Source: Mucilaginibacter endophyticus
Lineage (GTDB): Bacteria > Bacteroidota > Bacteroidia > Sphingobacteriales > Sphingobacteriaceae
Direction: 5' to 3'
Length of the DNA stretch: 64,000 nucleotides
Assembly: GCF_003351025.1 (NCBI RefSeq)
Contig: NZ_QPCG01000001.1
Coordinates: forward strand, 379,949 to 443,948
Position 1 is the first letter of the stretch. The number at the start of each line of letters is the position of its first letter. Position numbers and translations under genes: made by a program. The notes beneath the pieces were generated by a model. The model was not told where the DNA came from, ran no database searches, and saw only the letters and a program-made list of their open reading frames with translations. This document shows positions 1 to 64,000 of the stretch, in pieces.

Positions 1-1213
1 CCAAAGCTTTGGCTATTGATTTACCCAGCGATGTTTTACCAACTCCCGGAGGACCTACCAAGCAAAGGATAGGGGCTTTCATGTCATGCTTTAACTTAAG
101 CACGGCAAGGTATTCGATAATGCGCTGTTTTACTTTATCTAAGCCAAAGTGGTCTTTATCCAGGATCCTTTGCGCACGTTTAAGGTCAAAATTGTCTTTA
201 GTGAACTCGTTCCACGGCAAATCAAGTAATAGCTCAAGATAGTTGATCTGTACCGAGTAATCGGCTGCCGCCGGGTTAGTACGTGCCAATTTTTCAAGCT
301 CTTTATTAAAGTGATCTTTAACTTCTTTAGCCCATTTCTTTTTACTTGCACGCTGGCGCAGGCTCTCAATTTCCAGGTCGGGCGTGTTGCCACCCAATTC
401 TTCCTGGATGGTTTTAAGCTGCTGGTTCAGGAAGTAGTCCCTCTGCTGCTTATCCAGGTCAACGCGTACTTTGGTTTGGATCTGGTTTTTCAGTTCCAGC
501 ATCTGAAGGTCAAGTGTCAGGTGTTCCAGTACAAGGTTGGCACGTTCGCGCAGGTTGGCAATCTCAAGCAGGTGCTGCTTGGCGCTCATATCAGCATTCA
601 TGTTTGATGATATGAAGTTGATCAGGAACGATGTGCTTTCGATATTACGGATAGCGATACCCGCTTCACTCGGGATGTTTGGCGAAAGCTGGATGATGTT
701 CATGGCCATATCCTTAATGGATGATACCATGGCTTTAAACTCCTTATCTTCCTTGCCTTTTATTTCATGGAAGGGCTCAACTGTAGCTTTTATATAGGGT
801 TCGCTTTGTACTTCCTCTTTTAAATAAAAACGTTTTTTACCCTGGATGATAACGGTAGTGTTACCATCGGGCATCTGCAGCATTTTTATGATGAGTGCTA
901 TGGTGCCAACTTTATTAAGCTGGCTGAAGGTTGGATCTTCAATACCCACATCCTGTTGCGAAACCACCCCAATCATGCGGCTGCCTTTATTGGCATCGCG
1001 GATTAGTTTTATTGATTTATCCCTGCCAACCGTAATTGGGATAACAACACCCGGAAAAAGAACGGTATTGCGCAAGGGTAAAATAGGCATTACATCGGGA
1101 AGCTCCTCATTATTCATCTCCTCCTCATCTTCCGATGACATTAACGGGAAAAATTCTGAATCCTCATTTATAACCGGTAAAGCATTTTTAAAATCAAACG
1201 GATCGAAATTCAT
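1..1213 (-). CDS. lon: ATP-dependent protease Lon, N-terminal part (cut by window edge)
   Basis: Lon degrades misfolded and regulatory proteins in the cytoplasm, using ATP to unfold them. About 404 N-terminal residues are visible on the reverse strand. They begin MNFDPFDFKNALPVI and carry an acidic stretch (SSEDEEEMNNEELPD) typical of Bacteroidota Lon. The substrate-binding domain follows (LPLRNTVLFPGVVIPITVGR), then a coiled region with the Lon signature DYFLNQQLKTIQEELG. The AAA+ Walker A motif GPPGVGKTS lies within about 60 nt of the left edge. The rest of the ATPase and the Ser-Lys protease domain lie outside the window. The start is the ATG at 1213, with no competing upstream Met. Family assignment is secure; integrity of the C-terminus cannot be judged. 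Confidence 0.96.
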   Translation of the reverse strand, partial: MNFDPFDFKNALPVINEDSEFFPLMSSEDEEEMNNEELPDVMPILPLRNTVLFPGVVIPITVGRDKSIKLIRDANKGSRMIGVVSQQDVGIEDPTFSQLNKVGTIALIIKMLQMPDGNTTVIIQGKKRFYLKEEVQSEPYIKATVEPFHEIKGKEDKEFKAMVSSIKDMAMNIIQLSPNIPSEAGIAIRNIESTSFLINFISSNMNADMSAKQHLLEIANLRERANLVLEHLTLDLQMLELKNQIQTKVRVDLDKQQRDYFLNQQLKTIQEELGGNTPDLEIESLRQRASKKKWAKEVKDHFNKELEKLARTNPAAADYSVQINYLELLLDLPWNEFTKDNFDLKRAQRILDKDHFGLDKVKQRIIEYLAVLKLKHDMKAPILCLVGPPGVGKTSLGKSIAKAL

Positions 1214-1581
1214 TAATTATATTTTATAGAATAAAACGCCATGTTGTCAGCCTGCAAAACGACAATTACGCCAATTACAGGTTATTGCGCGATTATGAAT
1301 CGCACCTGTGTATGGTTCAAGAGCTGTGCCAAGTTACGCCGATTAATAGCAACAAATAAATCGTTGATTTAACGTACTGGTTATATGTTTGTTACAAATT
1401 TATGGCAAGTATTGTAAATAAATAAGATTTTATTGGTAAAGATGAAAAAAAGTCATAGTATCGCTGTTCACAATTTTATGCACATGTGAAATTTTTTTTC
1501 ACAAAACTGCCATATTGCATAATATTTTGATGTATTGATAGTTAATATAATACCATTTTTGTTTTACCAGTAATCCGTTTA
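1214..1581. other. Divergent intergenic region between lon and a TPR gene
   Basis: This 368-nt AT-rich region separates two divergent genes and must hold both promoters. No exact TAnnTTTG box was found close to either start. A small perfect hairpin, TGTGAAA-TTTTT-TTTCACA, lies at 1485-1503. It could be an operator or a weak terminator. No RNA gene or plausible small ORF was recognised. Confidence 0.4.
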
Positions 1582-2232
1582 ATGAAGTTATCAGTTATCC
1601 TGCCCCTTCTGATCATGTCTTCGCTTGAGTCGGCTATGGCACAAAACGCTTACGTTCGTCTTGGCCAGCAGGCACTTATGGATGGCGATTTCCGTTCGGC
1701 GGTATCGCACCTGGAAAAGGCATGCATAACTGATTCAACAAATGCCAATGCCATGTGGATGCTGGGGTATTCCTATTATCATAGCGATAACTATAAAAAA
1801 TCAATACTGGCGTACACCAAGGTAATTGCCGTAAAACCTGCCGATGCTACCGCGTATTATTACAGGGCCAGGGCAAAAAGCTATCTTGGCAGAGATAACC
1901 AGGCGTCGCCGGCTGATAAGGAATTATATTTGTTAGGAGCAATAGTTGACCTTACCAAAGCCATCTCCATCAACAACGATTTAAAAGACAATAAATACTA
2001 CCAGAACAGGGGTATAGCTTACCGTGAATACGGCGTATTTAAACTGCAATCGACTTCGCGTTTTTTTGATAAGGCGAGGGGTATAAACTCATTAAAGGCT
2101 TCCATTGCCGACCTGGAAAAAGTACTTGCCGATAACCCAAGCCGTATGGATATCGCGGCGTTGATTGATCAATCGAAAGAAAAACTTATCCAGGCTACTA
2201 CCGGTGGCAGTACATTGGTGAAACAGCACTAA
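1582..2232 (+). CDS. Exported tetratricopeptide-repeat protein
   Basis: This is a 216-residue protein with a signal peptide (MKLSVILPLLIMSSLESAMA, probable cleavage before Gln21) and three to four TPR units. Helical repeats are recognisable at YVRLGQQALMDGDFRSAVSH, NAMWMLGYSYYHSDNYKKS and ATAYYYRARAKSYLG, followed by a more diverged repeat near NRGIAYREYGVF. TPRs mediate protein-protein contacts, and here they would act in the periplasm. There is no enzymatic domain, so only the scaffold role can be inferred. The gene stands alone, divergent from lon and convergent with the lipoprotein gene at 2254. The fold is confident; the function is unknown. Confidence 0.8.
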   Translation: MKLSVILPLLIMSSLESAMAQNAYVRLGQQALMDGDFRSAVSHLEKACITDSTNANAMWMLGYSYYHSDNYKKSILAYTKVIAVKPADATAYYYRARAKSYLGRDNQASPADKELYLLGAIVDLTKAISINNDLKDNKYYQNRGIAYREYGVFKLQSTSRFFDKARGINSLKASIADLEKVLADNPSRMDIAALIDQSKEKLIQATTGGSTLVKQH

Positions 2233-2253
2233 AATTTTATAAAACTTTTCTAT

Positions 2254-2820
2254 TTACCTTTTTGGTAAAGTCCCCTGCACTTTATAGTCATTACGTCCCA
2301 TCAGTTTTACATGCTGTGTTTTCTGGATCATGTAAAGCGAGTCGGGAAAATAACTCAATTTTTCGTTGGTTTCGTACAACAGGTTTTTGGTGTGGTTGTA
2401 GATCAGGATCCATTCCACTTTATCGCCTGCTTTTTTGATGATAATGCGACGGGTTTTTAACTCGGGTGTACGGGCCCTGTAAACGATAGCGCTATCGCTG
2501 GTGCTAACTATATAACTATTTTTCCAGGCAGGTCGGTTAATGTCCGACTGGATAAATAAATTGAGCTCCTGGTTCCAGTTGCCAATGTGTACCGTTTTAG
2601 TTTCGGTAACGCCGTTGTGGGTAACCGTTTTAACAACAGCCGGGTTTAACTTAGTGAGCCGCGCAGAATCGCCCCTGAAAAATTCTTTCAGATCAAAATA
2701 AGTCAGTTTAGCGCCACTTTGCTTGTTATCGGGCCTGCACGAATATAAAGTTGCTATTAATAACAAAAAGCCGCCCATGAGGGCGGCTTTGCTTATGTTT
2801 TTTGGATTATACCAATACAT
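2254..2820 (-). CDS. Predicted lipoprotein of unknown function, coupled to gpmI
   Basis: This 188-residue protein has a lipoprotein signal: Lys-containing N-terminus, hydrophobic stretch MGGFLLLIATLYSC, lipobox Cys at about residue 28. The mature part is mixed alpha/beta with no motif I recognise. Its start codon overlaps the gpmI stop by 14 nt, so it is probably translationally coupled and co-transcribed with gpmI. An alternative start at Met15 (2778) would leave a signal peptide without a basic n-region, so the longer start is preferred. Small lipoproteins of this kind downstream of gpmI look lineage-specific. No function is claimed. Confidence 0.7.
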   Translation of the reverse strand: MYWYNPKNISKAALMGGFLLLIATLYSCRPDNKQSGAKLTYFDLKEFFRGDSARLTKLNPAVVKTVTHNGVTETKTVHIGNWNQELNLFIQSDINRPAWKNSYIVSTSDSAIVYRARTPELKTRRIIIKKAGDKVEWILIYNHTKNLLYETNEKLSYFPDSLYMIQKTQHVKLMGRNDYKVQGTLPKR

Positions 2821-4330
2821 TACCAGTCATTTCGGGAGGTATGGCAACACCTAATATGTTTAATATTGTTGGCGCCACATCGCCCAGTTTTCCGTCTTTT
2901 ACTTCTTTTACGTCTTTATCAATGACAATACAAGGTACCAGGTTGGTAGTGTGTGCCGTGTTTGGCGAACCGTCTTCGTTAATCATATAATCGGCATTAC
3001 CATGGTCGGCCAGGATAATGAACGAGTAGCCATTGGCTAAACCAGCTTCAACAACGGCTTTGGTGCAGCTATCGGCAGTTTCAGCAGCTTTAACTACCGC
3101 GCTGAATACACCTGTATGGCCAACCATATCTGTGTTGGCAAAGTTAAGGCAAACAAAATCAGGCCAGCCTGTTTCCAGTTCAGGGATGATAGCATCGCGG
3201 ATACCAGCAGCATTCATCTCAGGTTGCAGATCATAAGTAGCAACTTTTGGAGATGGCGCTAATAACCTTTTTTCGTTAGCGAATTCTTTTTCGCGACCAC
3301 CTGAAAAGAAGAACGTTACGTGTGGATATTTCTCGGTTTCTGCTATCCTGATCTGGCTTTTTCCGGCATTTTGCAGGATCTCGCCCAGCGTTTTAGTCAG
3401 ATCTTCTTTGTTGAAAACAACCTGAACATTTTTAAACGTTTCATCATATGGGGTCATGGTGATGTAACGGACAGACAGCGGGTGCATGTTGTACTCAGGG
3501 AACGATTTCTGGGTAAGCGCGATACTGATCTCGCGGCCCCTGTCGGTACGGAAATTGAAGCAGATCACTACGTCGCCATCTTTAATAACAGCTAATGGTT
3601 TTCCTTCTGCATCCGTAGCAACTATTGGTTTTACAAACTCGTCGGTAACATCTTCAAGGTATGAATGCTTAATGAGGTCGGTAACATTTTGAGTTGGCGT
3701 ACCAATGCCATTCACCATCAGGTCGTAAGCCAGTTTCACGCGTTCCCAGCGGTTATCACGATCCATGGCATAGTACCTGCCAATTGCAGAAGCAATTTTA
3801 GCACCTGTGCCTGCAATGTGCGCTTCAAGATCAGTAACAAAGCCAAGTCCCGATTTAGGATCGGTGTCGCGGCCATCCAAAAACGCGTGGATATATACGT
3901 TGTTAACATCCAGTTGTCTGGCTGCATCGCAAAGGCCTTTTACGTGCCTGATATGTGAGTGCACACCACCATCAGATACTAAGCCAATGAAGTGTACATC
4001 TTTATTATTTTGTTTAGCGTATTCAAAGGCATCTTTCAATACAGGGATGGTGGGCAGTTCATTATCATCAACTGCTTTATGAATACGGCCAAGTTCCTGG
4101 TAAACCACGCGACCAGCGCCAAGGTTCATGTGACCAACTTCAGAGTTGCCCATTTGCCCGGCAGGTAAACCTACCGCTGTTCCTGAAGCTTCAAGTTTTG
4201 AATTTGGATATTGTTCAATCAGGCTATCAAAAAAAGGAGTTTTAGCTGCTATTATAGCGTTTGATTGATCGTTGCGGCCGTAACCCCAGCCATCAAGTAT
4301 TATTAATGCGAGTTTTTTTTTGTTTTCCAC
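2807..4330 (-). CDS. gpmI: 2,3-bisphosphoglycerate-independent phosphoglycerate mutase
   Basis: GpmI interconverts 3- and 2-phosphoglycerate in glycolysis using two Mn ions and a phosphoserine intermediate. The 507-residue length is normal for the family. The metal-binding start LIILDGWGYG (Asp13) is present. The catalytic serine lies in QMGNSEVGHMNLGAG (Ser63). The substrate loop HIRHVKGLCDAA and the C-terminal metal site LADHGNADYM are also present. The only credible start is a GTG at 4330, since no ATG occurs near the conserved N-terminus. A reverse-strand -7 box (TATATTTG, 4342-4335) ends only 4 nt before that GTG, so the mRNA may be leaderless. A lipoprotein gene overlaps its 3' end. Confidence 0.96.
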   Translation of the reverse strand: MENKKKLALIILDGWGYGRNDQSNAIIAAKTPFFDSLIEQYPNSKLEASGTAVGLPAGQMGNSEVGHMNLGAGRVVYQELGRIHKAVDDNELPTIPVLKDAFEYAKQNNKDVHFIGLVSDGGVHSHIRHVKGLCDAARQLDVNNVYIHAFLDGRDTDPKSGLGFVTDLEAHIAGTGAKIASAIGRYYAMDRDNRWERVKLAYDLMVNGIGTPTQNVTDLIKHSYLEDVTDEFVKPIVATDAEGKPLAVIKDGDVVICFNFRTDRGREISIALTQKSFPEYNMHPLSVRYITMTPYDETFKNVQVVFNKEDLTKTLGEILQNAGKSQIRIAETEKYPHVTFFFSGGREKEFANEKRLLAPSPKVATYDLQPEMNAAGIRDAIIPELETGWPDFVCLNFANTDMVGHTGVFSAVVKAAETADSCTKAVVEAGLANGYSFIILADHGNADYMINEDGSPNTAHTTNLVPCIVIDKDVKEVKDGKLGDVAPTILNILGVAIPPEMTGNVLV

Positions 4331-4334
4331 AATG

Positions 4335-4342
4335 CAAATATA
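4335..4342 (-). promoter_or_regulatory. Bacteroidota -7 box of gpmI
   Basis: TATATTTG on the reverse strand matches TAnnTTTG exactly. It ends 4 nt before the GTG start of gpmI, placing the expected transcription start at or next to the start codon. No clear -33 TTTG was found at the usual 17-23 nt spacing. Confidence 0.55.
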
Positions 4343-4525
4343 AAGGCAACGGGGTACTTTATATATAATTTTTTAATTTAGGTTAGCGGTCTGAAATAAA
4401 AGTGCGACTTCCGTGTTAGTATGTAGTATACAAGGTTTTGAAATGCCATTTTATCTTACATGAAAAACAACTAAACAGTTAGTCGTCCTTTGTAACTTTA
4501 ACACCTATTAGTACGTTATTATAGT

Positions 4526-4924
4526 ATGAAATTGAAATACTTGCCATCGTTAGTTTTGTTGTTGCTGATCCCATATGCTTCGTCGTATGCCGATGTGATA
4601 GATAACGTGGCTAATCTTTTAAAAGCCGGTAATACCAAAGAGCTTTCCAGGCTGTTTGCCAGCAACGTGGAGATAACCATCATGGAAGATGAGAATGTTT
4701 ACTCTCAAACCCAGGCAGCGGTAATATTGGATAAGTTTTTCGCCAAGAATAAGCCCCAGGGCATCAAATTGCTGCATAAAGTAAACTCGGGCGGTAATTA
4801 CCATTTTGGCGTATATATTCTAAATACAGATAAAGGCGAGTTCCGCGTTGCAATAACCTTAAAAGACGCTGGCAAAAGCACCAATGTTGTCGAGTTGAAA
4901 ATTGAAGATGAAAAGGTGAAGTGA
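4526..4924 (+). CDS. DUF4783 family secreted protein
   Basis: This 132-residue protein has a signal peptide (MKLKYLPSLVLLLLIPYASSYA) and a single compact domain of the DUF4783 family. That family has an NTF2/lumazine-binding-like fold and is common in Bacteroidota. The pattern of helix (VIDNVANLLKAGNTKELSRL), strand (NVEITIM), helix (AAVILDKFFAKN) and curved sheet (GGNYHFGVYIL, EFRVAITL) fits this fold. The biochemical role is unknown, and no catalytic residues are evident. It stands just upstream of nadC, but a repeat tract separates them. A near-match to the -7 box (TAACTTTA, 4493-4500) lies 26 nt upstream of the start. Confidence 0.75.
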   Translation: MKLKYLPSLVLLLLIPYASSYADVIDNVANLLKAGNTKELSRLFASNVEITIMEDENVYSQTQAAVILDKFFAKNKPQGIKLLHKVNSGGNYHFGVYILNTDKGEFRVAITLKDAGKSTNVVELKIEDEKVK

Positions 4925-4928
4925 CACA

Positions 4929-5022
4929 GTTCATGGATCATAGTTAATGGTTCATGGCACCTGTTTGAGCCGAATAGTTTTCATAGTCAATGATTTGCCA
5001 TGAACAATGAACAATGAACCAT
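4929..5022. repeat. Inverted word-repeat tract (GTTCATGG type)
   Basis: The left arm (4929-4958) is made of degenerate copies of the word GTTCATGG. The right arm (4997-5022) carries the complementary word CCATGAAC/CAATGAAC. The two arms can pair into an imperfect hairpin between the DUF4783 gene and nadC. Tracts built from similar words occur at 32826-33352 and 38283-38410. Confidence 0.7.
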
Positions 5023-5064
5023 TATCTTTACCGTAATCAAACCCCCGCATTTGAAAATTGTTGT

Positions 5065-5072
5065 TACTTTTG
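5065..5072 (+). promoter_or_regulatory. Bacteroidota -7 box of nadC
   Basis: TACTTTTG matches TAnnTTTG exactly and lies 20 nt upstream of the TTG at 5093. It lies downstream of the alternative TTG at 5051, which argues against that upstream start. Confidence 0.55.
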
Positions 5073-5092
5073 ACACTATAAAAAGTACACAA

Positions 5093-5938
5093 TTGGATAA
5101 GGAACTAATACATCAGTTTATAAATAATGCTTTAAGTGAGGATGTTGGCGATGGCGACCATACTTCACTTTCAACTATCCCTGCCGATGCTACCGGCAAA
5201 GCAAAACTTTTAGTTAAGGACGAAGGAATACTGGCCGGTGTTGAGCTGGCTGCCGAAATATTTCATGTGGTTAATCCCAACCTTAAAATGAACGTGTTTT
5301 TACAGGACGGTGCTCCTGTAAAATATGGCGACGTGGCTTTTGAGGTTGAAGGCAGTTCGCGCAGCATTTTAACTGCCGAGCGTTTGGTACTGAATTGTAT
5401 GCAGCGCATGTCGGGAATTGCTACAAAAACCCGCCAGATTGTCGACCTGCTGAAAGGTACCAACACCAAAGTTTTAGATACCCGTAAAACTACTCCGGGA
5501 CTTCGCTACCTCGAAAAATGGGCAGTGCGCATAGGCGGCGGCGTAAACCACCGGTTTGGTTTGTATGATATGATCCTGATCAAGGATAACCACGTTGATT
5601 ACGCCGGCGGAATAAGACAAGCTATTGAAAGTGCTAACCAATACCTGGCTGATAACGGAAAAAAACTGGCAATAGAAATTGAGGTTCGCAACCTTGATGA
5701 GCTGGAGCAGGTTTTACAAACCGGTAATGTAAACCGCATTTTGATAGATAACTTCAATTTCGACAACCTGCGCCAAGCTGTAGCCATGAACAAAGGGCGT
5801 TTCATCACCGAAGCTTCGGGCGGAATTACCATTGATAACATCCGTGAGTATGCCGATTGTGGAGTTGATTATATTTCGGTAGGCGCGCTTACTCATTCTG
5901 TTAAAAGCCTTGACCTTAGTCTTAAAGCTGTAAAATAG
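5093..5938 (+). CDS. nadC: Quinolinate (nicotinate-nucleotide) phosphoribosyltransferase
   Basis: NadC converts quinolinate and PRPP to nicotinate mononucleotide, CO2 and PPi in de novo NAD synthesis. Family signatures are clear: EDVGDGDHTSLSTIP at the N-terminus, ERLVLNCMQRMSGIATKT, the phosphate-binding DTRKTTPGLRYLEKWAVRIGG, HRFGLYDMILIKDNH, and EASGGITIDNIREYA near the C-terminus. There is no ATG near the conserved N-terminus. I choose TTG at 5093 (281 residues, the usual family length) over TTG at 5051 (295 residues), because a -7 box at 5065-5072 lies between them. No nadA or nadB is visible nearby. Confidence 0.95.
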   Translation: MDKELIHQFINNALSEDVGDGDHTSLSTIPADATGKAKLLVKDEGILAGVELAAEIFHVVNPNLKMNVFLQDGAPVKYGDVAFEVEGSSRSILTAERLVLNCMQRMSGIATKTRQIVDLLKGTNTKVLDTRKTTPGLRYLEKWAVRIGGGVNHRFGLYDMILIKDNHVDYAGGIRQAIESANQYLADNGKKLAIEIEVRNLDELEQVLQTGNVNRILIDNFNFDNLRQAVAMNKGRFITEASGGITIDNIREYADCGVDYISVGALTHSVKSLDLSLKAVK

Positions 5939-6041
5939 GGGTAGTTAAACAACAGATAACATATTGTTAAACAAAGTTTAGTGGTAAAAGCGCCGAGATT
6001 AAAACGCTTTTACCGCTTCAATTTTGTAATATTGCAGGAGA

Positions 6042-6692
6042 ATGATAACCGTTTACTCTGTTACAGCACTCATAATGGCTTATCTGTGCGGCTCGATACC
6101 TACGGCTGTTTGGATAGGTATGGCCTTTTACAAAGTGGATGTACGTGAGTACGGAAGCGGTAATGCCGGTGCTACAAATACTTTTCGTGTTCTTGGTAAA
6201 AAGGCGGGCATCCCGGTGATGCTGCTTGATATATTTAAAGGCTGGGCAGCTACTAACTTCGCTTATTTTATTGGCGCGTCTGCTACAGGCGCCATCAATT
6301 CAACCGCATATACCAACTATGAGCTTGCTTTGGGTATAGCCGCGGTTATGGGCCACCTGTTCCCAATCTTTGCAGGTTTCAGGGGAGGTAAAGGTGTAGC
6401 AACCCTGTTTGGAATGATTTTGGCTATACATTTTCATGCCGCTTTATTATGCATAATTGTTTTTATAACGGTGTTATTGATCTCAAAGTACGTGTCGCTT
6501 AGCTCAATTGCAGCAGCCTTTACTTATCCTATTGGCGTTACATTTGTTTTCCCGACACCTATCCGGTCGATAGTGATTTATGGCATGTGCATTTGTGTAC
6601 TTGTGTTGGTAACGCACCAAAAAAACATTGAACGCTTAATAAGAGGCAAAGAATCAAAAGTCAATTTTTTTAAAAAGAAAGCAACTGCCTGA
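6042..6692 (+). CDS. plsY: Acyl-phosphate:glycerol-3-phosphate acyltransferase
   Basis: PlsY is an inner-membrane enzyme that acylates glycerol-3-phosphate from acyl phosphate, the first step of phospholipid synthesis. The 216-residue protein is almost entirely membrane helices. It contains the glycerol-3-phosphate/acyl-phosphate loops GSGNAGATNTFR and GHLFPIFAGFRGGKGVATLFG that define the family. The start ATG at 6042 has a good AGGAG upstream, unusual in this window, where most genes lack a clear Shine-Dalgarno. The M48 lipoprotein gene begins 5 nt after the plsY stop, so the two are likely co-transcribed. Confidence 0.96.
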   Translation: MITVYSVTALIMAYLCGSIPTAVWIGMAFYKVDVREYGSGNAGATNTFRVLGKKAGIPVMLLDIFKGWAATNFAYFIGASATGAINSTAYTNYELALGIAAVMGHLFPIFAGFRGGKGVATLFGMILAIHFHAALLCIIVFITVLLISKYVSLSSIAAAFTYPIGVTFVFPTPIRSIVIYGMCICVLVLVTHQKNIERLIRGKESKVNFFKKKATA

Positions 6693-6697
6693 TCATT

Positions 6698-7498
6698 ATG
6701 AAAAAATTTAAACCTGCATTAGTCCTGATAGCTATCATGGCTATCTTTTCGTGTTCAACCGTGCCGCTTACCGGCCGTAAACAATTAAGTCTTGTTGGTG
6801 ATGCCGAGGTAAACCAATCGGCGGCGGCAAGCTACAAACAACTCCTTACAGATCCTAAAACCAAAGTTGTTGCCAGTGGTAATGACGCGCAGCGCGTTAA
6901 GGTTATTGGTAACAGGCTGGCAGCCGCAATTGAAAAATATCTTAAAGAAAATGGCTACGGCGATCAGTATAGCTTTCAGTGGGAGTTTAACCTGATCCAG
7001 AGCAGCGAGGTTAACGCCTGGTGTATGCCTGGTGGCAAGGTTGCTGTTTACAGCGGCTTATTACCTGTTGCTAATACCGATGCGTACCTTGCAGTAGTTA
7101 TGGGCCATGAGATTGGTCACGCCATTGCGCGCCACTCGGCCGAGCGTATTTCTCAGGAAATGCTGGTGCAGGGTGGTGGACAATTGGTTGGCGCAGCAAC
7201 GAGCCAGCAATCACAAGCCACACAAACTGCAATCAGCACTTTATATGGTGTAGGTAGCCAGTTAAAGTTGTTGGCTTATTCCCGTAAACAGGAGTCAGAA
7301 GCCGATAGGTTAGGTTTAACCTTTATGGCTATGGCCGGTTATGATCCGCATAATGCCATCGCTTTTTGGCAACGTATGGCAGCCCAAAACAAAGGCGGCG
7401 CTCAACCCGAATTTTTGAGCACCCACCCGGCTGATGCTACCCGTATTGCCGATATCCAACGGCTTATACCGGAGGCTATGAAATATTATAAAAACTAA
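6698..7498 (+). CDS. M48-family metalloprotease lipoprotein
   Basis: This is a 266-residue envelope zinc protease related to BepA/LoiP. A lipoprotein signal ends at Cys19 (AIMAIFSC). The zinc site is GHEIGHAIARH (His137, Glu138, His141), with the third ligand in QESEADRLG near residue 205. The conserved M48C features WCMPGGKVAVYSGL and the C-terminal LSTHPADATRI are present. Such enzymes clear misfolded outer-membrane proteins in the periplasm. The substrate here is unknown. The gene follows plsY by 5 nt and ends at a strong terminator (7514-7548). Confidence 0.92.
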   Translation: MKKFKPALVLIAIMAIFSCSTVPLTGRKQLSLVGDAEVNQSAAASYKQLLTDPKTKVVASGNDAQRVKVIGNRLAAAIEKYLKENGYGDQYSFQWEFNLIQSSEVNAWCMPGGKVAVYSGLLPVANTDAYLAVVMGHEIGHAIARHSAERISQEMLVQGGGQLVGAATSQQSQATQTAISTLYGVGSQLKLLAYSRKQESEADRLGLTFMAMAGYDPHNAIAFWQRMAAQNKGGAQPEFLSTHPADATRIADIQRLIPEAMKYYKN

Positions 7499-7513
7499 TT
7501 ATCTCATTATAAT

Positions 7514-7548
7514 AAATCCCGCCCGGTAAAAGGCGGGATTTTTCTTTT
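7514..7548 (+). terminator. Rho-independent terminator after plsY-M48
   Basis: AAATCCCGCC (7514-7523), an 8-nt loop and GGCGGGATTT (7532-7541) form a perfect 10-bp stem, followed by the T-rich TTTCTTTTT. The T-tract runs right up to the start codon of the next gene at 7550. Confidence 0.85.
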
Positions 7549-7549
7549 T

Positions 7550-8281
7550 ATGGCTAAAGGCGAATTTTTAAAGGCTCAATGGAAAAACCTGGTGATGCTT
7601 AATTACGAGGTTGACGCCGCTATATTAAAACCTTACATACCTGCAGGTACCGTACTCGATCTTTGGGAAGGCAAAGCGCTGGTAAGCATGGTTGGCTTTA
7701 TGTTTTTGGATACACAAGTGATGGGCATTAAGTGGCCGTGGCACGTGAATTTTGAAGAGGTGAATCTGCGTTTTTATGTGCGATACTTCAACGGTAGCGA
7801 ATGGAAGCGTGGCGCTGTTTTTATCAGCGAAATTGTACCGAAACACATGATCGTGCTTATTGCTAATAATCTTTATAAAGAGCATTACCGCGCGTTGCCT
7901 ATGCGCAGCTCTGTTATTATAACCGAAGATCATCATACCGAATTTTTGTATGAATGGAAACTCAAGGGGCGCTGGAACAAGCTTGGCGCTACCGCGAGTA
8001 ATGAATTAGTTGATATTAAGCCGGGCAGTCCCGAGGAGTTTATTTTAGAGCATTACTGGGGATACAATGGGCTAAGCGCAACAAAAACCATGGAGTATCA
8101 GGTTGAACATATCTCCTGGCAAACCGGCCTGGTGCGGGGTTATGTTTTTGATGCCGATGTTGCAGCCTTGTATGGTAAGGAATTTAAACCATATCTTGAA
8201 AAAGAACCTGTTTCGGCTTTTTATGCGCTGGGCTCGGATATTGTTGTAAGGATGGGTGAGAAGATAGTGGTGGGGAAGTAA
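7550..8281 (+). CDS. DUF2071 (YqjF-like) protein
   Basis: This 243-residue cytoplasmic protein belongs to DUF2071/YqjF, related to the acetoacetate-decarboxylase-like fold. Typical features are the N-terminal FLKAQWKNLVMLNYEVD, LKPYIPAGTVLDLWEGKALVS, MVGFMFLDTQVMG, HVNFEEVNLRFYVR and RGAVFISEIVPKH. No enzymatic reaction is established for the family. The ATG at 7550 fits the family N-terminus exactly. It begins only 9 nt after the terminator stem of the upstream gene, so its own promoter must lie inside or before that hairpin, or it depends on read-through. Confidence 0.85.
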   Translation: MAKGEFLKAQWKNLVMLNYEVDAAILKPYIPAGTVLDLWEGKALVSMVGFMFLDTQVMGIKWPWHVNFEEVNLRFYVRYFNGSEWKRGAVFISEIVPKHMIVLIANNLYKEHYRALPMRSSVIITEDHHTEFLYEWKLKGRWNKLGATASNELVDIKPGSPEEFILEHYWGYNGLSATKTMEYQVEHISWQTGLVRGYVFDADVAALYGKEFKPYLEKEPVSAFYALGSDIVVRMGEKIVVGK

Positions 8282-8327
8282 GGAGGGCGTTGCTCTAATG
8301 CCTGATTAGACATTTTGCGGCTAAATG

Positions 8328-9863
<1,536 letters not shown>

Positions 9864-9881
9864 GCATACACTCTATAAAAG

Positions 9882-10033
9882 TTGTCATTTCGACAGAGCA
9901 GGAAGGACTAAGCGTTGGAGCGAAAGAGAAATCTTATGCGTCTGGCAAGATCATCATGCATGATTTATAACGAGGCGTATAAGATTTCTCCTCACGCTGT
10001 GCGCACTTCCCCCACTGGTTCGTCGAATGACAA
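9882..10033. repeat. Dispersed palindromic repeat, GTCATTTCGAC family
   Basis: The outer ends are TTGTCATTTCGAC (9882-9894) and GTCGAATGACAA (10022-10033). Inside them is a second inverted pair, GAGAAATCTTATGCG and GCGTATAAGATTTCTC. The same architecture recurs at 28089-28203, 47890-48031 and 54365-54505. It sits between the DUF3050 gene and the convergent aminotransferase. Confidence 0.8.
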
Positions 10034-10064
10034 TAGGTTTTATTGAATAAAACGCTGAAAATCT

Positions 10065-10901
10065 CTACAACTTATTCAACTCATCCATCAGTATTTTGCT
10101 GTACTGGTTAAAGTAACGCCGTACACCAAAACCCATAACGGTTTGTATGCCGCGGGTAGCGTTGGTTAAAAACACCTCATCAGCTTCGTATAAAATATCT
10201 GGATTTATCTGGGCTTCGGTTATTTCGATGTTGTTTTCGTGGGCCAGCTTAATCACTACCTGGCGCATAACACCCTCAACACAGCCTTCGCTTAATGCCG
10301 GGGTATACAGGTGATTTTGATAATTGATGAAAATATTAGAGCTGCTGGCTTCGCAAAGGTTGCCGCTTTGGTTCAGCAAAAACACATCATCCAGCTTGTT
10401 CTGGGTTTTGTACAAGCTGGCCATCACGTAAATAAGCGAGTTGCAGGTTTTAATGTTCGACAGATAATTGGATGGCTTGGGCAACTCGGTAAACACATCC
10501 ATGATCAGCCCTTTCTCGTTCAAAAAGTACCGTGGCTCTTCTGATGGGGTTAGCTCCAGGCAATAGCCCATTTTATTTTGAGTAGGGGTATACAGGCCTT
10601 CAGCATCGCGGTAAACCGTTAAACGCAACCTGCCGTGCTTTACCTTGTTTCTGCGGGCAAGCTCGTTAACTATATCGTTTAAAAACCAGGTATCCATTTG
10701 CGAATAGCCGTCAATTTTAAGGGCTTTCATGCCCCGCTGAAGCCGGTCGGCATGCAGTTCGGCAAATTTTAGTTTGCCTTTCATTAGCCGCATGCTTTCA
10801 AACAGGCCATCGCCATATTTAAAGCCCCTGTTGCCAATGGTGAGCAATGGTGTATTTTGAGGGAGATATTCGCCGTTAAAATTGATGAATACGGGCATCA
10901 T
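10065..10901 (-). CDS. Class IV PLP-dependent aminotransferase, possibly 4-amino-4-deoxychorismate lyase
   Basis: This 278-residue fold-type IV PLP enzyme belongs to the family of branched-chain aminotransferase, D-amino-acid aminotransferase and PabC. Visible features are GNRGFKYGDGLFESMRLMKG near the N-terminus, HADRLQRGMKALKI, the catalytic-lysine region NIKTCNSLIYVMAS, and the phosphate-binding EASSSNIFI. A stand-alone pabB with no obvious lyase domain is encoded at 24645, which makes a PabC role attractive. Sequence alone cannot separate PabC from an aminotransferase. The RluD gene ends 73 nt upstream on the same strand. Confidence 0.85.
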   Translation of the reverse strand: MMPVFINFNGEYLPQNTPLLTIGNRGFKYGDGLFESMRLMKGKLKFAELHADRLQRGMKALKIDGYSQMDTWFLNDIVNELARRNKVKHGRLRLTVYRDAEGLYTPTQNKMGYCLELTPSEEPRYFLNEKGLIMDVFTELPKPSNYLSNIKTCNSLIYVMASLYKTQNKLDDVFLLNQSGNLCEASSSNIFINYQNHLYTPALSEGCVEGVMRQVVIKLAHENNIEITEAQINPDILYEADEVFLTNATRGIQTVMGFGVRRYFNQYSKILMDELNKL

Positions 10902-10974
10902 GGGACAGGTAGATATTTTAATTTGATCGTGCTTATTTGGTTACCGGGTATTATTTGTATGCTTTATCTAACGT

Positions 10975-12012
10975 CTATTGCTTCGTATCTGTATCACTGT
11001 ATTTTCGCCATTTTGCAAGTACTGCTTCAAAATCGGCCGGTAGCGGCGATTCAAAATGTACCCGCTTTTTTAACGTGGGATGTAAAAAGCCGAGTGTTTG
11101 CGCGTGCAGCGCCTGCCGTGGCATTAGCTCAAAACAGTTTTCAACAAACTGCTTATACTTACTGAACATGGTACCCTTTAAAATTTTATCGCCGCCATAA
11201 GTGGCATCGCTGAACAGAGGATGACCAATGTGCCTCATATGCGCCCTGATCTGGTGTGTGCGACCGGTTTCCAGCTGACATTCGATCAACGTAACATAAC
11301 CCATTCTCTCCAATACTTTATAGTGGGTTACCGACCACTTGCCTTTTTCCGGGTCGTCGTATATCGACATTACCCGTCTGTCGGCTACACTGCGGCCAAT
11401 ATAGCCGGTTATGGTGCCATCTTCAGGCAAATCACCCCAAACTAATGCGAGGTATTTACGGGTGATGGTATGCTCAAAAAACTGTTTAGCGAGCCAGGTC
11501 ATGGCGCGCTCATTTTTGCTGATGAGCAGTAAGCCAGAGGTGTCCTTGTCAATGCGGTGTACCAATCCGGGGCGACCGTCATTACCCGGCAGGGTTGGCA
11601 ATTGCTGAAAGTGATATACCAACGCGTTCACCAACGTACCTGTATAGTTGTTATAGCCGGGGTGTACCACCATGCCTGCTTCCTTGTCAACAACCAGCAC
11701 ATCATCATCTTCATAAATGATTTTGATGGGGATGTTTTCGGGATAAACTTCGGTATCACGAGGCGGATGCGGCAGTACTACCGAGATTACATCAAGCGGT
11801 TTTACTTTATAGCTTGATTTGATGGTTTTATCGTTCACCAGCACATTGCCCAGTTCAATAGCATTTTGAATGCGGTTGCGCGAGGCGTTCTCTACGCGGT
11901 GCATCAAAAATTTATCAATTCGCAAAAGCGACTGGCCCTTGTCAACCACTATACGTAAGTGTTCATACAAGTCCTGTTCTTCCTGCTCAATAAGTTCGGG
12001 TTCGTGTGCCAT
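10975..12012 (-). CDS. rluD: 23S rRNA pseudouridine synthase, RluD/RluA family
   Basis: This 345-residue protein has an N-terminal S4 RNA-binding domain (LRIDKFLMHRVENASRNRIQ, VNDKTIKSSYKVKPLDVI). The RluA-type catalytic domain follows. The active-site Asp lies in GLVHRIDKDTSGLLLISKN, and the C-terminal motifs LECQLETGRTHQIRAHM-type (here LIECQLETGRTHQIRAH) are intact. RluD modifies helix 69 of 23S rRNA during 50S assembly. The S4 domain and length favour RluD over RluA or RluC, though the exact target is inferred. A -7 box lies at 12021-12028, 8 nt from the ATG. Confidence 0.9.
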   Translation of the reverse strand: MAHEPELIEQEEQDLYEHLRIVVDKGQSLLRIDKFLMHRVENASRNRIQNAIELGNVLVNDKTIKSSYKVKPLDVISVVLPHPPRDTEVYPENIPIKIIYEDDDVLVVDKEAGMVVHPGYNNYTGTLVNALVYHFQQLPTLPGNDGRPGLVHRIDKDTSGLLLISKNERAMTWLAKQFFEHTITRKYLALVWGDLPEDGTITGYIGRSVADRRVMSIYDDPEKGKWSVTHYKVLERMGYVTLIECQLETGRTHQIRAHMRHIGHPLFSDATYGGDKILKGTMFSKYKQFVENCFELMPRQALHAQTLGFLHPTLKKRVHFESPLPADFEAVLAKWRKYSDTDTKQ

Positions 12013-12020
12013 TTGAGGCG

Positions 12021-12028
12021 CAAAAGTA
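12021..12028 (-). promoter_or_regulatory. Bacteroidota -7 box of rluD
   Basis: TACTTTTG on the reverse strand matches TAnnTTTG. It ends 8 nt before the ATG at 12012, implying a very short or absent 5' leader. Confidence 0.5.
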
Positions 12029-12087
12029 ATCGTTTTTTGTGGTAGGTTAAACGTAATATTGCAATAGCATTAACGCCGTATTATTTT

Positions 12088-12978
12088 ATGAACATTGATC
12101 TTGAAATTTTTAGCCCGGTACAGCAAATCAACAACCCTTTTTTTGATGAGTACGGCTTAAAAGTTTTTATCAAGCGCGATGACCTGATCCACCCCATGAT
12201 ATCGGGAAATAAATGGCGTAAGCTTAAATACTTGCTTAAACAGGCGCAGGCTGAAGGAAAAACACTTCTTGTAACCTTTGGCGGTGCATATTCAAACCAC
12301 CTGATGGCTACAGCTGCCGCTGCCGCGAAGTTTGGTTTTAAATCAACGGGTATTGTAAGGGGAGAGGAAGTTGATAATGATACCTTGTTTTTATGCCGTC
12401 TGCATGGTATGGAACTACTGTTTACCGATCGGGATAGCTACCGTGATAAACCTGCCCTGTTCAATCAATATTTTGGCCACGATGAGCAAGCTTTTTTTAT
12501 TGATGAGGGTGGCGCATCTGCCGAGGGAGCTAAAGGTTGCAGCGAACTGGTTGACGAGCTGCCGGAAAGTTATGATCATATTTTTTGCGCTTGCGGTACA
12601 GGAACCACCGCGGCGGGCATCCTTAACGGATTAAACCGGCATCAGCTTAAAACAAAATTTAACGCGGTACCTGTGTTTAAGAACGGTGGCTTTATAAAAG
12701 ATGAGATCGATCGCTTTTTAACTCAACAAACGGATTACGATCTCCATGTAGATTATCATTTCGGAGGCTATGGTAAAGCGAATAATGAACTCATTAGCTT
12801 CATTAAACAATTTGTAGCCGCGACAGGCATATTAATTGAGCCGGTATACACAGGCAAAATGATGTATGCATTATATGATCTGATTGCTAAAGGACATTTC
12901 AAATCCGGCAGCCGAATCCTGGCTATTCATAGTGGTGGCATTTGGGGATTACTGGGGATGAAGGAAAAGTTTAAATAA
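12088..12978 (+). CDS. ACC deaminase / D-cysteine desulfhydrase family PLP enzyme
   Basis: This 296-residue fold-type II PLP enzyme is shorter than canonical ACC deaminase (about 338). The catalytic lysine is in ISGNKWRKLKYLL and the carboxylate-binding loop in TFGGAYSNHLMATAAAA. A glycine-rich phosphate loop follows (FCACGTGTTAAGILNGL), and the C-terminus is LAIHSGGIWGLLGM. Members act on 1-aminocyclopropane-1-carboxylate, D-cysteine or related substrates, releasing ammonia and a 2-oxoacid. The short form in Bacteroidota is normally annotated only as a family member, and I cannot name the substrate. The gene is divergent from rluD and convergent with the histidine kinase. Confidence 0.86.
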   Translation: MNIDLEIFSPVQQINNPFFDEYGLKVFIKRDDLIHPMISGNKWRKLKYLLKQAQAEGKTLLVTFGGAYSNHLMATAAAAAKFGFKSTGIVRGEEVDNDTLFLCRLHGMELLFTDRDSYRDKPALFNQYFGHDEQAFFIDEGGASAEGAKGCSELVDELPESYDHIFCACGTGTTAAGILNGLNRHQLKTKFNAVPVFKNGGFIKDEIDRFLTQQTDYDLHVDYHFGGYGKANNELISFIKQFVAATGILIEPVYTGKMMYALYDLIAKGHFKSGSRILAIHSGGIWGLLGMKEKFK

Positions 12979-12981
12979 ACC

Positions 12982-14994
12982 CTAATTAGTTGGTGTATTT
13001 AACGGTAGCTCGAAATAGAAGGTAGAGCCTTCGCCGTAGGTACTTTCAACCCAAAGCCTGCCCTGATGCCGGTTAACAATTTCCTGGCAAATGTATAAGC
13101 CTATTCCTAATCCCGACATGTGGGACGCAAGGTTTTCGACCCGGTAAAAGCGCGAGAACACGCGTTCCAGCTGATCTGGCTGAATACCAATGCCAAAATC
13201 CTGCACCGAGATCCTTAATTTATTATTGATAACAGCACCAGTAATGATCACTCTATCACCCTTGGGCGAATACTTAACCGCATTGGTTACCAGATTGATG
13301 ATCACTTGTTCGATACGCTGACTGTCAGCATGGATAATTAACCGTTCAAGGGGATAGTTTAAAATGATCTGGTGCGATGATTCGGTTTGTTGCAGGATCT
13401 CGCGCAAATCGGTAATTGATTTTATGATATCATAATCGGCATAGGTAAAAGGTAGTTTACCGGTTTGGATTTTGGTAACATCCAACAGATCTGATATCAG
13501 GGTGGTTAATTTACTTACCTGTTCAAGCGCGCGGTTTGCCAGTAGCTTGTTTCTATCCTCAGCAGGTAAATTTCGGGCGATGATTTGCAGGTACCCTTTC
13601 AGGCTGGTAACCGGTGTTTTTAATTCATGGCTCGCCAAACCTATAAACTCATCCTTTTTTTCATTGAGTTGTTTGATATCCTCGTATAGTTTGGCATTAT
13701 CCAGCGCCACGGAAGCCTGTGCGGCTACGGCCAAAACAAGCTGTTCATGCTCTTTGGTAAACCTGGCCGGTTGCTCATGGCCAAAAAACAGTCCGCCAAT
13801 AACCTCGCCCGATTTACCCCTTACCGGCACAGCAAGGTAACTTACTACCGGCAAATGCCCTGCCGGCTTGCCGAAATGAGGTGCATTTTTTCCGTAGCGG
13901 GGATCTTTGGTAATGTCATCCACCCTTACTGTTCCCTCTCCGCTAAAGGTGGGATGAAACACTGCCGTATTGCGGGGCATTCCAAATTTTTCAAATGCCT
14001 CACGTGGTGCGCCCGAAAGCGTAAATAACATGTATGACTCGCCCTGCTCATTAACCAGGTTGTGAAAAAAAGCACCAAACTGCGCTCCGCACAACTGGGT
14101 AGTAGAATCGGTAACTTTTTGCAAAATGCTTTGAATATCCAGCTCTGCCGAGATAACCTGTCCTATCGAATTTAATATCTCCAGGCGTTCGGCGTACTGC
14201 TGCAGCCTGTCTTCAGCTTTTTTTTGTTTGCCTATATCACGTATTATTTTTGAAGCCCCTATTACCTTATTGGCCTTGTTCATTATAGGAGATATGGTAA
14301 GCGAAATTTGAATTTCTTCGCCGCTTTTTGTTTTGCGAATGGTTTCAAAATGTTCTATCCGCTCGTTGGCCCGTATTTTACTGATGATCAGTTCTTCCTC
14401 ATCATAACGGTCTTCCGGAATCAGCGTTGTGATGTGCTTGCCAATGATTTCCTCATCAGTATAGCCAAATAAGCGTTGCGCGGCATTGTTCCAGCTGGTA
14501 ATTATGCCATCGAGGTTTTTGCTTACAATGGCATCTTCGGATGATTCAATGATGGAAGCCAGCATGCCTTGTTTAGCCTCGGCATTTTTTTGTTCAGTAA
14601 TATCTATTAACGTATTGACCACGCCTGTAAGCTGGCCGCTTTCATCAAAAAGGGGTTTAGGATTTGATAATATATAACTAATACTACCGTTGGGGCGTTT
14701 GATAAGTATTTCCTGCTGCTTTACGGCTTTGCCGTATTTTAACACTCTGGCTGTAGGAGTTTCTTCAAGATTCAGCGGTGTGCCATCAATATTAAATATC
14801 TGCCAGTTTATATACCATTTGTCTTTATTAGCCTCCAGCGTTTTACCCCAAAGCTTTACAGCAGCTTTATTAAACGAGGTTACATAGCCATGCTTATCGC
14901 AGGTATAAACGGCTACGGGCAGGTCTTCAAGCAAATCCCAGGTAGCAATATTATTAAATGCTGCTTTTGGAGCAGGTAATGGTTCTTCTCCCAT
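12982..14994 (-). CDS. PAS-PAS-GAF sensor histidine kinase
   Basis: This 670-residue kinase has no membrane segments, so it is probably cytosolic. Domain order: PAS (about 15-135, DLPVAVYTCDKHGYVTSFNK), second PAS with PAC (about 140-255, SSEDAIVSKNLDGIITSWNN), GAF (about 275-430), HisKA with phospho-acceptor His456 in FIGLASHELKTPVTSL, then HATPase (N-box INLVTNAVKY, G1 DFGIGI, G2 GLGIGLYIC). All kinase motifs are intact. No response regulator lies next to it, so it is an orphan kinase. The ligand sensed by the PAS/GAF domains is unknown. It ends 4 nt from the convergent ACC-deaminase-like gene. Confidence 0.93.
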   Translation of the reverse strand: MGEEPLPAPKAAFNNIATWDLLEDLPVAVYTCDKHGYVTSFNKAAVKLWGKTLEANKDKWYINWQIFNIDGTPLNLEETPTARVLKYGKAVKQQEILIKRPNGSISYILSNPKPLFDESGQLTGVVNTLIDITEQKNAEAKQGMLASIIESSEDAIVSKNLDGIITSWNNAAQRLFGYTDEEIIGKHITTLIPEDRYDEEELIISKIRANERIEHFETIRKTKSGEEIQISLTISPIMNKANKVIGASKIIRDIGKQKKAEDRLQQYAERLEILNSIGQVISAELDIQSILQKVTDSTTQLCGAQFGAFFHNLVNEQGESYMLFTLSGAPREAFEKFGMPRNTAVFHPTFSGEGTVRVDDITKDPRYGKNAPHFGKPAGHLPVVSYLAVPVRGKSGEVIGGLFFGHEQPARFTKEHEQLVLAVAAQASVALDNAKLYEDIKQLNEKKDEFIGLASHELKTPVTSLKGYLQIIARNLPAEDRNKLLANRALEQVSKLTTLISDLLDVTKIQTGKLPFTYADYDIIKSITDLREILQQTESSHQIILNYPLERLIIHADSQRIEQVIINLVTNAVKYSPKGDRVIITGAVINNKLRISVQDFGIGIQPDQLERVFSRFYRVENLASHMSGLGIGLYICQEIVNRHQGRLWVESTYGEGSTFYFELPLNTPTN

Positions 14995-15296
14995 GTTATT
15001 ATATAATACCTCCCTTTGGTTGTATGTTGTACGAATTTAATATTTAAATAGCCAACCTCAGGGCTTTAATCAAAAAGAAATATTTGTTATGAAAATGCGG
15101 CGAATTTTTAATTATCGCGTTACTGCGGCAATGGGCGGTTTTTGATCATAATTGCGCGGTAAAGGTGATTTTGGCTCATCGTTTTTTCTACGTTTTAGAA
15201 TCAGGAACAAGTGTACCGGATTTAAGTTTGGTACAAAAAGTAACTTTAAACAATTTAAAGTTACTTTTTGGTCAATCGGTTCAAAAACCGCTTAAA
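14995..15296. other. Divergent intergenic region upstream of lat, with a long perfect hairpin
   Basis: This gap lies between the divergent histidine kinase and lat genes. It contains a perfect inverted repeat, AAAAAGTAACTTTAAA (15235-15250), loop CAA, TTTAAAGTTACTTTTT (15254-15269). Just downstream is the lat promoter with an overlapping palindrome. No coding potential was seen. The A-tract/T-tract flanks make the hairpin a possible bidirectional terminator or the 3' end of a short untranslated RNA. Confidence 0.5.
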
Positions 15297-15318
15297 TTTT
15301 GATTTTAGGCGGTTTTTG
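15282..15318. promoter_or_regulatory. Palindrome overlapping the lat promoter (candidate operator)
   Basis: CAAAAACCGC (15282-15291) and GCGGTTTTTG (15309-15318) are perfect inverted arms with a 17-nt centre. The -33-like TTTTG (15297-15301) lies in the centre and the right arm lies in the promoter spacer directly before the -7 box. A dimeric repressor or activator could bind here. It could also be a terminator, but the exact overlay on promoter elements favours an operator. Confidence 0.45.
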
Positions 15319-15327
15319 CTAAATTTG
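15297..15327 (+). promoter_or_regulatory. lat promoter with -33 and -7 elements
   Basis: TTTTG (15297-15301), an 18-nt spacer and TAAATTTG (15320-15327) give one of the two best Bacteroidota-type promoters in the window. The ATG of lat is 17 nt further on at 15345. Confidence 0.65.
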
Positions 15328-15344
15328 TAATAAACCAAATTGAT

Positions 15345-16676
15345 ATGTACAACCTACTTGTTTCTCCGCAGAATGTCCAGGCTTCGCTTCAGAAGCATGT
15401 TTTGGCCGATGGCTTCGACCTCACTTTTGATATGGAAAAAAGTAAGGGTGTTTATATTTATGACGCAAAATATAACCGTACACTGCTTGACTTTTTTACC
15501 TGTTTCGCTTCGGTGCCTTTGGGCTATAATCATCCCAAAATGCTGAATGACGAAGAGTTTAAGAAAAACCTGATGCTTGCCGCTTTAACCAATCCGTCAA
15601 ACTCAGATATATACACAATCCAATACGCCCAGTTTGTTGAAACTTTTGACAGGATTGGTATTCCCGAATATTTGCCACATGCTTTTTTTATAGCAGGCGG
15701 CTCATTGGCTATCGAAAACGCGCTGAAGGTGGCTATGGACTGGAAAGTGCAGAAGAATTTTGCCCGGGGATACACTAAAGAAAAAGGGTTTAAAGTATTG
15801 CATTTTGAACATGCTTTTCATGGTCGGTCGGGCTACACGTTAAGCCTCACCAATACAGTTCCCAATAAAACCAAATGGTTTGCCAAGTTTGACTGGCCGC
15901 GCGTATCTGTACCTTATATCAATTTCCCCTACAGCGATGCCAATCACGAAGATCTGTTAAGGCGCGAGCAATTATCAGTAGCGCAGATCAGGCAGGCATT
16001 TGAGGATAATAAGGATGATATATGTGCTATAATAATAGAGCCCGTACAATCAGAAGGGGGAGATAACCACGTACGTAAAGAGTTTTTAGAAAAGCTGCGC
16101 GAACTTGCCGATGAATATGAGGCGTTACTGGTATATGATGAGGTGCAAACAGGTGTGGGGCTAACTGGCAAATTTTGGTGCCATGAACACTTTGGTGAAA
16201 AAGCACGCCCCGATATTATTGCTTTTGGCAAAAAGATGCAGGTTTGCGGTATATTGGCCAGCCGGCGTATTGATGAGGTTGAGGATAACGTATTTAAGGT
16301 ATCGTCACGCATAAACTCAACCTGGGGAGGTAGTTTGGTTGATATGGTACGCTCATCAAAAATAATGGAAATTATTGAGGAAGATAACCTTTGTGATAAC
16401 GCTGCGGTGATGGGCGAATATCTGCAAAACGGCTTAAGTGAAATTGCCGGGAGACACCCTGTTGTAAGTAATGTGCGTGGAAAGGGACTGCTTACAGCCT
16501 TTGATTTTCCGGATAAAACCATAAGAGATAATTTTATTAAAAGAGGTTTTGAGAATAATATTATGTACCTTGGCTGTGGCGAAAGGAGCGTACGTTTCCG
16601 TCCTGCGCTAATCATTGAAAAAAGCCATATTGATACCGGTCTTGAAATGCTTGAACAGCTTTCGGCCACTTTTTAA
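15345..16676 (+). CDS. lat: L-lysine 6-transaminase
   Basis: This 443-residue class III aminotransferase moves the epsilon-amino group of lysine to 2-oxoglutarate, giving 2-aminoadipate semialdehyde, in lysine catabolism. Sequence typical of the LAT family includes LLDFFTCFASVPLGYNHPK, LPHAFFIAGGSLAIENALK, FEHAFHGRSGYTLSLTNT, the PLP-ring Asp in LLVYDEVQTGVGLTGKFW and the Schiff-base lysine in IIAFGKKMQVCGIL. The match is to LAT rather than to ornithine or GABA transaminases, based on the N-terminal block and Lys context. The gene stands alone behind a well-formed promoter with an overlapping palindrome, so it may be substrate-regulated. Confidence 0.93.
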   Translation: MYNLLVSPQNVQASLQKHVLADGFDLTFDMEKSKGVYIYDAKYNRTLLDFFTCFASVPLGYNHPKMLNDEEFKKNLMLAALTNPSNSDIYTIQYAQFVETFDRIGIPEYLPHAFFIAGGSLAIENALKVAMDWKVQKNFARGYTKEKGFKVLHFEHAFHGRSGYTLSLTNTVPNKTKWFAKFDWPRVSVPYINFPYSDANHEDLLRREQLSVAQIRQAFEDNKDDICAIIIEPVQSEGGDNHVRKEFLEKLRELADEYEALLVYDEVQTGVGLTGKFWCHEHFGEKARPDIIAFGKKMQVCGILASRRIDEVEDNVFKVSSRINSTWGGSLVDMVRSSKIMEIIEEDNLCDNAAVMGEYLQNGLSEIAGRHPVVSNVRGKGLLTAFDFPDKTIRDNFIKRGFENNIMYLGCGERSVRFRPALIIEKSHIDTGLEMLEQLSATF

Positions 16677-16851
16677 CAAATAGGTAAAGAAGATCAATAC
16701 CGGCTACAGCTAAATCCTGCTCATGAAACGTGTGGAATTAACTAATATTTAATAAGGTAAAAACAACATCTATTATTTGTAAAAGGAAAAACATATTAAT
16801 ATACGCTACTTTTTTTCCAAAATAGGCCATATTTTTTGTTATTATTCCAAT

Positions 16852-16859
16852 TAGATTTG
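16852..16859 (+). promoter_or_regulatory. -7 box of the 16900 gene
   Basis: TAGATTTG matches TAnnTTTG and lies 40 nt before the ATG. A TTTG at 16835-16838 is only 13 nt upstream, short for a -33 element. Confidence 0.4.
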
Positions 16860-16899
16860 TTGCAACCCTATTAAAGTAACTCAGTTCTATTCAATCACC

Positions 16900-17337
16900 A
16901 TGAGCAAACACATAGAGAAATTAAAGAAGCAACTGGTTGAAGTAGCCGAGGTTGTAAATTCATTCAAATCTGAAGCTGTACAGGTTCGAATAATTGACCG
17001 TTTACTGGAAGTAATGATCGAGTCGGAGAAGGTAGATGCCGAAGGTGTTGAAATGTTTGGTAAAAAAGCAAGGAAATTACGTATTGAGGATGAAGGTGGT
17101 GCTATAGCGGGACGTAAGAAACCGGGTGCTACCAAAATACTTAATCAATTATTAAATACCGATTTCTTTGATAGTCAGCGTTCTATATCATCTATTGCCA
17201 ATTACTGTAAGGATCAGTATGACTCTGATTTTAAAACATCTGAACTTTCAGGTATCCTTTTAAAATTAGCTAACGAAAACAAGCTGAGAAGAGAGCGAAG
17301 CAATGAGAATAACCGCTTTGAATACATCAGGGCTTAA
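16900..17337 (+). CDS. Small helical protein of unknown function
   Basis: This is a 145-residue soluble protein with two parts. The N-terminal half is a charged helix (IEKLKKQLVEVAEVVNSFKS) that could be a coiled coil. The C-terminal half (KILNQLLNTDFFDSQRSISS, SELSGILLKLANENKLRRE, NNRFEYIRA) has the length and spacing of a winged-helix unit. Between them is a Lys/Arg-rich linker AGRKKPGATK. This suggests nucleic-acid binding, but no family is recognised and the suggestion is inference. It is monocistronic, with a -7 box upstream and a strong terminator at 17361-17394. Confidence 0.65.
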   Translation: MSKHIEKLKKQLVEVAEVVNSFKSEAVQVRIIDRLLEVMIESEKVDAEGVEMFGKKARKLRIEDEGGAIAGRKKPGATKILNQLLNTDFFDSQRSISSIANYCKDQYDSDFKTSELSGILLKLANENKLRRERSNENNRFEYIRA

Positions 17338-17360
17338 GTATTGCTCATATTAAAGTTAAT

Positions 17361-17394
17361 AAAAAAGGAGTCTGAAAAATCAGGCTCCTTTTTT
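17361..17394 (+). terminator. Rho-independent terminator after the 16900 gene
   Basis: AAAAAAGGAG-TCTGA and TCAGG-CTCCTTTTTT arms form a stem of about 14 bp with a short A-rich loop, ending in a T-tract. The matching A-tract could also serve the convergent bshB1 gene. Confidence 0.8.
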
Positions 17395-17437
17395 ATTGGA
17401 ATAGATTAATTATATATAATCTATAGTTAATATAGTA

Positions 17438-18163
17438 TTATTTTAGGTTAAATAAATTATCCACCCCTAAAATTTTTCTACTGGTGAAGCCTTCGGCGTA
17501 TTTTGCCCCAATGCTTTTGCCAAACTCACGTGCCCTGCCTGTAACTATTTCAATAAAATCGGGTGTTGAAATATAGGTTTGTGGTTCACCTTCCCAGCTT
17601 GGGTTATGAAACTGCGATCCGTAAGCATAAATGCTCTCTATTTTTTTATCCCAATATCCGGTTACGTCAATTAATATATCAGGAGTTATATAATTGTCCT
17701 GTATAAAATGAAGTACCATATCTGGTCGCCATGCTTCTTGTGCTACACCTTCGGCATCAAATGTTTCTATTTTACGGAGGCCTGCTAAAAATGCCGAAGT
17801 TTCAACAAGCTCATTGGCACGGCCGTGGTCAGGATGACGGTCATGGTACGCATTTGTGATTACTATTGAAGGGCGAAATTTGCGGATAGCTTCAATAACC
17901 TTTACCTGGTGCTCGCGTGTGTTTTCAAAAAAAGCATCGGGTAAACCCAGGTTTTCGCGTACGGCTAAACCCAATATTTCGGCAGCGGCGGCAGCTTCCT
18001 GTTTGCGGATCTCGGCCGAACCACGGGTGCCCAGTTCGCCGCGGGTAAGGTCGACAATACCAACTTTATAACCAAGGGCAATATGTTTTGCAATTGTACC
18101 TGAACATCCTAATTCAGCATCATCGGGGTGTACAGATAAAACTAATATATCTAATTTTAGCAT
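17438..18163 (-). CDS. bshB1: Bacillithiol biosynthesis deacetylase BshB1
   Basis: BshB1 is a zinc deacetylase that removes acetate from GlcNAc-malate during bacillithiol synthesis. The LmbE/PIG-L zinc and catalytic motifs are present: SVHPDDAELGCSGT near the N-terminus and NAYHDRHPDHGRANEL in the middle. The BshB1-specific LTRGELGTRGSAEIR and C-terminal AEGFTSRKILGVDNL are also seen. I start it at ATG 18163, because the upstream TTG at 18169 lies within a -7 box. Upstream on the same strand are a glutathione-peroxidase-family gene and a DUF4294 gene. bshA and bshC are not in the window. Confidence 0.93.
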   Translation of the reverse strand: MLKLDILVLSVHPDDAELGCSGTIAKHIALGYKVGIVDLTRGELGTRGSAEIRKQEAAAAAEILGLAVRENLGLPDAFFENTREHQVKVIEAIRKFRPSIVITNAYHDRHPDHGRANELVETSAFLAGLRKIETFDAEGVAQEAWRPDMVLHFIQDNYITPDILIDVTGYWDKKIESIYAYGSQFHNPSWEGEPQTYISTPDFIEIVTGRAREFGKSIGAKYAEGFTSRKILGVDNLFNLK

Positions 18164-18166
18164 GCG

Positions 18167-18174
18167 CAAAAATA
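18167..18174 (-). promoter_or_regulatory. -7 box of bshB1
   Basis: TATTTTTG on the reverse strand matches TAnnTTTG and ends only 3 nt before the ATG at 18163. A GTTG sits about 22 nt further upstream as a possible -33. This suggests a separate, nearly leaderless transcript for bshB1 inside the cluster. Confidence 0.5.
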
Positions 18175-18176
18175 AT

Positions 18177-18683
18177 CTATTGGTTATACGCTGTTGTCAA
18201 CAGGCGGTCAATCTTTCGCCTCACCTTTGATGAGTTTGGTTTGGTGAAAGGGTAGTAGAAATCAACTACATGGCCGTTCCTGTCAATTAAATATTTGTGA
18301 AAATTCCAGCGCGGGGCCGAGCCTACATTTCCATTTTCTTTTTTATCTGCCAGGAATTTATACAGGGGATCTGCATAAGAGCCACGCACCCTTATTTTTT
18401 GAAATATGGGATAATTTGCTCCAAAGTTTTCGCAGAAAACCGCGATAGCTTCGCCATCTAAAGGCTCCTGGCCGCCAAAATCATTTGAGGGAAATGCAAG
18501 AATTTCAAAATCCTTACCGGCAAGATCGGCTTTTAAAGCGGCAAGTTCTTTTAACTGCGGGGTGAAGCCGCATTGCGATGCCGTGTTTACAATTAAAAGG
18601 ACTTTGTTTTTATATTCGGAAAGACTGATCTCTTCACCGTTTAACTTATGAATGTTAAACTGGTAAATACTTTTATTATCCAT
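18177..18683 (-). CDS. Glutathione peroxidase family thiol peroxidase
   Basis: This 168-residue thioredoxin-fold peroxidase reduces hydroperoxides through a peroxidatic cysteine. The catalytic set is visible: Cys in NTASQCGFTPQ, Gln in FPSNDFGGQEP, and Trp-Asn in PRWNFHKYLIDRNG. No signal peptide is present, so it is cytoplasmic. Bacteria making bacillithiol instead of glutathione usually reduce such enzymes with thioredoxin or bacillithiol. The adjacent bshB1 makes a link to that thiol attractive but unproven. The gene begins 4 nt after the DUF4294 stop and is almost certainly co-transcribed with it. Confidence 0.9.
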   Translation of the reverse strand: MDNKSIYQFNIHKLNGEEISLSEYKNKVLLIVNTASQCGFTPQLKELAALKADLAGKDFEILAFPSNDFGGQEPLDGEAIAVFCENFGANYPIFQKIRVRGSYADPLYKFLADKKENGNVGSAPRWNFHKYLIDRNGHVVDFYYPFTKPNSSKVRRKIDRLLTTAYNQ

Positions 18684-18687
18684 TAAA

Positions 18688-19302
18688 CTAATTGCTGTAT
18701 GAATTATATCCGGCCTGGTTTAATATGGCCTCGATATCCTTCTGTTCTTCAGGGTCGTAAGTTTCTTTAAGATTATGGCCAAATATGCTGGCGACCGACT
18801 GGAACATAAAAGCCTTAAAGCCGCCCTTTAATTCCTTAACCATGGCAAAGCTGGTTTGCCCGGTTTCGCGGTCAATAAGTTTAATTAAAACCTCTCCCTG
18901 ACTAATTGTCAGGTTTTTTATTTCCTTGTTAAAAAGGTTTTTGATTTCACCCTCGCAGGTGCTCACCAATTCTTTTTGTTTTTTCCTGTCGGCGGTAACA
19001 GCCAGATCGCGTTGTAACTGACGGTACCTTTGCCCTGCAAAACGTGCATAAGGCAACACTTTCATTACGTTATAGCGCAAACGGCGATAGTTTTGCCTGT
19101 CGGCCTCGCTCGCAAAAATACGGGTATCAACTATCTTAACTTCGGGTTCAACTATCCAGGGTACAAGTTCACCGTCAAGGTTGGTCATGGCTGTTCTGAT
19201 GGTATCATTTTTGCCAAGCTGTACTGGAGCAGGAGTAACTGTTTGGGCCTTTGCAGCACCCATCAAGCAACATAACAGTAACAGAGAACCAATAAATTTC
19301 AT
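18688..19302 (-). CDS. DUF4294 exported protein
   Basis: This 204-residue protein has a signal peptide (MKFIGSLLLLCCLMGAAKA, cleaved before Gln20). It carries the DUF4294 domain typical of Bacteroidota: YRRLRYNVMKVLPYARFAGQ, VSTCEGEIKNLFNKEIKNLT, GEVLIKLIDRETGQTSFAMV and ELKGGFKAFMFQSVA. The family has no established function. A periplasmic or outer-membrane location is inferred from the signal. It is the first gene of the reverse-strand cluster DUF4294-gpx-bshB1, with a -7 box at 19317-19324. Confidence 0.85.
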   Translation of the reverse strand: MKFIGSLLLLCCLMGAAKAQTVTPAPVQLGKNDTIRTAMTNLDGELVPWIVEPEVKIVDTRIFASEADRQNYRRLRYNVMKVLPYARFAGQRYRQLQRDLAVTADRKKQKELVSTCEGEIKNLFNKEIKNLTISQGEVLIKLIDRETGQTSFAMVKELKGGFKAFMFQSVASIFGHNLKETYDPEEQKDIEAILNQAGYNSYSN

Positions 19303-19316
19303 ATTTTTACTTAATA

Positions 19317-19324
19317 CAAAAATA
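19317..19324 (-). promoter_or_regulatory. -7 box of the DUF4294-gpx cluster
   Basis: TATTTTTG on the reverse strand matches TAnnTTTG, 14 nt upstream of the DUF4294 start. No -33 was found at normal spacing. Confidence 0.45.
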
Positions 19325-19411
19325 ATGTAATTTTTTTTGGTATTTTACTAATACCTGCAATAATATTTATTTGCTGCATGTTTATGATTAGATACCGCTA
19401 ATACCCCGTAC

Positions 19412-21634
19412 ATGAAAGACTTAGTGATTGACCTGGAAGCCGAGAAGAACGAGATACTAAAAAGATACCGTGCCCTGCTGCGTGCCTGTAAATCAACCCT
19501 GCAAAAGGGCGATAAACGCATGATACGCAAGGCATTTGATATGGCTCTTGAAAGCCACAAGGATATGCGCCGTAAAAGCGGCGAGCCTTACATATATCAC
19601 CCTATTGCGGTTGCCCAGATAGCCGCCGAAGAAATTGGCCTGGGTACTACATCAATAGTGTGCGCCCTGCTGCATGATGTGGTTGAGGATACCAACATGA
19701 CGCTTGATGAAATTGAGATGGAATTTGGTAAAAAGGTTGCCAAAATTATTGACGGCCTTACCAAAATATCAGGCGTATTTGATACCAACAGCTCATTACA
19801 GGCCGAAAACTTCCGTAAAATGCTGCTTACCCTTGCCGATGACGTAAGGGTGATACTGATCAAACTTGCTGACAGGCTGCATAACATGCGTACCATGGAG
19901 TTTATGCCGAGGGACAAGCAGCTTAAATTATCGTCAGAAACAGTATATCTGTACGCCCCGCTTGCACATCGCTTGGGCTTATACGCCATAAAATCTGAAC
20001 TGGAAGACCTCTCCATGAAATACATGGAGCGTGAAACCTATCAGTTCATCAAAAATAAGCTGAACGAGAAAAAGGCCGAACGTGAACGTTTTATCCGCGA
20101 TTTTATCGAGCCTATCAATAAATCATTACAAAGCCAGGGACTTGAGGCCGATGTGTTTGGCAGGCCGAAATCTATCCATTCTATCTGGAATAAAATGAAG
20201 AAGAAATCGATACCTTTTGAAGAGGTATATGATCTTTTCGCCATCCGTATCATCTTGGATAGCGCCCCTGAACATGAAAAGGCTGATTGCTGGAAAGCTT
20301 ACTCTATAGTAACTGATCAGTACCGCCCAAATCCCGACAGGCTGCGCGACTGGATCTCATCGCCTAAGGCTAACGGTTATGAATCGTTACATACTACAGT
20401 AATGGGGCCGAGAGGGCAGTGGGTTGAAGTACAGATCCGTACCAAACGCATGAATGAGATTGCTGAAAAGGGTTTTGCTGCGCACTGGAAATATAAGGAA
20501 GCAAGTACCGACAGCGGGCTTGATCAATGGGTAACTAAGGTTCGCGAAATGCTTAAAAACCCGGATACCAACGCGCTCGACTTTATCGACGACTTTAAGA
20601 TGAACCTCTTCAGCGATGAGATCTTCATTTTTACACCCAAAGGTGCGTTGATCCAGTTACCTTTAAATGCTACAGCGCTTGACTTCGCTTTCGAGATCCA
20701 TACCGATGTAGGCGCAAGCTGTATTGGTGCCAAAGTAAACCATAAACTGGTGCCGCTAAGTTATAAGCTGCAAAACGGTGACCAGGTGGAGATCATCACA
20801 TCAAGCAAGCAGACTCCTAAAGAAGACTGGCTTAATTTTGTGGTTACTGCAAAGGCTAAAGCCAAGATCAAATCGGCGTTAAAAGAGGAAAAACGTAAAA
20901 TCGCGGAGGATGGTAAAGAGATCCTGGAGCGTAAAATGAAATCGCTCAAGATCACTTATAACTCTGAAAACCTGCAAAAGATAGCTTACTTTTTTAAGCT
21001 GCAGGCCACTCAGGACCTTTTTTACAATGTTGCCAAGGGTATTCTTGATATGAAGGATCTGAAAGAATACCAGGCCTCAGAAAAAATAATTGAAAGCAAA
21101 CCGCAGGATAAAATAGACCAGGAACAGGTTCAAAACCTCATCAAAAATATCAAAGCCAAAGACAGCGACATATTGCTTATTGGCGAAGATATGCAAAAGA
21201 TAGACTATAAACTGGCCAACTGTTGTAACCCTATCCCCGGCGATGATGTTTTTGGTTTTGTTACCGTGAGCGACGGCATCAAGATCCATCGTACCAATTG
21301 CCCTAATGCTGCCAAACTAATGGCAAATTATGGCTACAGGATAGTAAAAGCCCGCTGGACAAACCAACAGGAACTTGCTTTCCTTACCGGTTTACGCATC
21401 ACGGGTATTGATGAGGTGGGGTTGATTAACAAGCTTACCACGGTAATATCAAACGATTTTAAAATAAATATCAGGTCTATTACAGTTGACAGTGATAATG
21501 GTATATTTGAAGGGTCGCTGATGTTATATGTTAATGACACCAGCCACCTTGACACCCTGATTAAAAACCTAAAACAAGTGAAAGGCGTAACCGCGGTTAA
21601 CCGTTTTGATTCGGCAATCGAGAAAGCGTCGTGA
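19412..21634 (+). CDS. Bifunctional (p)ppGpp synthetase/hydrolase, RSH family
   Basis: This 740-residue enzyme makes and destroys the stringent-response alarmone (p)ppGpp. The HD hydrolase domain is complete (YIYHPIAVAQI, ALLHDVVEDT with His88-Asp89, LIKLADRLHNMRTM). The synthetase domain is complete (GRPKSIHSIWNKMKKKSIPF, YDLFAIRII, PNPDRLRDWISSPKANGYES, VQIRTKRMNEIAEKGFAAHW). A TGS domain (FIFTPKGALIQLPLNATALD) and a C-terminal ACT domain follow. Both catalytic halves appear intact, as in SpoT/Rel. The fur gene follows 170 nt later across a repeat tract. The symbol is left blank because rel and spoT names are used interchangeably here. Confidence 0.95.
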   Translation: MKDLVIDLEAEKNEILKRYRALLRACKSTLQKGDKRMIRKAFDMALESHKDMRRKSGEPYIYHPIAVAQIAAEEIGLGTTSIVCALLHDVVEDTNMTLDEIEMEFGKKVAKIIDGLTKISGVFDTNSSLQAENFRKMLLTLADDVRVILIKLADRLHNMRTMEFMPRDKQLKLSSETVYLYAPLAHRLGLYAIKSELEDLSMKYMERETYQFIKNKLNEKKAERERFIRDFIEPINKSLQSQGLEADVFGRPKSIHSIWNKMKKKSIPFEEVYDLFAIRIILDSAPEHEKADCWKAYSIVTDQYRPNPDRLRDWISSPKANGYESLHTTVMGPRGQWVEVQIRTKRMNEIAEKGFAAHWKYKEASTDSGLDQWVTKVREMLKNPDTNALDFIDDFKMNLFSDEIFIFTPKGALIQLPLNATALDFAFEIHTDVGASCIGAKVNHKLVPLSYKLQNGDQVEIITSSKQTPKEDWLNFVVTAKAKAKIKSALKEEKRKIAEDGKEILERKMKSLKITYNSENLQKIAYFFKLQATQDLFYNVAKGILDMKDLKEYQASEKIIESKPQDKIDQEQVQNLIKNIKAKDSDILLIGEDMQKIDYKLANCCNPIPGDDVFGFVTVSDGIKIHRTNCPNAAKLMANYGYRIVKARWTNQQELAFLTGLRITGIDEVGLINKLTTVISNDFKINIRSITVDSDNGIFEGSLMLYVNDTSHLDTLIKNLKQVKGVTAVNRFDSAIEKAS

Positions 21635-21636
21635 GG

Positions 21637-21770
21637 AAAGAATCAAGAATTCAAGATTCAAGAGGCAAGAAATGAGTTTAAGGAATAATAAACATGACAG
21701 ATCAATTTTTCTCGTCTTGATTCCTGACTCCTTGACTCTTGGTTCTTGATCTCCTGACTCTTTTCCACAA
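21637..21770. repeat. Inverted word-repeat tract (TCAAGATTCAAGA type)
   Basis: The left arm (about 21643-21672) repeats forms of TCAAGAATTCAAGATTCAAG. The right arm (about 21714-21762) repeats CTTGATTCCTGACTCCTTGA and similar words. The arms are complementary, so the RSH-fur gap can form a long imperfect hairpin. The word differs from those of the other tracts, but the design is the same. Confidence 0.65.
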
Positions 21771-21778
21771 ATTATTAA

Positions 21779-21786
21779 TAACTTTG
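21779..21786 (+). promoter_or_regulatory. -7 box of fur
   Basis: TAACTTTG matches TAnnTTTG and ends 18 nt before the ATG at 21805. It probably drives fur and the downstream genes up to purA. Confidence 0.55.
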
Positions 21787-21804
21787 CCCCGTTAATACAT
21801 CATT

Positions 21805-22272
21805 ATGTCACAGCAGGATACCATACCAATGGTTAAGAAAATTTTTGAGGCTTACCTCGAAAATAAAAACCTCAGGAAAACCCCTGAACGTTTCGCTATA
21901 CTCGAAGAGATATATTCCCGTACAGATCACTTTGATGTGGAGTCGTTGTATATCCACATGAAAAATAAAAAATACCGCGTAAGCCGCGCTACGGTTTACA
22001 ACACACTTGAGCTATTGGTTTCATGCGATCTGGTTACCAAACACCAGTTTGGCAAAAACATGGCCCAGTTCGAAAAATCATACGGCTATAAACAGCATGA
22101 CCACATCATTTGCATCGACTGCGGAAAGGTGGTTGAATTTTGCGATCCGCGTATCCAGCAGATCCAGAGTATGATGGGCGATATCTTAAAATTTGACATC
22201 AAACACCACTCTTTAAATCTTTATGGTAATTGTACCAAATTAAGAGACGGTTTTTGTGACAGAAAAATTTAA
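21805..22272 (+). CDS. Fur-family metal-responsive transcriptional repressor
   Basis: This 155-residue regulator has an N-terminal winged helix ([40 protein letters not shown]). A C-terminal dimerisation/metal domain follows, with two zinc-type Cys pairs ([11 protein letters not shown] and [11 protein letters not shown]) and the His-rich [10 protein letters not shown]. It could be Fur, PerR or Zur. I see no residue that settles the metal. The ORF is followed 6 nt later by a toxin-antitoxin pair and then purA. Confidence 0.9.
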
Positions 22273-22526
22273 CTGTTAATGAACAAACCTATTTTAAGCA
22301 AACAGGCATTTTGGGATGTAGATATGGATAGTATCGATTATCAGAAAAATGCTGTGCATGTTGTTGAAAAGGTTATTGAACGGGGAAAAGCTGAAGATTT
22401 TAATAATCTGTTAAAATTTTATGGTTTTAACAAGGTAAAAGAATTGGCGTTACAAGCACTATGGCTTTCAGATATTAGCATCAATTTTTGCTGCATGCTG
22501 TTTAAGGTTAAACCTACCGATTTTAA

Positions 22527-24436
<1,910 letters not shown>

Positions 24437-24644
24437 TAATATATACGTTGCCCGCGCCTTCACGGCGTAACTATTTATTGCCCGTGGGGACACGGGAAAT
24501 AGGATAAGAAAATGCATAAGGCCGGCTATACCGGCCTTATGCATTTAGCTCCCTCGCGGTTCGTGTCCTCACGAACCGCATTTGATGATGCAAATTGAAA
24601 AACATTAAACCACCTTATTTCATTTACTTGGTTATTTTTGCAGG
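24437..24644. repeat. Cluster of perfect hairpins between purA and pabB
   Basis: Three hairpins lie in series. The first is CCCGTG-GGGA-CACGGG at 24481-24496. The second is a perfect 15-bp stem, AATGCATAAGGCCGG (24511-24525) with CCGGCCTTATGCATT (24531-24545). The third is GCGGTTCGTG (24556-24565) with CACGAACCGC (24570-24579). The middle one is probably the purA terminator, although no long T-tract follows. The outer two share the core GTGGGGACAC/GTGTCCTCAC and look like one dispersed palindromic family. Confidence 0.7.
24633..24640 (+). promoter_or_regulatory. -7 box of pabB
   Basis: TATTTTTG matches TAnnTTTG and ends 4 nt before the GTG start of pabB, the same spacing and start codon as gpmI. 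A leaderless mRNA is likely if this box is used. Confidence 0.5.
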
Positions 24645-25910
24645 GTGATTGTACAGGTAAATAACTTGCCGGAGTTTAGGAAAAAGGCGTTGCAATGGGC
24701 TGCAAGTTTTGATACGCTGTGCTACCTTGATTCAAACGGATTTAATGATCCCTATTCCAAATTTGATACACTGATAGCGGCCGGTTCCCGTGCCGAACTT
24801 ACCGCAAATGCAGGCGACGCTTTTGATCGGCTTGATGAGTTTAGGAAAAATAACCCCGGTTGGATGACCGGCTTCCTGGGTTATGATCTTAAAAACGAAA
24901 TCGAAGCCCTCACTTCTGCCAATCCAGATGGTTTAAAATTTCCGGATTTGTATTTCTTTGTTCCCGAACATCTTATTTTAATAAAAGGCGATGAGGCGGA
25001 GATCATTTCAGATCATCCCGATCTGGTTTTAAAAGCAATAAATGAGCAAGCTTTAGTCCGGTCTGCCCAACAATCTGTTATCAACCTAAAACCTCGCTTT
25101 AGCAGGCAGGAATACATTGATACTGTAAATAGGATAAAAGAACACATCACCCGCGGTGATATCTACGTCACTAATTTTTGCCAGGAGTTTTTTGCCGAGG
25201 ATGTAGCCCTTGAGCCACTGGAGATCTTCACAAAGTTGAATGAAGTTTCACCTAATCCGTTTTCTACCTTTTTCAAATGGAATGGGAATTATATCCTTGG
25301 TGCCTCGCCCGAACGCTTTTTGGCTAAAAGAGGAAGCAAGTTGATATCGCAACCTATAAAAGGTACTGCCAAAAGACTTGATGACACTAAGGCCGATGAG
25401 CAGGCTAAACAAGTCCTGCGTAATCACCCTAAAGAACTACAGGAAAATGTAATGGTTGTTGACCTGGTGCGTAATGATCTTACGCGTTCTGCCAAGCCCG
25501 GCACCGTTAAAACCGAAGAGCTTTTTGGCATTTATAGCTTTAAGCAGGTACACCAAATGATCTCAACTGTGGTTTGCGAAATAGAAGATAATCTTCCAAA
25601 TGTACAGACCATCAAAAATACCTTTCCTATGGGCAGCATGACAGGGGCTCCAAAAGTGAGCTGTATGCAATTGATGGAGCAATACGAGCGTAGTAAGCGC
25701 GGCGTGTATTCCGGCGCTATAGGGTATTTTAGTCCGGATGATGATTTTGATTTTAATGTGGTAATTCGTTCGTTGCTTTATAATTCCTCCAACAAATACC
25801 TTTCGTTTCATGCCGGAGGAGCCATTACTTACCATGCCATTGCCGAAAATGAATATGAAGAATGTTTGTTGAAAGCCACCGCGGTGATGGAGGTTTTGGG
25901 CGGGAATTGA
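24645..25910 (+). CDS. pabB: Aminodeoxychorismate synthase component I
   Basis: PabB converts chorismate and ammonia to 4-amino-4-deoxychorismate for folate synthesis. The 421-residue protein carries the chorismate-binding fold. Visible motifs are IYVTNFCQEFFAED, FSTFFKWNGNYILGASPERF, the catalytic-lysine SQPIKGTAKR, HPKELQENVMVVDLVRNDLT, FPMGSMTGAPKVSCMQLMEQ and KRGVYSGAIGYFSPD. The PIKGT lysine motif favours aminodeoxychorismate synthase over anthranilate synthase, where PIAGT is usual. It has no fused glutaminase or lyase. A candidate PabC is encoded at 10065. The start is a GTG next to a -7 box. Confidence 0.92.
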   Translation: MIVQVNNLPEFRKKALQWAASFDTLCYLDSNGFNDPYSKFDTLIAAGSRAELTANAGDAFDRLDEFRKNNPGWMTGFLGYDLKNEIEALTSANPDGLKFPDLYFFVPEHLILIKGDEAEIISDHPDLVLKAINEQALVRSAQQSVINLKPRFSRQEYIDTVNRIKEHITRGDIYVTNFCQEFFAEDVALEPLEIFTKLNEVSPNPFSTFFKWNGNYILGASPERFLAKRGSKLISQPIKGTAKRLDDTKADEQAKQVLRNHPKELQENVMVVDLVRNDLTRSAKPGTVKTEELFGIYSFKQVHQMISTVVCEIEDNLPNVQTIKNTFPMGSMTGAPKVSCMQLMEQYERSKRGVYSGAIGYFSPDDDFDFNVVIRSLLYNSSNKYLSFHAGGAITYHAIAENEYEECLLKATAVMEVLGGN

Positions 25911-25935
25911 TTATTTTGAAAGCTAAAAAATAATC

Positions 25936-26030
25936 CGTCATTGCGGGGAGCGAAGCAATCCGCAACTTTACAGGGCGGATTTGCATAGCTACTCTGCTGA
26001 TTGGGGATTGCTTCGTTCCTCGCAATGACG
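25936..26030. repeat. Palindromic repeat, CGTCATTGCG...CGCAATGACG family
   Basis: The 25-nt ends at 25936-25960 and 26006-26030 are inverted copies differing at 2 positions. They contain GAAGCAATC and GATTGCTTC, and enclose about 45 nt. It lies between pabB and an M1 peptidase gene. This is a different family from the GTCATTTCGAC elements elsewhere in the window. Confidence 0.8.
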
Positions 26031-26108
26031 CGCGTACTGTAGCAAATCATCAATTTTTTACTATATTGGCTGTAAAAGTACCATCACTATTCGCTTTTAA
26101 TTGTCAAT

Positions 26109-28067
26109 ATGTTAAGACCCCTACAAAACATAAAGCTAATTATCGTTTCCCTGTGTTTATTAACAACCGATGTTGCCTCAGCCCAAACAAAGTATCATCC
26201 TTCAGATTTATTCCCGGCACAACCATTGTTACCAGCAGGCAATTCCTATCGTACCGCAACCGGCGAACCAGGACCCGCTTATTGGCAAAACCGGGCCGAC
26301 TATGTGATTGATGTGGCACTCGATGATAAAACCAATATCATAACCGGTACGGCTACCATCACCTATACCAATAACAGTCCCAAACTGCTTTCGTTATTAT
26401 GGTTGCAATTGGAGCAAAATGTATTTAAAAAAGATTCGCGTGGGATTCAATCTAAATTGTTCCTTTACCAGGATCCTGAAAAAACTACTCCTGATGGCGG
26501 CTACCAGATAGAAGGAGTGCAGCTTGCAGATGGCAAAGGCGGAAATATTAAATACCATATTTACGATACCCGCATGCAGGTGGAACTGGCGCAACCGCTG
26601 CTAAGCGGTCAGTCTATAAGCTTCAGCATCCGTTATAAGTATAACTTCCCGGTAAATTATAAAAATGCCGACTTCCTGGTTAACCGTACCGATATCCTCC
26701 CAACAAAAAATGGGAACATCTATGCCGTAGCGCAATGGTATCCCAGGATGTGCGTGTTAGATGATGTTGAAGGCTGGAACACGCTTCCATATTTAGGTAA
26801 TGGCGAGTTTTACCTGGAGTATGGTAATTTCAAGGTTAATATTACGGTGCCATCGGGCCTTATTGTTGAAAGCTCCGGCGACCTGCTAAATCCTGAGGAA
26901 GTGCTAACCCCAACAGCCCTTAAGCGCTGGCAGGCTGCTAAGCAAGGTGATACGCCAGTGCAGATCAGAACGGCGAAAGACGTAACTGATCCCTCATCAA
27001 GGCCTGCAAAAGCTACCTGTACCTGGAAGTTTAAATTAGATAATGCAAGGGATTTCGCCTGGACAGCTTCCCGTTCCTTTGTTTGGGAAATGGAAAGCTT
27101 TAAACTTTTTGATGGTAAAAGAGTAATGGGCAGTTCGTTGTATCCGGTAGGGTCGGAGAAGCAGGGCAGTTGGAAGCGCTCATCAGAGTACATCAAATTT
27201 ACTTTGCAGCATTTTTCAGAAAAATGGTTTCCATATCCTTATAACAAAGCGGTTAACGTAGCTTCAAATCTTGATGGCATGGAGTATCCCGGTATGGTAT
27301 TTTGCTCGGCTAAAGATACCGGCAATATGTATTTTGCTGTGGTAAACCACGAGTTGGGGCATACTTGGTTTCCGATGGTGGTGGGCAGTAACGAGCGTAA
27401 ATATGCCTGGATGGACGAAGGGTTCAATATGTTTATTGATAAAATTGCTACCAAAGCTTTTAACAAAGGCGAGTTTATAGGCTACGTTGAGATCGATAGT
27501 CCGCTCGATTCATTGTTTGCTGAAAAATTGTTGCCTATTGTTACCCGTCCCGATGCCTTGCCAGGCAACCAGGTTTATCCGTTGCAATATCAAAAGGTGG
27601 CCTATTCATTGGCTCTTTTGCGTAATCAGATATTGGGCCCCGAACGTTTTGATCGTGCTTTCAGAAAATACATCCGCGACTGGGCCTATAAACACCCAAC
27701 ACCATGGGACTTTTTCAGGAGCATAGATAGTTCGGCAGGGGAGGACTTGAGCTGGTTCTGGAAATCCATGTTTCTCGAAAACTATCGCCTCGATCAAAAG
27801 ATAACTAAAGTAGACAGTCCGGCAGATGGTCAACCAGTTATTACAATCGAAAACATGGACAAGGCTGCAATGCCATTAGTGGTTGAGATAACTTACGCCG
27901 ATGGCTCGAAGGAGCATCGTGAGTTTCCTGTTGAGATTTGGGAATATAGTAGTGTTTACACTTTTACCGGCGATAAAAAAGCAGCTGTCGCCAAAGTTAT
28001 TATTGACCCGGATAAGATCTACCCGGATGCGGATAGGAGCAATAATAGTTATGAAGTGAAGAAATAA
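26109..28067 (+). CDS. Secreted M1-family (gluzincin) metallopeptidase
   Basis: This 652-residue exported protein has a signal peptide (NIKLIIVSLCLLTTDVASA, cleaved before Gln). The N-terminal beta-rich domain (YVIDVALDDKTNIITGTATI) is typical of M1 aminopeptidases. The gluzincin site is NHELGHTWFPMVVGSNERKY followed by MDEGFNMF, giving the HExxH-(18)-E zinc ligands. The expected GxMEN-type exopeptidase loop is replaced by DGMEYPGMVF, as in many bacterial M1-like proteins. A C-terminal beta sandwich follows. It probably trims peptides in the periplasm or outside the cell. Confidence 0.92.
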   Translation: MLRPLQNIKLIIVSLCLLTTDVASAQTKYHPSDLFPAQPLLPAGNSYRTATGEPGPAYWQNRADYVIDVALDDKTNIITGTATITYTNNSPKLLSLLWLQLEQNVFKKDSRGIQSKLFLYQDPEKTTPDGGYQIEGVQLADGKGGNIKYHIYDTRMQVELAQPLLSGQSISFSIRYKYNFPVNYKNADFLVNRTDILPTKNGNIYAVAQWYPRMCVLDDVEGWNTLPYLGNGEFYLEYGNFKVNITVPSGLIVESSGDLLNPEEVLTPTALKRWQAAKQGDTPVQIRTAKDVTDPSSRPAKATCTWKFKLDNARDFAWTASRSFVWEMESFKLFDGKRVMGSSLYPVGSEKQGSWKRSSEYIKFTLQHFSEKWFPYPYNKAVNVASNLDGMEYPGMVFCSAKDTGNMYFAVVNHELGHTWFPMVVGSNERKYAWMDEGFNMFIDKIATKAFNKGEFIGYVEIDSPLDSLFAEKLLPIVTRPDALPGNQVYPLQYQKVAYSLALLRNQILGPERFDRAFRKYIRDWAYKHPTPWDFFRSIDSSAGEDLSWFWKSMFLENYRLDQKITKVDSPADGQPVITIENMDKAAMPLVVEITYADGSKEHREFPVEIWEYSSVYTFTGDKKAAVAKVIIDPDKIYPDADRSNNSYEVKK

Positions 28068-28088
28068 CTTATTTAGTCGCCACAAACT

Positions 28089-28203
28089 GTCATACGACAG
28101 AGCAAGCGAGGAAATATGAGTTTGGGCGAGTGAGAAATTGTAGACGTCCTGTTCAACATCGGTACAAGGTGTGTAAGGTTTCTCTTAGTTCCTCGTCGTA
28201 TGT
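28089..28203. repeat. Dispersed palindromic repeat, diverged GTCATTTCGAC family
   Basis: The ends are CATACGAC (28091-28098) and GTCGTATG (28195-28202). Internal parts, GAGAAATTGTAGACG and GTGTAAGGTTTCTC, match the inner arms of the copies at 9882 and 54365. It is the most diverged of the four copies, but the end changes are compensatory. It lies between convergent genes. Confidence 0.65.
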
Positions 28204-28219
28204 TAATTGAATATTTTAA

Positions 28220-30031
28220 TTACCCCACCCTTTTCCTCACAGCGTAATTATTAAGCTTTTCCAGCAGGTCGTCCGGTTTAAATGGTTTCGCTACGTAGTC
28301 GTTCATGCCTGCCTCGTACACTTGTTCTTTGATATCAAAAAGCGCCGAAGCAGTAAGCGCGATGATAGGCACACCTGACTTTTTTGGATCGGCCATTTTA
28401 CGGATCTCTTTTGATGCATCAAAACCGTTCATCACCGGCATCTGCAGATCCATTAATACGATATCAAAGTTTCCGTACTGCATAAACTCAACCGCGCGTT
28501 CACCGTTTTCGGCAATGGTTGGGTTAATGCTCCATTTACTCAGCAATTTTTTCATCAGCATTACATTCACCATGTTATCTTCGGCAATAAGCACACGCAG
28601 GGAGGCCAGGGTATCTTCTGCCGATTGCTTTGCCTGCGGCGCGGCAACTGCTTCAGCCACTACTTCTGTTGATACCGGGAACTCCATATTAAATGAAAAC
28701 TCAGATCCGTGCCCCGTTATGCTGTTAACCGTCATTTGCAGGCCTTGCAGCTCAAGCAATCGTTTAACAATAGCCAGCCCTAAACCGGTACCACCATATT
28801 CACGTGTAGTAGCTAACGATTCCTGCGTAAAGGGTTCAAATATATTTTCGAGGTTTTCCTTTTTAATACCAATACCCGTATCCCTTATCGAAAAATTAAC
28901 GGTAACCATGTTGTGCCTATCTTCCACGCAGGTAACCCTTACCCATATGTTTCCCTGCGCCGTAAATTTTATAGCGTTACTCACCAGGTTAAAAATGATT
29001 TGGGTAATGCGGGTAGGATCGCCAAAAAGCACTTTATTTTTCAGCGAGCTATCAACATCAAGCTTAAACAGCAGTCCTTTTTCTTCGGCTTTTAATATTT
29101 GACCGCCGCAAATACTGTTCATCAGCTCAATAAGGTTAAAACGGATGTTTTCAAACACCACTTTACCTGATTCAATTTTGCTGAAATCGAGCACATCATT
29201 AACAATAGCCAATAGGTTATTGGCCGAAAACTTAAGTACTTCAAGGTTCTCGCGCTGATCGGGGCGTGGGCCGCTCATCATGAGCAGGTTGCTCATCCCT
29301 ATAACAGCATTTAAAGGCGTACGTATTTCATGCGACATGGTTGACAGGAACTCGGATTTTGCCTGAGCCGATTTTTCTGCCTTCTCAATAGCAGTTTCCA
29401 TTTTATTGTAAAGCCGGGCTTGCTCCGAGCTGCTATCTTTAAGATGCTTGATGTTTTTTAAGAAAGCCGTATAAAAATGACTGTGGATAAATATGAGCAG
29501 TATAAAATTGGCAAACAGGCTAATGATAATGGTCGACTGATCAATTTTATTAGGCTTAATACCGATAACGTACCCGCTGTTATATTCAATGATCATAAAT
29601 ACCAGCACCGGTACCGTGTTGAGCAACGAATAAATAAGCCCCCATTGCTGCCCGAGCATGTAATAGCTAAATACGATAACAATGATAATTACCTGTACTG
29701 TAATGATATTTACAGTTTGTATAGAAACATAAACCAAACTGGCATTAACAAGAGTACCTACCACAAGTAGGGCATGTGCCGCGCCACGCCAGTCGGGCCG
29801 CCAGGTTAAATATTTAAATAGTAATACTACCGATCCCATTAAAACCAGGGCAGTTTGGGCAAGCATCCGTTGGCCCTGGAAATAAACGTTGAGGTATAGC
29901 GCCCCAAGGGCTACAAAAATAAGGAAGAACCCATAATACAATAAACGGATACGGGCCTGGTCAAGGAACGGCTGCTCCTTCGACAAGATTTTATAAATTG
30001 ATAAGTTGAAGAAACTTACTTTTTTACTCAT
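28220..30031 (-). CDS. Membrane-bound hybrid histidine kinase
   Basis: This 603-residue protein has an N-terminal domain of about six membrane helices (residues 25-190). HisKA follows, with the acceptor His in FLSTMSHEIRTPLNAVIGMS, then HATPase (NLVSNAIKFT, DTGIGIKKENL, GGTGLGLAIVKRL). The C-terminal receiver domain is complete (VLIAEDNMVNVMLMKKLL, acceptor Asp in IVLMDLQMPVMNG, Lys in YVAKPFKPDDL). There is no output domain or His-phosphotransfer domain. The phosphate must pass to a separate protein, or the receiver self-regulates the kinase. No partner is nearby and the signal is unknown. Confidence 0.93.
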   Translation of the reverse strand: MSKKVSFFNLSIYKILSKEQPFLDQARIRLLYYGFFLIFVALGALYLNVYFQGQRMLAQTALVLMGSVVLLFKYLTWRPDWRGAAHALLVVGTLVNASLVYVSIQTVNIITVQVIIIVIVFSYYMLGQQWGLIYSLLNTVPVLVFMIIEYNSGYVIGIKPNKIDQSTIIISLFANFILLIFIHSHFYTAFLKNIKHLKDSSSEQARLYNKMETAIEKAEKSAQAKSEFLSTMSHEIRTPLNAVIGMSNLLMMSGPRPDQRENLEVLKFSANNLLAIVNDVLDFSKIESGKVVFENIRFNLIELMNSICGGQILKAEEKGLLFKLDVDSSLKNKVLFGDPTRITQIIFNLVSNAIKFTAQGNIWVRVTCVEDRHNMVTVNFSIRDTGIGIKKENLENIFEPFTQESLATTREYGGTGLGLAIVKRLLELQGLQMTVNSITGHGSEFSFNMEFPVSTEVVAEAVAAPQAKQSAEDTLASLRVLIAEDNMVNVMLMKKLLSKWSINPTIAENGERAVEFMQYGNFDIVLMDLQMPVMNGFDASKEIRKMADPKKSGVPIIALTASALFDIKEQVYEAGMNDYVAKPFKPDDLLEKLNNYAVRKRVG

Positions 30032-30121
30032 ATTCAGAACTTAACATTGGCCATGTAATTTGAACAAGTTAGCATACGTATTGTACGCTAACTTGTTATA
30101 CAAAGCCGGTAAGTTCTGCAA

Positions 30122-32770
30122 TTAGCAAGCCAAAGCTGCCAGGTTTTCTTCAATGATGGTTAATTTGGCTTCGGCATCTGCCTTTTTCTTTTGCTCAACC
30201 TCAACCACTTCGGGTTTGGCGTTGGCCATAAACCGTTCATTGCCCAGTTTCGCGTTAACAGATTTCAGAAAACCCAGCAGATATTCCTGCTCTTTTTTCA
30301 GCCTAGCGCACTCAGCAACCGGATCAATTTCTTCGCTGAACGGAACATAAAATTCATCGGTTGAAGCTAAGAAATTTATAGCCCCGTCAACTTTATCGGT
30401 AACGGTTTCAAACTTGCTGATATTGCCAAGCCTGGTAATGATGGCCTGATATTGGCTATATCCGATACCGGAATTTGATTTAACAAATAATTCAAGCGGT
30501 TCCTTATCCGATATTTGTTTTGTTTTACGAGTATTCCTGATAGAAGTAACGATATCTTTTACTATCTCAACCTCAGCTAATAAGCGTGAATTTATTTCCC
30601 CAATAGCGGGCAATTGCGCTACAATACAGCAGTCTTTTTCAGCACGTTCGCCAAATAGTTCATCATGCCATAACTCTTCGGTAAGGAAAGGCATGAAGGG
30701 ATGTAACACTTTTAATATATTTTCAAAAAATTGGATAGTAGCCGTATAAGTCGCTTTATCAATTGGATGCTGATAAGCAGGCTTGATCATCTCCAGGTAC
30801 CATGCGCAAAAATCGTCCCATACCAGTTTATAGGTATCCATGAGGGCCTCCGATAAACGGTATTGAGCAAAGTTAGCTTCAATTTCGGTAAGCGCCTGGT
30901 TAAACCTGTTACCAAACCACTCAATGGCTACAGCATTGGGGTTAGCAAGGCTTTCATCAACTTCCCAGCCTTTTACCAGTTTAAAGGCATTCCATACTTT
31001 GTTGGCAAAGCCCGAACCTTGCTTGCAATAGCTTTCGTCAAACATTAGGTCGTTACCGGCAGGAGAGCATAACAGCATACCTACACGTACACCATCGGCA
31101 CCATAGCTCTCAATTAAATCGAGCGGGTCTGGTGAGTTACCTAACGACTTCGACATTTTACGACCGAGCTTATCCCTTACAATACCGGTAAGGTACACGT
31201 TCCTGAACGGCACTTCGCCCCTGAACTCATGACCGGCCATGATCATCCTCGCTACCCAGAAAAACAGGATTTCGGGTGCGGTAACCAGGTCATTGGTTGG
31301 GTAATAATAGTTGATATCGGCGTTATCAGGATCTTTAAAACCGTCAAATACCGAAATTGGCCACAACCATGATGAAAACCAGGTATCAACCACGTCTTCA
31401 TCCTGCCTCAAGTCGGCAGCGGTAAGTTCCGGATTTTTAGCCTGTGCTTCCGTCAACGCCTCATCAGCGTTTTTCGCAATCACAAATTCGCCGTTAGGCA
31501 GGTACCAGGCCGGGATCTGTTGCCCCCACCATAGCTGGCGACTGATATTCCAGTCCCTTACATTCTCCATCCAGTGGCGGTAGGTATTTACAAATTTTTC
31601 GGGAATCAGTTTAATCTCGCCGTTCAATACATAATCTAAAGCTGGTTTAGCCATCTCGCCCATCTTGCAAAACCATTGCATTGATAGCTTAGGCTCAATA
31701 ACCGCGTTGGTACGTTCCGAAAAACCAACCTGCGATTTATACTCTTCAACCTTTTCCAGTACGCCGGCTTCCTCTAACAAAACAGCTATCTTTTTACGGG
31801 CGGCAAAACGGTCTTCACCAACTAGTATCTGCGCCTTTTCATTCAGCGTACCGTCGTCATTTAAAATATCAATAACTGGCAGGTTATGACGCTGGCCCAG
31901 TTCATAGTCATTTAAATCATGAGCAGGGGTAACCTTCAAACAGCCGGTACCAAAATCCATAGTTACGTAATTATCCAGTATCACCGGTATCTCGCGGTTG
32001 ATAAGCGGGATGTATACCCTTTTACCATGCAGGTGCAGGTAACGCTCATCATTAGGGTTGATACAGATAGCCGCATCAGCCATAATGGTTTCTGGGCGGG
32101 TGGTAGCGATGGTCAGGTAGTCTGAAGCCTGAAGTTCTGAGTCCGAAGTTTGACTTACAACTTTATACTTAATATAATAAAGCTTCTGATTTACCTCTTT
32201 ACGATTAACTTCCTCATCACTTACCGCGGTTTTACCCTGTGGATCCCAGTTGATCATACGGATACCGCGATAGATCAATCCTTTTTTATACAGGTGAATG
32301 AAAGTATCAATAACCGCTTCCGAAAGGCTCTCGTCCATAGTAAACCTGGTACGGTCCCAATCACATGAAGCGCCTAATTTTTTAAGCTGCTCCAGGATAA
32401 TGCCGCCGTATTTTTCCTTCCACTCCCAGGCGTAAGTTAAAAACTCTTCGCGGGTAAGGTCTTTTTTGCTGATGCCGCGCTCTTTAAGCATGGCCACAAC
32501 CTTGGCTTCGGTGGCAATACTGGCGTGATCTGTACCTGGAACCCAGCAGGCATTTTTGCCTTTCATACGGGCGCGGCGAACCAGTACATCCTGTATCGTA
32601 TTGTTAAGCATGTGCCCCATGTGCAAAACCCCGGTAACGTTTGGCGGCGGAATGACTATTGTATAAGGCTCGCGCTCATCAGGCACCGACTTAAAAAAGC
32701 CGTGCTGCAACCAGTAACTGTACCATTTTTCTTCGGTTTCTTTCGGGATATATGTTTTAGCAATACTCAT
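30122..32770 (-). CDS. valS: Valyl-tRNA synthetase
   Basis: ValS charges tRNA-Val and edits misactivated threonine. With the start at 32770 the protein has 882 residues, a normal length. Class Ia motifs are present: PPPNVTGVLHMGHMLNNTIQ (HIGH-type) and GRKMSKSLGNSPDP (KMSKS). The editing domain (YLTIATTRPETIMADAAICI) and the C-terminal coiled coil (ECARLKKEQEYLLGFLKSVN) that grips tRNA are present. The longer ORF start at 32779 falls inside a -7 box. MSIAKTYIPKETEEKWYSYW at 32770 therefore fits better. Confidence 0.96.
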   Translation of the reverse strand: MSIAKTYIPKETEEKWYSYWLQHGFFKSVPDEREPYTIVIPPPNVTGVLHMGHMLNNTIQDVLVRRARMKGKNACWVPGTDHASIATEAKVVAMLKERGISKKDLTREEFLTYAWEWKEKYGGIILEQLKKLGASCDWDRTRFTMDESLSEAVIDTFIHLYKKGLIYRGIRMINWDPQGKTAVSDEEVNRKEVNQKLYYIKYKVVSQTSDSELQASDYLTIATTRPETIMADAAICINPNDERYLHLHGKRVYIPLINREIPVILDNYVTMDFGTGCLKVTPAHDLNDYELGQRHNLPVIDILNDDGTLNEKAQILVGEDRFAARKKIAVLLEEAGVLEKVEEYKSQVGFSERTNAVIEPKLSMQWFCKMGEMAKPALDYVLNGEIKLIPEKFVNTYRHWMENVRDWNISRQLWWGQQIPAWYLPNGEFVIAKNADEALTEAQAKNPELTAADLRQDEDVVDTWFSSWLWPISVFDGFKDPDNADINYYYPTNDLVTAPEILFFWVARMIMAGHEFRGEVPFRNVYLTGIVRDKLGRKMSKSLGNSPDPLDLIESYGADGVRVGMLLCSPAGNDLMFDESYCKQGSGFANKVWNAFKLVKGWEVDESLANPNAVAIEWFGNRFNQALTEIEANFAQYRLSEALMDTYKLVWDDFCAWYLEMIKPAYQHPIDKATYTATIQFFENILKVLHPFMPFLTEELWHDELFGERAEKDCCIVAQLPAIGEINSRLLAEVEIVKDIVTSIRNTRKTKQISDKEPLELFVKSNSGIGYSQYQAIITRLGNISKFETVTDKVDGAINFLASTDEFYVPFSEEIDPVAECARLKKEQEYLLGFLKSVNAKLGNERFMANAKPEVVEVEQKKKADAEAKLTIIEENLAALAC

Positions 32771-32776
32771 AACGCG

Positions 32777-32784
32777 CAAAAATA
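32777..32784 (-). promoter_or_regulatory. -7 box of valS
   Basis: TATTTTTG on the reverse strand matches TAnnTTTG and ends 6 nt before the ATG at 32770. A TTTG about 25 nt further upstream is slightly too far to be a normal -33. Confidence 0.5.
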
Positions 32785-32825
32785 CGATAGTTAGCGGTTC
32801 ATAGCCAAAGGTTAGGGGATTTTTT

Positions 32826-33352
32826 TATGGGTTCATTGTTGATGGTTCATGGTAGAAGGTAGTTCATGGTTGATAGATCATGGTTGATGGAAGAAGATAG
32901 GCTTGATCTGATTGTTTATAGAGGGATAAGAGCGGAGGCTGCGTTAGGGATGGTAGTGGAAAGCCCACAGCGTGCGGAGGAAACGTGCGGGGCAAGGCGA
33001 GGACTTGCAACGTACAGCCCGGCCCGTCAGCTGACGGGAACGCCCGTATAAAGAAATAAGTGGTGATGTTTTAAGGTTAGCGGGTTTGTCTGAACCCGAA
33101 TTTTTTGAATTAAAGAATTAACAGAATGCCAGGTAAATTCAGTAAATTCTCAAAATTCGTTTAATTCGATCAGGCAATGGGCGTTGCCTCCGGCCCGGGC
33201 TGTACGCTCATACGCCTGCAGGCCTTACGCTCATGGCTGGTATCCGCTACCATCCCTAACGCAAAAACGTTTTCTTTTTAAACATTATCTATACAACCAT
33301 ACACCACCCCCATAACCATGATCTATGAACTATCAACCATGAACTATCACTC
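32826..33352. repeat. Nested inverted repeat region, three repeat families
   Basis: This noncoding stretch is built as palindromes within palindromes. The outer arms are word repeats (GTTCATGGTTGATAG-type at about 32830-32890; GAACTATCAACCATGAAC-type at about 33308-33352). The middle arms are exact: GCGTTAGGGATGGTAG (32941-32956) with CTACCATCCCTAACGC (33247-33262), and CGTACAGCCCGG (33011-33022) with CCGGGCTGTACG (33195-33206). The inner arms are AT-rich and carry GAATTAAAGAATT-like words (33098-33120 and 33145-33170). The whole can fold into one long structure. It separates valS and the M13 peptidase. Confidence 0.8.
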
Positions 33353-33405
33353 CCACAATATTTTTACAATTAACCAGTTATAATAAATGTAACATTCAAA
33401 TTGTC

Positions 33406-33492
33406 ATGAAAACAATGCCTTTTCACCGCTTTTGGCTTGATGTTTTGAAAAAAACCAAACTCGAAGCCATCATTAATTGGTTCAATCATTAA
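33406..33492 (+). CDS. Possible small peptide gene (28 residues)
   Basis: An ATG-TAA frame of 28 codons encodes MKTMPFHRFWLDVLKKTKLE followed by AIINWFNH. The peptide is amphipathic and basic. A short stem, AAAGGC with GCCTTT, followed by a T-run (33491-33514) lies directly at its stop and could end a short transcript. No strong ribosome site or exact -7 box is seen. It may be a real microprotein or simply an untranslated RNA. It is reported because it fills an otherwise empty gap after the repeat region. Confidence 0.3.
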   Translation: MKTMPFHRFWLDVLKKTKLEAIINWFNH

Positions 33493-33514
33493 AGGCCAGC
33501 CCCCGCCTTTTTTT
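33491..33514 (+). terminator. Weak terminator-like hairpin
   Basis: AAAGGC, an 8-nt C-rich loop and GCCTTT form a 6-bp stem followed by further T residues. It coincides with the stop codon of the possible 28-residue peptide and with the -33 element of the next gene. Confidence 0.4.
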
Positions 33515-33542
33515 GCGTAATACCTGCTATTTATTAACTTTA
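33512..33542 (+). promoter_or_regulatory. Promoter of the M13 peptidase gene
   Basis: TTTG (33512-33515), a 19-nt spacer and TAACTTTA (33535-33542, 7 of 8 matches to TAnnTTTG) have the exact Bacteroidota spacing. The ATG follows 16 nt later. Confidence 0.55.
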
Positions 33543-33558
33543 ATTTTTAAGTATTGAC

Positions 33559-35634
33559 ATGAAATTAAAGTTTAACTATTTATTGCTGGCCGCCAGCCTC
33601 GGTATGTCGGTAAATGTTTTTGCAGCAGACGGGCCTAAACCCGTAAAAACCAGGCACAAATCCGCCACGCCTCCTCAAAAGTTTATTGATCCCGCCAATA
33701 TGGACCTGAGCGTAAAGCCGGGAGATGACTTTTTTGAATATGCCAATGGCGGCTGGTTAAAACAAAACGGTATTCCGGCTAAGGAAACCCGCTGGGGAAG
33801 TTTCAATATCCTTCGCCAGGAAAATACGGATAAACTGCTCGGTCTGCTGAAGGAAGTTAGCCAAACTTCAGCGTCAGAACCTAAAGGCAGTTTGAAACAG
33901 CGTGTTGGCGACCTGTACGCCAGTGGCATGGATAGTTTAACTATCGAAAAACGCGGTTACGATCCCGTCAAACCCGATTTGCAGCGTATTGATAAAATAA
34001 AAAGCCTCGACGATTTTATTAACGAACTCACCTATGAACGTGTAAACGGAATTGGCTCGCCAATTTTCAGGTCGGGCGTTGACCAGGACGACAAAAACGT
34101 TAATAAATATGTAATAAGCCTTGGTCAGGGTGGTACTACCTTGCCTGATAGGGACTATTATCTCAAAAATGATCCGCGGTCGAAGAAAGCACAGGATGCT
34201 TTAAAAAAGCTAATCACCACTTTATTTACCCTTAGCGGAAGCAGCGCAGATGAGGCCGCGAAAAACACCGCCATAGTTTATGACCTGGAATATACCTGGG
34301 CCAGGGCGCAATGGAGTCGTGTATCCATGCGCGACCCGCATGTTACATACAACAAGTTCCTGGTGAGCGATTTTGAGAAGCAAACCCCACACTTAAAGTG
34401 GTCAAAAATATTACCGGCCCTTAATATGGGTGGTCAGGACAGCATTATAGTTGGTCAGCCTTCGTTTTTCAAAACCATGGACTCGACATTTGCAGCAACT
34501 CCTATTGCCAAATGGAAAGTTTACCTGCGCTGGAATATGTTAAGGGGCTGCGCCGCGCACTTAAGCTCTGATTTTGTTAATGCAAACTTTGCTTATACCA
34601 GCGCGTTAAGCGGTCAAAAAGTACAAACTCCGCGTACCGAGCGCATGAGCGCCCTGGTTGATAGCTATCTTGGCGAATTGCTGGGTCAGCTTTTTGTTGA
34701 AAAATACTTTACGCCAGCCGCTAAACAATACATGGTTGAGCTGGTGAATAACCTTAAAGAAACCCTTGGCGACCGCATTAAACGCCTTGACTGGATGAGC
34801 CCGGCAACCAAAGAACGTGCGCTTAAAAAACTAAATGCCTTTACTGTAAAAATTGGCTACCCGGATAATTGGGAAAAATATGACGGCATTGTAATTAACC
34901 GTGATGATTATTTCGGTAACCTGCGTGCCGCAAGCAAATGGCGCTACAATTTTAACGTGAGCCGTTTAGGCAAACCGGTTGATAAAACCCGTTGGGGAAT
35001 GACACCGCCAACAGTTAACGCGTATTACAACCCAACTAATAACGAGATTGTGTTCCCGGCAGGTATTCTGCAGTTTCCTTTTTTTGATTTTAAGGCTGAT
35101 GATGCTGTTAACTACGGTGGCATTGGTGCCGTAATTGGCCACGAAATGACCCACGGTTTTGACGACCAAGGCCGCCAGTACGATGCCGATGGCACCCTGC
35201 GCGACTGGTGGACTAAAGAGGATGCCGATAAGTTTAAATCGCGTGCCGACCAGGTGGTTAACCAATACAATGCTTTCACGGTAGTTGATACCCTGCACGT
35301 AAACGGCAAGCTTACCCTTGGCGAAAACCTGGCCGATCTTGGCGGTTTAAATATCGCGTACGAGGCATTCAGCAAAACCAAACAGGGTCAATCGGCTAAT
35401 ACCATTGATGGTTTTACGCCCGATCAGCGTTTCTTCCTGTCATGGGCACAGGTATGGCGTTCTTCGCAAACTCCGGAGTCGGCAGCGCAAAGGATCCTGA
35501 CAGATCCTCACTCGCCTGAGCGTTTCCGCACCAATGCGCCTATAACCAATATCAATGCATGGTACAAAGCCTTTGATATAAAACCGGGCGATAAGATGTA
35601 TAAGAAGCCTGAGGACAGGACTAAAATCTGGTAA
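33559..35634 (+). CDS. Secreted M13-family (neprilysin-like) metallopeptidase
   Basis: This 691-residue zinc endopeptidase has a signal peptide (MKLKFNYLLLAASLGMSVNV, then FA before AADG). The M13 N-terminal domain starts NMDLSVKPGDDFFEYANGGW. The catalytic block is VNAYYNPTNNEIVFPAGILQ, the zinc site VIGHEMTHGFDDQGRQYD and the third ligand GENLADLGGL. The conserved C-terminal RTNAPITNINAWYKAFDIKP is present. It cleaves oligopeptides outside the inner membrane. It is monocistronic, with a promoter at 33512-33542 and a strong terminator after the stop. Confidence 0.95.
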   Translation: MKLKFNYLLLAASLGMSVNVFAADGPKPVKTRHKSATPPQKFIDPANMDLSVKPGDDFFEYANGGWLKQNGIPAKETRWGSFNILRQENTDKLLGLLKEVSQTSASEPKGSLKQRVGDLYASGMDSLTIEKRGYDPVKPDLQRIDKIKSLDDFINELTYERVNGIGSPIFRSGVDQDDKNVNKYVISLGQGGTTLPDRDYYLKNDPRSKKAQDALKKLITTLFTLSGSSADEAAKNTAIVYDLEYTWARAQWSRVSMRDPHVTYNKFLVSDFEKQTPHLKWSKILPALNMGGQDSIIVGQPSFFKTMDSTFAATPIAKWKVYLRWNMLRGCAAHLSSDFVNANFAYTSALSGQKVQTPRTERMSALVDSYLGELLGQLFVEKYFTPAAKQYMVELVNNLKETLGDRIKRLDWMSPATKERALKKLNAFTVKIGYPDNWEKYDGIVINRDDYFGNLRAASKWRYNFNVSRLGKPVDKTRWGMTPPTVNAYYNPTNNEIVFPAGILQFPFFDFKADDAVNYGGIGAVIGHEMTHGFDDQGRQYDADGTLRDWWTKEDADKFKSRADQVVNQYNAFTVVDTLHVNGKLTLGENLADLGGLNIAYEAFSKTKQGQSANTIDGFTPDQRFFLSWAQVWRSSQTPESAAQRILTDPHSPERFRTNAPITNINAWYKAFDIKPGDKMYKKPEDRTKIW

Positions 35635-35650
35635 TCAAACCCTTTTTATA

Positions 35651-35686
35651 AAAACAGGCCCGGTTCATCGCCGGGCCTGTTTTATT
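35651..35686 (+). terminator. Rho-independent terminator after the M13 peptidase gene
   Basis: AAAACAGGCCCGG (35651-35663), a 7-nt loop and CCGGGCCTGTTTT (35671-35683) form a perfect 13-bp stem ending in a T-rich run. Confidence 0.9.
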
Positions 35687-35787
35687 TTATAGCTTATTGG
35701 CATAAATCCGCCCTGTATATGGCTCAAAAACACCTATATCATATTGTAATTTCGTGATAACTTTATGGTATAAACCTTTTAAAACAA

Positions 35788-36234
35788 ATGAAAACAATAT
35801 TTGATAAAGAAACCCGTGACGGCCTGATAACCCGCATCAATTCAGTTAACGAAAACAGTCAGCCGCAATGGGGTAAAATGAATGTTTATCAAATGCTGAA
35901 ACATTGCACCCTGTCTGACGAGATGTACCTGGGCATTACCCATTATAAACGAGCGTTTATTGGCAGGTTATTTGGCAAAGTGGCGCTGAAGGGGATGCTC
36001 AAGGATGATAGTCCGCTGGCAAAAAACAATCCAACCGTTCCGCAATGCAAAGTAACAGAGCCAGGTGGTGATATAGCAGCGCAGAAAAAACAATGGATTA
36101 ATTTGGTTGAAGAATACGGCAGGACTCCCAAAACCGATTTTGAACATACCTTTTTCGGAAAAATGACCAGGGAGCAAATGGGGCAATTAGCGTATAAACA
36201 TATCGATCATCATTTGAGGCAGTTTAGTAATTAA
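35788..36234 (+). CDS. DUF1569 (DinB-like) protein
   Basis: This 148-residue cytoplasmic helical protein matches DUF1569, which belongs to the DinB/YfiT-like four-helix superfamily. Characteristic pieces are INSVNENSQPQWGKMNVYQM, LKHCTLSDEMYLG, EHTFFGKMTREQMGQLAYKH and IDHHLRQFSN. His residues in MLKHC and IDHHLRQF match the metal-binding positions of DinB-like proteins. The activity is unknown. A near-match to a -7 box (TAACTTTA, 35758-35765) lies 22 nt upstream of the start. The gene is convergent with the Doc toxin gene. Confidence 0.8.
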   Translation: MKTIFDKETRDGLITRINSVNENSQPQWGKMNVYQMLKHCTLSDEMYLGITHYKRAFIGRLFGKVALKGMLKDDSPLAKNNPTVPQCKVTEPGGDIAAQKKQWINLVEEYGRTPKTDFEHTFFGKMTREQMGQLAYKHIDHHLRQFSN

Positions 36235-36244
36235 AGCGGCAAGA

Positions 36245-36625
36245 TCATTTAACGGCGATCAACTTTGCTACTATCCAGCTCCTTATTTCATCAAATCTTA
36301 TCTGACCTGTACTTGCAGCAATAACCATTTGATATTTTTCGTCTTGTGTCGCTGCTATATCAAATCCATTTTCCATTAAAATCAACCGCATCAATACATA
36401 GGATATCCTTTTGTTTCCATCCATAAAAGGGTGGTTTATAATAAGGCTCTCAAAAATGGCAGCAGCCTTATCCGCTGGATCCGGATATAACTCATGCTGA
36501 TCAAAAGTAGCATAAGGCCGCGCAAGGGCAGCTTCCAATCCAGGCAAATCACGTATCCCTGTCAGTCCGCCAAATTTTTCAATAAGTACATTATGTATTT
36601 GATCGGCTTTTTCAACACTTATCAT
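36245..36625 (-). CDS. Doc-type (death-on-curing) Fic-fold toxin
   Basis: This 126-residue toxin has the Fic/Doc fold. The active loop HPFMDGNKR (His65 to Arg73) matches HxFx(D/N)GNKR. Doc enzymes phosphorylate EF-Tu and stop translation, whereas most Fic proteins AMPylate. The short length and the loop with Asp before Gly favour the Doc-like branch. The upstream helical segment LPGLEAALARPYATFDQ is typical of Doc. The start overlaps the antitoxin stop by 4 nt (ATGA), the usual toxin-antitoxin arrangement. The fold is confident; the target is inferred. Confidence 0.9.
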   Translation of the reverse strand: MISVEKADQIHNVLIEKFGGLTGIRDLPGLEAALARPYATFDQHELYPDPADKAAAIFESLIINHPFMDGNKRISYVLMRLILMENGFDIAATQDEKYQMVIAASTGQIRFDEIRSWIVAKLIAVK

Positions 36626-36810
36626 TGAGCAAGTTTTTCTAATAATTCGCTATCCTCGGTAAGTATCTGCCTCAAATGCGTTGCTAATTTTATATCGCCC
36701 GATGATTTCGACTGCAACTGTTTCAGGTATGAAAGAATATCCGCTAAAGCTTCTTCCGGAACATTTTCAAGCGTTTTATTAATCTCGGTCTTTATTTCAG
36801 TAACTGTCAT
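36622..36810 (-). CDS. Antitoxin of the Doc-type pair
   Basis: This 62-residue acidic, mostly helical protein (MTVTEIKTEINKTLENVPEE, ALADILSYLKQLQS) lies directly before the Doc gene, whose start overlaps its stop by 4 nt. The helix EEALADILSYLKQL resembles the small DUF2281-like or Phd-like antitoxin tails of Bacteroidota. I see no clear Phd N-terminal DNA-binding domain. The antitoxin role rests on gene order. The start is ATG 36810; an in-frame TTG at 36816 lies inside a -7 box. Confidence 0.75.
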   Translation of the reverse strand: MTVTEIKTEINKTLENVPEEALADILSYLKQLQSKSSGDIKLATHLRQILTEDSELLEKLAQ

Positions 36811-36813
36811 ATT

Positions 36814-36821
36814 CAAATTTA
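36814..36821 (-). promoter_or_regulatory. -7 box of the Doc antitoxin-toxin operon
   Basis: TAAATTTG on the reverse strand matches TAnnTTTG and ends 3 nt before the ATG at 36810. A TTGG about 16 nt upstream may be the -33. The expected transcript is leaderless. Confidence 0.5.
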
Positions 36822-36918
36822 ATCATTTTATCGTAAGCCAACTTCACAGGTTTACACAAAGGCTATCAATATTTACACCAGTTAAACATTGCGCAAATAA
36901 AACATATTGCCTAAACAT

Positions 36919-36926
36919 TATCTTTG
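36919..36926 (+). promoter_or_regulatory. -7 box of the MBL-rhodanese gene
   Basis: TATCTTTG matches TAnnTTTG and ends 10 nt before the ATG at 36937. It lies downstream of the alternative TTG start at 36907. Confidence 0.5.
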
Positions 36927-36936
36927 CAGGCAAAAT

Positions 36937-38283
36937 ATGATCATTCAACAATTTTACGATAAAGGCCTGGCGCATGGTTCATATGCCGTGATCCGCACAG
37001 GCAAAATGATAGTTATTGACCCGGCGCGTGATCCGCAGCCTTATTATGATTTCGCGGCCCAACATGATGCCGACATTGTAGGTGTTATAGAAACCCACCC
37101 GCATGCCGATTTCGTAAGTTCGCACCTCGAAATTCACGAAACCACGGGCGCTGTCATTTACTGCAGTAAATTAACCGGTGCGGCGTACCCGCACGAAACA
37201 TTTGATGACGGCGACGTTATTCAACTGAACGATATTAAGCTAAAATCCATCAATACCCCCGGCCACTCGCCCGACTCTATCTGCATCTTGCTAATAGATG
37301 AAGAAGGCCGTGAAACAGCCATCTTTACCGGTGATACCCTGTTTGTTGGTGATGTAGGCCGGCCAGACTTAAGGGAAAACGTGGGCAACATCACTGCAAA
37401 AAAAGAAGAGCTTGCCCGCCAGATGTACCGGAGCACCCGCCAAAAGCTCATGACGCTGCCTAAAAACGTAATAGTTTACCCGGCGCACGGCCCCGGCTCG
37501 CTATGCGGCAAAAGCATGAGCCCCGATCTGGAAAGCACCATTGGCCGCGAATTGCGCGAAAACTATGCCTTGCAATTAATGGATGAGCTGGAGTTTGTAA
37601 GAACCCTTACTACCGATCAGCCTTTTATGCCTAAATACTTTGGCCGGGATGTGGAGTTGAATAAAAATGGTGTATCCGGCTTTGAGGGCAGCATTGTTGC
37701 TGTACCACGTATTGATGCAGACAGTGTTTTGGAAAACGGTATTTTGGTAGTTGATAGTCGCCCTAAAGCACAGTTCAGGAGCGGCCATCTGCACGGGGCC
37801 ATTAACCTGCAGGACGGCGAAAAATTTGAAACCTGGCTGGGTTCTATTATCGGTCCGGATGAGCAATTTTACCTCATTGCCGAAAACGATGACAAGCTTG
37901 ATACCCTGATTAAAAAGACAGCTAAAATTGGCTACGAGCAAAATATCAAAGCCGCGCTTTTAGCCCCTGCTAATACAGATGAAGTATCGGTAGATCTGGA
38001 CTTAGACGCATTCAAAGCAAACGAAAACGACTATACAGTGGTTAATGTTCGTAATCATGGCGAGGTTGCCGCAGGCAAGGTATTTAAAAATGCCATCAGC
38101 ATTCCCCTGCCTGAGCTACGCGAACGGGTTGACGAGATCCCTGCTGATAAACCGATTGTTGTACATTGCGCGGCCGGTTACCGTTCGGCGGCAGGCGTAA
38201 GCATTGTTTCGGCAGCTATTACAAGCGTACCGGTTTATGACCTCGGCGAGGTTGTAACAGAGATGATGAAGGAAATGCATTAA
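36937..38283 (+). CDS. Metallo-beta-lactamase fold protein with two rhodanese domains
   Basis: This 448-residue cytoplasmic protein has an N-terminal ETHE1-like MBL domain (iron site THPHADFVSSH, GHSPDS, FTGDTLFVGDVGRPD, YPAHGPGS). Two rhodanese domains follow. The first (VDSRPKAQFRSGHLHGAINL) has no active-site Cys. The second has the persulfide loop HCAAGYRSAAG. Such fusions oxidise or relay persulfide sulfur in H2S detoxification. The exact substrate is inferred. The start is ATG 36937, because the TTG at 36907 precedes a -7 box. It is divergent from the Doc operon, and a repeat tract follows. Confidence 0.9.
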   Translation: MIIQQFYDKGLAHGSYAVIRTGKMIVIDPARDPQPYYDFAAQHDADIVGVIETHPHADFVSSHLEIHETTGAVIYCSKLTGAAYPHETFDDGDVIQLNDIKLKSINTPGHSPDSICILLIDEEGRETAIFTGDTLFVGDVGRPDLRENVGNITAKKEELARQMYRSTRQKLMTLPKNVIVYPAHGPGSLCGKSMSPDLESTIGRELRENYALQLMDELEFVRTLTTDQPFMPKYFGRDVELNKNGVSGFEGSIVAVPRIDADSVLENGILVVDSRPKAQFRSGHLHGAINLQDGEKFETWLGSIIGPDEQFYLIAENDDKLDTLIKKTAKIGYEQNIKAALLAPANTDEVSVDLDLDAFKANENDYTVVNVRNHGEVAAGKVFKNAISIPLPELRERVDEIPADKPIVVHCAAGYRSAAGVSIVSAAITSVPVYDLGEVVTEMMKEMH

Positions 38284-38410
38284 TAGTTCATGGATGATAG
38301 TTCATGGTTCATGGCCAATAAAGTCCAGGAAACTATGAACTATCATTCGTAAACCATGAACTAAGTATACCAAAAAACCATGAACCATCATCTATGAACC
38401 ATGAACTAAC
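38283..38410. repeat. Inverted word-repeat tract running into mnmD
   Basis: The left arm (about 38285-38313) holds GTTCATGGATGATAGTTCAT-like words. The right arm (about 38331-38405) has ACTATGAACTATCATT, CCATGAACTAAG and ACCATGAACCATCATC forms. The right arm reaches into the mnmD start region. It has the same design as 4929-5022 and the outer arms of 32826-33352. Confidence 0.75.
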
Positions 38411-39071
38411 CATAGTCACCACAGCCGACGGCTCCAATACCATTTATAATGCCGAAGTAGGCGAGCATTATCATTCGCGCCATGGGGCTTTACAGGAGAG
38501 CTTGCACGTATTTGTTAAATCGGGATTGCAGTATTTTCTGGAACGCAATGATACCGCAGAGGCAAGTATACTTGAAGTAGGTTTTGGTACCGGCCTCAAT
38601 TTTTTACTAACTGCCGATGCATGCAACAATAAGCAGATACAGTTAAACTACACCGGCATTGAAGCTTACCCGGTAAATGCCGGTATGATGTTGCAAACCG
38701 GCTATCAGCAATATATTCCGGAATTGCTGTGGCAGCAGTTCAACGATAGTTACGCTAATGCCCTGACCGAGAAGATTAAGATCAACCCAACTACTAAACT
38801 GCATATCGCCCATACCAAACTTTTGGATTTTAAATCGGAAGAACAATTTGATATCATCTATTTTGATGCCTTTGCCGCCATTCATCAACCCGAGATGTGG
38901 AACGAGGAAGCTATTGGTCATACCGTCAGCTTTTTAAAATCGGGCGGCGTATTTGTTACCTACGCTATTACCGGCAACCTGAAACGTATGCTCAAAAGCA
39001 TGGGCTTTAAAGTAGAAAAAGCGCCCGGAGCACCCGGCAAACGCGAAATGCTCAGGGCGGTAAAACTTTAA
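38394..39071 (+). CDS. mnmD: tRNA 5-methylaminomethyl-2-thiouridine methyltransferase, MnmD type
   Basis: This 225-residue SAM methyltransferase completes mnm5s2U34 in certain tRNAs. In E. coli the same domain is fused to an oxidase in MnmC; here it is stand-alone. Visible features are GEHYHSRHGALQESLHVFVK, the SAM loop ILEVGFGTGLNFLLT, IYFDAFAAIHQPEMW and GVFVTYAITGNLKRMLKSMG. The first codons (MNHEL) are made from the word repeat CTATGAACCATGAACTA, so translation starts inside a repeat tract. A GTG/TTG start a few codons later cannot be excluded. It is convergent with an outer-membrane protein gene 7 nt away. Confidence 0.92.
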   Translation: MNHELTIVTTADGSNTIYNAEVGEHYHSRHGALQESLHVFVKSGLQYFLERNDTAEASILEVGFGTGLNFLLTADACNNKQIQLNYTGIEAYPVNAGMMLQTGYQQYIPELLWQQFNDSYANALTEKIKINPTTKLHIAHTKLLDFKSEEQFDIIYFDAFAAIHQPEMWNEEAIGHTVSFLKSGGVFVTYAITGNLKRMLKSMGFKVEKAPGAPGKREMLRAVKL

Positions 39072-39078
39072 TTTCAGA

Positions 39079-39909
39079 CTACAAGAACCTGAAGCCTACA
39101 TTGAACTTCAGTGTGAAACCATTGGTAGTAGGCAATTCGCGGTAAGCAAACTGGCCCTGGGTGGCGGCACTGCGGGTAGCATAAATGATAGGGCCGCCGC
39201 AAAGCGAAAACGCCAGACGCGAATTAACAGGAGCATAGTTAAGCGATGGGCCAATCAATAAACGGGCGCCGCCTTCGGCTTCATCCGCTTCCCAAAAGCC
39301 TTCCAGATCTTGCCCTACGGCTTCAAATCCGCCGAATAGTTGCCCGGAGATATGACGATGTACACCCACGCTGGTGATCAGGTCTAATCCATCGCGATTA
39401 GTCGCGAACGCTTTTTCAAAGCGAAGGTTAGCACCAAGTTTCCAATTTGATACTTCGTAAGCTGCAGTGATCCGGCTAAATGCTACCGCGTCGCTGTTAA
39501 ACTCTCTTCTGAAACCCAGACTGGCACCTGCCCTGAAACCCATCGGCTGGTTACCGCCGATAAAGTCACGCAATACTTCAGCTTGTTGCAGCGTGCGCAC
39601 GCCGCCATTATTACTAAAACCTGTACCCAGCATGGCCATCAACGTAAACTTATTGCCAAGGTATCCTTTAGCCGAAAAATTTTGATCGACACCATCAAAT
39701 CCCAATGGGGTAACGGTGCGCTCGCCATAGCCGCCCGAATAGTTTAAACTCCAGTTACGGCCTTGCGGGTTAAGTGTGCTCACGGTAAACAGGAAAGGCT
39801 GTGGCTGACTAAAAGTACTGTTAGCCACATCGCCAACTGGCTGTTGCTGCGCATGGCTTACTTTAAATATCGAAACAAAAAGAAGAATAGACAGGTAAAT
39901 TTTTCTCAT
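39079..39909 (-). CDS. Predicted outer-membrane beta-barrel protein
   Basis: This 276-residue protein has a signal peptide (MRKIYLSILLFVSIFKVSHA, before Gln21). Alternating hydrophobic strands ending in an aromatic residue (FTLKFNVGFRFL at the C-terminus) are the standard outer-membrane barrel ending. Repeated Gly/aromatic strands such as WSLNYSGGYGER and FRAGASLGFRREF support a barrel of about 10-12 strands. The ligand or role is unknown. There is no neighbour that hints at transport. Confidence 0.75.
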   Translation of the reverse strand: MRKIYLSILLFVSIFKVSHAQQQPVGDVANSTFSQPQPFLFTVSTLNPQGRNWSLNYSGGYGERTVTPLGFDGVDQNFSAKGYLGNKFTLMAMLGTGFSNNGGVRTLQQAEVLRDFIGGNQPMGFRAGASLGFRREFNSDAVAFSRITAAYEVSNWKLGANLRFEKAFATNRDGLDLITSVGVHRHISGQLFGGFEAVGQDLEGFWEADEAEGGARLLIGPSLNYAPVNSRLAFSLCGGPIIYATRSAATQGQFAYRELPTTNGFTLKFNVGFRFL

Positions 39910-40012
39910 GGTAAAATGTATTTATCAGATAGCATTAACAATTGGCTAATAAAATTAATTAATGTTAGTTTAAAATTAATGATACAGTAAGTTTTCATTA
40001 AAGATGTTATCA

Positions 40013-40020
40013 TACCTTTG
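40013..40020 (+). promoter_or_regulatory. -7 box of mazG
   Basis: TACCTTTG matches TAnnTTTG, 28 nt before the ATG at 40049. A TTTTC about 17 nt upstream may be the -33. It lies inside the longer ORF that begins at 40004, arguing for the shorter start. Confidence 0.55.
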
Positions 40021-40048
40021 CGGTATAAGTATTCATTATAAATATTTT

Positions 40049-40852
40049 ATGCCTTTAAAAGCCCCTGAAACCGCGCCTACCGCTGCCATAGCGTTTGACA
40101 GATTACTCATTATCATGAACGACCTGCGGGCCAATTGCCCCTGGGATAAAAAGCAAACGCTTGAAAGCCTGCGCCACCTTACCATCGAAGAAACTTATGA
40201 GCTAAGCGATGCCATTTTAGGCGGCGATATGCCCGAAATAAAAAAGGAGCTTGGCGATATTATGCTGCACCTGGTATTCTACGCTAAAATTGCTTCCGAA
40301 ACCAACGATTTTACCATCACCGACGTTTTGAATAGTGTTTGTGAAAAGCTGATCAATCGCCACCCACATATTTATGGCGATGTTGAGGTGCAGAATGAAG
40401 AGGATGTTAAACGCAACTGGGAGCAGATCAAGCTTAAAGAAGGTAACAAATCTGTTTTAGGTGGCGTACCTGCTTCATTACCCGCGTTGGTAAAAGCATC
40501 ACGCATTCAGGAAAAGGCCCGTGGCGTTGGATTTGACTGGGAAGAGAAAAGCCAGGTTTGGGCCAAAGTTGAGGAAGAGATGCAGGAGTTTAAAAACGAG
40601 TTTAACGCCGAAGATGAAAGCACCATTGATCACGAAAGAGCAGAAGCCGAATTTGGCGACCTGCTGTTCTCTTTGATTAATTATGCACGCTTCATCAACA
40701 TTAACCCAGAAAACGCCCTCGAAAAAACCAATAAAAAATTCATCAAACGTTTTCAGTATCTGGAACTTAAGGCCCAGGAAAACGGCAAACAATTGCATGA
40801 TATGAGCCTGGCCGAAATGGATGTTTTTTGGGATGAGGCAAAAAAACTATAA
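40049..40852 (+). CDS. mazG: Nucleoside triphosphate pyrophosphohydrolase MazG
   Basis: MazG hydrolyses NTPs to NMP and PPi, cleansing abnormal nucleotides and tempering ppGpp-linked stress. Two tandem MazG domains are present. The first has LRANCPWDKKQTLESLRHLT, EETYELSDAI and KKELGDIMLHLVFYAKI. The second has FDWEEKSQVWAKVEEEMQEF and EAEFGDLLFSLINYARF with the ExxE/D metal residues. The length of 267 residues from ATG 40049 (MPLKAPETAP) matches the family. The longer start at 40004 precedes the promoter box. Confidence 0.95.
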   Translation: MPLKAPETAPTAAIAFDRLLIIMNDLRANCPWDKKQTLESLRHLTIEETYELSDAILGGDMPEIKKELGDIMLHLVFYAKIASETNDFTITDVLNSVCEKLINRHPHIYGDVEVQNEEDVKRNWEQIKLKEGNKSVLGGVPASLPALVKASRIQEKARGVGFDWEEKSQVWAKVEEEMQEFKNEFNAEDESTIDHERAEAEFGDLLFSLINYARFININPENALEKTNKKFIKRFQYLELKAQENGKQLHDMSLAEMDVFWDEAKKL

Positions 40853-40929
40853 AAATACCGCGGCGAGGTGTAGCGTTTAGTTAAAAACGTGCGTAATGGT
40901 TAAAAAAAATTGATAACGAGATAAGATAT

Positions 40930-41358
40930 ATGAAACGTAATTTATTTTACCTGCTGCCATTACTGTTAACATTAGGTGTTGCCTGTTCACCAAAAAACGA
41001 GGTTGTACCGGTTGCTCAACCACAAGGTAGTTTTACCGGAACATTTGGCGCGCTGGTTAAAAAAACCACCGGCACCGGCTATGATACTATTCGGGATACT
41101 ATAGCGCTAAATCTTTCTGCTACCTCTTTATTTAAAGTAGGTGCCGAAACCAGGAAGCATGTGGCCAGCTATGGAGCATTTGCTTATAACGGATATTATA
41201 TCCAGTTTAATGACTCAACTGCAGTGGTGCCCGGTGTTAATAAATTCCACCTTAAAGGTGTTTACCAGTACTATTATGATGGTAGCGTATTTCAATTGCA
41301 ACGTAACAGCAATGGTGATACACTTACCGTTCAGTACAATTTAAAGAAAACTAATTAA
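40930..41358 (+). CDS. Small predicted lipoprotein
   Basis: This is a 142-residue lipoprotein (MKRNLFYLLPLLLTLGVAC, lipobox Cys19). Its mature domain looks like an all-beta fold (IRDTIALNLSATSLFKVG, YYIQFNDSTAVVPGVNKF, KGVYQYYYDGSVFQLQRN). Proteins of this size in Bacteroidota often sit at the outer membrane. No family is recognised and no function is claimed. A strong terminator follows. Confidence 0.65.
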   Translation: MKRNLFYLLPLLLTLGVACSPKNEVVPVAQPQGSFTGTFGALVKKTTGTGYDTIRDTIALNLSATSLFKVGAETRKHVASYGAFAYNGYYIQFNDSTAVVPGVNKFHLKGVYQYYYDGSVFQLQRNSNGDTLTVQYNLKKTN

Positions 41359-41386
41359 CTAAAAGTCCTATTGTTTTAATTACCGT

Positions 41387-41419
41387 GCCGGTGCCCCTAC
41401 TCGGGGTACCGGCTTTTTT
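41387..41419 (+). terminator. Rho-independent terminator after the lipoprotein gene
   Basis: GCCGGTGCCCC (41387-41397), loop TACTC and GGGGTACCGGC (41403-41413) form an 11-bp stem with one G-T pair, followed by TTTTTT. Confidence 0.9.
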
Positions 41420-41532
41420 GATTACAAGAGGCAGACTATATCGGCAGATTTTTTTTATTTATTTTGTATCATTTAAATCTTCTGCTGCGTAAAGGCTTTT
41501 AAAACAACATTTAGCGGAACTAAGTACATTTA

Positions 41533-42087
41533 ATGCATCCACCCCCTCGCATTACCGAAGAAGAAATCGTAAGGCAATGCAAAACAGGCAGCTTAAAACA
41601 CCAGGAATTGCTATACAAGCAGTTCTATGGCTACGCTATGGGTATAAGTTTGCGTTACAGCTTAAACCGCGATGATGCTCTTGAGGCTGTAAATGATGCT
41701 TTTATAAAAGTATTTAATGCTATTGGCGGCTACAATACCGATAAGCCGTTTAAAGCCTGGCTCCGCACCATTTTGGTTAACACGGCCATCGACCGCCGGC
41801 GTAAGGACCTTAAATTCCAGCTTAATGTTGAATTGGATAATGCCGCCCCTATCAGGAGTAACATGGGGCCGGTTGATAATTTAAATGCACAGGATATTTT
41901 AAAGTTGATGGTTGAGCTCCCGGCTATTCAGCGAACCATTTTTAACATGTATGAGATAGACGGCTACGATCATGATGAAATAGCCACTACGCTCGGCATC
42001 CCGGTAAGCTCATCGCGCGTTTACCTGAGCAGGGCGAAAGAGAGATTAAGGAATATATTAAGAAAAGAAGCACAAAACCATGGATGA
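41533..42087 (+). CDS. ECF-type RNA polymerase sigma factor
   Basis: This 184-residue sigma factor has region 2 (LLYKQFYGYAMGISLRYSLN, DDALEAVNDAFIKVFNAIGG, KPFKAWLRTILVNTAIDRRR) and region 4 (ELPAIQRTIFNMYEIDGYDH, DEIATTLGIPVSSSRVYLSR). It directs RNA polymerase to a stress or envelope regulon. Its 3' end overlaps the next gene by 8 nt, which encodes a single-pass protein with a cytoplasmic N-terminus and a C-terminal barrel. This is the arrangement of the Das/Dma sigma/dual-membrane anti-sigma systems described in Bacteroides. The regulon is unknown. Confidence 0.93.
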   Translation: MHPPPRITEEEIVRQCKTGSLKHQELLYKQFYGYAMGISLRYSLNRDDALEAVNDAFIKVFNAIGGYNTDKPFKAWLRTILVNTAIDRRRKDLKFQLNVELDNAAPIRSNMGPVDNLNAQDILKLMVELPAIQRTIFNMYEIDGYDHDEIATTLGIPVSSSRVYLSRAKERLRNILRKEAQNHG

Positions 42088-43606
42088 TCAGTTGGATAAC
42101 GACTTAAGAGACCGCATCAGGGAAGTGTTTGATAATTACGAAGACACTACTGCTGATGAAGGCTGGCTGTTGCTCAGGGAGAGATTCCCTGCTCAGGAAA
42201 AGCAGCGCCGCCCGGTTTACCTATGGTGGGCAAGCGCGGCCGCTGCCCTGCTGCTATTTTTAAGTATAGGCATTTGGTTTGCGACAAACAAAACCAAAGT
42301 AAATAATAACGGCCAAACATTTTCGGTAAAACCGTCAAAACCTGCGCAGCCTCAAAACAACGCGGCAGCCGATAGTACTAATCAAAATATTGCACCTGTA
42401 CAGCCGCCTGTAACAGCTAAACAATCGCCTGCAACCAACCTTGCAAGCAATAATAGCAGCACACAATCTTCAGTTACAAAAACAAACCCCCTTAGTGGTG
42501 TATCAGCAAACAAGGCTAACACCTTCGCGAATAATAATGGTTTAAATAAACCGGCTGCTAATCCGGTTGTAAATCAGCCGGGAATAAAAGTACCTGCCTT
42601 TACTCCGGTGCAGGCAAATCCTTTGGCTACAAACCCGCTTAACACCATTGCTACCAATGTGCCGCCTGTTACCCAACCGGCTAACAACGGAGTAATCAAC
42701 GTGCCTGCAGGTAAAAAAGCCGACAGTGTTGACACTGTATTGCCGCAAACCAATACACAACAACTTGCCAATAATCCGGCTGTACAGTCTCCGGTTAATA
42801 ACAACCCGGTAAAAGCAGCTCCTGCAAACAACGTCCCATCGGTTGTAAAAGTTAAACCAAAGACTAATTCGATGGAGGCATTGCTGGCCAGCGATCACGA
42901 TCAGCCTAAAAAGCCTGATGCCGATATGGGCGAGCGCAGGGTGAAATTCAGCGTTTATGCTGCTACCTTCTTCAACTATGCAAAGGGCAGCCAGAACCAG
43001 GTAAATGCGGGCGCGGGCTTTACATCTGATATCAGGCTGAGCAAAAACCTTAAACTATCAACCGGTTTGGCACTGGCCCAAAACACGCTTAACTATGATA
43101 AAAATAAGCCAACAAATACACGTGAGGCAGTTTCTTTTTCACCAGCTTTAGTTGCCGGGTACAATAGCTTGTCTGACTTTAGCAAAGTATCGGCTTCACC
43201 AACATTTACAAATTACAATGCCAAACTGGTTGGCTTAGATATCCCGGTTAACCTTAAATATGAGTTTAATCCACAAAAAAACGACACCTATATATCGGCA
43301 GGTGTAAGCTCCGGTACTTTTGTTAACGAAGCCTATACGGCAAGTTACAGTTACCCAGGCCTTGCAATGGCGGCAGGTGTGCAGGCGCAAACATCCGACG
43401 AAACAACACACAAAAGCTTTAACAGCTTTTACTTTGCCAGAACCCTGAATGTGGCATTTGGAGTTGGATATCCTTTAGGAAAATCGAACAAACTGATTAT
43501 TGAACCATTTTTGAAATACCCGCTTGATGGGCTTGGGTCACAGCAGATAAAATTTGGAGCAGGCGGTTTAAACCTGAAACTGAACTTTACAACTCATAAA
43601 AAATGA
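42080..43606 (+). CDS. Predicted dual-membrane-spanning anti-sigma factor (Dma-like)
   Basis: This 508-residue protein has three parts. Residues 1-46 are a charged cytoplasmic segment (DNDLRDRIREVFDNYEDTTA). Residues 47-69 are one membrane helix (YLWWASAAAALLLFLSIGIW). Residues 70 to about 285 are a low-complexity Asn/Pro/Ala/Val linker long enough to cross the periplasm. The rest is an outer-membrane-type barrel (KFSVYAATFFNYAKG, DIRLSKNLKLSTGLALAQNT, ending GAGGLNLKLNFTTHKK). The overlap with the ECF sigma gene supports an anti-sigma role. Dma proteins of Bacteroides thetaiotaomicron share this layout. Assignment is by architecture, not by search. Confidence 0.75.
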   Translation: MDDQLDNDLRDRIREVFDNYEDTTADEGWLLLRERFPAQEKQRRPVYLWWASAAAALLLFLSIGIWFATNKTKVNNNGQTFSVKPSKPAQPQNNAAADSTNQNIAPVQPPVTAKQSPATNLASNNSSTQSSVTKTNPLSGVSANKANTFANNNGLNKPAANPVVNQPGIKVPAFTPVQANPLATNPLNTIATNVPPVTQPANNGVINVPAGKKADSVDTVLPQTNTQQLANNPAVQSPVNNNPVKAAPANNVPSVVKVKPKTNSMEALLASDHDQPKKPDADMGERRVKFSVYAATFFNYAKGSQNQVNAGAGFTSDIRLSKNLKLSTGLALAQNTLNYDKNKPTNTREAVSFSPALVAGYNSLSDFSKVSASPTFTNYNAKLVGLDIPVNLKYEFNPQKNDTYISAGVSSGTFVNEAYTASYSYPGLAMAAGVQAQTSDETTHKSFNSFYFARTLNVAFGVGYPLGKSNKLIIEPFLKYPLDGLGSQQIKFGAGGLNLKLNFTTHKK

Positions 43607-44355
43607 AAAAGTACCTCCTTATCCTTGCCCCGTTAATGTTTAGCGGGCTGAGGCTTTGCGCCCAAAAATTAGAAGTTTCTGTACAGGCTAACACCGGCTT
43701 GTTCCATTTCGCAGGTAAATCATCAACAGCTACCACCCAGGTATTACAGGGCTCAATTACCGGCGACCCGATGAACCGGGCCAATAATCCTTACGGAAAT
43801 AAAAACGCTTTTGGTTACGGCGGCAGTATCCAGGTTCAAACTATTTCAAAAGGCGGGTTCATTGTTGGCTTACAGGGAGGTTATGAATTATTACGAAGTA
43901 AAGTTGAGGTAGATAAATATTCACCTATTACAACCGTTTTATACTATGACTATCTGCCCATCACAGCAAATGATCCCAGTTTCACGGTAACCGGACACGT
44001 AGCCTTCCAAACCCAAAGTATTAACCTTAATCCATACATCGGTTATCGTTTTCTGCTTAGTAAAGTTAACCTCGATATTTTACCGGGGATGGATATCGGC
44101 CTGATATTGAACAGCAGGGATAAGGGAGAGGTTAAGGACAAAGATGGTAAAATTTATAAAGTCGACTACAAAAGAAGTAAAGCACCAACCGATATCCGCT
44201 TACGCCTTGGTGCTGCTGCCAGTTATGGTCGTTACGGTTTAAATGCAAGCTTCGCCCATGGTGTGAGTAATTACATGAAAGACATGATAGGCGATGCATC
44301 CTTTAACACACACAGCGAATATTTTAGGTTGGGATTAAGTTACCGCTTGCTTTAA
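43603..44355 (+). CDS. Outer-membrane beta-barrel protein of the sigma operon
   Basis: This 250-residue protein has a signal peptide (YLLILAPLMFSGLRLCA before Gln21) and a barrel-like domain (LEVSVQANTGLFHFAG, GGSIQVQTISKGGFIVGLQG, SINLNPYIGYRFLLSK), ending EYFRLGLSYRLL with the typical aromatic pattern. It overlaps the dual-membrane protein by 4 nt (ATGA). It may sense or be controlled by the system, or form part of the outer-membrane complex. No ligand can be named. Confidence 0.75.
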   Translation: MKKYLLILAPLMFSGLRLCAQKLEVSVQANTGLFHFAGKSSTATTQVLQGSITGDPMNRANNPYGNKNAFGYGGSIQVQTISKGGFIVGLQGGYELLRSKVEVDKYSPITTVLYYDYLPITANDPSFTVTGHVAFQTQSINLNPYIGYRFLLSKVNLDILPGMDIGLILNSRDKGEVKDKDGKIYKVDYKRSKAPTDIRLRLGAAASYGRYGLNASFAHGVSNYMKDMIGDASFNTHSEYFRLGLSYRLL

Positions 44356-44356
44356 A

Positions 44357-45583
44357 CTATTTAAATTGGATTGCTTTCACCGGCGAGATTCGGCTTACCA
44401 ATGTTGATGGGATAATGAGCACCAGCAAACAGATGATCAGCGTACCAATATTTAGCAGGATAATGTCAACGCTATCAAACTCAACCGGTACAAAGGTCAT
44501 GTAATAAGATGCCTGATCGAGTTTAAAAAAGTGGGTGTACGTTTGGAAGTAGCCCAAACCAATGCCCAATAAATTACCTAACAATAAGCCCAGACCTATC
44601 AGGTAAGTAGCATTGATGAGGAATACCTTTCGGATAGCCCAGTTGGAAGCTCCCATGGCCTTGAACATGCCAATCATGGCTGTACGCTCAAGGATCATGA
44701 TCAGCAATGCCGAAATCATATTGATAACGGCAACTGCTACCATCAATACCAGCATCACTACCGAATTAACATCCAGCAGATTGAGCCATTCAAATATTGT
44801 TGGATAATCTTCTTCAATGGTATATTCTTTCAGTTTTACGGGCAAAACGGTATCAAGCGCGTTGGCGGCTTCGTTAATGTGTTCAAAATCGGATACACGC
44901 AGTTCGTATTGGCCAATTTCATCCGGTTTCCAGTCGTTAAGGCGGTTAATGAGCGATAGCGCGCCTATAACAAAGGTTTTATCCACTTCCTCAACACCGA
45001 TGTTAAAGATCCCTTTTATTTTAAACTGACGTTTACGCAATGGTTCCTGCACAAAATACATCAGTAGCTTATCACCAACCTTAAGTTTAAGCCTGTCGGC
45101 CGTTGTTTGTGAGATCATGATCTCCTTTTGCGCCTCAACCGAATCGGCAAAGCTAATGACATCGCCGGCAACCATCATTTTTTTAAAATAGCCCCAGTCG
45201 TAACTTTTATCAACACCCTTAAGTACTACGCCCTCAATTTCGTTATTGGCCTTAACAATACCCGGCTTGGTAGCCACCGGCATTACATGGGTAATAAACG
45301 AACTTTTGAGTGCACGCTTAACAAACTCCTTATCGGCAGGGAACGAAGAACTCTGGTATGAATTATTCAGATCGAACTTAACCACGCGGATATCCCCCGC
45401 AAAGCCTCGAACTTTATTGCGGATTTCGTGTTTAAATCCTTTAACGATAGCAAGTGACAGTATCATTACGCCAAGGCCCAGCATAATACCTATAATTGCA
45501 ATGCGCACTATCAGTTTAGAGAAAGTGCGTTTTGATTTAAATGTTATACGGGCTGATATAAAAGAGGCGAAACTCAATGGCAA
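44357..45583 (-). CDS. ABC transporter permease, LolC/LolE-FtsX type
   Basis: This 408-residue permease has one N-terminal helix (LIVRIAIIGIMLGLGVMILS) and a large periplasmic MacB-like domain. Three C-terminal helices (VNSVVMLVLMVAVAVINMIS, AIRKVFLINATYLIGLGLL and LLNIGTLIICLLVLIIPSTL) include the conserved FtsX ILERTAMIGMFKAMGAS loop. This layout fits LolC/E, which extract lipoproteins from the inner membrane with LolD. No LolD ATPase is adjacent. The end abuts the barrel gene by 1 nt on the opposite strand. Confidence 0.88.
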   Translation of the reverse strand: MPLSFASFISARITFKSKRTFSKLIVRIAIIGIMLGLGVMILSLAIVKGFKHEIRNKVRGFAGDIRVVKFDLNNSYQSSSFPADKEFVKRALKSSFITHVMPVATKPGIVKANNEIEGVVLKGVDKSYDWGYFKKMMVAGDVISFADSVEAQKEIMISQTTADRLKLKVGDKLLMYFVQEPLRKRQFKIKGIFNIGVEEVDKTFVIGALSLINRLNDWKPDEIGQYELRVSDFEHINEAANALDTVLPVKLKEYTIEEDYPTIFEWLNLLDVNSVVMLVLMVAVAVINMISALLIMILERTAMIGMFKAMGASNWAIRKVFLINATYLIGLGLLLGNLLGIGLGYFQTYTHFFKLDQASYYMTFVPVEFDSVDIILLNIGTLIICLLVLIIPSTLVSRISPVKAIQFK

Positions 45584-45663
45584 ACTGTTTTTTTGTACCT
45601 TCGCAAATATGCGGTTTTGCTGTTAAACCTGCCACTTTTAAAATTGTTTCAACTCAATATTTT

Positions 45664-46905
45664 ATGAATAAGATTTGTGTTTTTTTACGATTTGTCCTTA
45701 TAACAGTTTTACTTGCAAACACCGCGTGCAGCCAGGCAACCGATTGTAAAAGCTGCAAAACAGCATCTGTCAAAAAAAACAAAAAAATCGGCCCTATTAT
45801 TCCCGGAGCCGATCAAATTCCGCTGTATATTAACTATCTTAAGGGAAAAAATATCGGGATGGTGATTAATCAAACTTCTGTTATTGGTAAAAATTTAACT
45901 GCCAGTGTAGATAGTTTGGTTCATTCCGGAGTTAGTATAAAAAAGATCTTCGGCCCCGAGCATGGTTTCAGGGGCAATGCCAGCAATGGCGCTACCGTTG
46001 GCGATGCCAAAGACCCTACAACAGGCTTACCCGTAATATCGCTTTACGGCAACAAACACTACAAACCAACACCGGCAGATTTGAAGGGAATAGACCTGAT
46101 GATATTTGATATACAGGATGTGGGCACCCGTTTTTATACTTATATATCAACCCTGCACTATGTTATGGAGGCCTGCGCCGAGAACAACGTAGAGCTAATG
46201 ATTTTTGACCGCCCCAATCCCAACGGTTATTTAATTGACGGGCCAATCCTGGATACAGTTAACCGCTCATTTGTAGGCATGCACCCCATTCCCATAGCCC
46301 ATGGCATGACCATTGGCGAGTACGCGCAAATGATAAACGGCGAAGGCTGGCTAAAAAATGGCGTAAAATGCAAGCTAAAGATCATTAAAGTTGCTAATTA
46401 CAAACATAATTTGCCTTATACCTTACCGGTAAACCCGTCGCCAAACTTAAATACGCCGCTATCAGTTTTATTGTACCCAAGCACCTGCCTGTTTGAGGGC
46501 ACCACCTTTAGCTTAGGCCGGGGGACACTTGTTCCTTTTGCCGTGCTGGGGCATCCGGCACTGAAAGGCAAGTACAGCTTTTCGTTTACACCAAAAAGTA
46601 TTCCGGGTATGAGCGAAAACCCGCCGCAGAAAGACCAGGAATGTTTTGGCATCGATCTGCAAAATATTTCGCCAAATGACATTACCGGCATGGGCGCTAT
46701 CAACCTGAAATGGCTCTTAGAATTATACCAGGCTTTCCCGGATAAAGATCATTTCTTTAACGGTTATTTTATAAAACTGGCCGGCACAGCCGAGTTAAGG
46801 AAACAGATTGAAGCAGGCAAAACCGAAGATGAGATCCGCGCCAGCTGGCAGCCGGGTTTAGCTGCTTTTAAAGAAACAAGAAAAAAATATTTACTATACG
46901 AATAA
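45664..46905 (+). CDS. namZ: Exo-beta-N-acetylmuramidase NamZ (DUF1343)
   Basis: This 413-residue lipoprotein belongs to DUF1343, now known as exo-beta-N-acetylmuramidases that release MurNAc from peptidoglycan fragments. The lipobox is VLLANTAC (Cys22 from ATG 45664). Signatures include GKNIGMVINQTSVIGKN, KIFGPEHGFRGNASNGA, FDIQDVGTRFYTYISTLHYV and MIFDRPNPNGYLIDGPILD. The longer ORF start at 45577 would bury the signal peptide and is rejected. A -7-like TACCTTCG (45597-45604) lies upstream. fmt follows 32 nt later and may be co-transcribed. Confidence 0.9.
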   Translation: MNKICVFLRFVLITVLLANTACSQATDCKSCKTASVKKNKKIGPIIPGADQIPLYINYLKGKNIGMVINQTSVIGKNLTASVDSLVHSGVSIKKIFGPEHGFRGNASNGATVGDAKDPTTGLPVISLYGNKHYKPTPADLKGIDLMIFDIQDVGTRFYTYISTLHYVMEACAENNVELMIFDRPNPNGYLIDGPILDTVNRSFVGMHPIPIAHGMTIGEYAQMINGEGWLKNGVKCKLKIIKVANYKHNLPYTLPVNPSPNLNTPLSVLLYPSTCLFEGTTFSLGRGTLVPFAVLGHPALKGKYSFSFTPKSIPGMSENPPQKDQECFGIDLQNISPNDITGMGAINLKWLLELYQAFPDKDHFFNGYFIKLAGTAELRKQIEAGKTEDEIRASWQPGLAAFKETRKKYLLYE

Positions 46906-46937
46906 CAGAATAAAGACATCTAATACCTAAACATACT

Positions 46938-47855
46938 ATGAGAATTATATTTATGGGTACGCCCCAGTTTGCCGTTGCCTCGTTAGACGCTTTAATTAAA
47001 GCCGGCAGTGATATTGTGGCCGTTGTTACAGCGCCCGATAAACCGGCCGGAAGGGGTCAGAAGGTGAGTGAATCGGCAGTGAAACAATATGCCGAAGCCA
47101 ACGGATTAAAAGTGCTGCAGCCCGAAAAATTGAAGAACGAAGATTTTATTGCTGAACTAAAAGCATTAAAAGCCGACTTGCAGGTTGTAGTAGCCTTCAG
47201 GATGCTGCCCGAAGCTGTTTGGAACATGCCACCTAAGGGCACCATAAATTTACATGCATCGTTACTTCCGCAATACCGTGGCGCGGCCCCAATTAACTGG
47301 GCACTCATTAACGGCGAAAAAGAAAGCGGTGTAACTACCTTCTTTTTAAAGCACGATATCGATACCGGTAACATTCTGTTCACCGAAAAAATAACCCTTA
47401 CCGGCCATGAAGATGCCGGCGAGCTGCACGACCGCCTTATGAACAAAGGCGCAGGCTTACTGGTGAAAACTGTTAAAGCGGTTGAAAGCGGCCGTTACAA
47501 TGAGCACCCGCAATCGCAACTGGCCGAGGGAACCGAATTAAAACACGCCCCCAAGATCTTTAAAGATGATTGCCAGATTGATTGGACACAACCTGCCTTA
47601 TTAATCTATAATAAAATTCGTGGCCTTAGCCCTGTACCTACTGCCTATACGGAACTTAATGGGAAAAATTTAAAGATTTACGCAACAGAATATCAGTTAT
47701 CAGAACCGGCAATACAACCAGGCGGGTTTTTAACGGATAACAAAACCTATTTGAAATTTGCAGCTAAAGATGGATTTGTATTGCTCAAAGACATTCAATT
47801 AGAGGGCAAAAAACGCATGGGCATTGAAGACTTTTTAAGGGGGGTGAAGTTGTAG
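46938..47855 (+). CDS. fmt: Methionyl-tRNA formyltransferase
   Basis: Fmt formylates Met-tRNAi so translation can begin. The 305-residue enzyme has RIIFMGTPQFAVASLDALI at the N-terminus. The catalytic triad lies in INLHASLLPQYRGAAPINWA (Asn104, His106) and FFLKHDIDTGNILF (Asp140). The C-terminal tRNA-binding domain follows (IYNKIRGLSPVPTAYTELNG). Length and motifs are standard. It sits 32 nt after namZ. Confidence 0.96.
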   Translation: MRIIFMGTPQFAVASLDALIKAGSDIVAVVTAPDKPAGRGQKVSESAVKQYAEANGLKVLQPEKLKNEDFIAELKALKADLQVVVAFRMLPEAVWNMPPKGTINLHASLLPQYRGAAPINWALINGEKESGVTTFFLKHDIDTGNILFTEKITLTGHEDAGELHDRLMNKGAGLLVKTVKAVESGRYNEHPQSQLAEGTELKHAPKIFKDDCQIDWTQPALLIYNKIRGLSPVPTAYTELNGKNLKIYATEYQLSEPAIQPGGFLTDNKTYLKFAAKDGFVLLKDIQLEGKKRMGIEDFLRGVKL

Positions 47856-47889
47856 TCGATTGCTTTATGAAATCCTTTTTCATTTAGAC

Positions 47890-48031
47890 GAATTGGGATG
47901 GGGATGTGGTGTGAAGGGAGCGAGGAGAAATCTCCTGAGCCCTGCTTAAAGACCGTTGCGAGTATGGTGTATAAGATTTCTCTTTCGTCCCGACAACGCA
48001 CGTGCCCGTTCTTGCTCTATCGATGACAGTT
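47890..48031. repeat. Dispersed palindromic repeat, GTCATTTCGAC family, diverged end
   Basis: The inner arms GAGGAGAAATCTCCTG and GTATAAGATTTCTCTTTC are those seen at 9882 and 54365. The right end CTCTATCGATGACAG is close to the family, while the left end is degraded. It lies after fmt, convergent with a glycosidase gene. The next 160 nt before that gene hold no further recognisable feature. Confidence 0.6.
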
Positions 48032-48196
48032 TTTGTTTTTAAGTGCTTTGGCCGTTGTTGCTGTCGCGATATGTTTTTGGAGGAATTACCCACGCGGAGT
48101 CTTGAATAGGTTACTGACTGTTTCCGGGTTGCCACTACATTATAAGACTGCCGCGCTACGCTCGACATGGTCTTTAAACTTAACATTGTTAATAAC

Positions 48197-49165
48197 TTAC
48201 TTATTTAACTCTCTTAACACATTCCTGATAAAGATTCCCGCAGGGGTTAGGTTGGCTTCTGTCCAGCCGCCTTGTATGGGGGCATTGTTTTGCAGCAAGG
48301 CAGTAGTTTCGTGTTTGTCGGTGATGTTCCAGTTGGTCCAGCTTAGTTTGTTGTCTTCGGTCCATTTAAGCCAGGTTTGTGTTTTTTGCAGATTAAACTC
48401 ACCATCGCCGCTGGCTTCACCTACGCCCCATTCGGTAACAATTAACGGTAATTTCATGGCGATGGCTTTATCAGCTTTTGCGCGTAAGGCATCCTGATGA
48501 TAGGGGTCGCTGGCATAAAAGTGGAAAGAATAGGCAATATTGTCGTAGCCCTTGATCGGATCGGCGGCGGCAATGTCCACATCCTGGTCCCAGTGCGGAC
48601 TGCCCACTACTATTACATTGTCTTTATCATATTTGCGGATGATGGGGATGATCTGCAATGCATAATCCTTAACCGTTTTCCAGTCGGTTTTTTCGGGTTC
48701 GTTCCAGATCTCGTAGATCACGTTAGGTACACCGGCATATTTCTTAGCCATCTGCCTGAAAAAATCTTTCGATTCGCTCACATGCAGGTTTGAGTTATGA
48801 TCGTGCCAGTCTATAAGTACATAAATACCGCTCCTTATCGCCTGGTCAACTACACTTATAATCAGGTCTTCTTGCTCTTCAGGTTGTTGCAGATAGCCGC
48901 CATCGGGCTGCACACCCATTGCGGCCCGGATAATTGATGCTTTAAAATCGTCGGCTAACCAACTAACTACGCCCGGGTTAAAATATTTGCGCCCCTGCCA
49001 AAGCGACCATGAAAAACTAATTCCTCTTAACTGCGGGGCCACGCCGTGTTCGTTTACAAGTTTGCCATCCTCTACCTTTAATCTGCCATTTTGGGCAACC
49101 GGTGTTTGGGCCGATACAGACCAGCTAAAGGCAACTGACAATAATAGCGCTATAAAGATTTTCAT
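48197..49165 (-). CDS. Secreted GH5-family endoglucanase-like glycoside hydrolase
   Basis: This 322-residue enzyme has a signal peptide (MKIFIALLLSVAFSWSVSA before Gln20). The GH5 (probably subfamily 2, cellulase-like) barrel has the acid/base Glu in YEIWNEPEKTD (Glu156) and the nucleophile Glu in LIVTEWGVGE (Glu245). Further conserved positions are QLRGISFSW, SIIRAAMGV, YVLIDWHDH and YSFHFYASD. It should cleave beta-1,4-glucan or a similar polymer. The start is ATG 49165; the upstream TTG at 49171 is less likely. No other polysaccharide-utilisation genes are adjacent. Confidence 0.92.
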   Translation of the reverse strand: MKIFIALLLSVAFSWSVSAQTPVAQNGRLKVEDGKLVNEHGVAPQLRGISFSWSLWQGRKYFNPGVVSWLADDFKASIIRAAMGVQPDGGYLQQPEEQEDLIISVVDQAIRSGIYVLIDWHDHNSNLHVSESKDFFRQMAKKYAGVPNVIYEIWNEPEKTDWKTVKDYALQIIPIIRKYDKDNVIVVGSPHWDQDVDIAAADPIKGYDNIAYSFHFYASDPYHQDALRAKADKAIAMKLPLIVTEWGVGEASGDGEFNLQKTQTWLKWTEDNKLSWTNWNITDKHETTALLQNNAPIQGGWTEANLTPAGIFIRNVLRELNK

Positions 49166-49248
49166 TCGCAATTAAATTAAGAGGAAAGTAATTTATAGCT
49201 ACGTTGCTGCTTTTATAGCAAGATGTAAAAATTTGATTAGATAATGCT

Positions 49249-49278
49249 AAAAACAGCCAAAGTTTACCGGCTGTTTTT
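49249..49278. terminator. Terminator-like hairpin in a divergent promoter region
   Basis: AAAAACAGCC (49249-49258) and GGCTGTTTTT (49269-49278) form a perfect 10-bp stem with A- and T-tracts. It sits between two divergent genes, where no annotated transcript ends. Confidence 0.6.
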
Positions 49279-49324
49279 ATTCCGGTAACGCGGTATTTAT
49301 AAATTCGCGCATCATTGTTTCAGC

Positions 49325-50590
49325 ATGAAAAAGTACAGTATTCTTTTAGTTTGCCTATTACTGGTTACCACCGCCTTTGCGCAGGATACCACTCAAAAAA
49401 TCATCCCAAACCGTAAAAACAGCATTGCTCAACAGAAAAAGCCTTACGTTATCCTGATTTCGGCAGATGGCTTCAGGTATGATTATGCTAAAAGATACAA
49501 CGCGCAGCATTTACTTGGTTTAAGCGCCAAAGGCGTACAGGCCGAATCTATGATCCCTTCATATCCTTCGGTAACTTTCCCTAATCATTATGCTTTAGTG
49601 AGTGGTTTATATCCATCGCACTCGGGTTTGGTTAACAACTCCTTTTATGATCGGGCACGTAACGATAGCTATTCCATGGGTAATAAGCAAAAGGTAAAGG
49701 ACAGCAGCTGGTATTTTGGCTCGCCGCTTTGGGTTTTGGCCGAGCAGCAAAAAATGGTTTCGGCAAGTTTTTACTGGGTGGCTTCAGAGGCCGCAATACA
49801 GGGCATCAACCCAACTTACTATTATGTTTATAATGATAAAATAGACATTCACGACCGTATCAGCGCCGTGGTAAACTGGCTGAAGCTGCCTGAAGATAAG
49901 CGCCCGCACCTGATCACATTTTACTTTCCACAGGTTGACCATGCGGGCCATACCTTTGGTCCCGATGCTCCCGAAACCGAGCATGAGGTACATTTTGTTG
50001 ATTCGGCAGTTAACGAGCTGAACAAGGCAGTAAAAACTACCGGCGTTGATGTTAACTTCATTTTTGTATCAGATCATGGCATGACCAAAATTGACCGTGA
50101 ACATACCCTTGGCATCCCTGCTGCAATCGACACGACTAAATTCAAAATCTCTGGTGATGGCATATTGGTTGAATTGTATGCCAAAGACAAAGGGGCTATC
50201 CAGTCAACTTATGATCGCCTTAAAACCGAAGCAAAGGATTATGATGTATATCTGAAAGCCAATATGCCGGCTAATATGCACTACAGCACTGCCGATGATT
50301 GGCATAACCGCATAGGCGATATTTTGCTGATCCCGCATTATCCTCTGATTTTTAATTTATGGAACAGTAAAAAGATAAATATCGGCTGGCACGGTTATGA
50401 TCCCTACACTGTAAAAGATATGCATGCCACCTTCCTGGCTTGGGGGCCGGCCTTTAAAACTGGTAAACAAGTACCTTCTTTTAAAAATGTTGATGTTTTT
50501 AATTTAGTAAATCGGATATTGGGACTTAAATACAATGGTAAGGTTGATGGCACCGATCAACTTGCCGATGAGATCCTCATTAAAAAATAA
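49325..50590 (+). CDS. Secreted ectonucleotide pyrophosphatase/phosphodiesterase (ENPP-like)
   Basis: This 421-residue exported protein has a signal peptide (MKKYSILLVCLLLVTTAFA before Gln20). The alkaline-phosphatase-superfamily NPP domain has the metal Asp in ILISADGFRYDY, the nucleophile Thr84 in SYPSVTFPNHYALVSGLYPS, and metal sites in PQVDHAGHTFGPDAPETE and FVSDHGMTKI. The C-terminal His is in GWHGYDPYTVKDMHATFLAW. It cleaves phosphodiester or pyrophosphate bonds in nucleotides outside the inner membrane. The downstream gene begins 9 nt after its stop. Confidence 0.92.
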   Translation: MKKYSILLVCLLLVTTAFAQDTTQKIIPNRKNSIAQQKKPYVILISADGFRYDYAKRYNAQHLLGLSAKGVQAESMIPSYPSVTFPNHYALVSGLYPSHSGLVNNSFYDRARNDSYSMGNKQKVKDSSWYFGSPLWVLAEQQKMVSASFYWVASEAAIQGINPTYYYVYNDKIDIHDRISAVVNWLKLPEDKRPHLITFYFPQVDHAGHTFGPDAPETEHEVHFVDSAVNELNKAVKTTGVDVNFIFVSDHGMTKIDREHTLGIPAAIDTTKFKISGDGILVELYAKDKGAIQSTYDRLKTEAKDYDVYLKANMPANMHYSTADDWHNRIGDILLIPHYPLIFNLWNSKKINIGWHGYDPYTVKDMHATFLAWGPAFKTGKQVPSFKNVDVFNLVNRILGLKYNGKVDGTDQLADEILIKK

Positions 50591-50599
50591 AAACACCCT

Positions 50600-51103
50600 A
50601 TGAAAAAAGTATTCAGGCTCCTGATCATCATATTGTCGCCACTGGTTTTACACGCGCAAAACCCGGCCGTAGTAAAACAGCAGGCTACCCTAATGGCCCA
50701 AAGCATGACGAAGGGCGATTACAAAGGCATCGTTAATTACACTTATCCTAAAGCGGTGCAAATGGCCGGTGGTAAAGAAAAAATGACAGCCATGATGGGC
50801 GCAGCCATGCAGCAGATGAAAGCCGCTGGTATAAACTTTGAAAGTATTACCGTAGGCGAGCCCGGCAAGTTTTACAAGGCCGGTACCGAAACTCATTGCC
50901 TGCTGCCGGAAACCATTGTTATGTCGAGCCCTAAAGGCCGTGTGGCTATGCATAGCAACCTGTTGGCGGTTAGCGGCGATGGCGGCAAAAACTGGTCGTT
51001 TCTGGATATGAATAATTCTACCGCCGATAAGGTGAAGCAATTGATCCCGAATTTTAACCCGGCCTTAAAAATTCCACCTGCTACTACCGAGCCATTACAA
51101 TAA
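50600..51103 (+). CDS. Exported protein of unknown function downstream of the ENPP-like gene
   Basis: This 167-residue protein has a signal peptide (VFRLLIIILSPLVLHA before Gln) and an NTF2/SnoaL-like or DUF-type fold (AVVKQQATLMAQSMTKGDYK, NFESITVGEPGKFYKAG, NWSFLDMNNSTADKVKQLIP). It begins 9 nt after the ENPP stop and is likely co-transcribed with it. No catalytic residues are evident. Its last 9 nt overlap the convergent DUF72 gene. Confidence 0.7.
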   Translation: MKKVFRLLIIILSPLVLHAQNPAVVKQQATLMAQSMTKGDYKGIVNYTYPKAVQMAGGKEKMTAMMGAAMQQMKAAGINFESITVGEPGKFYKAGTETHCLLPETIVMSSPKGRVAMHSNLLAVSGDGGKNWSFLDMNNSTADKVKQLIPNFNPALKIPPATTEPLQ

Positions 51104-52030
51104 CAGCGAGGTTTGTGCGGTTGGCTTATCGTCGCGTTGGATAAACGTTGGTCGCATTAACTGCGTGCCCAGCGCTTTGTTTAATTCTTCAACCACATAA
51201 TCGGCCAGTTCGGGCGAGTAGCGCTCATCGTGCTGGTGCATGAAAAACCATACCGATTTAAGGCCCTGATCTTTCCAGCTTTTGATCCGTTCAACCCACT
51301 CATCAACACGGGCGTAATCGGTAGGATGGAGGCTGTTACCTACAAAGCGGATAAAGGCATGTGGTGTTGTCAATGCCATGTGTACCACATCGCGTCTGCC
51401 GCTGGCATCAGTTATAATTGAACCGATATTAAGCTCGCGGAAAAGATTAAATACCCTGTCGCGGTTTTCGGTAACGGCAAACCAGTCTTTATGGCGCAGT
51501 TCAACAAATACCGGGATATCTTTCGGCAATTGTTCCAGGTAGGCTTTCAGTTCCGGGAAGCTTTTTGGCGTATAGTTATCGCTCAGCTGTAAAAACAGTG
51601 GACCAAGCTTTTCGCCGAAGGCTAAAATACCTTCATAATAAGTAGTGGTAATATCATCCGCATTTTTTAACCGACGGATATGGCTGATGCTCTGCGAAAA
51701 TTTAGGGCAAAATTTAAAACCGGGATTACTATCTGCCTTGGCTTTCCATTTAGCAATAGTGTCGGGGCCGTAAACCTGGTAAAAAGTGGCGTTAAGCTCT
51801 ATGCAATCAAAGTGCTTAACATATTCATCTAAAAAATTAGTGTCTTTGGTTTTTGGCGGATAGATTTTGCCGATCCATTCTTTACGTCCCCATTTAGCAC
51901 AGCCAACATGTACCTGCAGGGGTACATCGTTTTTGGCCGCTGCAAGCGTTTCAACAGTTATCTGCGGATCTGTCGGCAGGGTAAAATCAACCCTTGCTAA
52001 TTCCTCATCTGTTACTCTACCAAATTCCAT
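51095..52030 (-). CDS. DUF72 family (YecE-like) protein
   Basis: This 311-residue TIM-barrel protein matches DUF72: VHVGCAKWGRKEWIGKIYPP, HFDCIELNATFYQVYGPDTI, FKFCPKFSQSISHIRRL, PVFVELRHKDWF and VWFFMHQHDE. DUF72 proteins are related to apurinic/apyrimidinic endonuclease-like barrels; their reaction is not firmly established. The gene is cytoplasmic and monocistronic. Its 3' end overlaps the preceding forward gene by 9 nt. Confidence 0.88.
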   Translation of the reverse strand: MEFGRVTDEELARVDFTLPTDPQITVETLAAAKNDVPLQVHVGCAKWGRKEWIGKIYPPKTKDTNFLDEYVKHFDCIELNATFYQVYGPDTIAKWKAKADSNPGFKFCPKFSQSISHIRRLKNADDITTTYYEGILAFGEKLGPLFLQLSDNYTPKSFPELKAYLEQLPKDIPVFVELRHKDWFAVTENRDRVFNLFRELNIGSIITDASGRRDVVHMALTTPHAFIRFVGNSLHPTDYARVDEWVERIKSWKDQGLKSVWFFMHQHDERYSPELADYVVEELNKALGTQLMRPTFIQRDDKPTAQTSLLL

Positions 52031-52053
52031 TTGCCTTTTTTGTGGGAAAGATA

Positions 52054-52232
52054 GTGATTTGGTTGATTAGGTGAGTAGTTGATTGGGTGAATAGTTGATT
52101 AGGGGGGATTGGAGAATGGTTGATTGGGTGAGTAGTTGATTATGTTGAAAGCTCACAAACAAGCATCCAGCCTATAACTACTCACTTAATCAACCCAATC
52201 AACCACTCACCTAAAAATCAACCACTCACTAA
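52054..52232. repeat. Inverted word-repeat tract (GTTGATTGGGTGAGTA type)
   Basis: The left arm (about 52056-52142) has four to five imperfect copies of GAGTAGTTGATTGGGTG. The right arm (about 52164-52231) has the complement, ACTCACTTAATCAACCCAAT and similar. The arms can pair over more than 60 nt. The repeats have no unique spacers, so this is not a CRISPR array. Confidence 0.75.
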
Positions 52233-52233
52233 A

Positions 52234-52995
52234 CTACAAAAACATTCCACCTGAAGCTTCAATACGTTGAGCATTGATCCAGCGGGCATCTTCTGTGCAA
52301 AGAAAAGCTACTACGCCTCCGATATCATCCGGCTGGCCAACCCTGCCTAAAGCTGTTGATTTCGACATCATTTCTTCCAAACCGGGATGCGAATCGAATG
52401 CCGCCTTTGTAAAGTCAGTCTGGATGATACCCGGGGCCACAATGTTTGCGGCTATACCACGACTACCCAATTCTTTAGCAAGATATTTGGTAAACACTTC
52501 AATAGCGCCTTTCATGGAAGCATAAGCGGCATATCCGGGAGTTGAGAAGCGGGCCAACCCGGTCGAGAAATTGATGATCCGGCCGCCATCTGCAATTACT
52601 GGCAAGCTTTTCTGGGTTAAAAAGTAAACGCCTTTAAAATGCACGTTAAACAGGTTGTCAAAATCCTCTTCGGTGGTTTGTGCAAATGGTGATGCCGCGT
52701 CAATACCCGCGTTATTGATCAGGAAGTCGAAAGTATCACGTCCCCATTTTTCGTTCAGGGTTGCTTTTAATGTTGTGATGAAAGCATCAAAGGTTGATAC
52801 AATGCCCGTATCCAACTGCAAAGCGGCGGCTTTTTGCCCTATTGATTCAATTTCGGCTACAACAGCTTCGGCTTCTTCTTTTTTAGTGCGGTAGGTAACT
52901 ATAACGTCAATCCCTTTTTGGGCGATGTGCTTAGCTGCGTTTTTGCCCAGGCCACGGCTGCCGCCGGTTATTAATGCTATTTTGTTTGTTTTCAT
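52234..52995 (-). CDS. Short-chain dehydrogenase/reductase
   Basis: This 253-residue classical SDR has the cofactor loop LITGGSRGLGKNAAKHI, NNAGID, the catalytic Ser in NFSTGLA, and YAAYASMKGAIEVFTK (Tyr-x3-Lys). The sequence resembles NAD(P)-dependent 3-oxoacyl-ACP reductase-like proteins, but the substrate is unknown. The longer ORF starts at 53034 and lacks homology in its first residues. ATG 52995 (MKTNKIALITGG) is preferred. The end touches the word-repeat tract. Confidence 0.9.
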   Translation of the reverse strand: MKTNKIALITGGSRGLGKNAAKHIAQKGIDVIVTYRTKKEEAEAVVAEIESIGQKAAALQLDTGIVSTFDAFITTLKATLNEKWGRDTFDFLINNAGIDAASPFAQTTEEDFDNLFNVHFKGVYFLTQKSLPVIADGGRIINFSTGLARFSTPGYAAYASMKGAIEVFTKYLAKELGSRGIAANIVAPGIIQTDFTKAAFDSHPGLEEMMSKSTALGRVGQPDDIGGVVAFLCTEDARWINAQRIEASGGMFL

Positions 52996-53135
52996 TATGG
53001 TGTGTTTTAATGTTTTAACAATACAAAGGTGCAATGGTTAGCTAATAAAATTATGGTGACTACTTCAGATTAAATGGTGATCATTTAAGTTTTTTAGTGT
53101 GGGGAGTACCAAAAAACAAAGTTAAGATATCGGAA

Positions 53136-53252
53136 ATTCCCTCCCCCGGGAGGGGTGCGTTAGGGTTGCGTATTGGAAGGGAGGGGTTTATACGTCTTTG
53201 CAATGACCGGCATCTCGCTGAACCCCTCCTACACCCTCCCAGGGGAGGGAAT
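53136..53252. repeat. Palindromic G/C-rich repeat (ATTCCCTCCCC family)
   Basis: ATTCCCTCCCC (53136-53146) and GGGGAGGGAAT (53242-53252) are perfect inverted ends. The inner arms are CCCCTCCT and AGGGAGGGGT. It is an isolated GC-rich island in a noncoding AT-rich region upstream of the SAM riboswitch. Confidence 0.7.
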
Positions 53253-53415
53253 CGCACGGCCCGCACTCTTTCTTTTTATGGTCTAATGGCTATCCTGTTT
53301 CAAAAAGAGACATCACAACCTCTCCCGTCCTGAATTTATTTTACTCATAATCAATACAGAACAAAGAAAAGCAAAATTAAACTACTAAAACTATAGGATT
53401 TATATAATTAATTAT

Positions 53416-53423
53416 TACATTTG
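53416..53423 (+). promoter_or_regulatory. -7 box of the SAM riboswitch transcript
   Basis: TACATTTG matches TAnnTTTG and lies 28 nt upstream of riboswitch helix P1. A partial GATTT sits near the -33 position. Confidence 0.5.
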
Positions 53424-53450
53424 CACTGTCAACAACGACAAAGCGTTCTT

Positions 53451-53571
53451 TTATAACTTATCAAGAAAGACTGAGGGAAAGGCCCAAAGACGTCTTAGCA
53501 ACCTGTACATCCGCATAATGTAAAAGGTGCTAATTCCTGCTCCTGTGCAAAACGGGAGAGAGATAATTATA
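53451..53571 (+). promoter_or_regulatory. SAM-I (S-box) riboswitch with no gene behind it
   Basis: All four helices are present. P1 pairs 53452-53462 with 53562-53571 (TTATC/GATAA and TATAA/TTATA around a bulged C). P2 pairs AAGAC (53467-53471) with GTCTT (53492-53496) around GAGGGAAAGGCCC, followed by the conserved AGCAACC (53497-53503). P3 pairs TACAT with ATGTA. The SAM core GGTGCTAATTCC is at 53526-53537. P4 pairs CTCC (53540-53543) with GGAG (53555-53558). Such aptamers repress methionine genes when SAM is high. No methionine gene follows: the next features are a tRNA-Cys-like element (50 nt) and a TMEM220-like gene (304 nt). Confidence 0.88.
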
Positions 53572-53621
53572 TCTACACCCCACAACCGATCTGATTAAGT
53601 GATTTTTTTCTATAGTTTTCA

Positions 53622-53692
53622 AGTCGCGTGACCGAGAGGATAGGTGGGGGTCCGCAATACCCTAAACGGCAGTTCGAATCTGCCCGCGACAT
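53622..53692 (+). tRNA. Degenerate tRNA-Cys-like element (anticodon GCA, C33, A1:A72 mismatch)
   Basis: The element folds as a 71-nt cloverleaf. The acceptor has 6 of 7 pairs (GTCGCG/CGCGAC) with an A-A mismatch at 1:72. The D-arm is ACCGAGAGGATAGGT. The anticodon stem is GGGGT/ACCCT with loop CCGCAAT, giving anticodon GCA (Cys). The variable loop is AAAC. The T-arm GGCAG-TTCGAAT-CTGCC is perfect. Nucleotide 73 is U, as tRNA-Cys requires. Position 33, almost always U, is C here. No CCA is encoded. Most likely it is a pseudo-tRNA or tRNA-like RNA. It is typed as tRNA because the fold is clear, but function is doubtful. Confidence 0.55.
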
Positions 53693-53875
53693 CTAATTTT
53701 CATCAGCTTCATTTTATATCCATTAATTTTTCCTGTCGTGTTTTGCCGCTTTTTAAGTGCATAAAAACTATTTTTTGCTTTTAAAAACCGAAACATATTT
53801 TCATATATTTAGCATTGCTTAACCTGCATATTAGGCGCCAAAACCAGTATAAATTATTGCAATTGCTTTTTACTT
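53693..53875. other. Noncoding stretch after the tRNA-like element
   Basis: This is an AT-rich interval leading to the TMEM220-like gene. No terminator, -7 box or small ORF was recognised, so the riboswitch transcript could run into the downstream gene. Confidence 0.4.
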
Positions 53876-54280
53876 ATGAAAATCTTCAACATTGTATGGG
53901 TTGTACTTTTTATCATCTTCGCGGGTTTACAGTATAATGATCCCGACCCATATCTTTGGATGCCTATTTATTTGTATTGCGCCTGGTTCTGCTATCTTGC
54001 GGCAAAAAAAGAATTTTATCCAATTGGATACGCGGTAGGTATCGCCATTTTTACAGGTTATGCCATTTATAAAATATTTGACAATAATGGCCTGGTAGAT
54101 TGGTTTGAATATCACCACGCCGAAAGCCTTGTTGAAACCATGAAGGCCGAAAAGCCCTGGGTTGAGGAAGTACGCGAGTTTTTTGGATTGGTGATATGTA
54201 TAGCAGTACTGGGAGCCAATTGGGTTTACGCGGTGAAAGAGCGTAAAAAAGTGCCGGTTAAAAAGAAAGGGAAAAGGTAA
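53876..54280 (+). CDS. TMEM220-like small membrane protein
   Basis: This 134-residue protein has about four membrane helices. It carries the TMEM220-family signature FAGLQYNDPDPYLWMPIYLY near its N-terminus and a basic C-terminal tail (KERKKVPVKKKGKR). Eukaryotic TMEM220 is uncharacterised biochemically and the bacterial role is unknown. The riboswitch and tRNA-like element lie upstream, but a regulatory link is not demonstrated. Confidence 0.82.
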   Translation: MKIFNIVWVVLFIIFAGLQYNDPDPYLWMPIYLYCAWFCYLAAKKEFYPIGYAVGIAIFTGYAIYKIFDNNGLVDWFEYHHAESLVETMKAEKPWVEEVREFFGLVICIAVLGANWVYAVKERKKVPVKKKGKR

Positions 54281-54364
54281 GGGGATTGTAGAAAGCCTTC
54301 TTCCACATCTTCGAAAAGCTACTGGATAGGTTATTTTTAAATCAAATCTTGAGTAAATAAGCGA

Positions 54365-54505
54365 TGTCATTTCGACGAACATGCGTTGGGGTTGAGCTCC
54401 GGTGAGGAGAAATCTTATACACCTTGCATTTTCGCTTTGCTTTGAGTATAAGATTTCTCTTTCGCCCCGCACATCAACCCAACTCGCTGCTCTATCGAAA
54501 TGACA
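54365..54505. repeat. Dispersed palindromic repeat, GTCATTTCGAC family (best copy)
   Basis: TGTCATTTCGA (54365-54375) and TCGAAATGACA (54495-54505) are perfect inverted ends. The inner arms AGAAATCTTATAC and GTATAAGATTTCT are also perfect. It lies between convergent TMEM220 and transglutaminase genes. Confidence 0.85.
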
Positions 54506-54581
54506 CTTTAGGAATATGATAGTTCACGGGAATACCGTAAAGTCCTTCTTTTAAAGAACAGCTTCTTGTTTAACATTTCTC

Positions 54582-55430
54582 CTACAAATACGACAATCCC
54601 TTAAACTCACCATCAACGTAATAAAATGGTTCAAAGCCGTCTTCGGCAAGCTCGCAGCTTACCTGCATGGTTGTAAAGGTAACGTCGCCAAAAATGTTGG
54701 CTATGGCCGAGTCGGCGGCATCATGACCGGTGGCTATTTTGACCAGGCCGTTTAATGGCACTAAGCGAGTAGCATCAAACAAAATCCATTTGCCGCCAAG
54801 GTACGCCTCAAAGCAGGCATGAAAGTCGGCAGGTTTAAGGTGATAGGCATAACCCGTAAAATATCTCGCCGGAATAGTTAAGGCACGACAAAGGGCGATA
54901 CCTAAATGCGCGAAGTCCCGGCAAACACCAGCCTGCTCGGTCACTGTATCGAAAGCTGATGTTTGTGAATTGGTTGAACCACTTAAATACTGCACGTTTT
55001 TATGGATCCAGTTGGTTAATTCAACTACCTGTTCAAAAGGGTTGGTTATATGCCCAAACATGTTATGCGCAAGGCGGTATAACTTGTCCGACTGGCAATA
55101 GCGGCTGGGGTTAAGATAAGGCAACACAGGCGAAGGCAATTCCGAAACGTGGGTTTCCTGTAGCTCACTGAAATCGGCTACTTCATAGCAATTATCAACT
55201 ACAGCCTTGTAAGTGACTTTAACATCAGGCGTATCGGCACTCACATCAAAGCGCACTAAACGGCTTTCGCCCTGCAGCGTTTGCAGTTCTTCAAACTTAA
55301 TGTACGGCTCTAAGCTAAATTCTTCGCTTAGTATGGTTTGATTGGGGCTGCGTAATGCATGTAGGTTTAAAATCAATGTGCCGGGCGACCGCACCACATA
55401 TTCCATTTGGGAAAACACATCGAATTTCAT
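54582..55430 (-). CDS. Transglutaminase-like cysteine protease-fold protein, Anbu partner
   Basis: This 282-residue cytoplasmic protein has the bacterial transglutaminase N-terminal beta domain (LILNLHALRSPNQTILSEEF) and a papain-like core. The catalytic triad is Cys170 (EQAGVCRDFAHLG), His204 (ADFHACFEAYL) and Asp219 (WILFDATR). Genes of this family sit beside Anbu proteasome-like genes and often beside alpha-E and ATP-grasp genes, a module thought to make and break peptide-like bonds. Here only Anbu is adjacent, 4 nt upstream. Its substrate is unknown. Confidence 0.9.
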   Translation of the reverse strand: MKFDVFSQMEYVVRSPGTLILNLHALRSPNQTILSEEFSLEPYIKFEELQTLQGESRLVRFDVSADTPDVKVTYKAVVDNCYEVADFSELQETHVSELPSPVLPYLNPSRYCQSDKLYRLAHNMFGHITNPFEQVVELTNWIHKNVQYLSGSTNSQTSAFDTVTEQAGVCRDFAHLGIALCRALTIPARYFTGYAYHLKPADFHACFEAYLGGKWILFDATRLVPLNGLVKIATGHDAADSAIANIFGDVTFTTMQVSCELAEDGFEPFYYVDGEFKGLSYL

Positions 55431-55434
55431 GTTA

Positions 55435-56172
55435 TCAACTTTCTGTTTTTATTTCTTCTAATTTGTTAAATGTCGCGTCCATCCAGTCTTCCGATATATG
55501 GTCGAGGGCAAGCTTCAGCTCTTCGGCCCATTGGGTTGAGATGTGTTCCAGATCTTGCTTGTTATAGCGCTGCTCAACAATATTGAAGCTGTCCTTTTTA
55601 TAGACAGCAACATCTATAGGGAAATCCACATTGTTTGAACTCACCCTTGTCGAATCGAACGAAAGGAAGCCTGTTTTCAAAGCCAGTTTCAGGCTCGAAT
55701 CTTCATCAAGGATCCGGTTAAGGATAGCCTTGCCATGGCCAGAATTGCCGATAACCACATAAGGCGCACCTTGTCCCAACTCTACCCAATTCCCTTCGGG
55801 ATAAAGCAAAAACAGCTTGTGCTCATCATCATCGCGTAATTGTCCGCCTATGATGGTATTCAGGTCAAACCGTAAGCCAGAGGCATCAAGCGATTCCTTA
55901 TCTTCCTGGGCGGCGCGTTTCACCTGTTCGCCAAAAGCATTCACGGCTTTGTACATTTTATTAAACTCGGCTGTTTCCAGGAGCTCATTAAAATAGATCA
56001 CGGCCTTATCGCGTACCGAGCGCAAACCACTGGTCATGATAAACAACGAGAAGTGATCTTTTTGTTCTATTGTGATCTTCTTTTTTACAGTAGTATCGGT
56101 CCCCGAAGTTATACGGGTATCGGCAATGGCCAGCAATCCCTCTTTAACTTTAATTCCCAGGCAATAAGTCAT
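55435..56172 (-). CDS. Anbu (ancestral beta subunit) proteasome-like peptidase
   Basis: This 245-residue protein has the Ntn-hydrolase proteasome fold: N-terminal MTYCLGIKVKEGLLAIADTR, then FSLFIMTSGLRSVRDKAVIY, LNTIIGGQL and FLLYPEGNWVELG. Removal of the initiator Met exposes Thr2 as the predicted nucleophile, as in Anbu proteins, which have no propeptide. Anbu assembles into open-ring helical complexes in other bacteria. The transglutaminase-like gene follows 4 nt downstream. A -7-like TTACTTTG (56208-56215) lies upstream. Confidence 0.88.
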   Translation of the reverse strand: MTYCLGIKVKEGLLAIADTRITSGTDTTVKKKITIEQKDHFSLFIMTSGLRSVRDKAVIYFNELLETAEFNKMYKAVNAFGEQVKRAAQEDKESLDASGLRFDLNTIIGGQLRDDDEHKLFLLYPEGNWVELGQGAPYVVIGNSGHGKAILNRILDEDSSLKLALKTGFLSFDSTRVSSNNVDFPIDVAVYKKDSFNIVEQRYNKQDLEHISTQWAEELKLALDHISEDWMDATFNKLEEIKTES

Positions 56173-56386
56173 TTGTTTAGCGAGTTCGTTATAAATTAAT
56201 ACCTGCCAAAGTAATTAAATAATGTGATAATTAACCTTTAAAAAGCCATCGCAGCCTTTTAGGAATTCCTGAAGTTGAATTTGAATTTAATTAACTGCCT
56301 TAAGATATAATATCCTATCCTAAAAAGAAAGTTCACAAAGCTTATTTTGCGCAAAAATATTCCTACCTTGTTTAAAATCTATCTCC

Positions 56387-56686
56387 ATGCACTACTCGCA
56401 ACAGGAAATACAACCGATTTTAACCAACCTCAATAAGAACAAATTTTATGAAAAGTTCTGCTATCAAGACTCCACGTCGAAATATAATTTGAAGTTTTCA
56501 TTTGGGATGACTAAGAATGTCAAGTTTTCAATACTCCTTATTCAAGGTCACGTACAATTTCTTATAGATAGCGTCGGGGTTAATGAACTTTCTGCGGCTA
56601 TAGTTAACATGCAGCATTTAAGACAAATTTTAGATACAAAAAAAACTACAATCGAAAATCAATTTAATATGATGATAAGAGATTAA
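56387..56686 (+). CDS. Small protein of unknown function
   Basis: This 99-residue soluble protein (MHYSQQEIQPILTNLNKNKF, YNLKFSFGMTKNVKFSILLI, INEL-like VNELSAAIVNMQHLRQILDT) has no signal peptide and a likely alpha/beta fold. I recognise no family. It stands alone between divergent and downstream genes, has no clear promoter and is markedly AT-rich. It may be lineage-specific or recently acquired. Confidence 0.5.
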   Translation: MHYSQQEIQPILTNLNKNKFYEKFCYQDSTSKYNLKFSFGMTKNVKFSILLIQGHVQFLIDSVGVNELSAAIVNMQHLRQILDTKKTTIENQFNMMIRD

Positions 56687-56931
56687 AAAAGCACCCCGAC
56701 GAAGAACATAGCTGAAGAACAAAATCCATAACTGCAAATGCATAACATGGCTTTAAATAATTCGGGGCGGGATCTATATTTTTCTTTTTACCGCGCATTT
56801 AATATTAATTGATTAGAATAATCATTTTAATAAATGCGAATTAATTTCTTAGATTTATAGTATCGCAACTTGTTAATAACCAATTATTAATAGCATCTTT
56901 TAGCATCTACCTAAAAATTTTATTGTAAAAA

Positions 56932-57936
56932 ATGAACCTTAGATCAGCATCCCTCACCTTGCTATTATTTTTTACCTTGAGCTTTTCCAAAGCGCAAAAA
57001 CACAATCCGATCCCTGTTATTTTTGATACTGATATTGCCGGTGATTATGACGATGTAGGGGCGATGGCATTGCTGCATGCCTTTGCCGATAAAGGGGAGG
57101 CAAAAATCTTAGCAACGATATCATGCAATGCTTTTGAAACCACCGCGCCAACCATCAGCGTGATCAATACATACTTTGGGAGGCCTGAAATCCCGATAGG
57201 GATTGTAAAAAAAGATAAACCCAATAAAGACTGCGCGCAACGATGGGCGCAAGCAATCATAGCCGGATATCCGCATAAAATTAAATCAAACAGCCAGGCA
57301 GTTGAGGCGGTGTCGCTTTATCGCAAAATACTGGCAAGCCAGGCCGATGGCAGTGTAACCATTATTTCGGTAGGTTTTTTTACCAACCTGGCCGATTTGC
57401 TTCGTTCAGGAGCTGATAAATACAGCAAGTTAACAGGAGTGCAACTGGTAAAACAGAAAGTGAAAAACCTGGTATCTATGGCTACCGGCATAGGTGCCGA
57501 TGGTAAAACATTTAGCGAGTATAATGTAAATGTAGACGCAGCTTCGGCGCAGGAGGTATTTAAAAACTGGCCTACGCCGATAACCTTAAGCGGTTTTGAA
57601 ATAGGCGAAAAGATCCTGACGGGAATTAAGCTCACCCATAATTATTCGATACAAAACAGCCCGATAAAGGATGCCTTTCAGATTGCGCTGGACATGGATA
57701 AAAATACAATAGGCCGTAACAGTTGGGATGAAACAGCCGTGCTAACTGCCATCAGAGGGCCTAAGCCCTATTTTGCGTACCGAAAGCTTAATATGGAGAT
57801 AAAGGATGATGGTACCGACGTGGTAATACCGGGCGAACGGTTTTTATACCTTCAGTTTGCCATGGAACCGGGAGCTATTGCAAAAGATATTGAACAACTG
57901 ATGATGCATCAGCCTTTAAAAAAGGCCAAACGGTAG
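56932..57936 (+). CDS. Exported nucleoside hydrolase (IU family)
   Basis: This 334-residue protein has a signal peptide (SASLTLLLFFTLSFSKA) and the inosine-uridine nucleoside hydrolase domain. The calcium motif FDTDIAGDYDDVGAMALL (Asp34, Asp38, Asp40, Asp41) and the C-terminal Asp/His region WDETAVLTAIRG are present. It cleaves the N-glycosidic bond of nucleosides, here in the periplasm, probably for salvage. Other family members hydrolyse ribosylated compounds, so the substrate is inferred. Confidence 0.9.
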   Translation: MNLRSASLTLLLFFTLSFSKAQKHNPIPVIFDTDIAGDYDDVGAMALLHAFADKGEAKILATISCNAFETTAPTISVINTYFGRPEIPIGIVKKDKPNKDCAQRWAQAIIAGYPHKIKSNSQAVEAVSLYRKILASQADGSVTIISVGFFTNLADLLRSGADKYSKLTGVQLVKQKVKNLVSMATGIGADGKTFSEYNVNVDAASAQEVFKNWPTPITLSGFEIGEKILTGIKLTHNYSIQNSPIKDAFQIALDMDKNTIGRNSWDETAVLTAIRGPKPYFAYRKLNMEIKDDGTDVVIPGERFLYLQFAMEPGAIAKDIEQLMMHQPLKKAKR

Positions 57937-58004
57937 TGGTTAAAAAAATACCAACTACTTGGTATTGAATTTTCGGCCGATTGGTGGCACCTTAGTTTTA
58001 AATT

Positions 58005-58229
58005 ATGAGCAAACCAATTAAAATTCAGGTATCAATTTTTTGCGAGCCTTGCATCATTTGCGGCAGCAGACCTGTAATTGCACAGGCCAAGGGTAAATTT
58101 ATAGTGAGATGCGGTGCCAATCCGGATCATTATCAAACTCCGCCGGGTTTGGTTGATATTGCCAATTGGAATAAGCATAATAAGCGCGATCCTAAAATAC
58201 TTGTATCCAGTCAGCTAAAGCACGGCTGA
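58005..58229 (+). CDS. Small zinc-ribbon protein resembling Lar restriction-alleviation proteins
   Basis: This 74-residue protein has a Cys cluster, CEPCIICGSRP, then VRCGANPDH and the ending LVDIANWNKHN. The pattern CxxCG-P...V-C...AxxxWN is that of Lar-like zinc ribbons (restriction alleviation in phages and bacteria). The C-terminal DIANWNKHN matches the AIxAWNxR helix of that family. The match is by eye and could be a generic zinc ribbon. Its stop is immediately next to the stop of the convergent YdcF-like gene (shared TGATCA). Confidence 0.55.
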   Translation: MSKPIKIQVSIFCEPCIICGSRPVIAQAKGKFIVRCGANPDHYQTPPGLVDIANWNKHNKRDPKILVSSQLKHG

Positions 58230-58979
58230 TCATTTAAAATAGCGGGTTACCACGTAGCCGATGGCTTCTTTTATGTACGTTCCCCAACCGGCCAGGGCGC
58301 CGGCATTGGGCAGGAAGTCATCGAATGATACGGCAAATCTCCGGCTTGAAAAATTGCATGGGTACGCGATAACATCAACCCCCTGCTTTTTAAATATCAT
58401 CAAGGAGCGGCGCATGTGAAATGCCGAGGTAACCAACAGATAGGGGCCTTTAAGTTTGTGCTGTTGCAGTACTACTTTTGAAAATGCAGCATTCTCGATG
58501 GTGTTACGCGATTTGGATTCGCTGAGTATACAACTGTCGGGTACCTGCATTTCCCTCAGTTGCTCCCTCGTCCAATCGCCCTCCCTGAATGCTGAAGGCA
58601 TCAAAAGACCATTTCCTCCTGTTACCAAAAGATGACTAACCTGACCGGTTTTTTGTAATCGTACGCCTTGAATAAACCTATCTGCAGCAGCGTTAAAAAA
58701 GCCTCCGCCGTTGCCATCATCTGAGCTGAAACCGCCCAGCACAATAGCGCAAGTATATTTTTTACCGGCTGGTACATTTATTTCCCTGATATCCCAGCAC
58801 CAGCTTACAAAGTTAATTACCAGCGGGTTGGAGAAAATATAAAGTGCAATAATACCGATAAGCAAAAATTTCCGTTTACGTTTTACGTTCTTTGAAAAAA
58901 GGGCTATCAGTAAAAATGCAAATACCCATAAAAGCAGGTTCATTATAAATGAAAGCACTTTTGAAAATATAAAAAACAT
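58230..58979 (-). CDS. YdcF/SanA-family (DUF218) membrane protein
   Basis: This is a 249-residue protein with two N-terminal membrane helices (FFIFSKVLSFIMNLLLWVFA and FLLIGIIALYIFSNPLVINF) and a periplasmic DUF218 domain. The domain motifs are AIVLGGFSSDDGNGGGFFNA, LLVTGGNGLLMPSAFREGDW, SKSRNTIENAAFSK and LLVTSAFHMRRSLMIFKK. ElyC/SanA homologues affect envelope polysaccharide and vancomycin tolerance in other bacteria. The start is ATG 58979. The longer start is a TTG at 59039 that lies upstream of a -7 box. Confidence 0.88.
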   Translation of the reverse strand: MFFIFSKVLSFIMNLLLWVFAFLLIALFSKNVKRKRKFLLIGIIALYIFSNPLVINFVSWCWDIREINVPAGKKYTCAIVLGGFSSDDGNGGGFFNAAADRFIQGVRLQKTGQVSHLLVTGGNGLLMPSAFREGDWTREQLREMQVPDSCILSESKSRNTIENAAFSKVVLQQHKLKGPYLLVTSAFHMRRSLMIFKKQGVDVIAYPCNFSSRRFAVSFDDFLPNAGALAGWGTYIKEAIGYVVTRYFK

Positions 58980-59005
58980 ATTGTGGCTATTGTGTTTAAG
59001 TACTT

Positions 59006-59040
59006 CAAATATAGAAGCTTTTAGTATACCGGGTAACAAA
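59006..59040 (-). promoter_or_regulatory. Promoter of the YdcF-like gene
   Basis: On the reverse strand, TTTG (59040-59037), a 23-nt spacer and TATATTTG (59013-59006) match the Bacteroidota promoter. The start codon follows 26 nt later at 58979. Confidence 0.55.
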
Positions 59041-59080
59041 CTGGCATTATCATTGTCATATATTAGAAAAGAAAATTCAA

Positions 59081-59290
59081 ATGGGCTTTATCAAAACTCT
59101 TGCTATAGGTGCTGCAGTTGCTTACGGCATAAATTACGTAACCAAAAAAGGACCGGACGGTAAATCGATCATCGATAACCTGGTTGACAATGCCCCTGAA
59201 TGGGCAGATCGCGCTAAAAAATACGGTGAGCTTACTTTAGAGCAAATTGCCGTACGCACTCAAAATTTCAGGGACAACAGCAGGCGTTAA
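59081..59290 (+). CDS. Small membrane-anchored protein (YtxH-like)
   Basis: This is a 69-residue protein with one short hydrophobic N-terminal helix (FIKTLAIGAAVAYGINYV) and a charged helical tail. The layout resembles YtxH-type small proteins. The function is unknown. It is 12 nt before the GDSL esterase gene and probably co-transcribed with it. Confidence 0.55.
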   Translation: MGFIKTLAIGAAVAYGINYVTKKGPDGKSIIDNLVDNAPEWADRAKKYGELTLEQIAVRTQNFRDNSRR

Positions 59291-59302
59291 CTTACCCTGC
59301 TT

Positions 59303-59857
59303 ATGCACAATATATTATTCTTTGGCGATAGCCTTACGGCAGGCTATGGCCTTAAAGATATAAAGAATGAATCATTACCTGCGCTGATCCAGCAAAGAAT
59401 TGATGCCGCGGGTTTGGCTTATCACACAATTAATGGCGGGCTCAGCGGCGATACTACTTCAGGCGGCCTGTACAGACTTGACTACTGGATTAACCGGCCT
59501 GTAGCTGTATTTGTGTTGGAACTGGGTATTAATGATATCATTAGGGGAATCCCGCCCCAAACTACGGCGCATAACCTGCAAACCATAATTGACAGGGTTA
59601 AACAAAGACATCCTGATGTTAAAATAGCCTTAATGGGTATGGAAATTCCTGCTTTTATTCCCGGTGCATTTGCTGCACAGTTTAAAGCCATTTTCCGAAG
59701 GCTTTCAGAAGTAAATAACACGGCTTTTGTCCCGTTTTATTTACAGGATGTTGCCGGTATAGCTCACCTTAACCTGCCCGACAGGCTTCATCCAAACGCC
59801 GAAGGTTATAAGGTTATAGCCGATAACGTTTGGCCAGTAATAAAAAAGTTGCTGTAA
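59303..59857 (+). CDS. GDSL-family arylesterase (TesA-like)
   Basis: This 184-residue SGNH hydrolase has block I FFGDSLTAGYG (Ser10), block II NGGLSGDTTSGG, block III LELGINDIIRGI and block V DRLHPNAEGY (Asp/His). It is the size of TesA/arylesterases that cleave short acyl esters, thioesters or lysophospholipids. No signal peptide is present, so it is probably cytoplasmic, unlike E. coli TesA. The symbol is left blank because the substrate is not certain. Confidence 0.9.
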   Translation: MHNILFFGDSLTAGYGLKDIKNESLPALIQQRIDAAGLAYHTINGGLSGDTTSGGLYRLDYWINRPVAVFVLELGINDIIRGIPPQTTAHNLQTIIDRVKQRHPDVKIALMGMEIPAFIPGAFAAQFKAIFRRLSEVNNTAFVPFYLQDVAGIAHLNLPDRLHPNAEGYKVIADNVWPVIKKLL

Positions 59858-59913
59858 ATTAATACTGAATGTGTTGGCTTTCGGCTTTAAGCATTCTGCT
59901 TTCAGCCTTTAAA

Positions 59914-60960
59914 CTAAACCATTTCTTCTTTTTTACCTTGCTCTACAGTTTTCTTTTCCTGTTGATGGTCTTTTGGCTCAAGAGATTCAAAGTAGGCCTT
60001 TTTAACTACCGTTGTCATTTTATGATCGCCGGTGTGGCTCCAGCCGGGAGGCATAATAATATACAGGAACTTGTTTTTGATACCCGGGGCGTTGCGCACA
60101 TCTTTAGCCAGCGCTATGATCTCGCCAAAGTAGGCATCTAAAAAGCTGTTTTTAATCATAGGGCGGCTGATGCCATATTCAATCGGGATTTTGCGGTCTT
60201 CATTTTGGAAAGTGCCGAATACTTTGTCCCATATAGGCAGGAGGTTGCAAAAATTGGTATCCATATATAATGGGTTGCGCGCATGATGCACCCTGTGGTG
60301 CGATGGCGTAAGTACAATTTTATTCAGGAAACCGAGCCGGCCATCTTCAATAAGGTTTTCGCCGATATGGATCATTGATCCCCAGAAACCATCTATAAAC
60401 ATAATCACAAACAGCATTGGCGGGTTTACACCCAGTAAAATGCAAATGCTGGTACGGATGAGATCAGCATAAGGAGCTTCAAGGAAAAAGTGCGCGAAGG
60501 TAACCGAAAGGTTCATGCTTTCGGGCGCGTGGTGAGTTGAATGCAGGCACCAGAGTATCCTTACCTTATGTGCAAGATAATGGTACCAGAAATGCGCGAA
60601 TTCCCACACGATATAACCGTAAATGAACCAGTACCAGGTAAACGAGGTTTTAAATATCGTGAACCTCGAAAAAAAGCCAATGCAGAAGCCTACCATGGCT
60701 ATAGATAATACGCTACCAACAAAAGCATTAAGTACGTATGTCCAAAATGAGATCTTATAATGGATCACTTTGAATTTTTTATAAAAAGCGCCCCTAATGA
60801 TCTCGAATACCAGGAGTACAGGCAGCATGGGCCCCAATAAGGCTGTGATGCCATCATAGGTGAGCAGTTTACCATAATCGCCCGATTTGACGATGTCATA
60901 TAATCCGCCTAAGCCAAAAAATCCTGTAATATGATCGTATATCGCTTTTAAAAAATCCAT
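59914..60960 (-). CDS. Sterol-desaturase/fatty-acid-hydroxylase family membrane protein
   Basis: This 348-residue diiron membrane protein has several helices and the His-box set of the superfamily: EFAHFWYHYLAHK, WCLHSTHHAPESMN and HHRVHHARNP. It inserts oxygen into or desaturates lipids. The substrate in this lineage is unknown (hydroxylated sphingolipid or fatty acid are candidates). The C-terminal tail is acidic/basic and unstructured. A -7 box lies at 60996-61003. Confidence 0.9.
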   Translation of the reverse strand: MDFLKAIYDHITGFFGLGGLYDIVKSGDYGKLLTYDGITALLGPMLPVLLVFEIIRGAFYKKFKVIHYKISFWTYVLNAFVGSVLSIAMVGFCIGFFSRFTIFKTSFTWYWFIYGYIVWEFAHFWYHYLAHKVRILWCLHSTHHAPESMNLSVTFAHFFLEAPYADLIRTSICILLGVNPPMLFVIMFIDGFWGSMIHIGENLIEDGRLGFLNKIVLTPSHHRVHHARNPLYMDTNFCNLLPIWDKVFGTFQNEDRKIPIEYGISRPMIKNSFLDAYFGEIIALAKDVRNAPGIKNKFLYIIMPPGWSHTGDHKMTTVVKKAYFESLEPKDHQQEKKTVEQGKKEEMV

Positions 60961-60995
60961 TTTGAAAAATTAGGTTAACCGGTAAAAGGTTTTTC

Positions 60996-61003
60996 CAAAT
61001 CTA
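60996..61003 (-). promoter_or_regulatory. -7 box of the sterol-desaturase-family gene
   Basis: TAGATTTG on the reverse strand matches TAnnTTTG, 35 nt upstream of the ATG at 60960. The rest of the gap to 61290 holds no recognised feature. Confidence 0.45.
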
Positions 61004-61290
61004 TAAATTTTATTTGTATGTATGTAGGTACATGTTACTTTTTTTAGAAAATAACGTCTCTTTAAATGTGTTGTAAATGAGCGTAATGCTTTAAGCTTTT
61101 TAACAGCCTGTAACTCTGGTAACTGTGCAGTTGTTATAAAAGCGGACGCAGCATGTACGCTTTCGTACAGTAATGCTACTTGTTTTTGTTTAAATATTTG
61201 ATAATTAATAAGTTGTATAAATGGCACATGTTTTATTTAGTAACTGTAGTTGTGTACTGCCTTTTGATAAACTGATAACCTGTTTGGGAT

Positions 61291-64000
61291 ATGAACTTAG
61301 ATGACCACGTTTGGAACCTGGCTTCAAAGAAGTTGGCCCGTGAAGCTTCCGATGAGGAGCTGCACGAGTTGAACGCTTTATTGGCCGAAAATCCCGAACT
61401 GCACAGTCAGCTAAAGTTAATGTCTAAATGGTGGGATGATGGAGAAGAAAAGCTTGAGAATAGTAGCTTAGCTTTATTTGGCAAGATCCAGGCAAAGATC
61501 AAAGATATTGAAGGGAACGCCTCGCCTGAACCCGCTGTTAAAGCATCATCCCTGGTTAAGCAGGAAGTGCACCGGAAGCCCAATTTTAACAGCGATAGGG
61601 AATTAAAACCATATAGTCCGTTTTTTAACCGTACAGCCATGATCAAAAATTATCTGAAAGTAGCTTTTAGGCAGTTGCGTAAGCAAAAGATGTATACCGC
61701 TATTAAAATTGGTGGTTTCGCGTTTAGTATTGCAGCCTGTCTTTTAATAGCCCTGTACATTCGTGATGAGCTAAGCTTTGACAAAAGTTATCCCAATGCC
61801 AATAATATTTATCGTCTGATTGGCGATTATCACGATGGCGGGTCGCACGAAAAAGGTGTCGACTGGCCTTCGGTTATGGGTAAGGTTATCAAACAGGATT
61901 TTCCGGAGGTGGAAAAATCGGGCCGCCTGATGCCTAATTCGCTTTTTTGGGGTGCTGGCAGCAATGAACTGAAGCGAGCAGATCAGGCTGATAACACGCA
62001 CGAGGAAGGTTTTGCCTATGCTGATCAGGGCTTGATTGACATTTTGAATGTGCCCATGGTTTACGGTGATCCTAAACACGCTTTAACCGAGCCTTTGAGT
62101 ATCGTTATCTCAAAAAGCAAGGCCGATAAATATTTTCCCGGCCAAAACCCTATAGGGAAGGTGATCTACCTTAATAATAACAAAACCAGGCCTTTTAAAA
62201 TATCGGCAGTAATGCAGGATATGCCGCAAAACTCGCACCTGCACGAGTTTAAGTTTTTGTTGACTCTTGCCGGAGTTGAGTTTTGGAATGGTGAGCAAGC
62301 CACCTGGGACGCCAATAACTACCATATTTATATGGCCTTGAAACCCGGTACTAACATAGCACAGTTTGAAAAAAAGGTAAGCACCAATATTCTTAAAAAC
62401 TACTATGTGCCCAACATGATTAAAAATGGCGATAAGCGCGCCAGCAAGGTGATGGATATATTTAGCCTGAAGGTGCAGAATATCCAGGATATCAATCTCC
62501 GTTCTTATGATATTCATGATGGCATGTCGCACGGAGATATGAGGTTTATCTGGTTGTTTGGCGCGGTAGCCGGCTTTATTTTGGTGATTGCCTGTATCAA
62601 TTTTATTAACCTTTCAACCGCCAAATCGGCCAACAGGGCCAAGGAGGTAGGTTTGCGCAAAGTAGTTGGCTCGCAACGGAGCGGCTTGATCAGGCAGTTC
62701 CTTACCGAATCATTACTATATAGCTTTTTCTCTTTTGTTTTAGGCTTAATACTGGCCTGGGTTATGTTGCCTTACTTTAATATTCTGGCATCCAAATCGC
62801 TGCATATGCCATGGGCACAATGGTGGCTGGTTCCGGTGGTATTAGCTTCGGCTTTCCTGATTGGTATTGTGGCCGGCATTTATCCCGCGTTTTACCTGTC
62901 GGGCTTTAAACCAGCTGATGTGCTGAAAGGCAAACTAAGCACCGGCAGCAAAAGCTCGGGCCTCAGGAATGTGCTGGTAGTTTTTCAGTTTACAACATCT
63001 ATTATACTCATTATCAGCACAGTGGTTATTTATAACCAGATGCAGTTTATCCTTAATAAAAAGGTAGGCTTTGAAAAAGACCAGGTAGTGATGATACAGG
63101 GTACCAACACGCTTGATAACCAGGTGAAGGCATTCAAGAATGAACTTGTAAAGCTGCCTACAGTTAAAAGTGCTTCCATCAGTGATTTCCTGCCTGTATC
63201 AGGCACCAAGCGCAATGGCAACCAGTTTTTTAACGATGGTAAGCAAAAAACAGAAGCTGGTGTTGGCGGTCAGTTTTGGAATGTTGATCATGATTACCTG
63301 AAAACTTTAGGCATTAAACTGGTGGCAGGTCGTGATTTTAATCCTGATATGAAAACGGATTCACAGGCCGTGATCATTAACCAAACCATGGCGAGCAAAC
63401 TGGGGCTCAAAAATCCGATAGGTAAAAAGATCGTTAATTACGGGGCTGGCAGAACAATTATTGGCGTAGTGCAGGATTTTAATTTTGAATCCATGCGTGA
63501 TGGTATCGAGCCTATGGTACTCCACCTGGAAGCAAGCGAATCAATAGTATCTGTAAAAATAAAAGCAGGTGATGTGAAGAACGCCCTCGCGCAGATTACC
63601 GCCACCTGGAAACAATTTGCGCCCAACCAGCCAATCCGCTATACTTTTATGGATGAGCGTTTTGCCAGCATGTATGCCGATGTACAGCGTATGGGACGCA
63701 TCTTTACCAGTTTCGCGGTATTGGCTATCATCATAGCCTGTCTTGGCTTGTTTGCTTTAGCCGCCTTTATGGCCGAGCAGCGCAGCAAGGAAATAGGTAT
63801 CCGTAAAGTGCTGGGCGCTACTATAGGAAACATCACTACCATGCTGTCCATGAATTTTGTGAAACTGGTATTTATTGCCATTGTAATAGCAACGCCTATA
63901 GCGTATTACGCTATGACCCAATGGCTGCAGGATTTCACCTACCGGGTAGAGCTGAGGTGGTGGATGTTTGCTCTTGCAGGCATAGCTGCTATCATGATAG
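61291..64000 (+). CDS. ABC transporter permease (MacB/FtsX type) with an N-terminal soluble prefix; cut by window edge
   Basis: This open frame runs off the right edge after about 903 residues. Residues 1-110 are a soluble prefix (LDDHVWNLASKKLAREASDE, ELHELNALLAENPELHSQLK) resembling the cytoplasmic head of FecR-type anti-sigma factors. Then comes a duplicated MacB/FtsX core: helix at about 137-157, periplasmic MacB domain, three helices (MRFIWLFGAVAGFILVIACI onward), a second periplasmic domain (VGFEKDQVVMIQGTNTLDNQ) and a further helix block (MGRIFTSFAVLAIIIACLGL). The FtsX motifs AKEVGLRKVVGSQRSGLIRQ and SKEIGIRKVLGATIGNITTM are present. No ATPase gene is visible. Confidence 0.9.
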   Translation, partial: MNLDDHVWNLASKKLAREASDEELHELNALLAENPELHSQLKLMSKWWDDGEEKLENSSLALFGKIQAKIKDIEGNASPEPAVKASSLVKQEVHRKPNFNSDRELKPYSPFFNRTAMIKNYLKVAFRQLRKQKMYTAIKIGGFAFSIAACLLIALYIRDELSFDKSYPNANNIYRLIGDYHDGGSHEKGVDWPSVMGKVIKQDFPEVEKSGRLMPNSLFWGAGSNELKRADQADNTHEEGFAYADQGLIDILNVPMVYGDPKHALTEPLSIVISKSKADKYFPGQNPIGKVIYLNNNKTRPFKISAVMQDMPQNSHLHEFKFLLTLAGVEFWNGEQATWDANNYHIYMALKPGTNIAQFEKKVSTNILKNYYVPNMIKNGDKRASKVMDIFSLKVQNIQDINLRSYDIHDGMSHGDMRFIWLFGAVAGFILVIACINFINLSTAKSANRAKEVGLRKVVGSQRSGLIRQFLTESLLYSFFSFVLGLILAWVMLPYFNILASKSLHMPWAQWWLVPVVLASAFLIGIVAGIYPAFYLSGFKPADVLKGKLSTGSKSSGLRNVLVVFQFTTSIILIISTVVIYNQMQFILNKKVGFEKDQVVMIQGTNTLDNQVKAFKNELVKLPTVKSASISDFLPVSGTKRNGNQFFNDGKQKTEAGVGGQFWNVDHDYLKTLGIKLVAGRDFNPDMKTDSQAVIINQTMASKLGLKNPIGKKIVNYGAGRTIIGVVQDFNFESMRDGIEPMVLHLEASESIVSVKIKAGDVKNALAQITATWKQFAPNQPIRYTFMDERFASMYADVQRMGRIFTSFAVLAIIIACLGLFALAAFMAEQRSKEIGIRKVLGATIGNITTMLSMNFVKLVFIAIVIATPIAYYAMTQWLQDFTYRVELRWWMFALAGIAAIMI

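Follow-up and report, generated by a model that had tools for sequence, protein, structure and literature searches.

What a SAM-I riboswitch is doing directly in front of a tRNA is the question raised by a short segment of the 64,000-nucleotide stretch of Mucilaginibacter endophyticus DNA that was analysed here as a whole (hereafter the window). It had been suggested in a first-pass annotation that this segment is either a relic, left when a methionine gene beside a tRNA was deleted, or a noncoding transcript that places a tRNA-Cys-like RNA under the control of a SAM sensor. Since the two elements stay paired across many species of these soil bacteria, they have the look of a genuine methionine-status switch acting on a special cysteine tRNA, and the locus is probably best described as a SAM-I riboswitch with a dedicated, perhaps non-decoding, variant tRNA-Cys as its regulated product.

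The SAM-I (S-box) aptamer occupies positions 53455..53569 of the forward strand and matches Rfam RF00162 over its full length (1-108; E 5.8e-17) at 79.1 bits (gathering score 44.4), with the consensus structure and core of that family, in agreement with the complete aptamer that had been recognized by eye; a search of the entire genome (G000) returned the identical score. Only SAM reaches its gathering score in the Rfam scan of the window, where a T-box riboswitch had no match. Upstream, the previously described -7 box was found as TACATTTG at 53416-53423 (forward strand), a putative Bacteroidota-type promoter element with a counterpart 5' of the SAM/tRNA-Cys unit in relatives, which fits TAnnTTTG, the Bacteroidota -7 box consensus. 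Another element, CTATAGGA (53391..53398, forward strand), recurs 5' of the promoter in relatives both with and without the riboswitch (L054, L058, L060, L122, L118, L057 and L052) and may be a regulator site. In several species (L054, L058, L060 and L122) the aptamer's P3 loop is enlarged by roughly 85 inserted nt with many AGTC/GACT repeats, and the three of these that were scanned still score >68 bits in Rfam. In the window, an inverted repeat rich in CCCTCCC/GGGAGGG and REP/MITE-like in character lies between an SDR gene and the riboswitch (53135-53255).

The cloverleaf with anticodon GCA that had been placed about 50 nt 3' of the aptamer is a variant tRNA-Cys(GCA) of a 1:72-mismatch family (53622..53693, forward strand), which starts 52 nt past the aptamer end (53569 versus 53622) and is recovered by ARAGORN, the Rfam tRNA model, CM R1 (97.9 bits) and alignments A1 and A2. 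A fast Rfam scan of the whole window overlooked it, and it was detected when the stretch was scanned singly, at 41.7 bits (gathering score 29); together with ARAGORN and compensatory changes in the stems, this score rules out a random cloverleaf. The peculiarities first ascribed to the molecule are all present, since A1 (53622) stands opposite A72 (53691), U73 is at 53692, and C33 (53653) lies before the anticodon (53654-53656), with U38 at 53658. Judged as an elongator, it departs from expectation at two points, having C33 instead of U33 and A1.A72 instead of a Watson-Crick 1:72 pair, while its T-arm and G15:C48 are normal. The next co-directional ORF, which encodes a TMEM220 protein (53876-54280; Pfam 78 bits), begins ~183 nt past the tRNA end; the 304 nt earlier given as the distance to this ORF corresponds to its separation from the aptamer (~306 nt).

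Of the bacterial cysteine determinants, U73 and GCA have been established as the major ones, and G2:C71 and C3:G70, the latter a minor determinant, are also identity elements for CysRS (PMC9976931). The window tRNA possesses U73, GCA and G2:C71, all three of which occur in 105 of 105 tRNA-Cys compared, the window copy included, and it has U3:A70 in place of C3:G70. This substitution is not discriminating, because U3:A70 is found in 42/61 variant sequences and also in 24/26 normally paired tRNA-Cys of these bacteria. As U73 and GCA are retained, the variant tRNA is likely to be charged by the cell's only CysRS; one such enzyme is present per genome, that of the window included, and a second CysRS dedicated to the extra tRNA was accordingly rejected as a candidate.

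The description of the riboswitch as an orphan proved misleading once its relatives were considered. Among 37 genomes of the genus, with 130 SAM sites and 93 tRNA-Cys genes gathered independently of each other, a tRNA-Cys lies on the same strand within 1.5 kb downstream of a SAM riboswitch in 23 pairs from 21 genomes, where 0.049 would be expected, and 11 pairs fall within 150 nt (0.005 expected); the other orientations gave two upstream and two opposite-strand cases, and because the genomes are related these pairs are not independent events. Order and strand are thus kept in 21/37 genomes, whereas about 40% of the genus is without the linkage. At least five arrangements were distinguished, in which the tRNA follows directly (~50 nt), at a spacing of ~260 nt, or after a 1-Cys peroxiredoxin, cysteine desulfurase or thioredoxin-like gene, and an Rfam rescan confirmed the SAM riboswitch in 40/40 linked loci (68-95 bits). 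The first-pass observation that no methionine gene follows the aptamer holds for the window and extends to every relative seen, none of which has such a gene between the two elements.

The direct arrangement also occurs in one further genus (L144), and the SAM-tRNA-Cys unit was recovered at 85% identity from Mucilaginibacter sp. OK283 (L238), which was the only case of a SAM aptamer followed by a tRNA among the matches listed (118 stretches) from a pan-bacterial pattern scan, with aptamers called by a pattern finder. SAM loci taken from other parts of the phylum (n=30) had no tRNA within 1.5 kb, and the 1:72-mismatch tRNAs of most other genera have no adjoining SAM riboswitch by Rfam, L144 being the exception. 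The recurrent neighbours of the linked loci, namely cysteine desulfurase, 1-Cys peroxiredoxin, thioredoxin-like and DsbD-like proteins and a BshB-like deacetylase, belong to sulfur and thiol chemistry. A neighbouring PLP gene was considered as a possible Sep-tRNA:Cys-tRNA synthase and rejected, as it is the cysteine desulfurase and SepCysS models match it weakly. Three loci (L077, L078 and L080) contain two SAM riboswitches, the first before the tRNA-Cys and the second on the same strand past the DsbD-like gene. G005, G113 and G014 have related gene neighbourhoods in which the promoter and tRNA are kept and the aptamer is absent or survives as a remnant, which indicates that the tRNA is the lasting component of the unit.

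Comparison of the tRNAs themselves shows that calling the window copy degenerate is likewise misleading, because its 1:72 mismatch is a conserved family trait and not decay. In alignment A1 (33 variant sequences, 32 distinct rows) the nucleotides A1 and U73 are invariant and 1:72 is unpaired in 31 of the 32 distinct rows; across the wider variant class (n=61) this position is A.G in 43 sequences, A.A in 14, A:U in three and U.U in one, so that 57/61 carry an A1.R72 mismatch (A.G or A.A) and 58/61 a mismatch of any kind. Compensatory changes in the cloverleaf, which had been proposed as a test of the locus, were found, with eight stem pairs altered on both sides versus 4.8 +/- 1.1 in shuffles and a covariation of 0.220 versus 0.121. 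In directly linked loci the tRNA body has a mean identity of 91.6% and the linker 38%, and judging by such differences the tRNA is under purifying selection. A second class of tRNA-Cys (n=18) has a normal 1:72 pair and an extra base between positions 68 and 69 of the acceptor stem (A in 17/18, C in 1/18) surrounded by compensatory changes; it too is SAM-linked, often lying 3' of a SAM riboswitch and cysteine desulfurase. The loci of this second class are L151-L169 and L173 (alignment A4; for example L153:3764-3836).

How the aptamer might act on the tRNA can be considered from the region between them. It had been stated that no clear terminator lies there, which stands insofar as no conventional hairpin terminator was found between aptamer and tRNA in the window, but does not take account of a conserved long-range alternative stem followed by a U-tract. 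The 5' strand of aptamer helix P1, AACTTATCAAG (53455..53465, forward strand), has two possible partners, the 3' P1 strand and a distal element, GATTAAGTGATT (53593..53604, forward strand), a putative switch element to which it is complementary and which is followed directly by a U-tract (53603..53609, forward strand) that may serve as an attenuator. The complement of the 5' P1 strand within the distal element, TAAGTGATT, shows 98.5% conservation among relatives, in contrast to the variable remainder of the linker. Ligand-free, unconstrained folds formed the long-range stem in 5/6 leaders, and in the five leaders forming it this stem is more stable than the P1 fold by 5 to 14 kcal/mol; a U-tract follows the distal element in 18/19 tRNA leaders as against 6/37 leaders of coding genes. 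In SAM leaders of coding genes the equivalent pairing covaries (cognate -15.6 versus permuted -14.2 kcal/mol, with 0/2000 permutations as good), whereas within the tRNA-direct leaders covariation of the alternative stem was not detected (P = 0.58), the complementarity being present. Two riboswitch-free relatives (G005 and G113) retain a shortened UAGUUUU 5' of the tRNA, as would be expected if the U-tract were part of the tRNA leader and not of an attenuator, and the switch may therefore have either sign.

Based on these features, a single promoter, TACATTTG, would give rise to a short noncoding transcript comprising the aptamer, the 52-nt switch region and the variant tRNA-Cys, and RNase P together with 3' processing would release the tRNA from it. 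When SAM is absent, the aptamer's 5' strand would pair with the distal element to form a terminator-like structure with its U-tract just 5' of the tRNA, whereas with SAM bound this strand would be held in P1 and the path into the tRNA left free. As the attenuator would form without SAM, SAM would permit tRNA synthesis, although the sign could be the opposite. The proposal of a tRNA-Cys-like RNA under SAM-sensor control is strongly supported in its comparative part, by linkage in 21/37 genomes, compensatory changes and selection, while the control itself is a prediction. Carrying U73, GCA and G2:C71, the tRNA would be charged by the sole CysRS, and the mismatch at 1:72, together in the window lineage with the loss of U33 and A38, would make the resulting Cys-tRNA a poor substrate for the ribosome, and it may instead be reserved for a task in thiol or sulfur metabolism.

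The anticodon loop is where this last step meets its strongest competitor. The loop reads CCGCAAU in the window species, G013 and G017 and CCGCAUU in G027, as compared with CUGCAAA in relatives; C33 is thus common to these four, which are without U33 and A38, G027 also being without A37. The loss of U33 in this lineage goes back to a single event in close relatives. Isolated loop changes occur elsewhere, as CUGCAUU in G169, CUGCACG in G160 and ACGCAAA in the second-class copy of G031 (L157), and C33 is also seen in copies from G006 and G082. A tRNA pseudogene was rejected, as the stems are paired with compensatory changes and the window tRNA and that of G027, both with C33, are identical at 64/65 positions of the body and 18/28 of the linker; nor would a pseudogene be expected to alter only its loop while keeping body and identity elements. 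The pattern suggests that the tRNA of the window lineage is charged but no longer decodes. Yet CUGCAAA is the loop of 55/61 variant tRNAs, and GCA and U73 are present in every one of the 61, so that most members of the family could decode, and a non-decoding role may not extend to the family as a whole.

A further source of tRNA-Cys for decoding, set by SAM status, also fits. According to that explanation, which differs from the favoured one only in the role of the tRNA, an ordinary additional translational tRNA-Cys would have entered the SAM regulon, decoding capacity would follow sulfur status and the structural oddities would be tolerated drift. The cysteine desulfurase, peroxiredoxin and thioredoxin-like neighbours suit a theme of sulfur supply, and with several tRNA-Cys genes in a genome, any one copy may be redundant. 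The 7.5 Mb genome of the window organism was found to contain an intact, canonical tRNA-Cys with a G1:C72 pair (C1:515584), for which the first-pass annotation had advised looking, a further tRNA-Cys in a tRNA cluster (C1:1420504) and a second, riboswitch-free A1.G72 variant in a SusC/SusD operon (C26:553432; L079). Against mere drift, the purine-purine mismatch is conserved (57/61; 31/32 distinct rows of alignment A1 unpaired), and the window lineage kept its tRNA body while losing U33 and A38, and in G027 also A37. Taken together, this explanation deserves serious weight, at a little under an even chance. The more specific form of the favoured explanation, in which the riboswitch directly controls a cysteine-charged, non-decoding tRNA with an extra-ribosomal task and the mismatch and bulged lineages were both recruited to one SAM regulon, is put forward tentatively, as closer to one chance in three. 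Side observations on these copies are that A1.G72 tRNA-Cys genes in SusC/SusD/cyanophycinase-like/membrane protein operons (L079:2533-2604, L176, L177, L178 and L158) had no SAM riboswitch found there, and that the tRNA clusters of L171 and L180 hold another, distinct tRNA-Cys beside tRNA-Pro and tRNA-Ile(tat).

It is improbable that the tRNA is instead a cis-acting element of an mRNA, either as an RNase P/RNase Z site or as an enhancer of translation or stability of a downstream gene. When cis tRNAs were grafted into the leaders of mRNAs, translation rose 2-6.3 fold (PMC9142559), and a DsbD-like ORF lies close behind the tRNA in L077 and L078; however, in the peroxiredoxin loci L065 and L067 the tRNA comes last and is followed by a strong terminator, the downstream genes vary among loci, and the cysteine identity elements at the 3' end, needless for a cis element, are fixed. 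Least likely by far is a chance or relic arrangement, an aptamer left from a deleted methionine gene beside a decaying tRNA, which could draw on the poor conservation of most of the linker and on an ancestral sulfur operon that could have lost its methionine gene, but which is largely refuted by conservation, given 23 pairs versus 0.05 expected, varied intervening genes that include a methionine gene in no relative seen, two tRNA families, selection on both tRNA and aptamer, and the persistence of tRNA and promoter where the riboswitch decayed or was lost (G005, G113 and G014). The operon in question is represented in another genus (G130, L150:769-3560) by co-directional metY, 1:72-mismatch tRNA-Cys and 1-Cys peroxiredoxin genes with no SAM riboswitch, and this row may be an ancestral arrangement and a clue to the origin of the SAM-tRNA unit.

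Metabolite riboswitches are known chiefly to regulate protein genes, along with a few small RNAs, and a conserved SAM-I riboswitch before a tRNA would be a new target class. Such a unit would directly link methionine/SAM status to cysteine use at the RNA level, and the variant tRNAs, with fixed cysteine identity and altered acceptor stem or anticodon loop, make dedicated non-ribosomal Cys-tRNAs directly testable. The component parts are of known kinds, and their combination appears new: the open-access literature that was searched yielded no precedent for tRNA genes under riboswitch control or for a SAM riboswitch with tRNA-Cys.

The aptamer is as full-length and high-scoring as expected of RF00162, and the genome has four SAM riboswitches. 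Beyond the window copy these stand ahead of MetH, an O-acetylhomoserine sulfhydrylase-like gene and a thioredoxin-like/SusC operon (named from reading the sequences and not from profile search), in keeping with the methionine, SAM and sulfur genes that the class controls; the window copy differs in that its first downstream product is a tRNA and not a protein gene, with TMEM220 as the next ORF, and in that the usual local terminator/antiterminator is likely replaced by the 5' P1 strand and a distal anti-aptamer. T-box riboswitches are leader RNAs that sense a tRNA and similarly link tRNA and amino-acid metabolism, whereas here a metabolite sensor appears to control the tRNA. The tRNA shares its cloverleaf, GCA, U73, G2:C71, G15:C48 and normal T-arm with elongator tRNA-Cys(GCA) and is set apart by the conserved A1.R72, by C33 and U38 in the window lineage and by being extra to a canonical copy. 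The yjdF riboswitch also brings a riboswitch and a tRNA fold together, but there the aptamer itself is tRNA-like (PMC9142559), unlike here, where a separate SAM-I aptamer stands before a real tRNA whose 3' end is free and whose cysteine identity is intact. Finally, the non-proteinogenic tRNA-Gly of Staphylococcus aureus is dedicated to peptidoglycan, keeps its charging identity and is altered to escape EF-Tu (PMC9976931). As an extra isoacceptor it offers a model for a dedicated Cys-tRNA, at which the sequence hints here and which stands at somewhat below even odds; the differences lie in the amino acid, in the 1:72 mismatch or bulged acceptor stem and in the proposed control by a SAM riboswitch.
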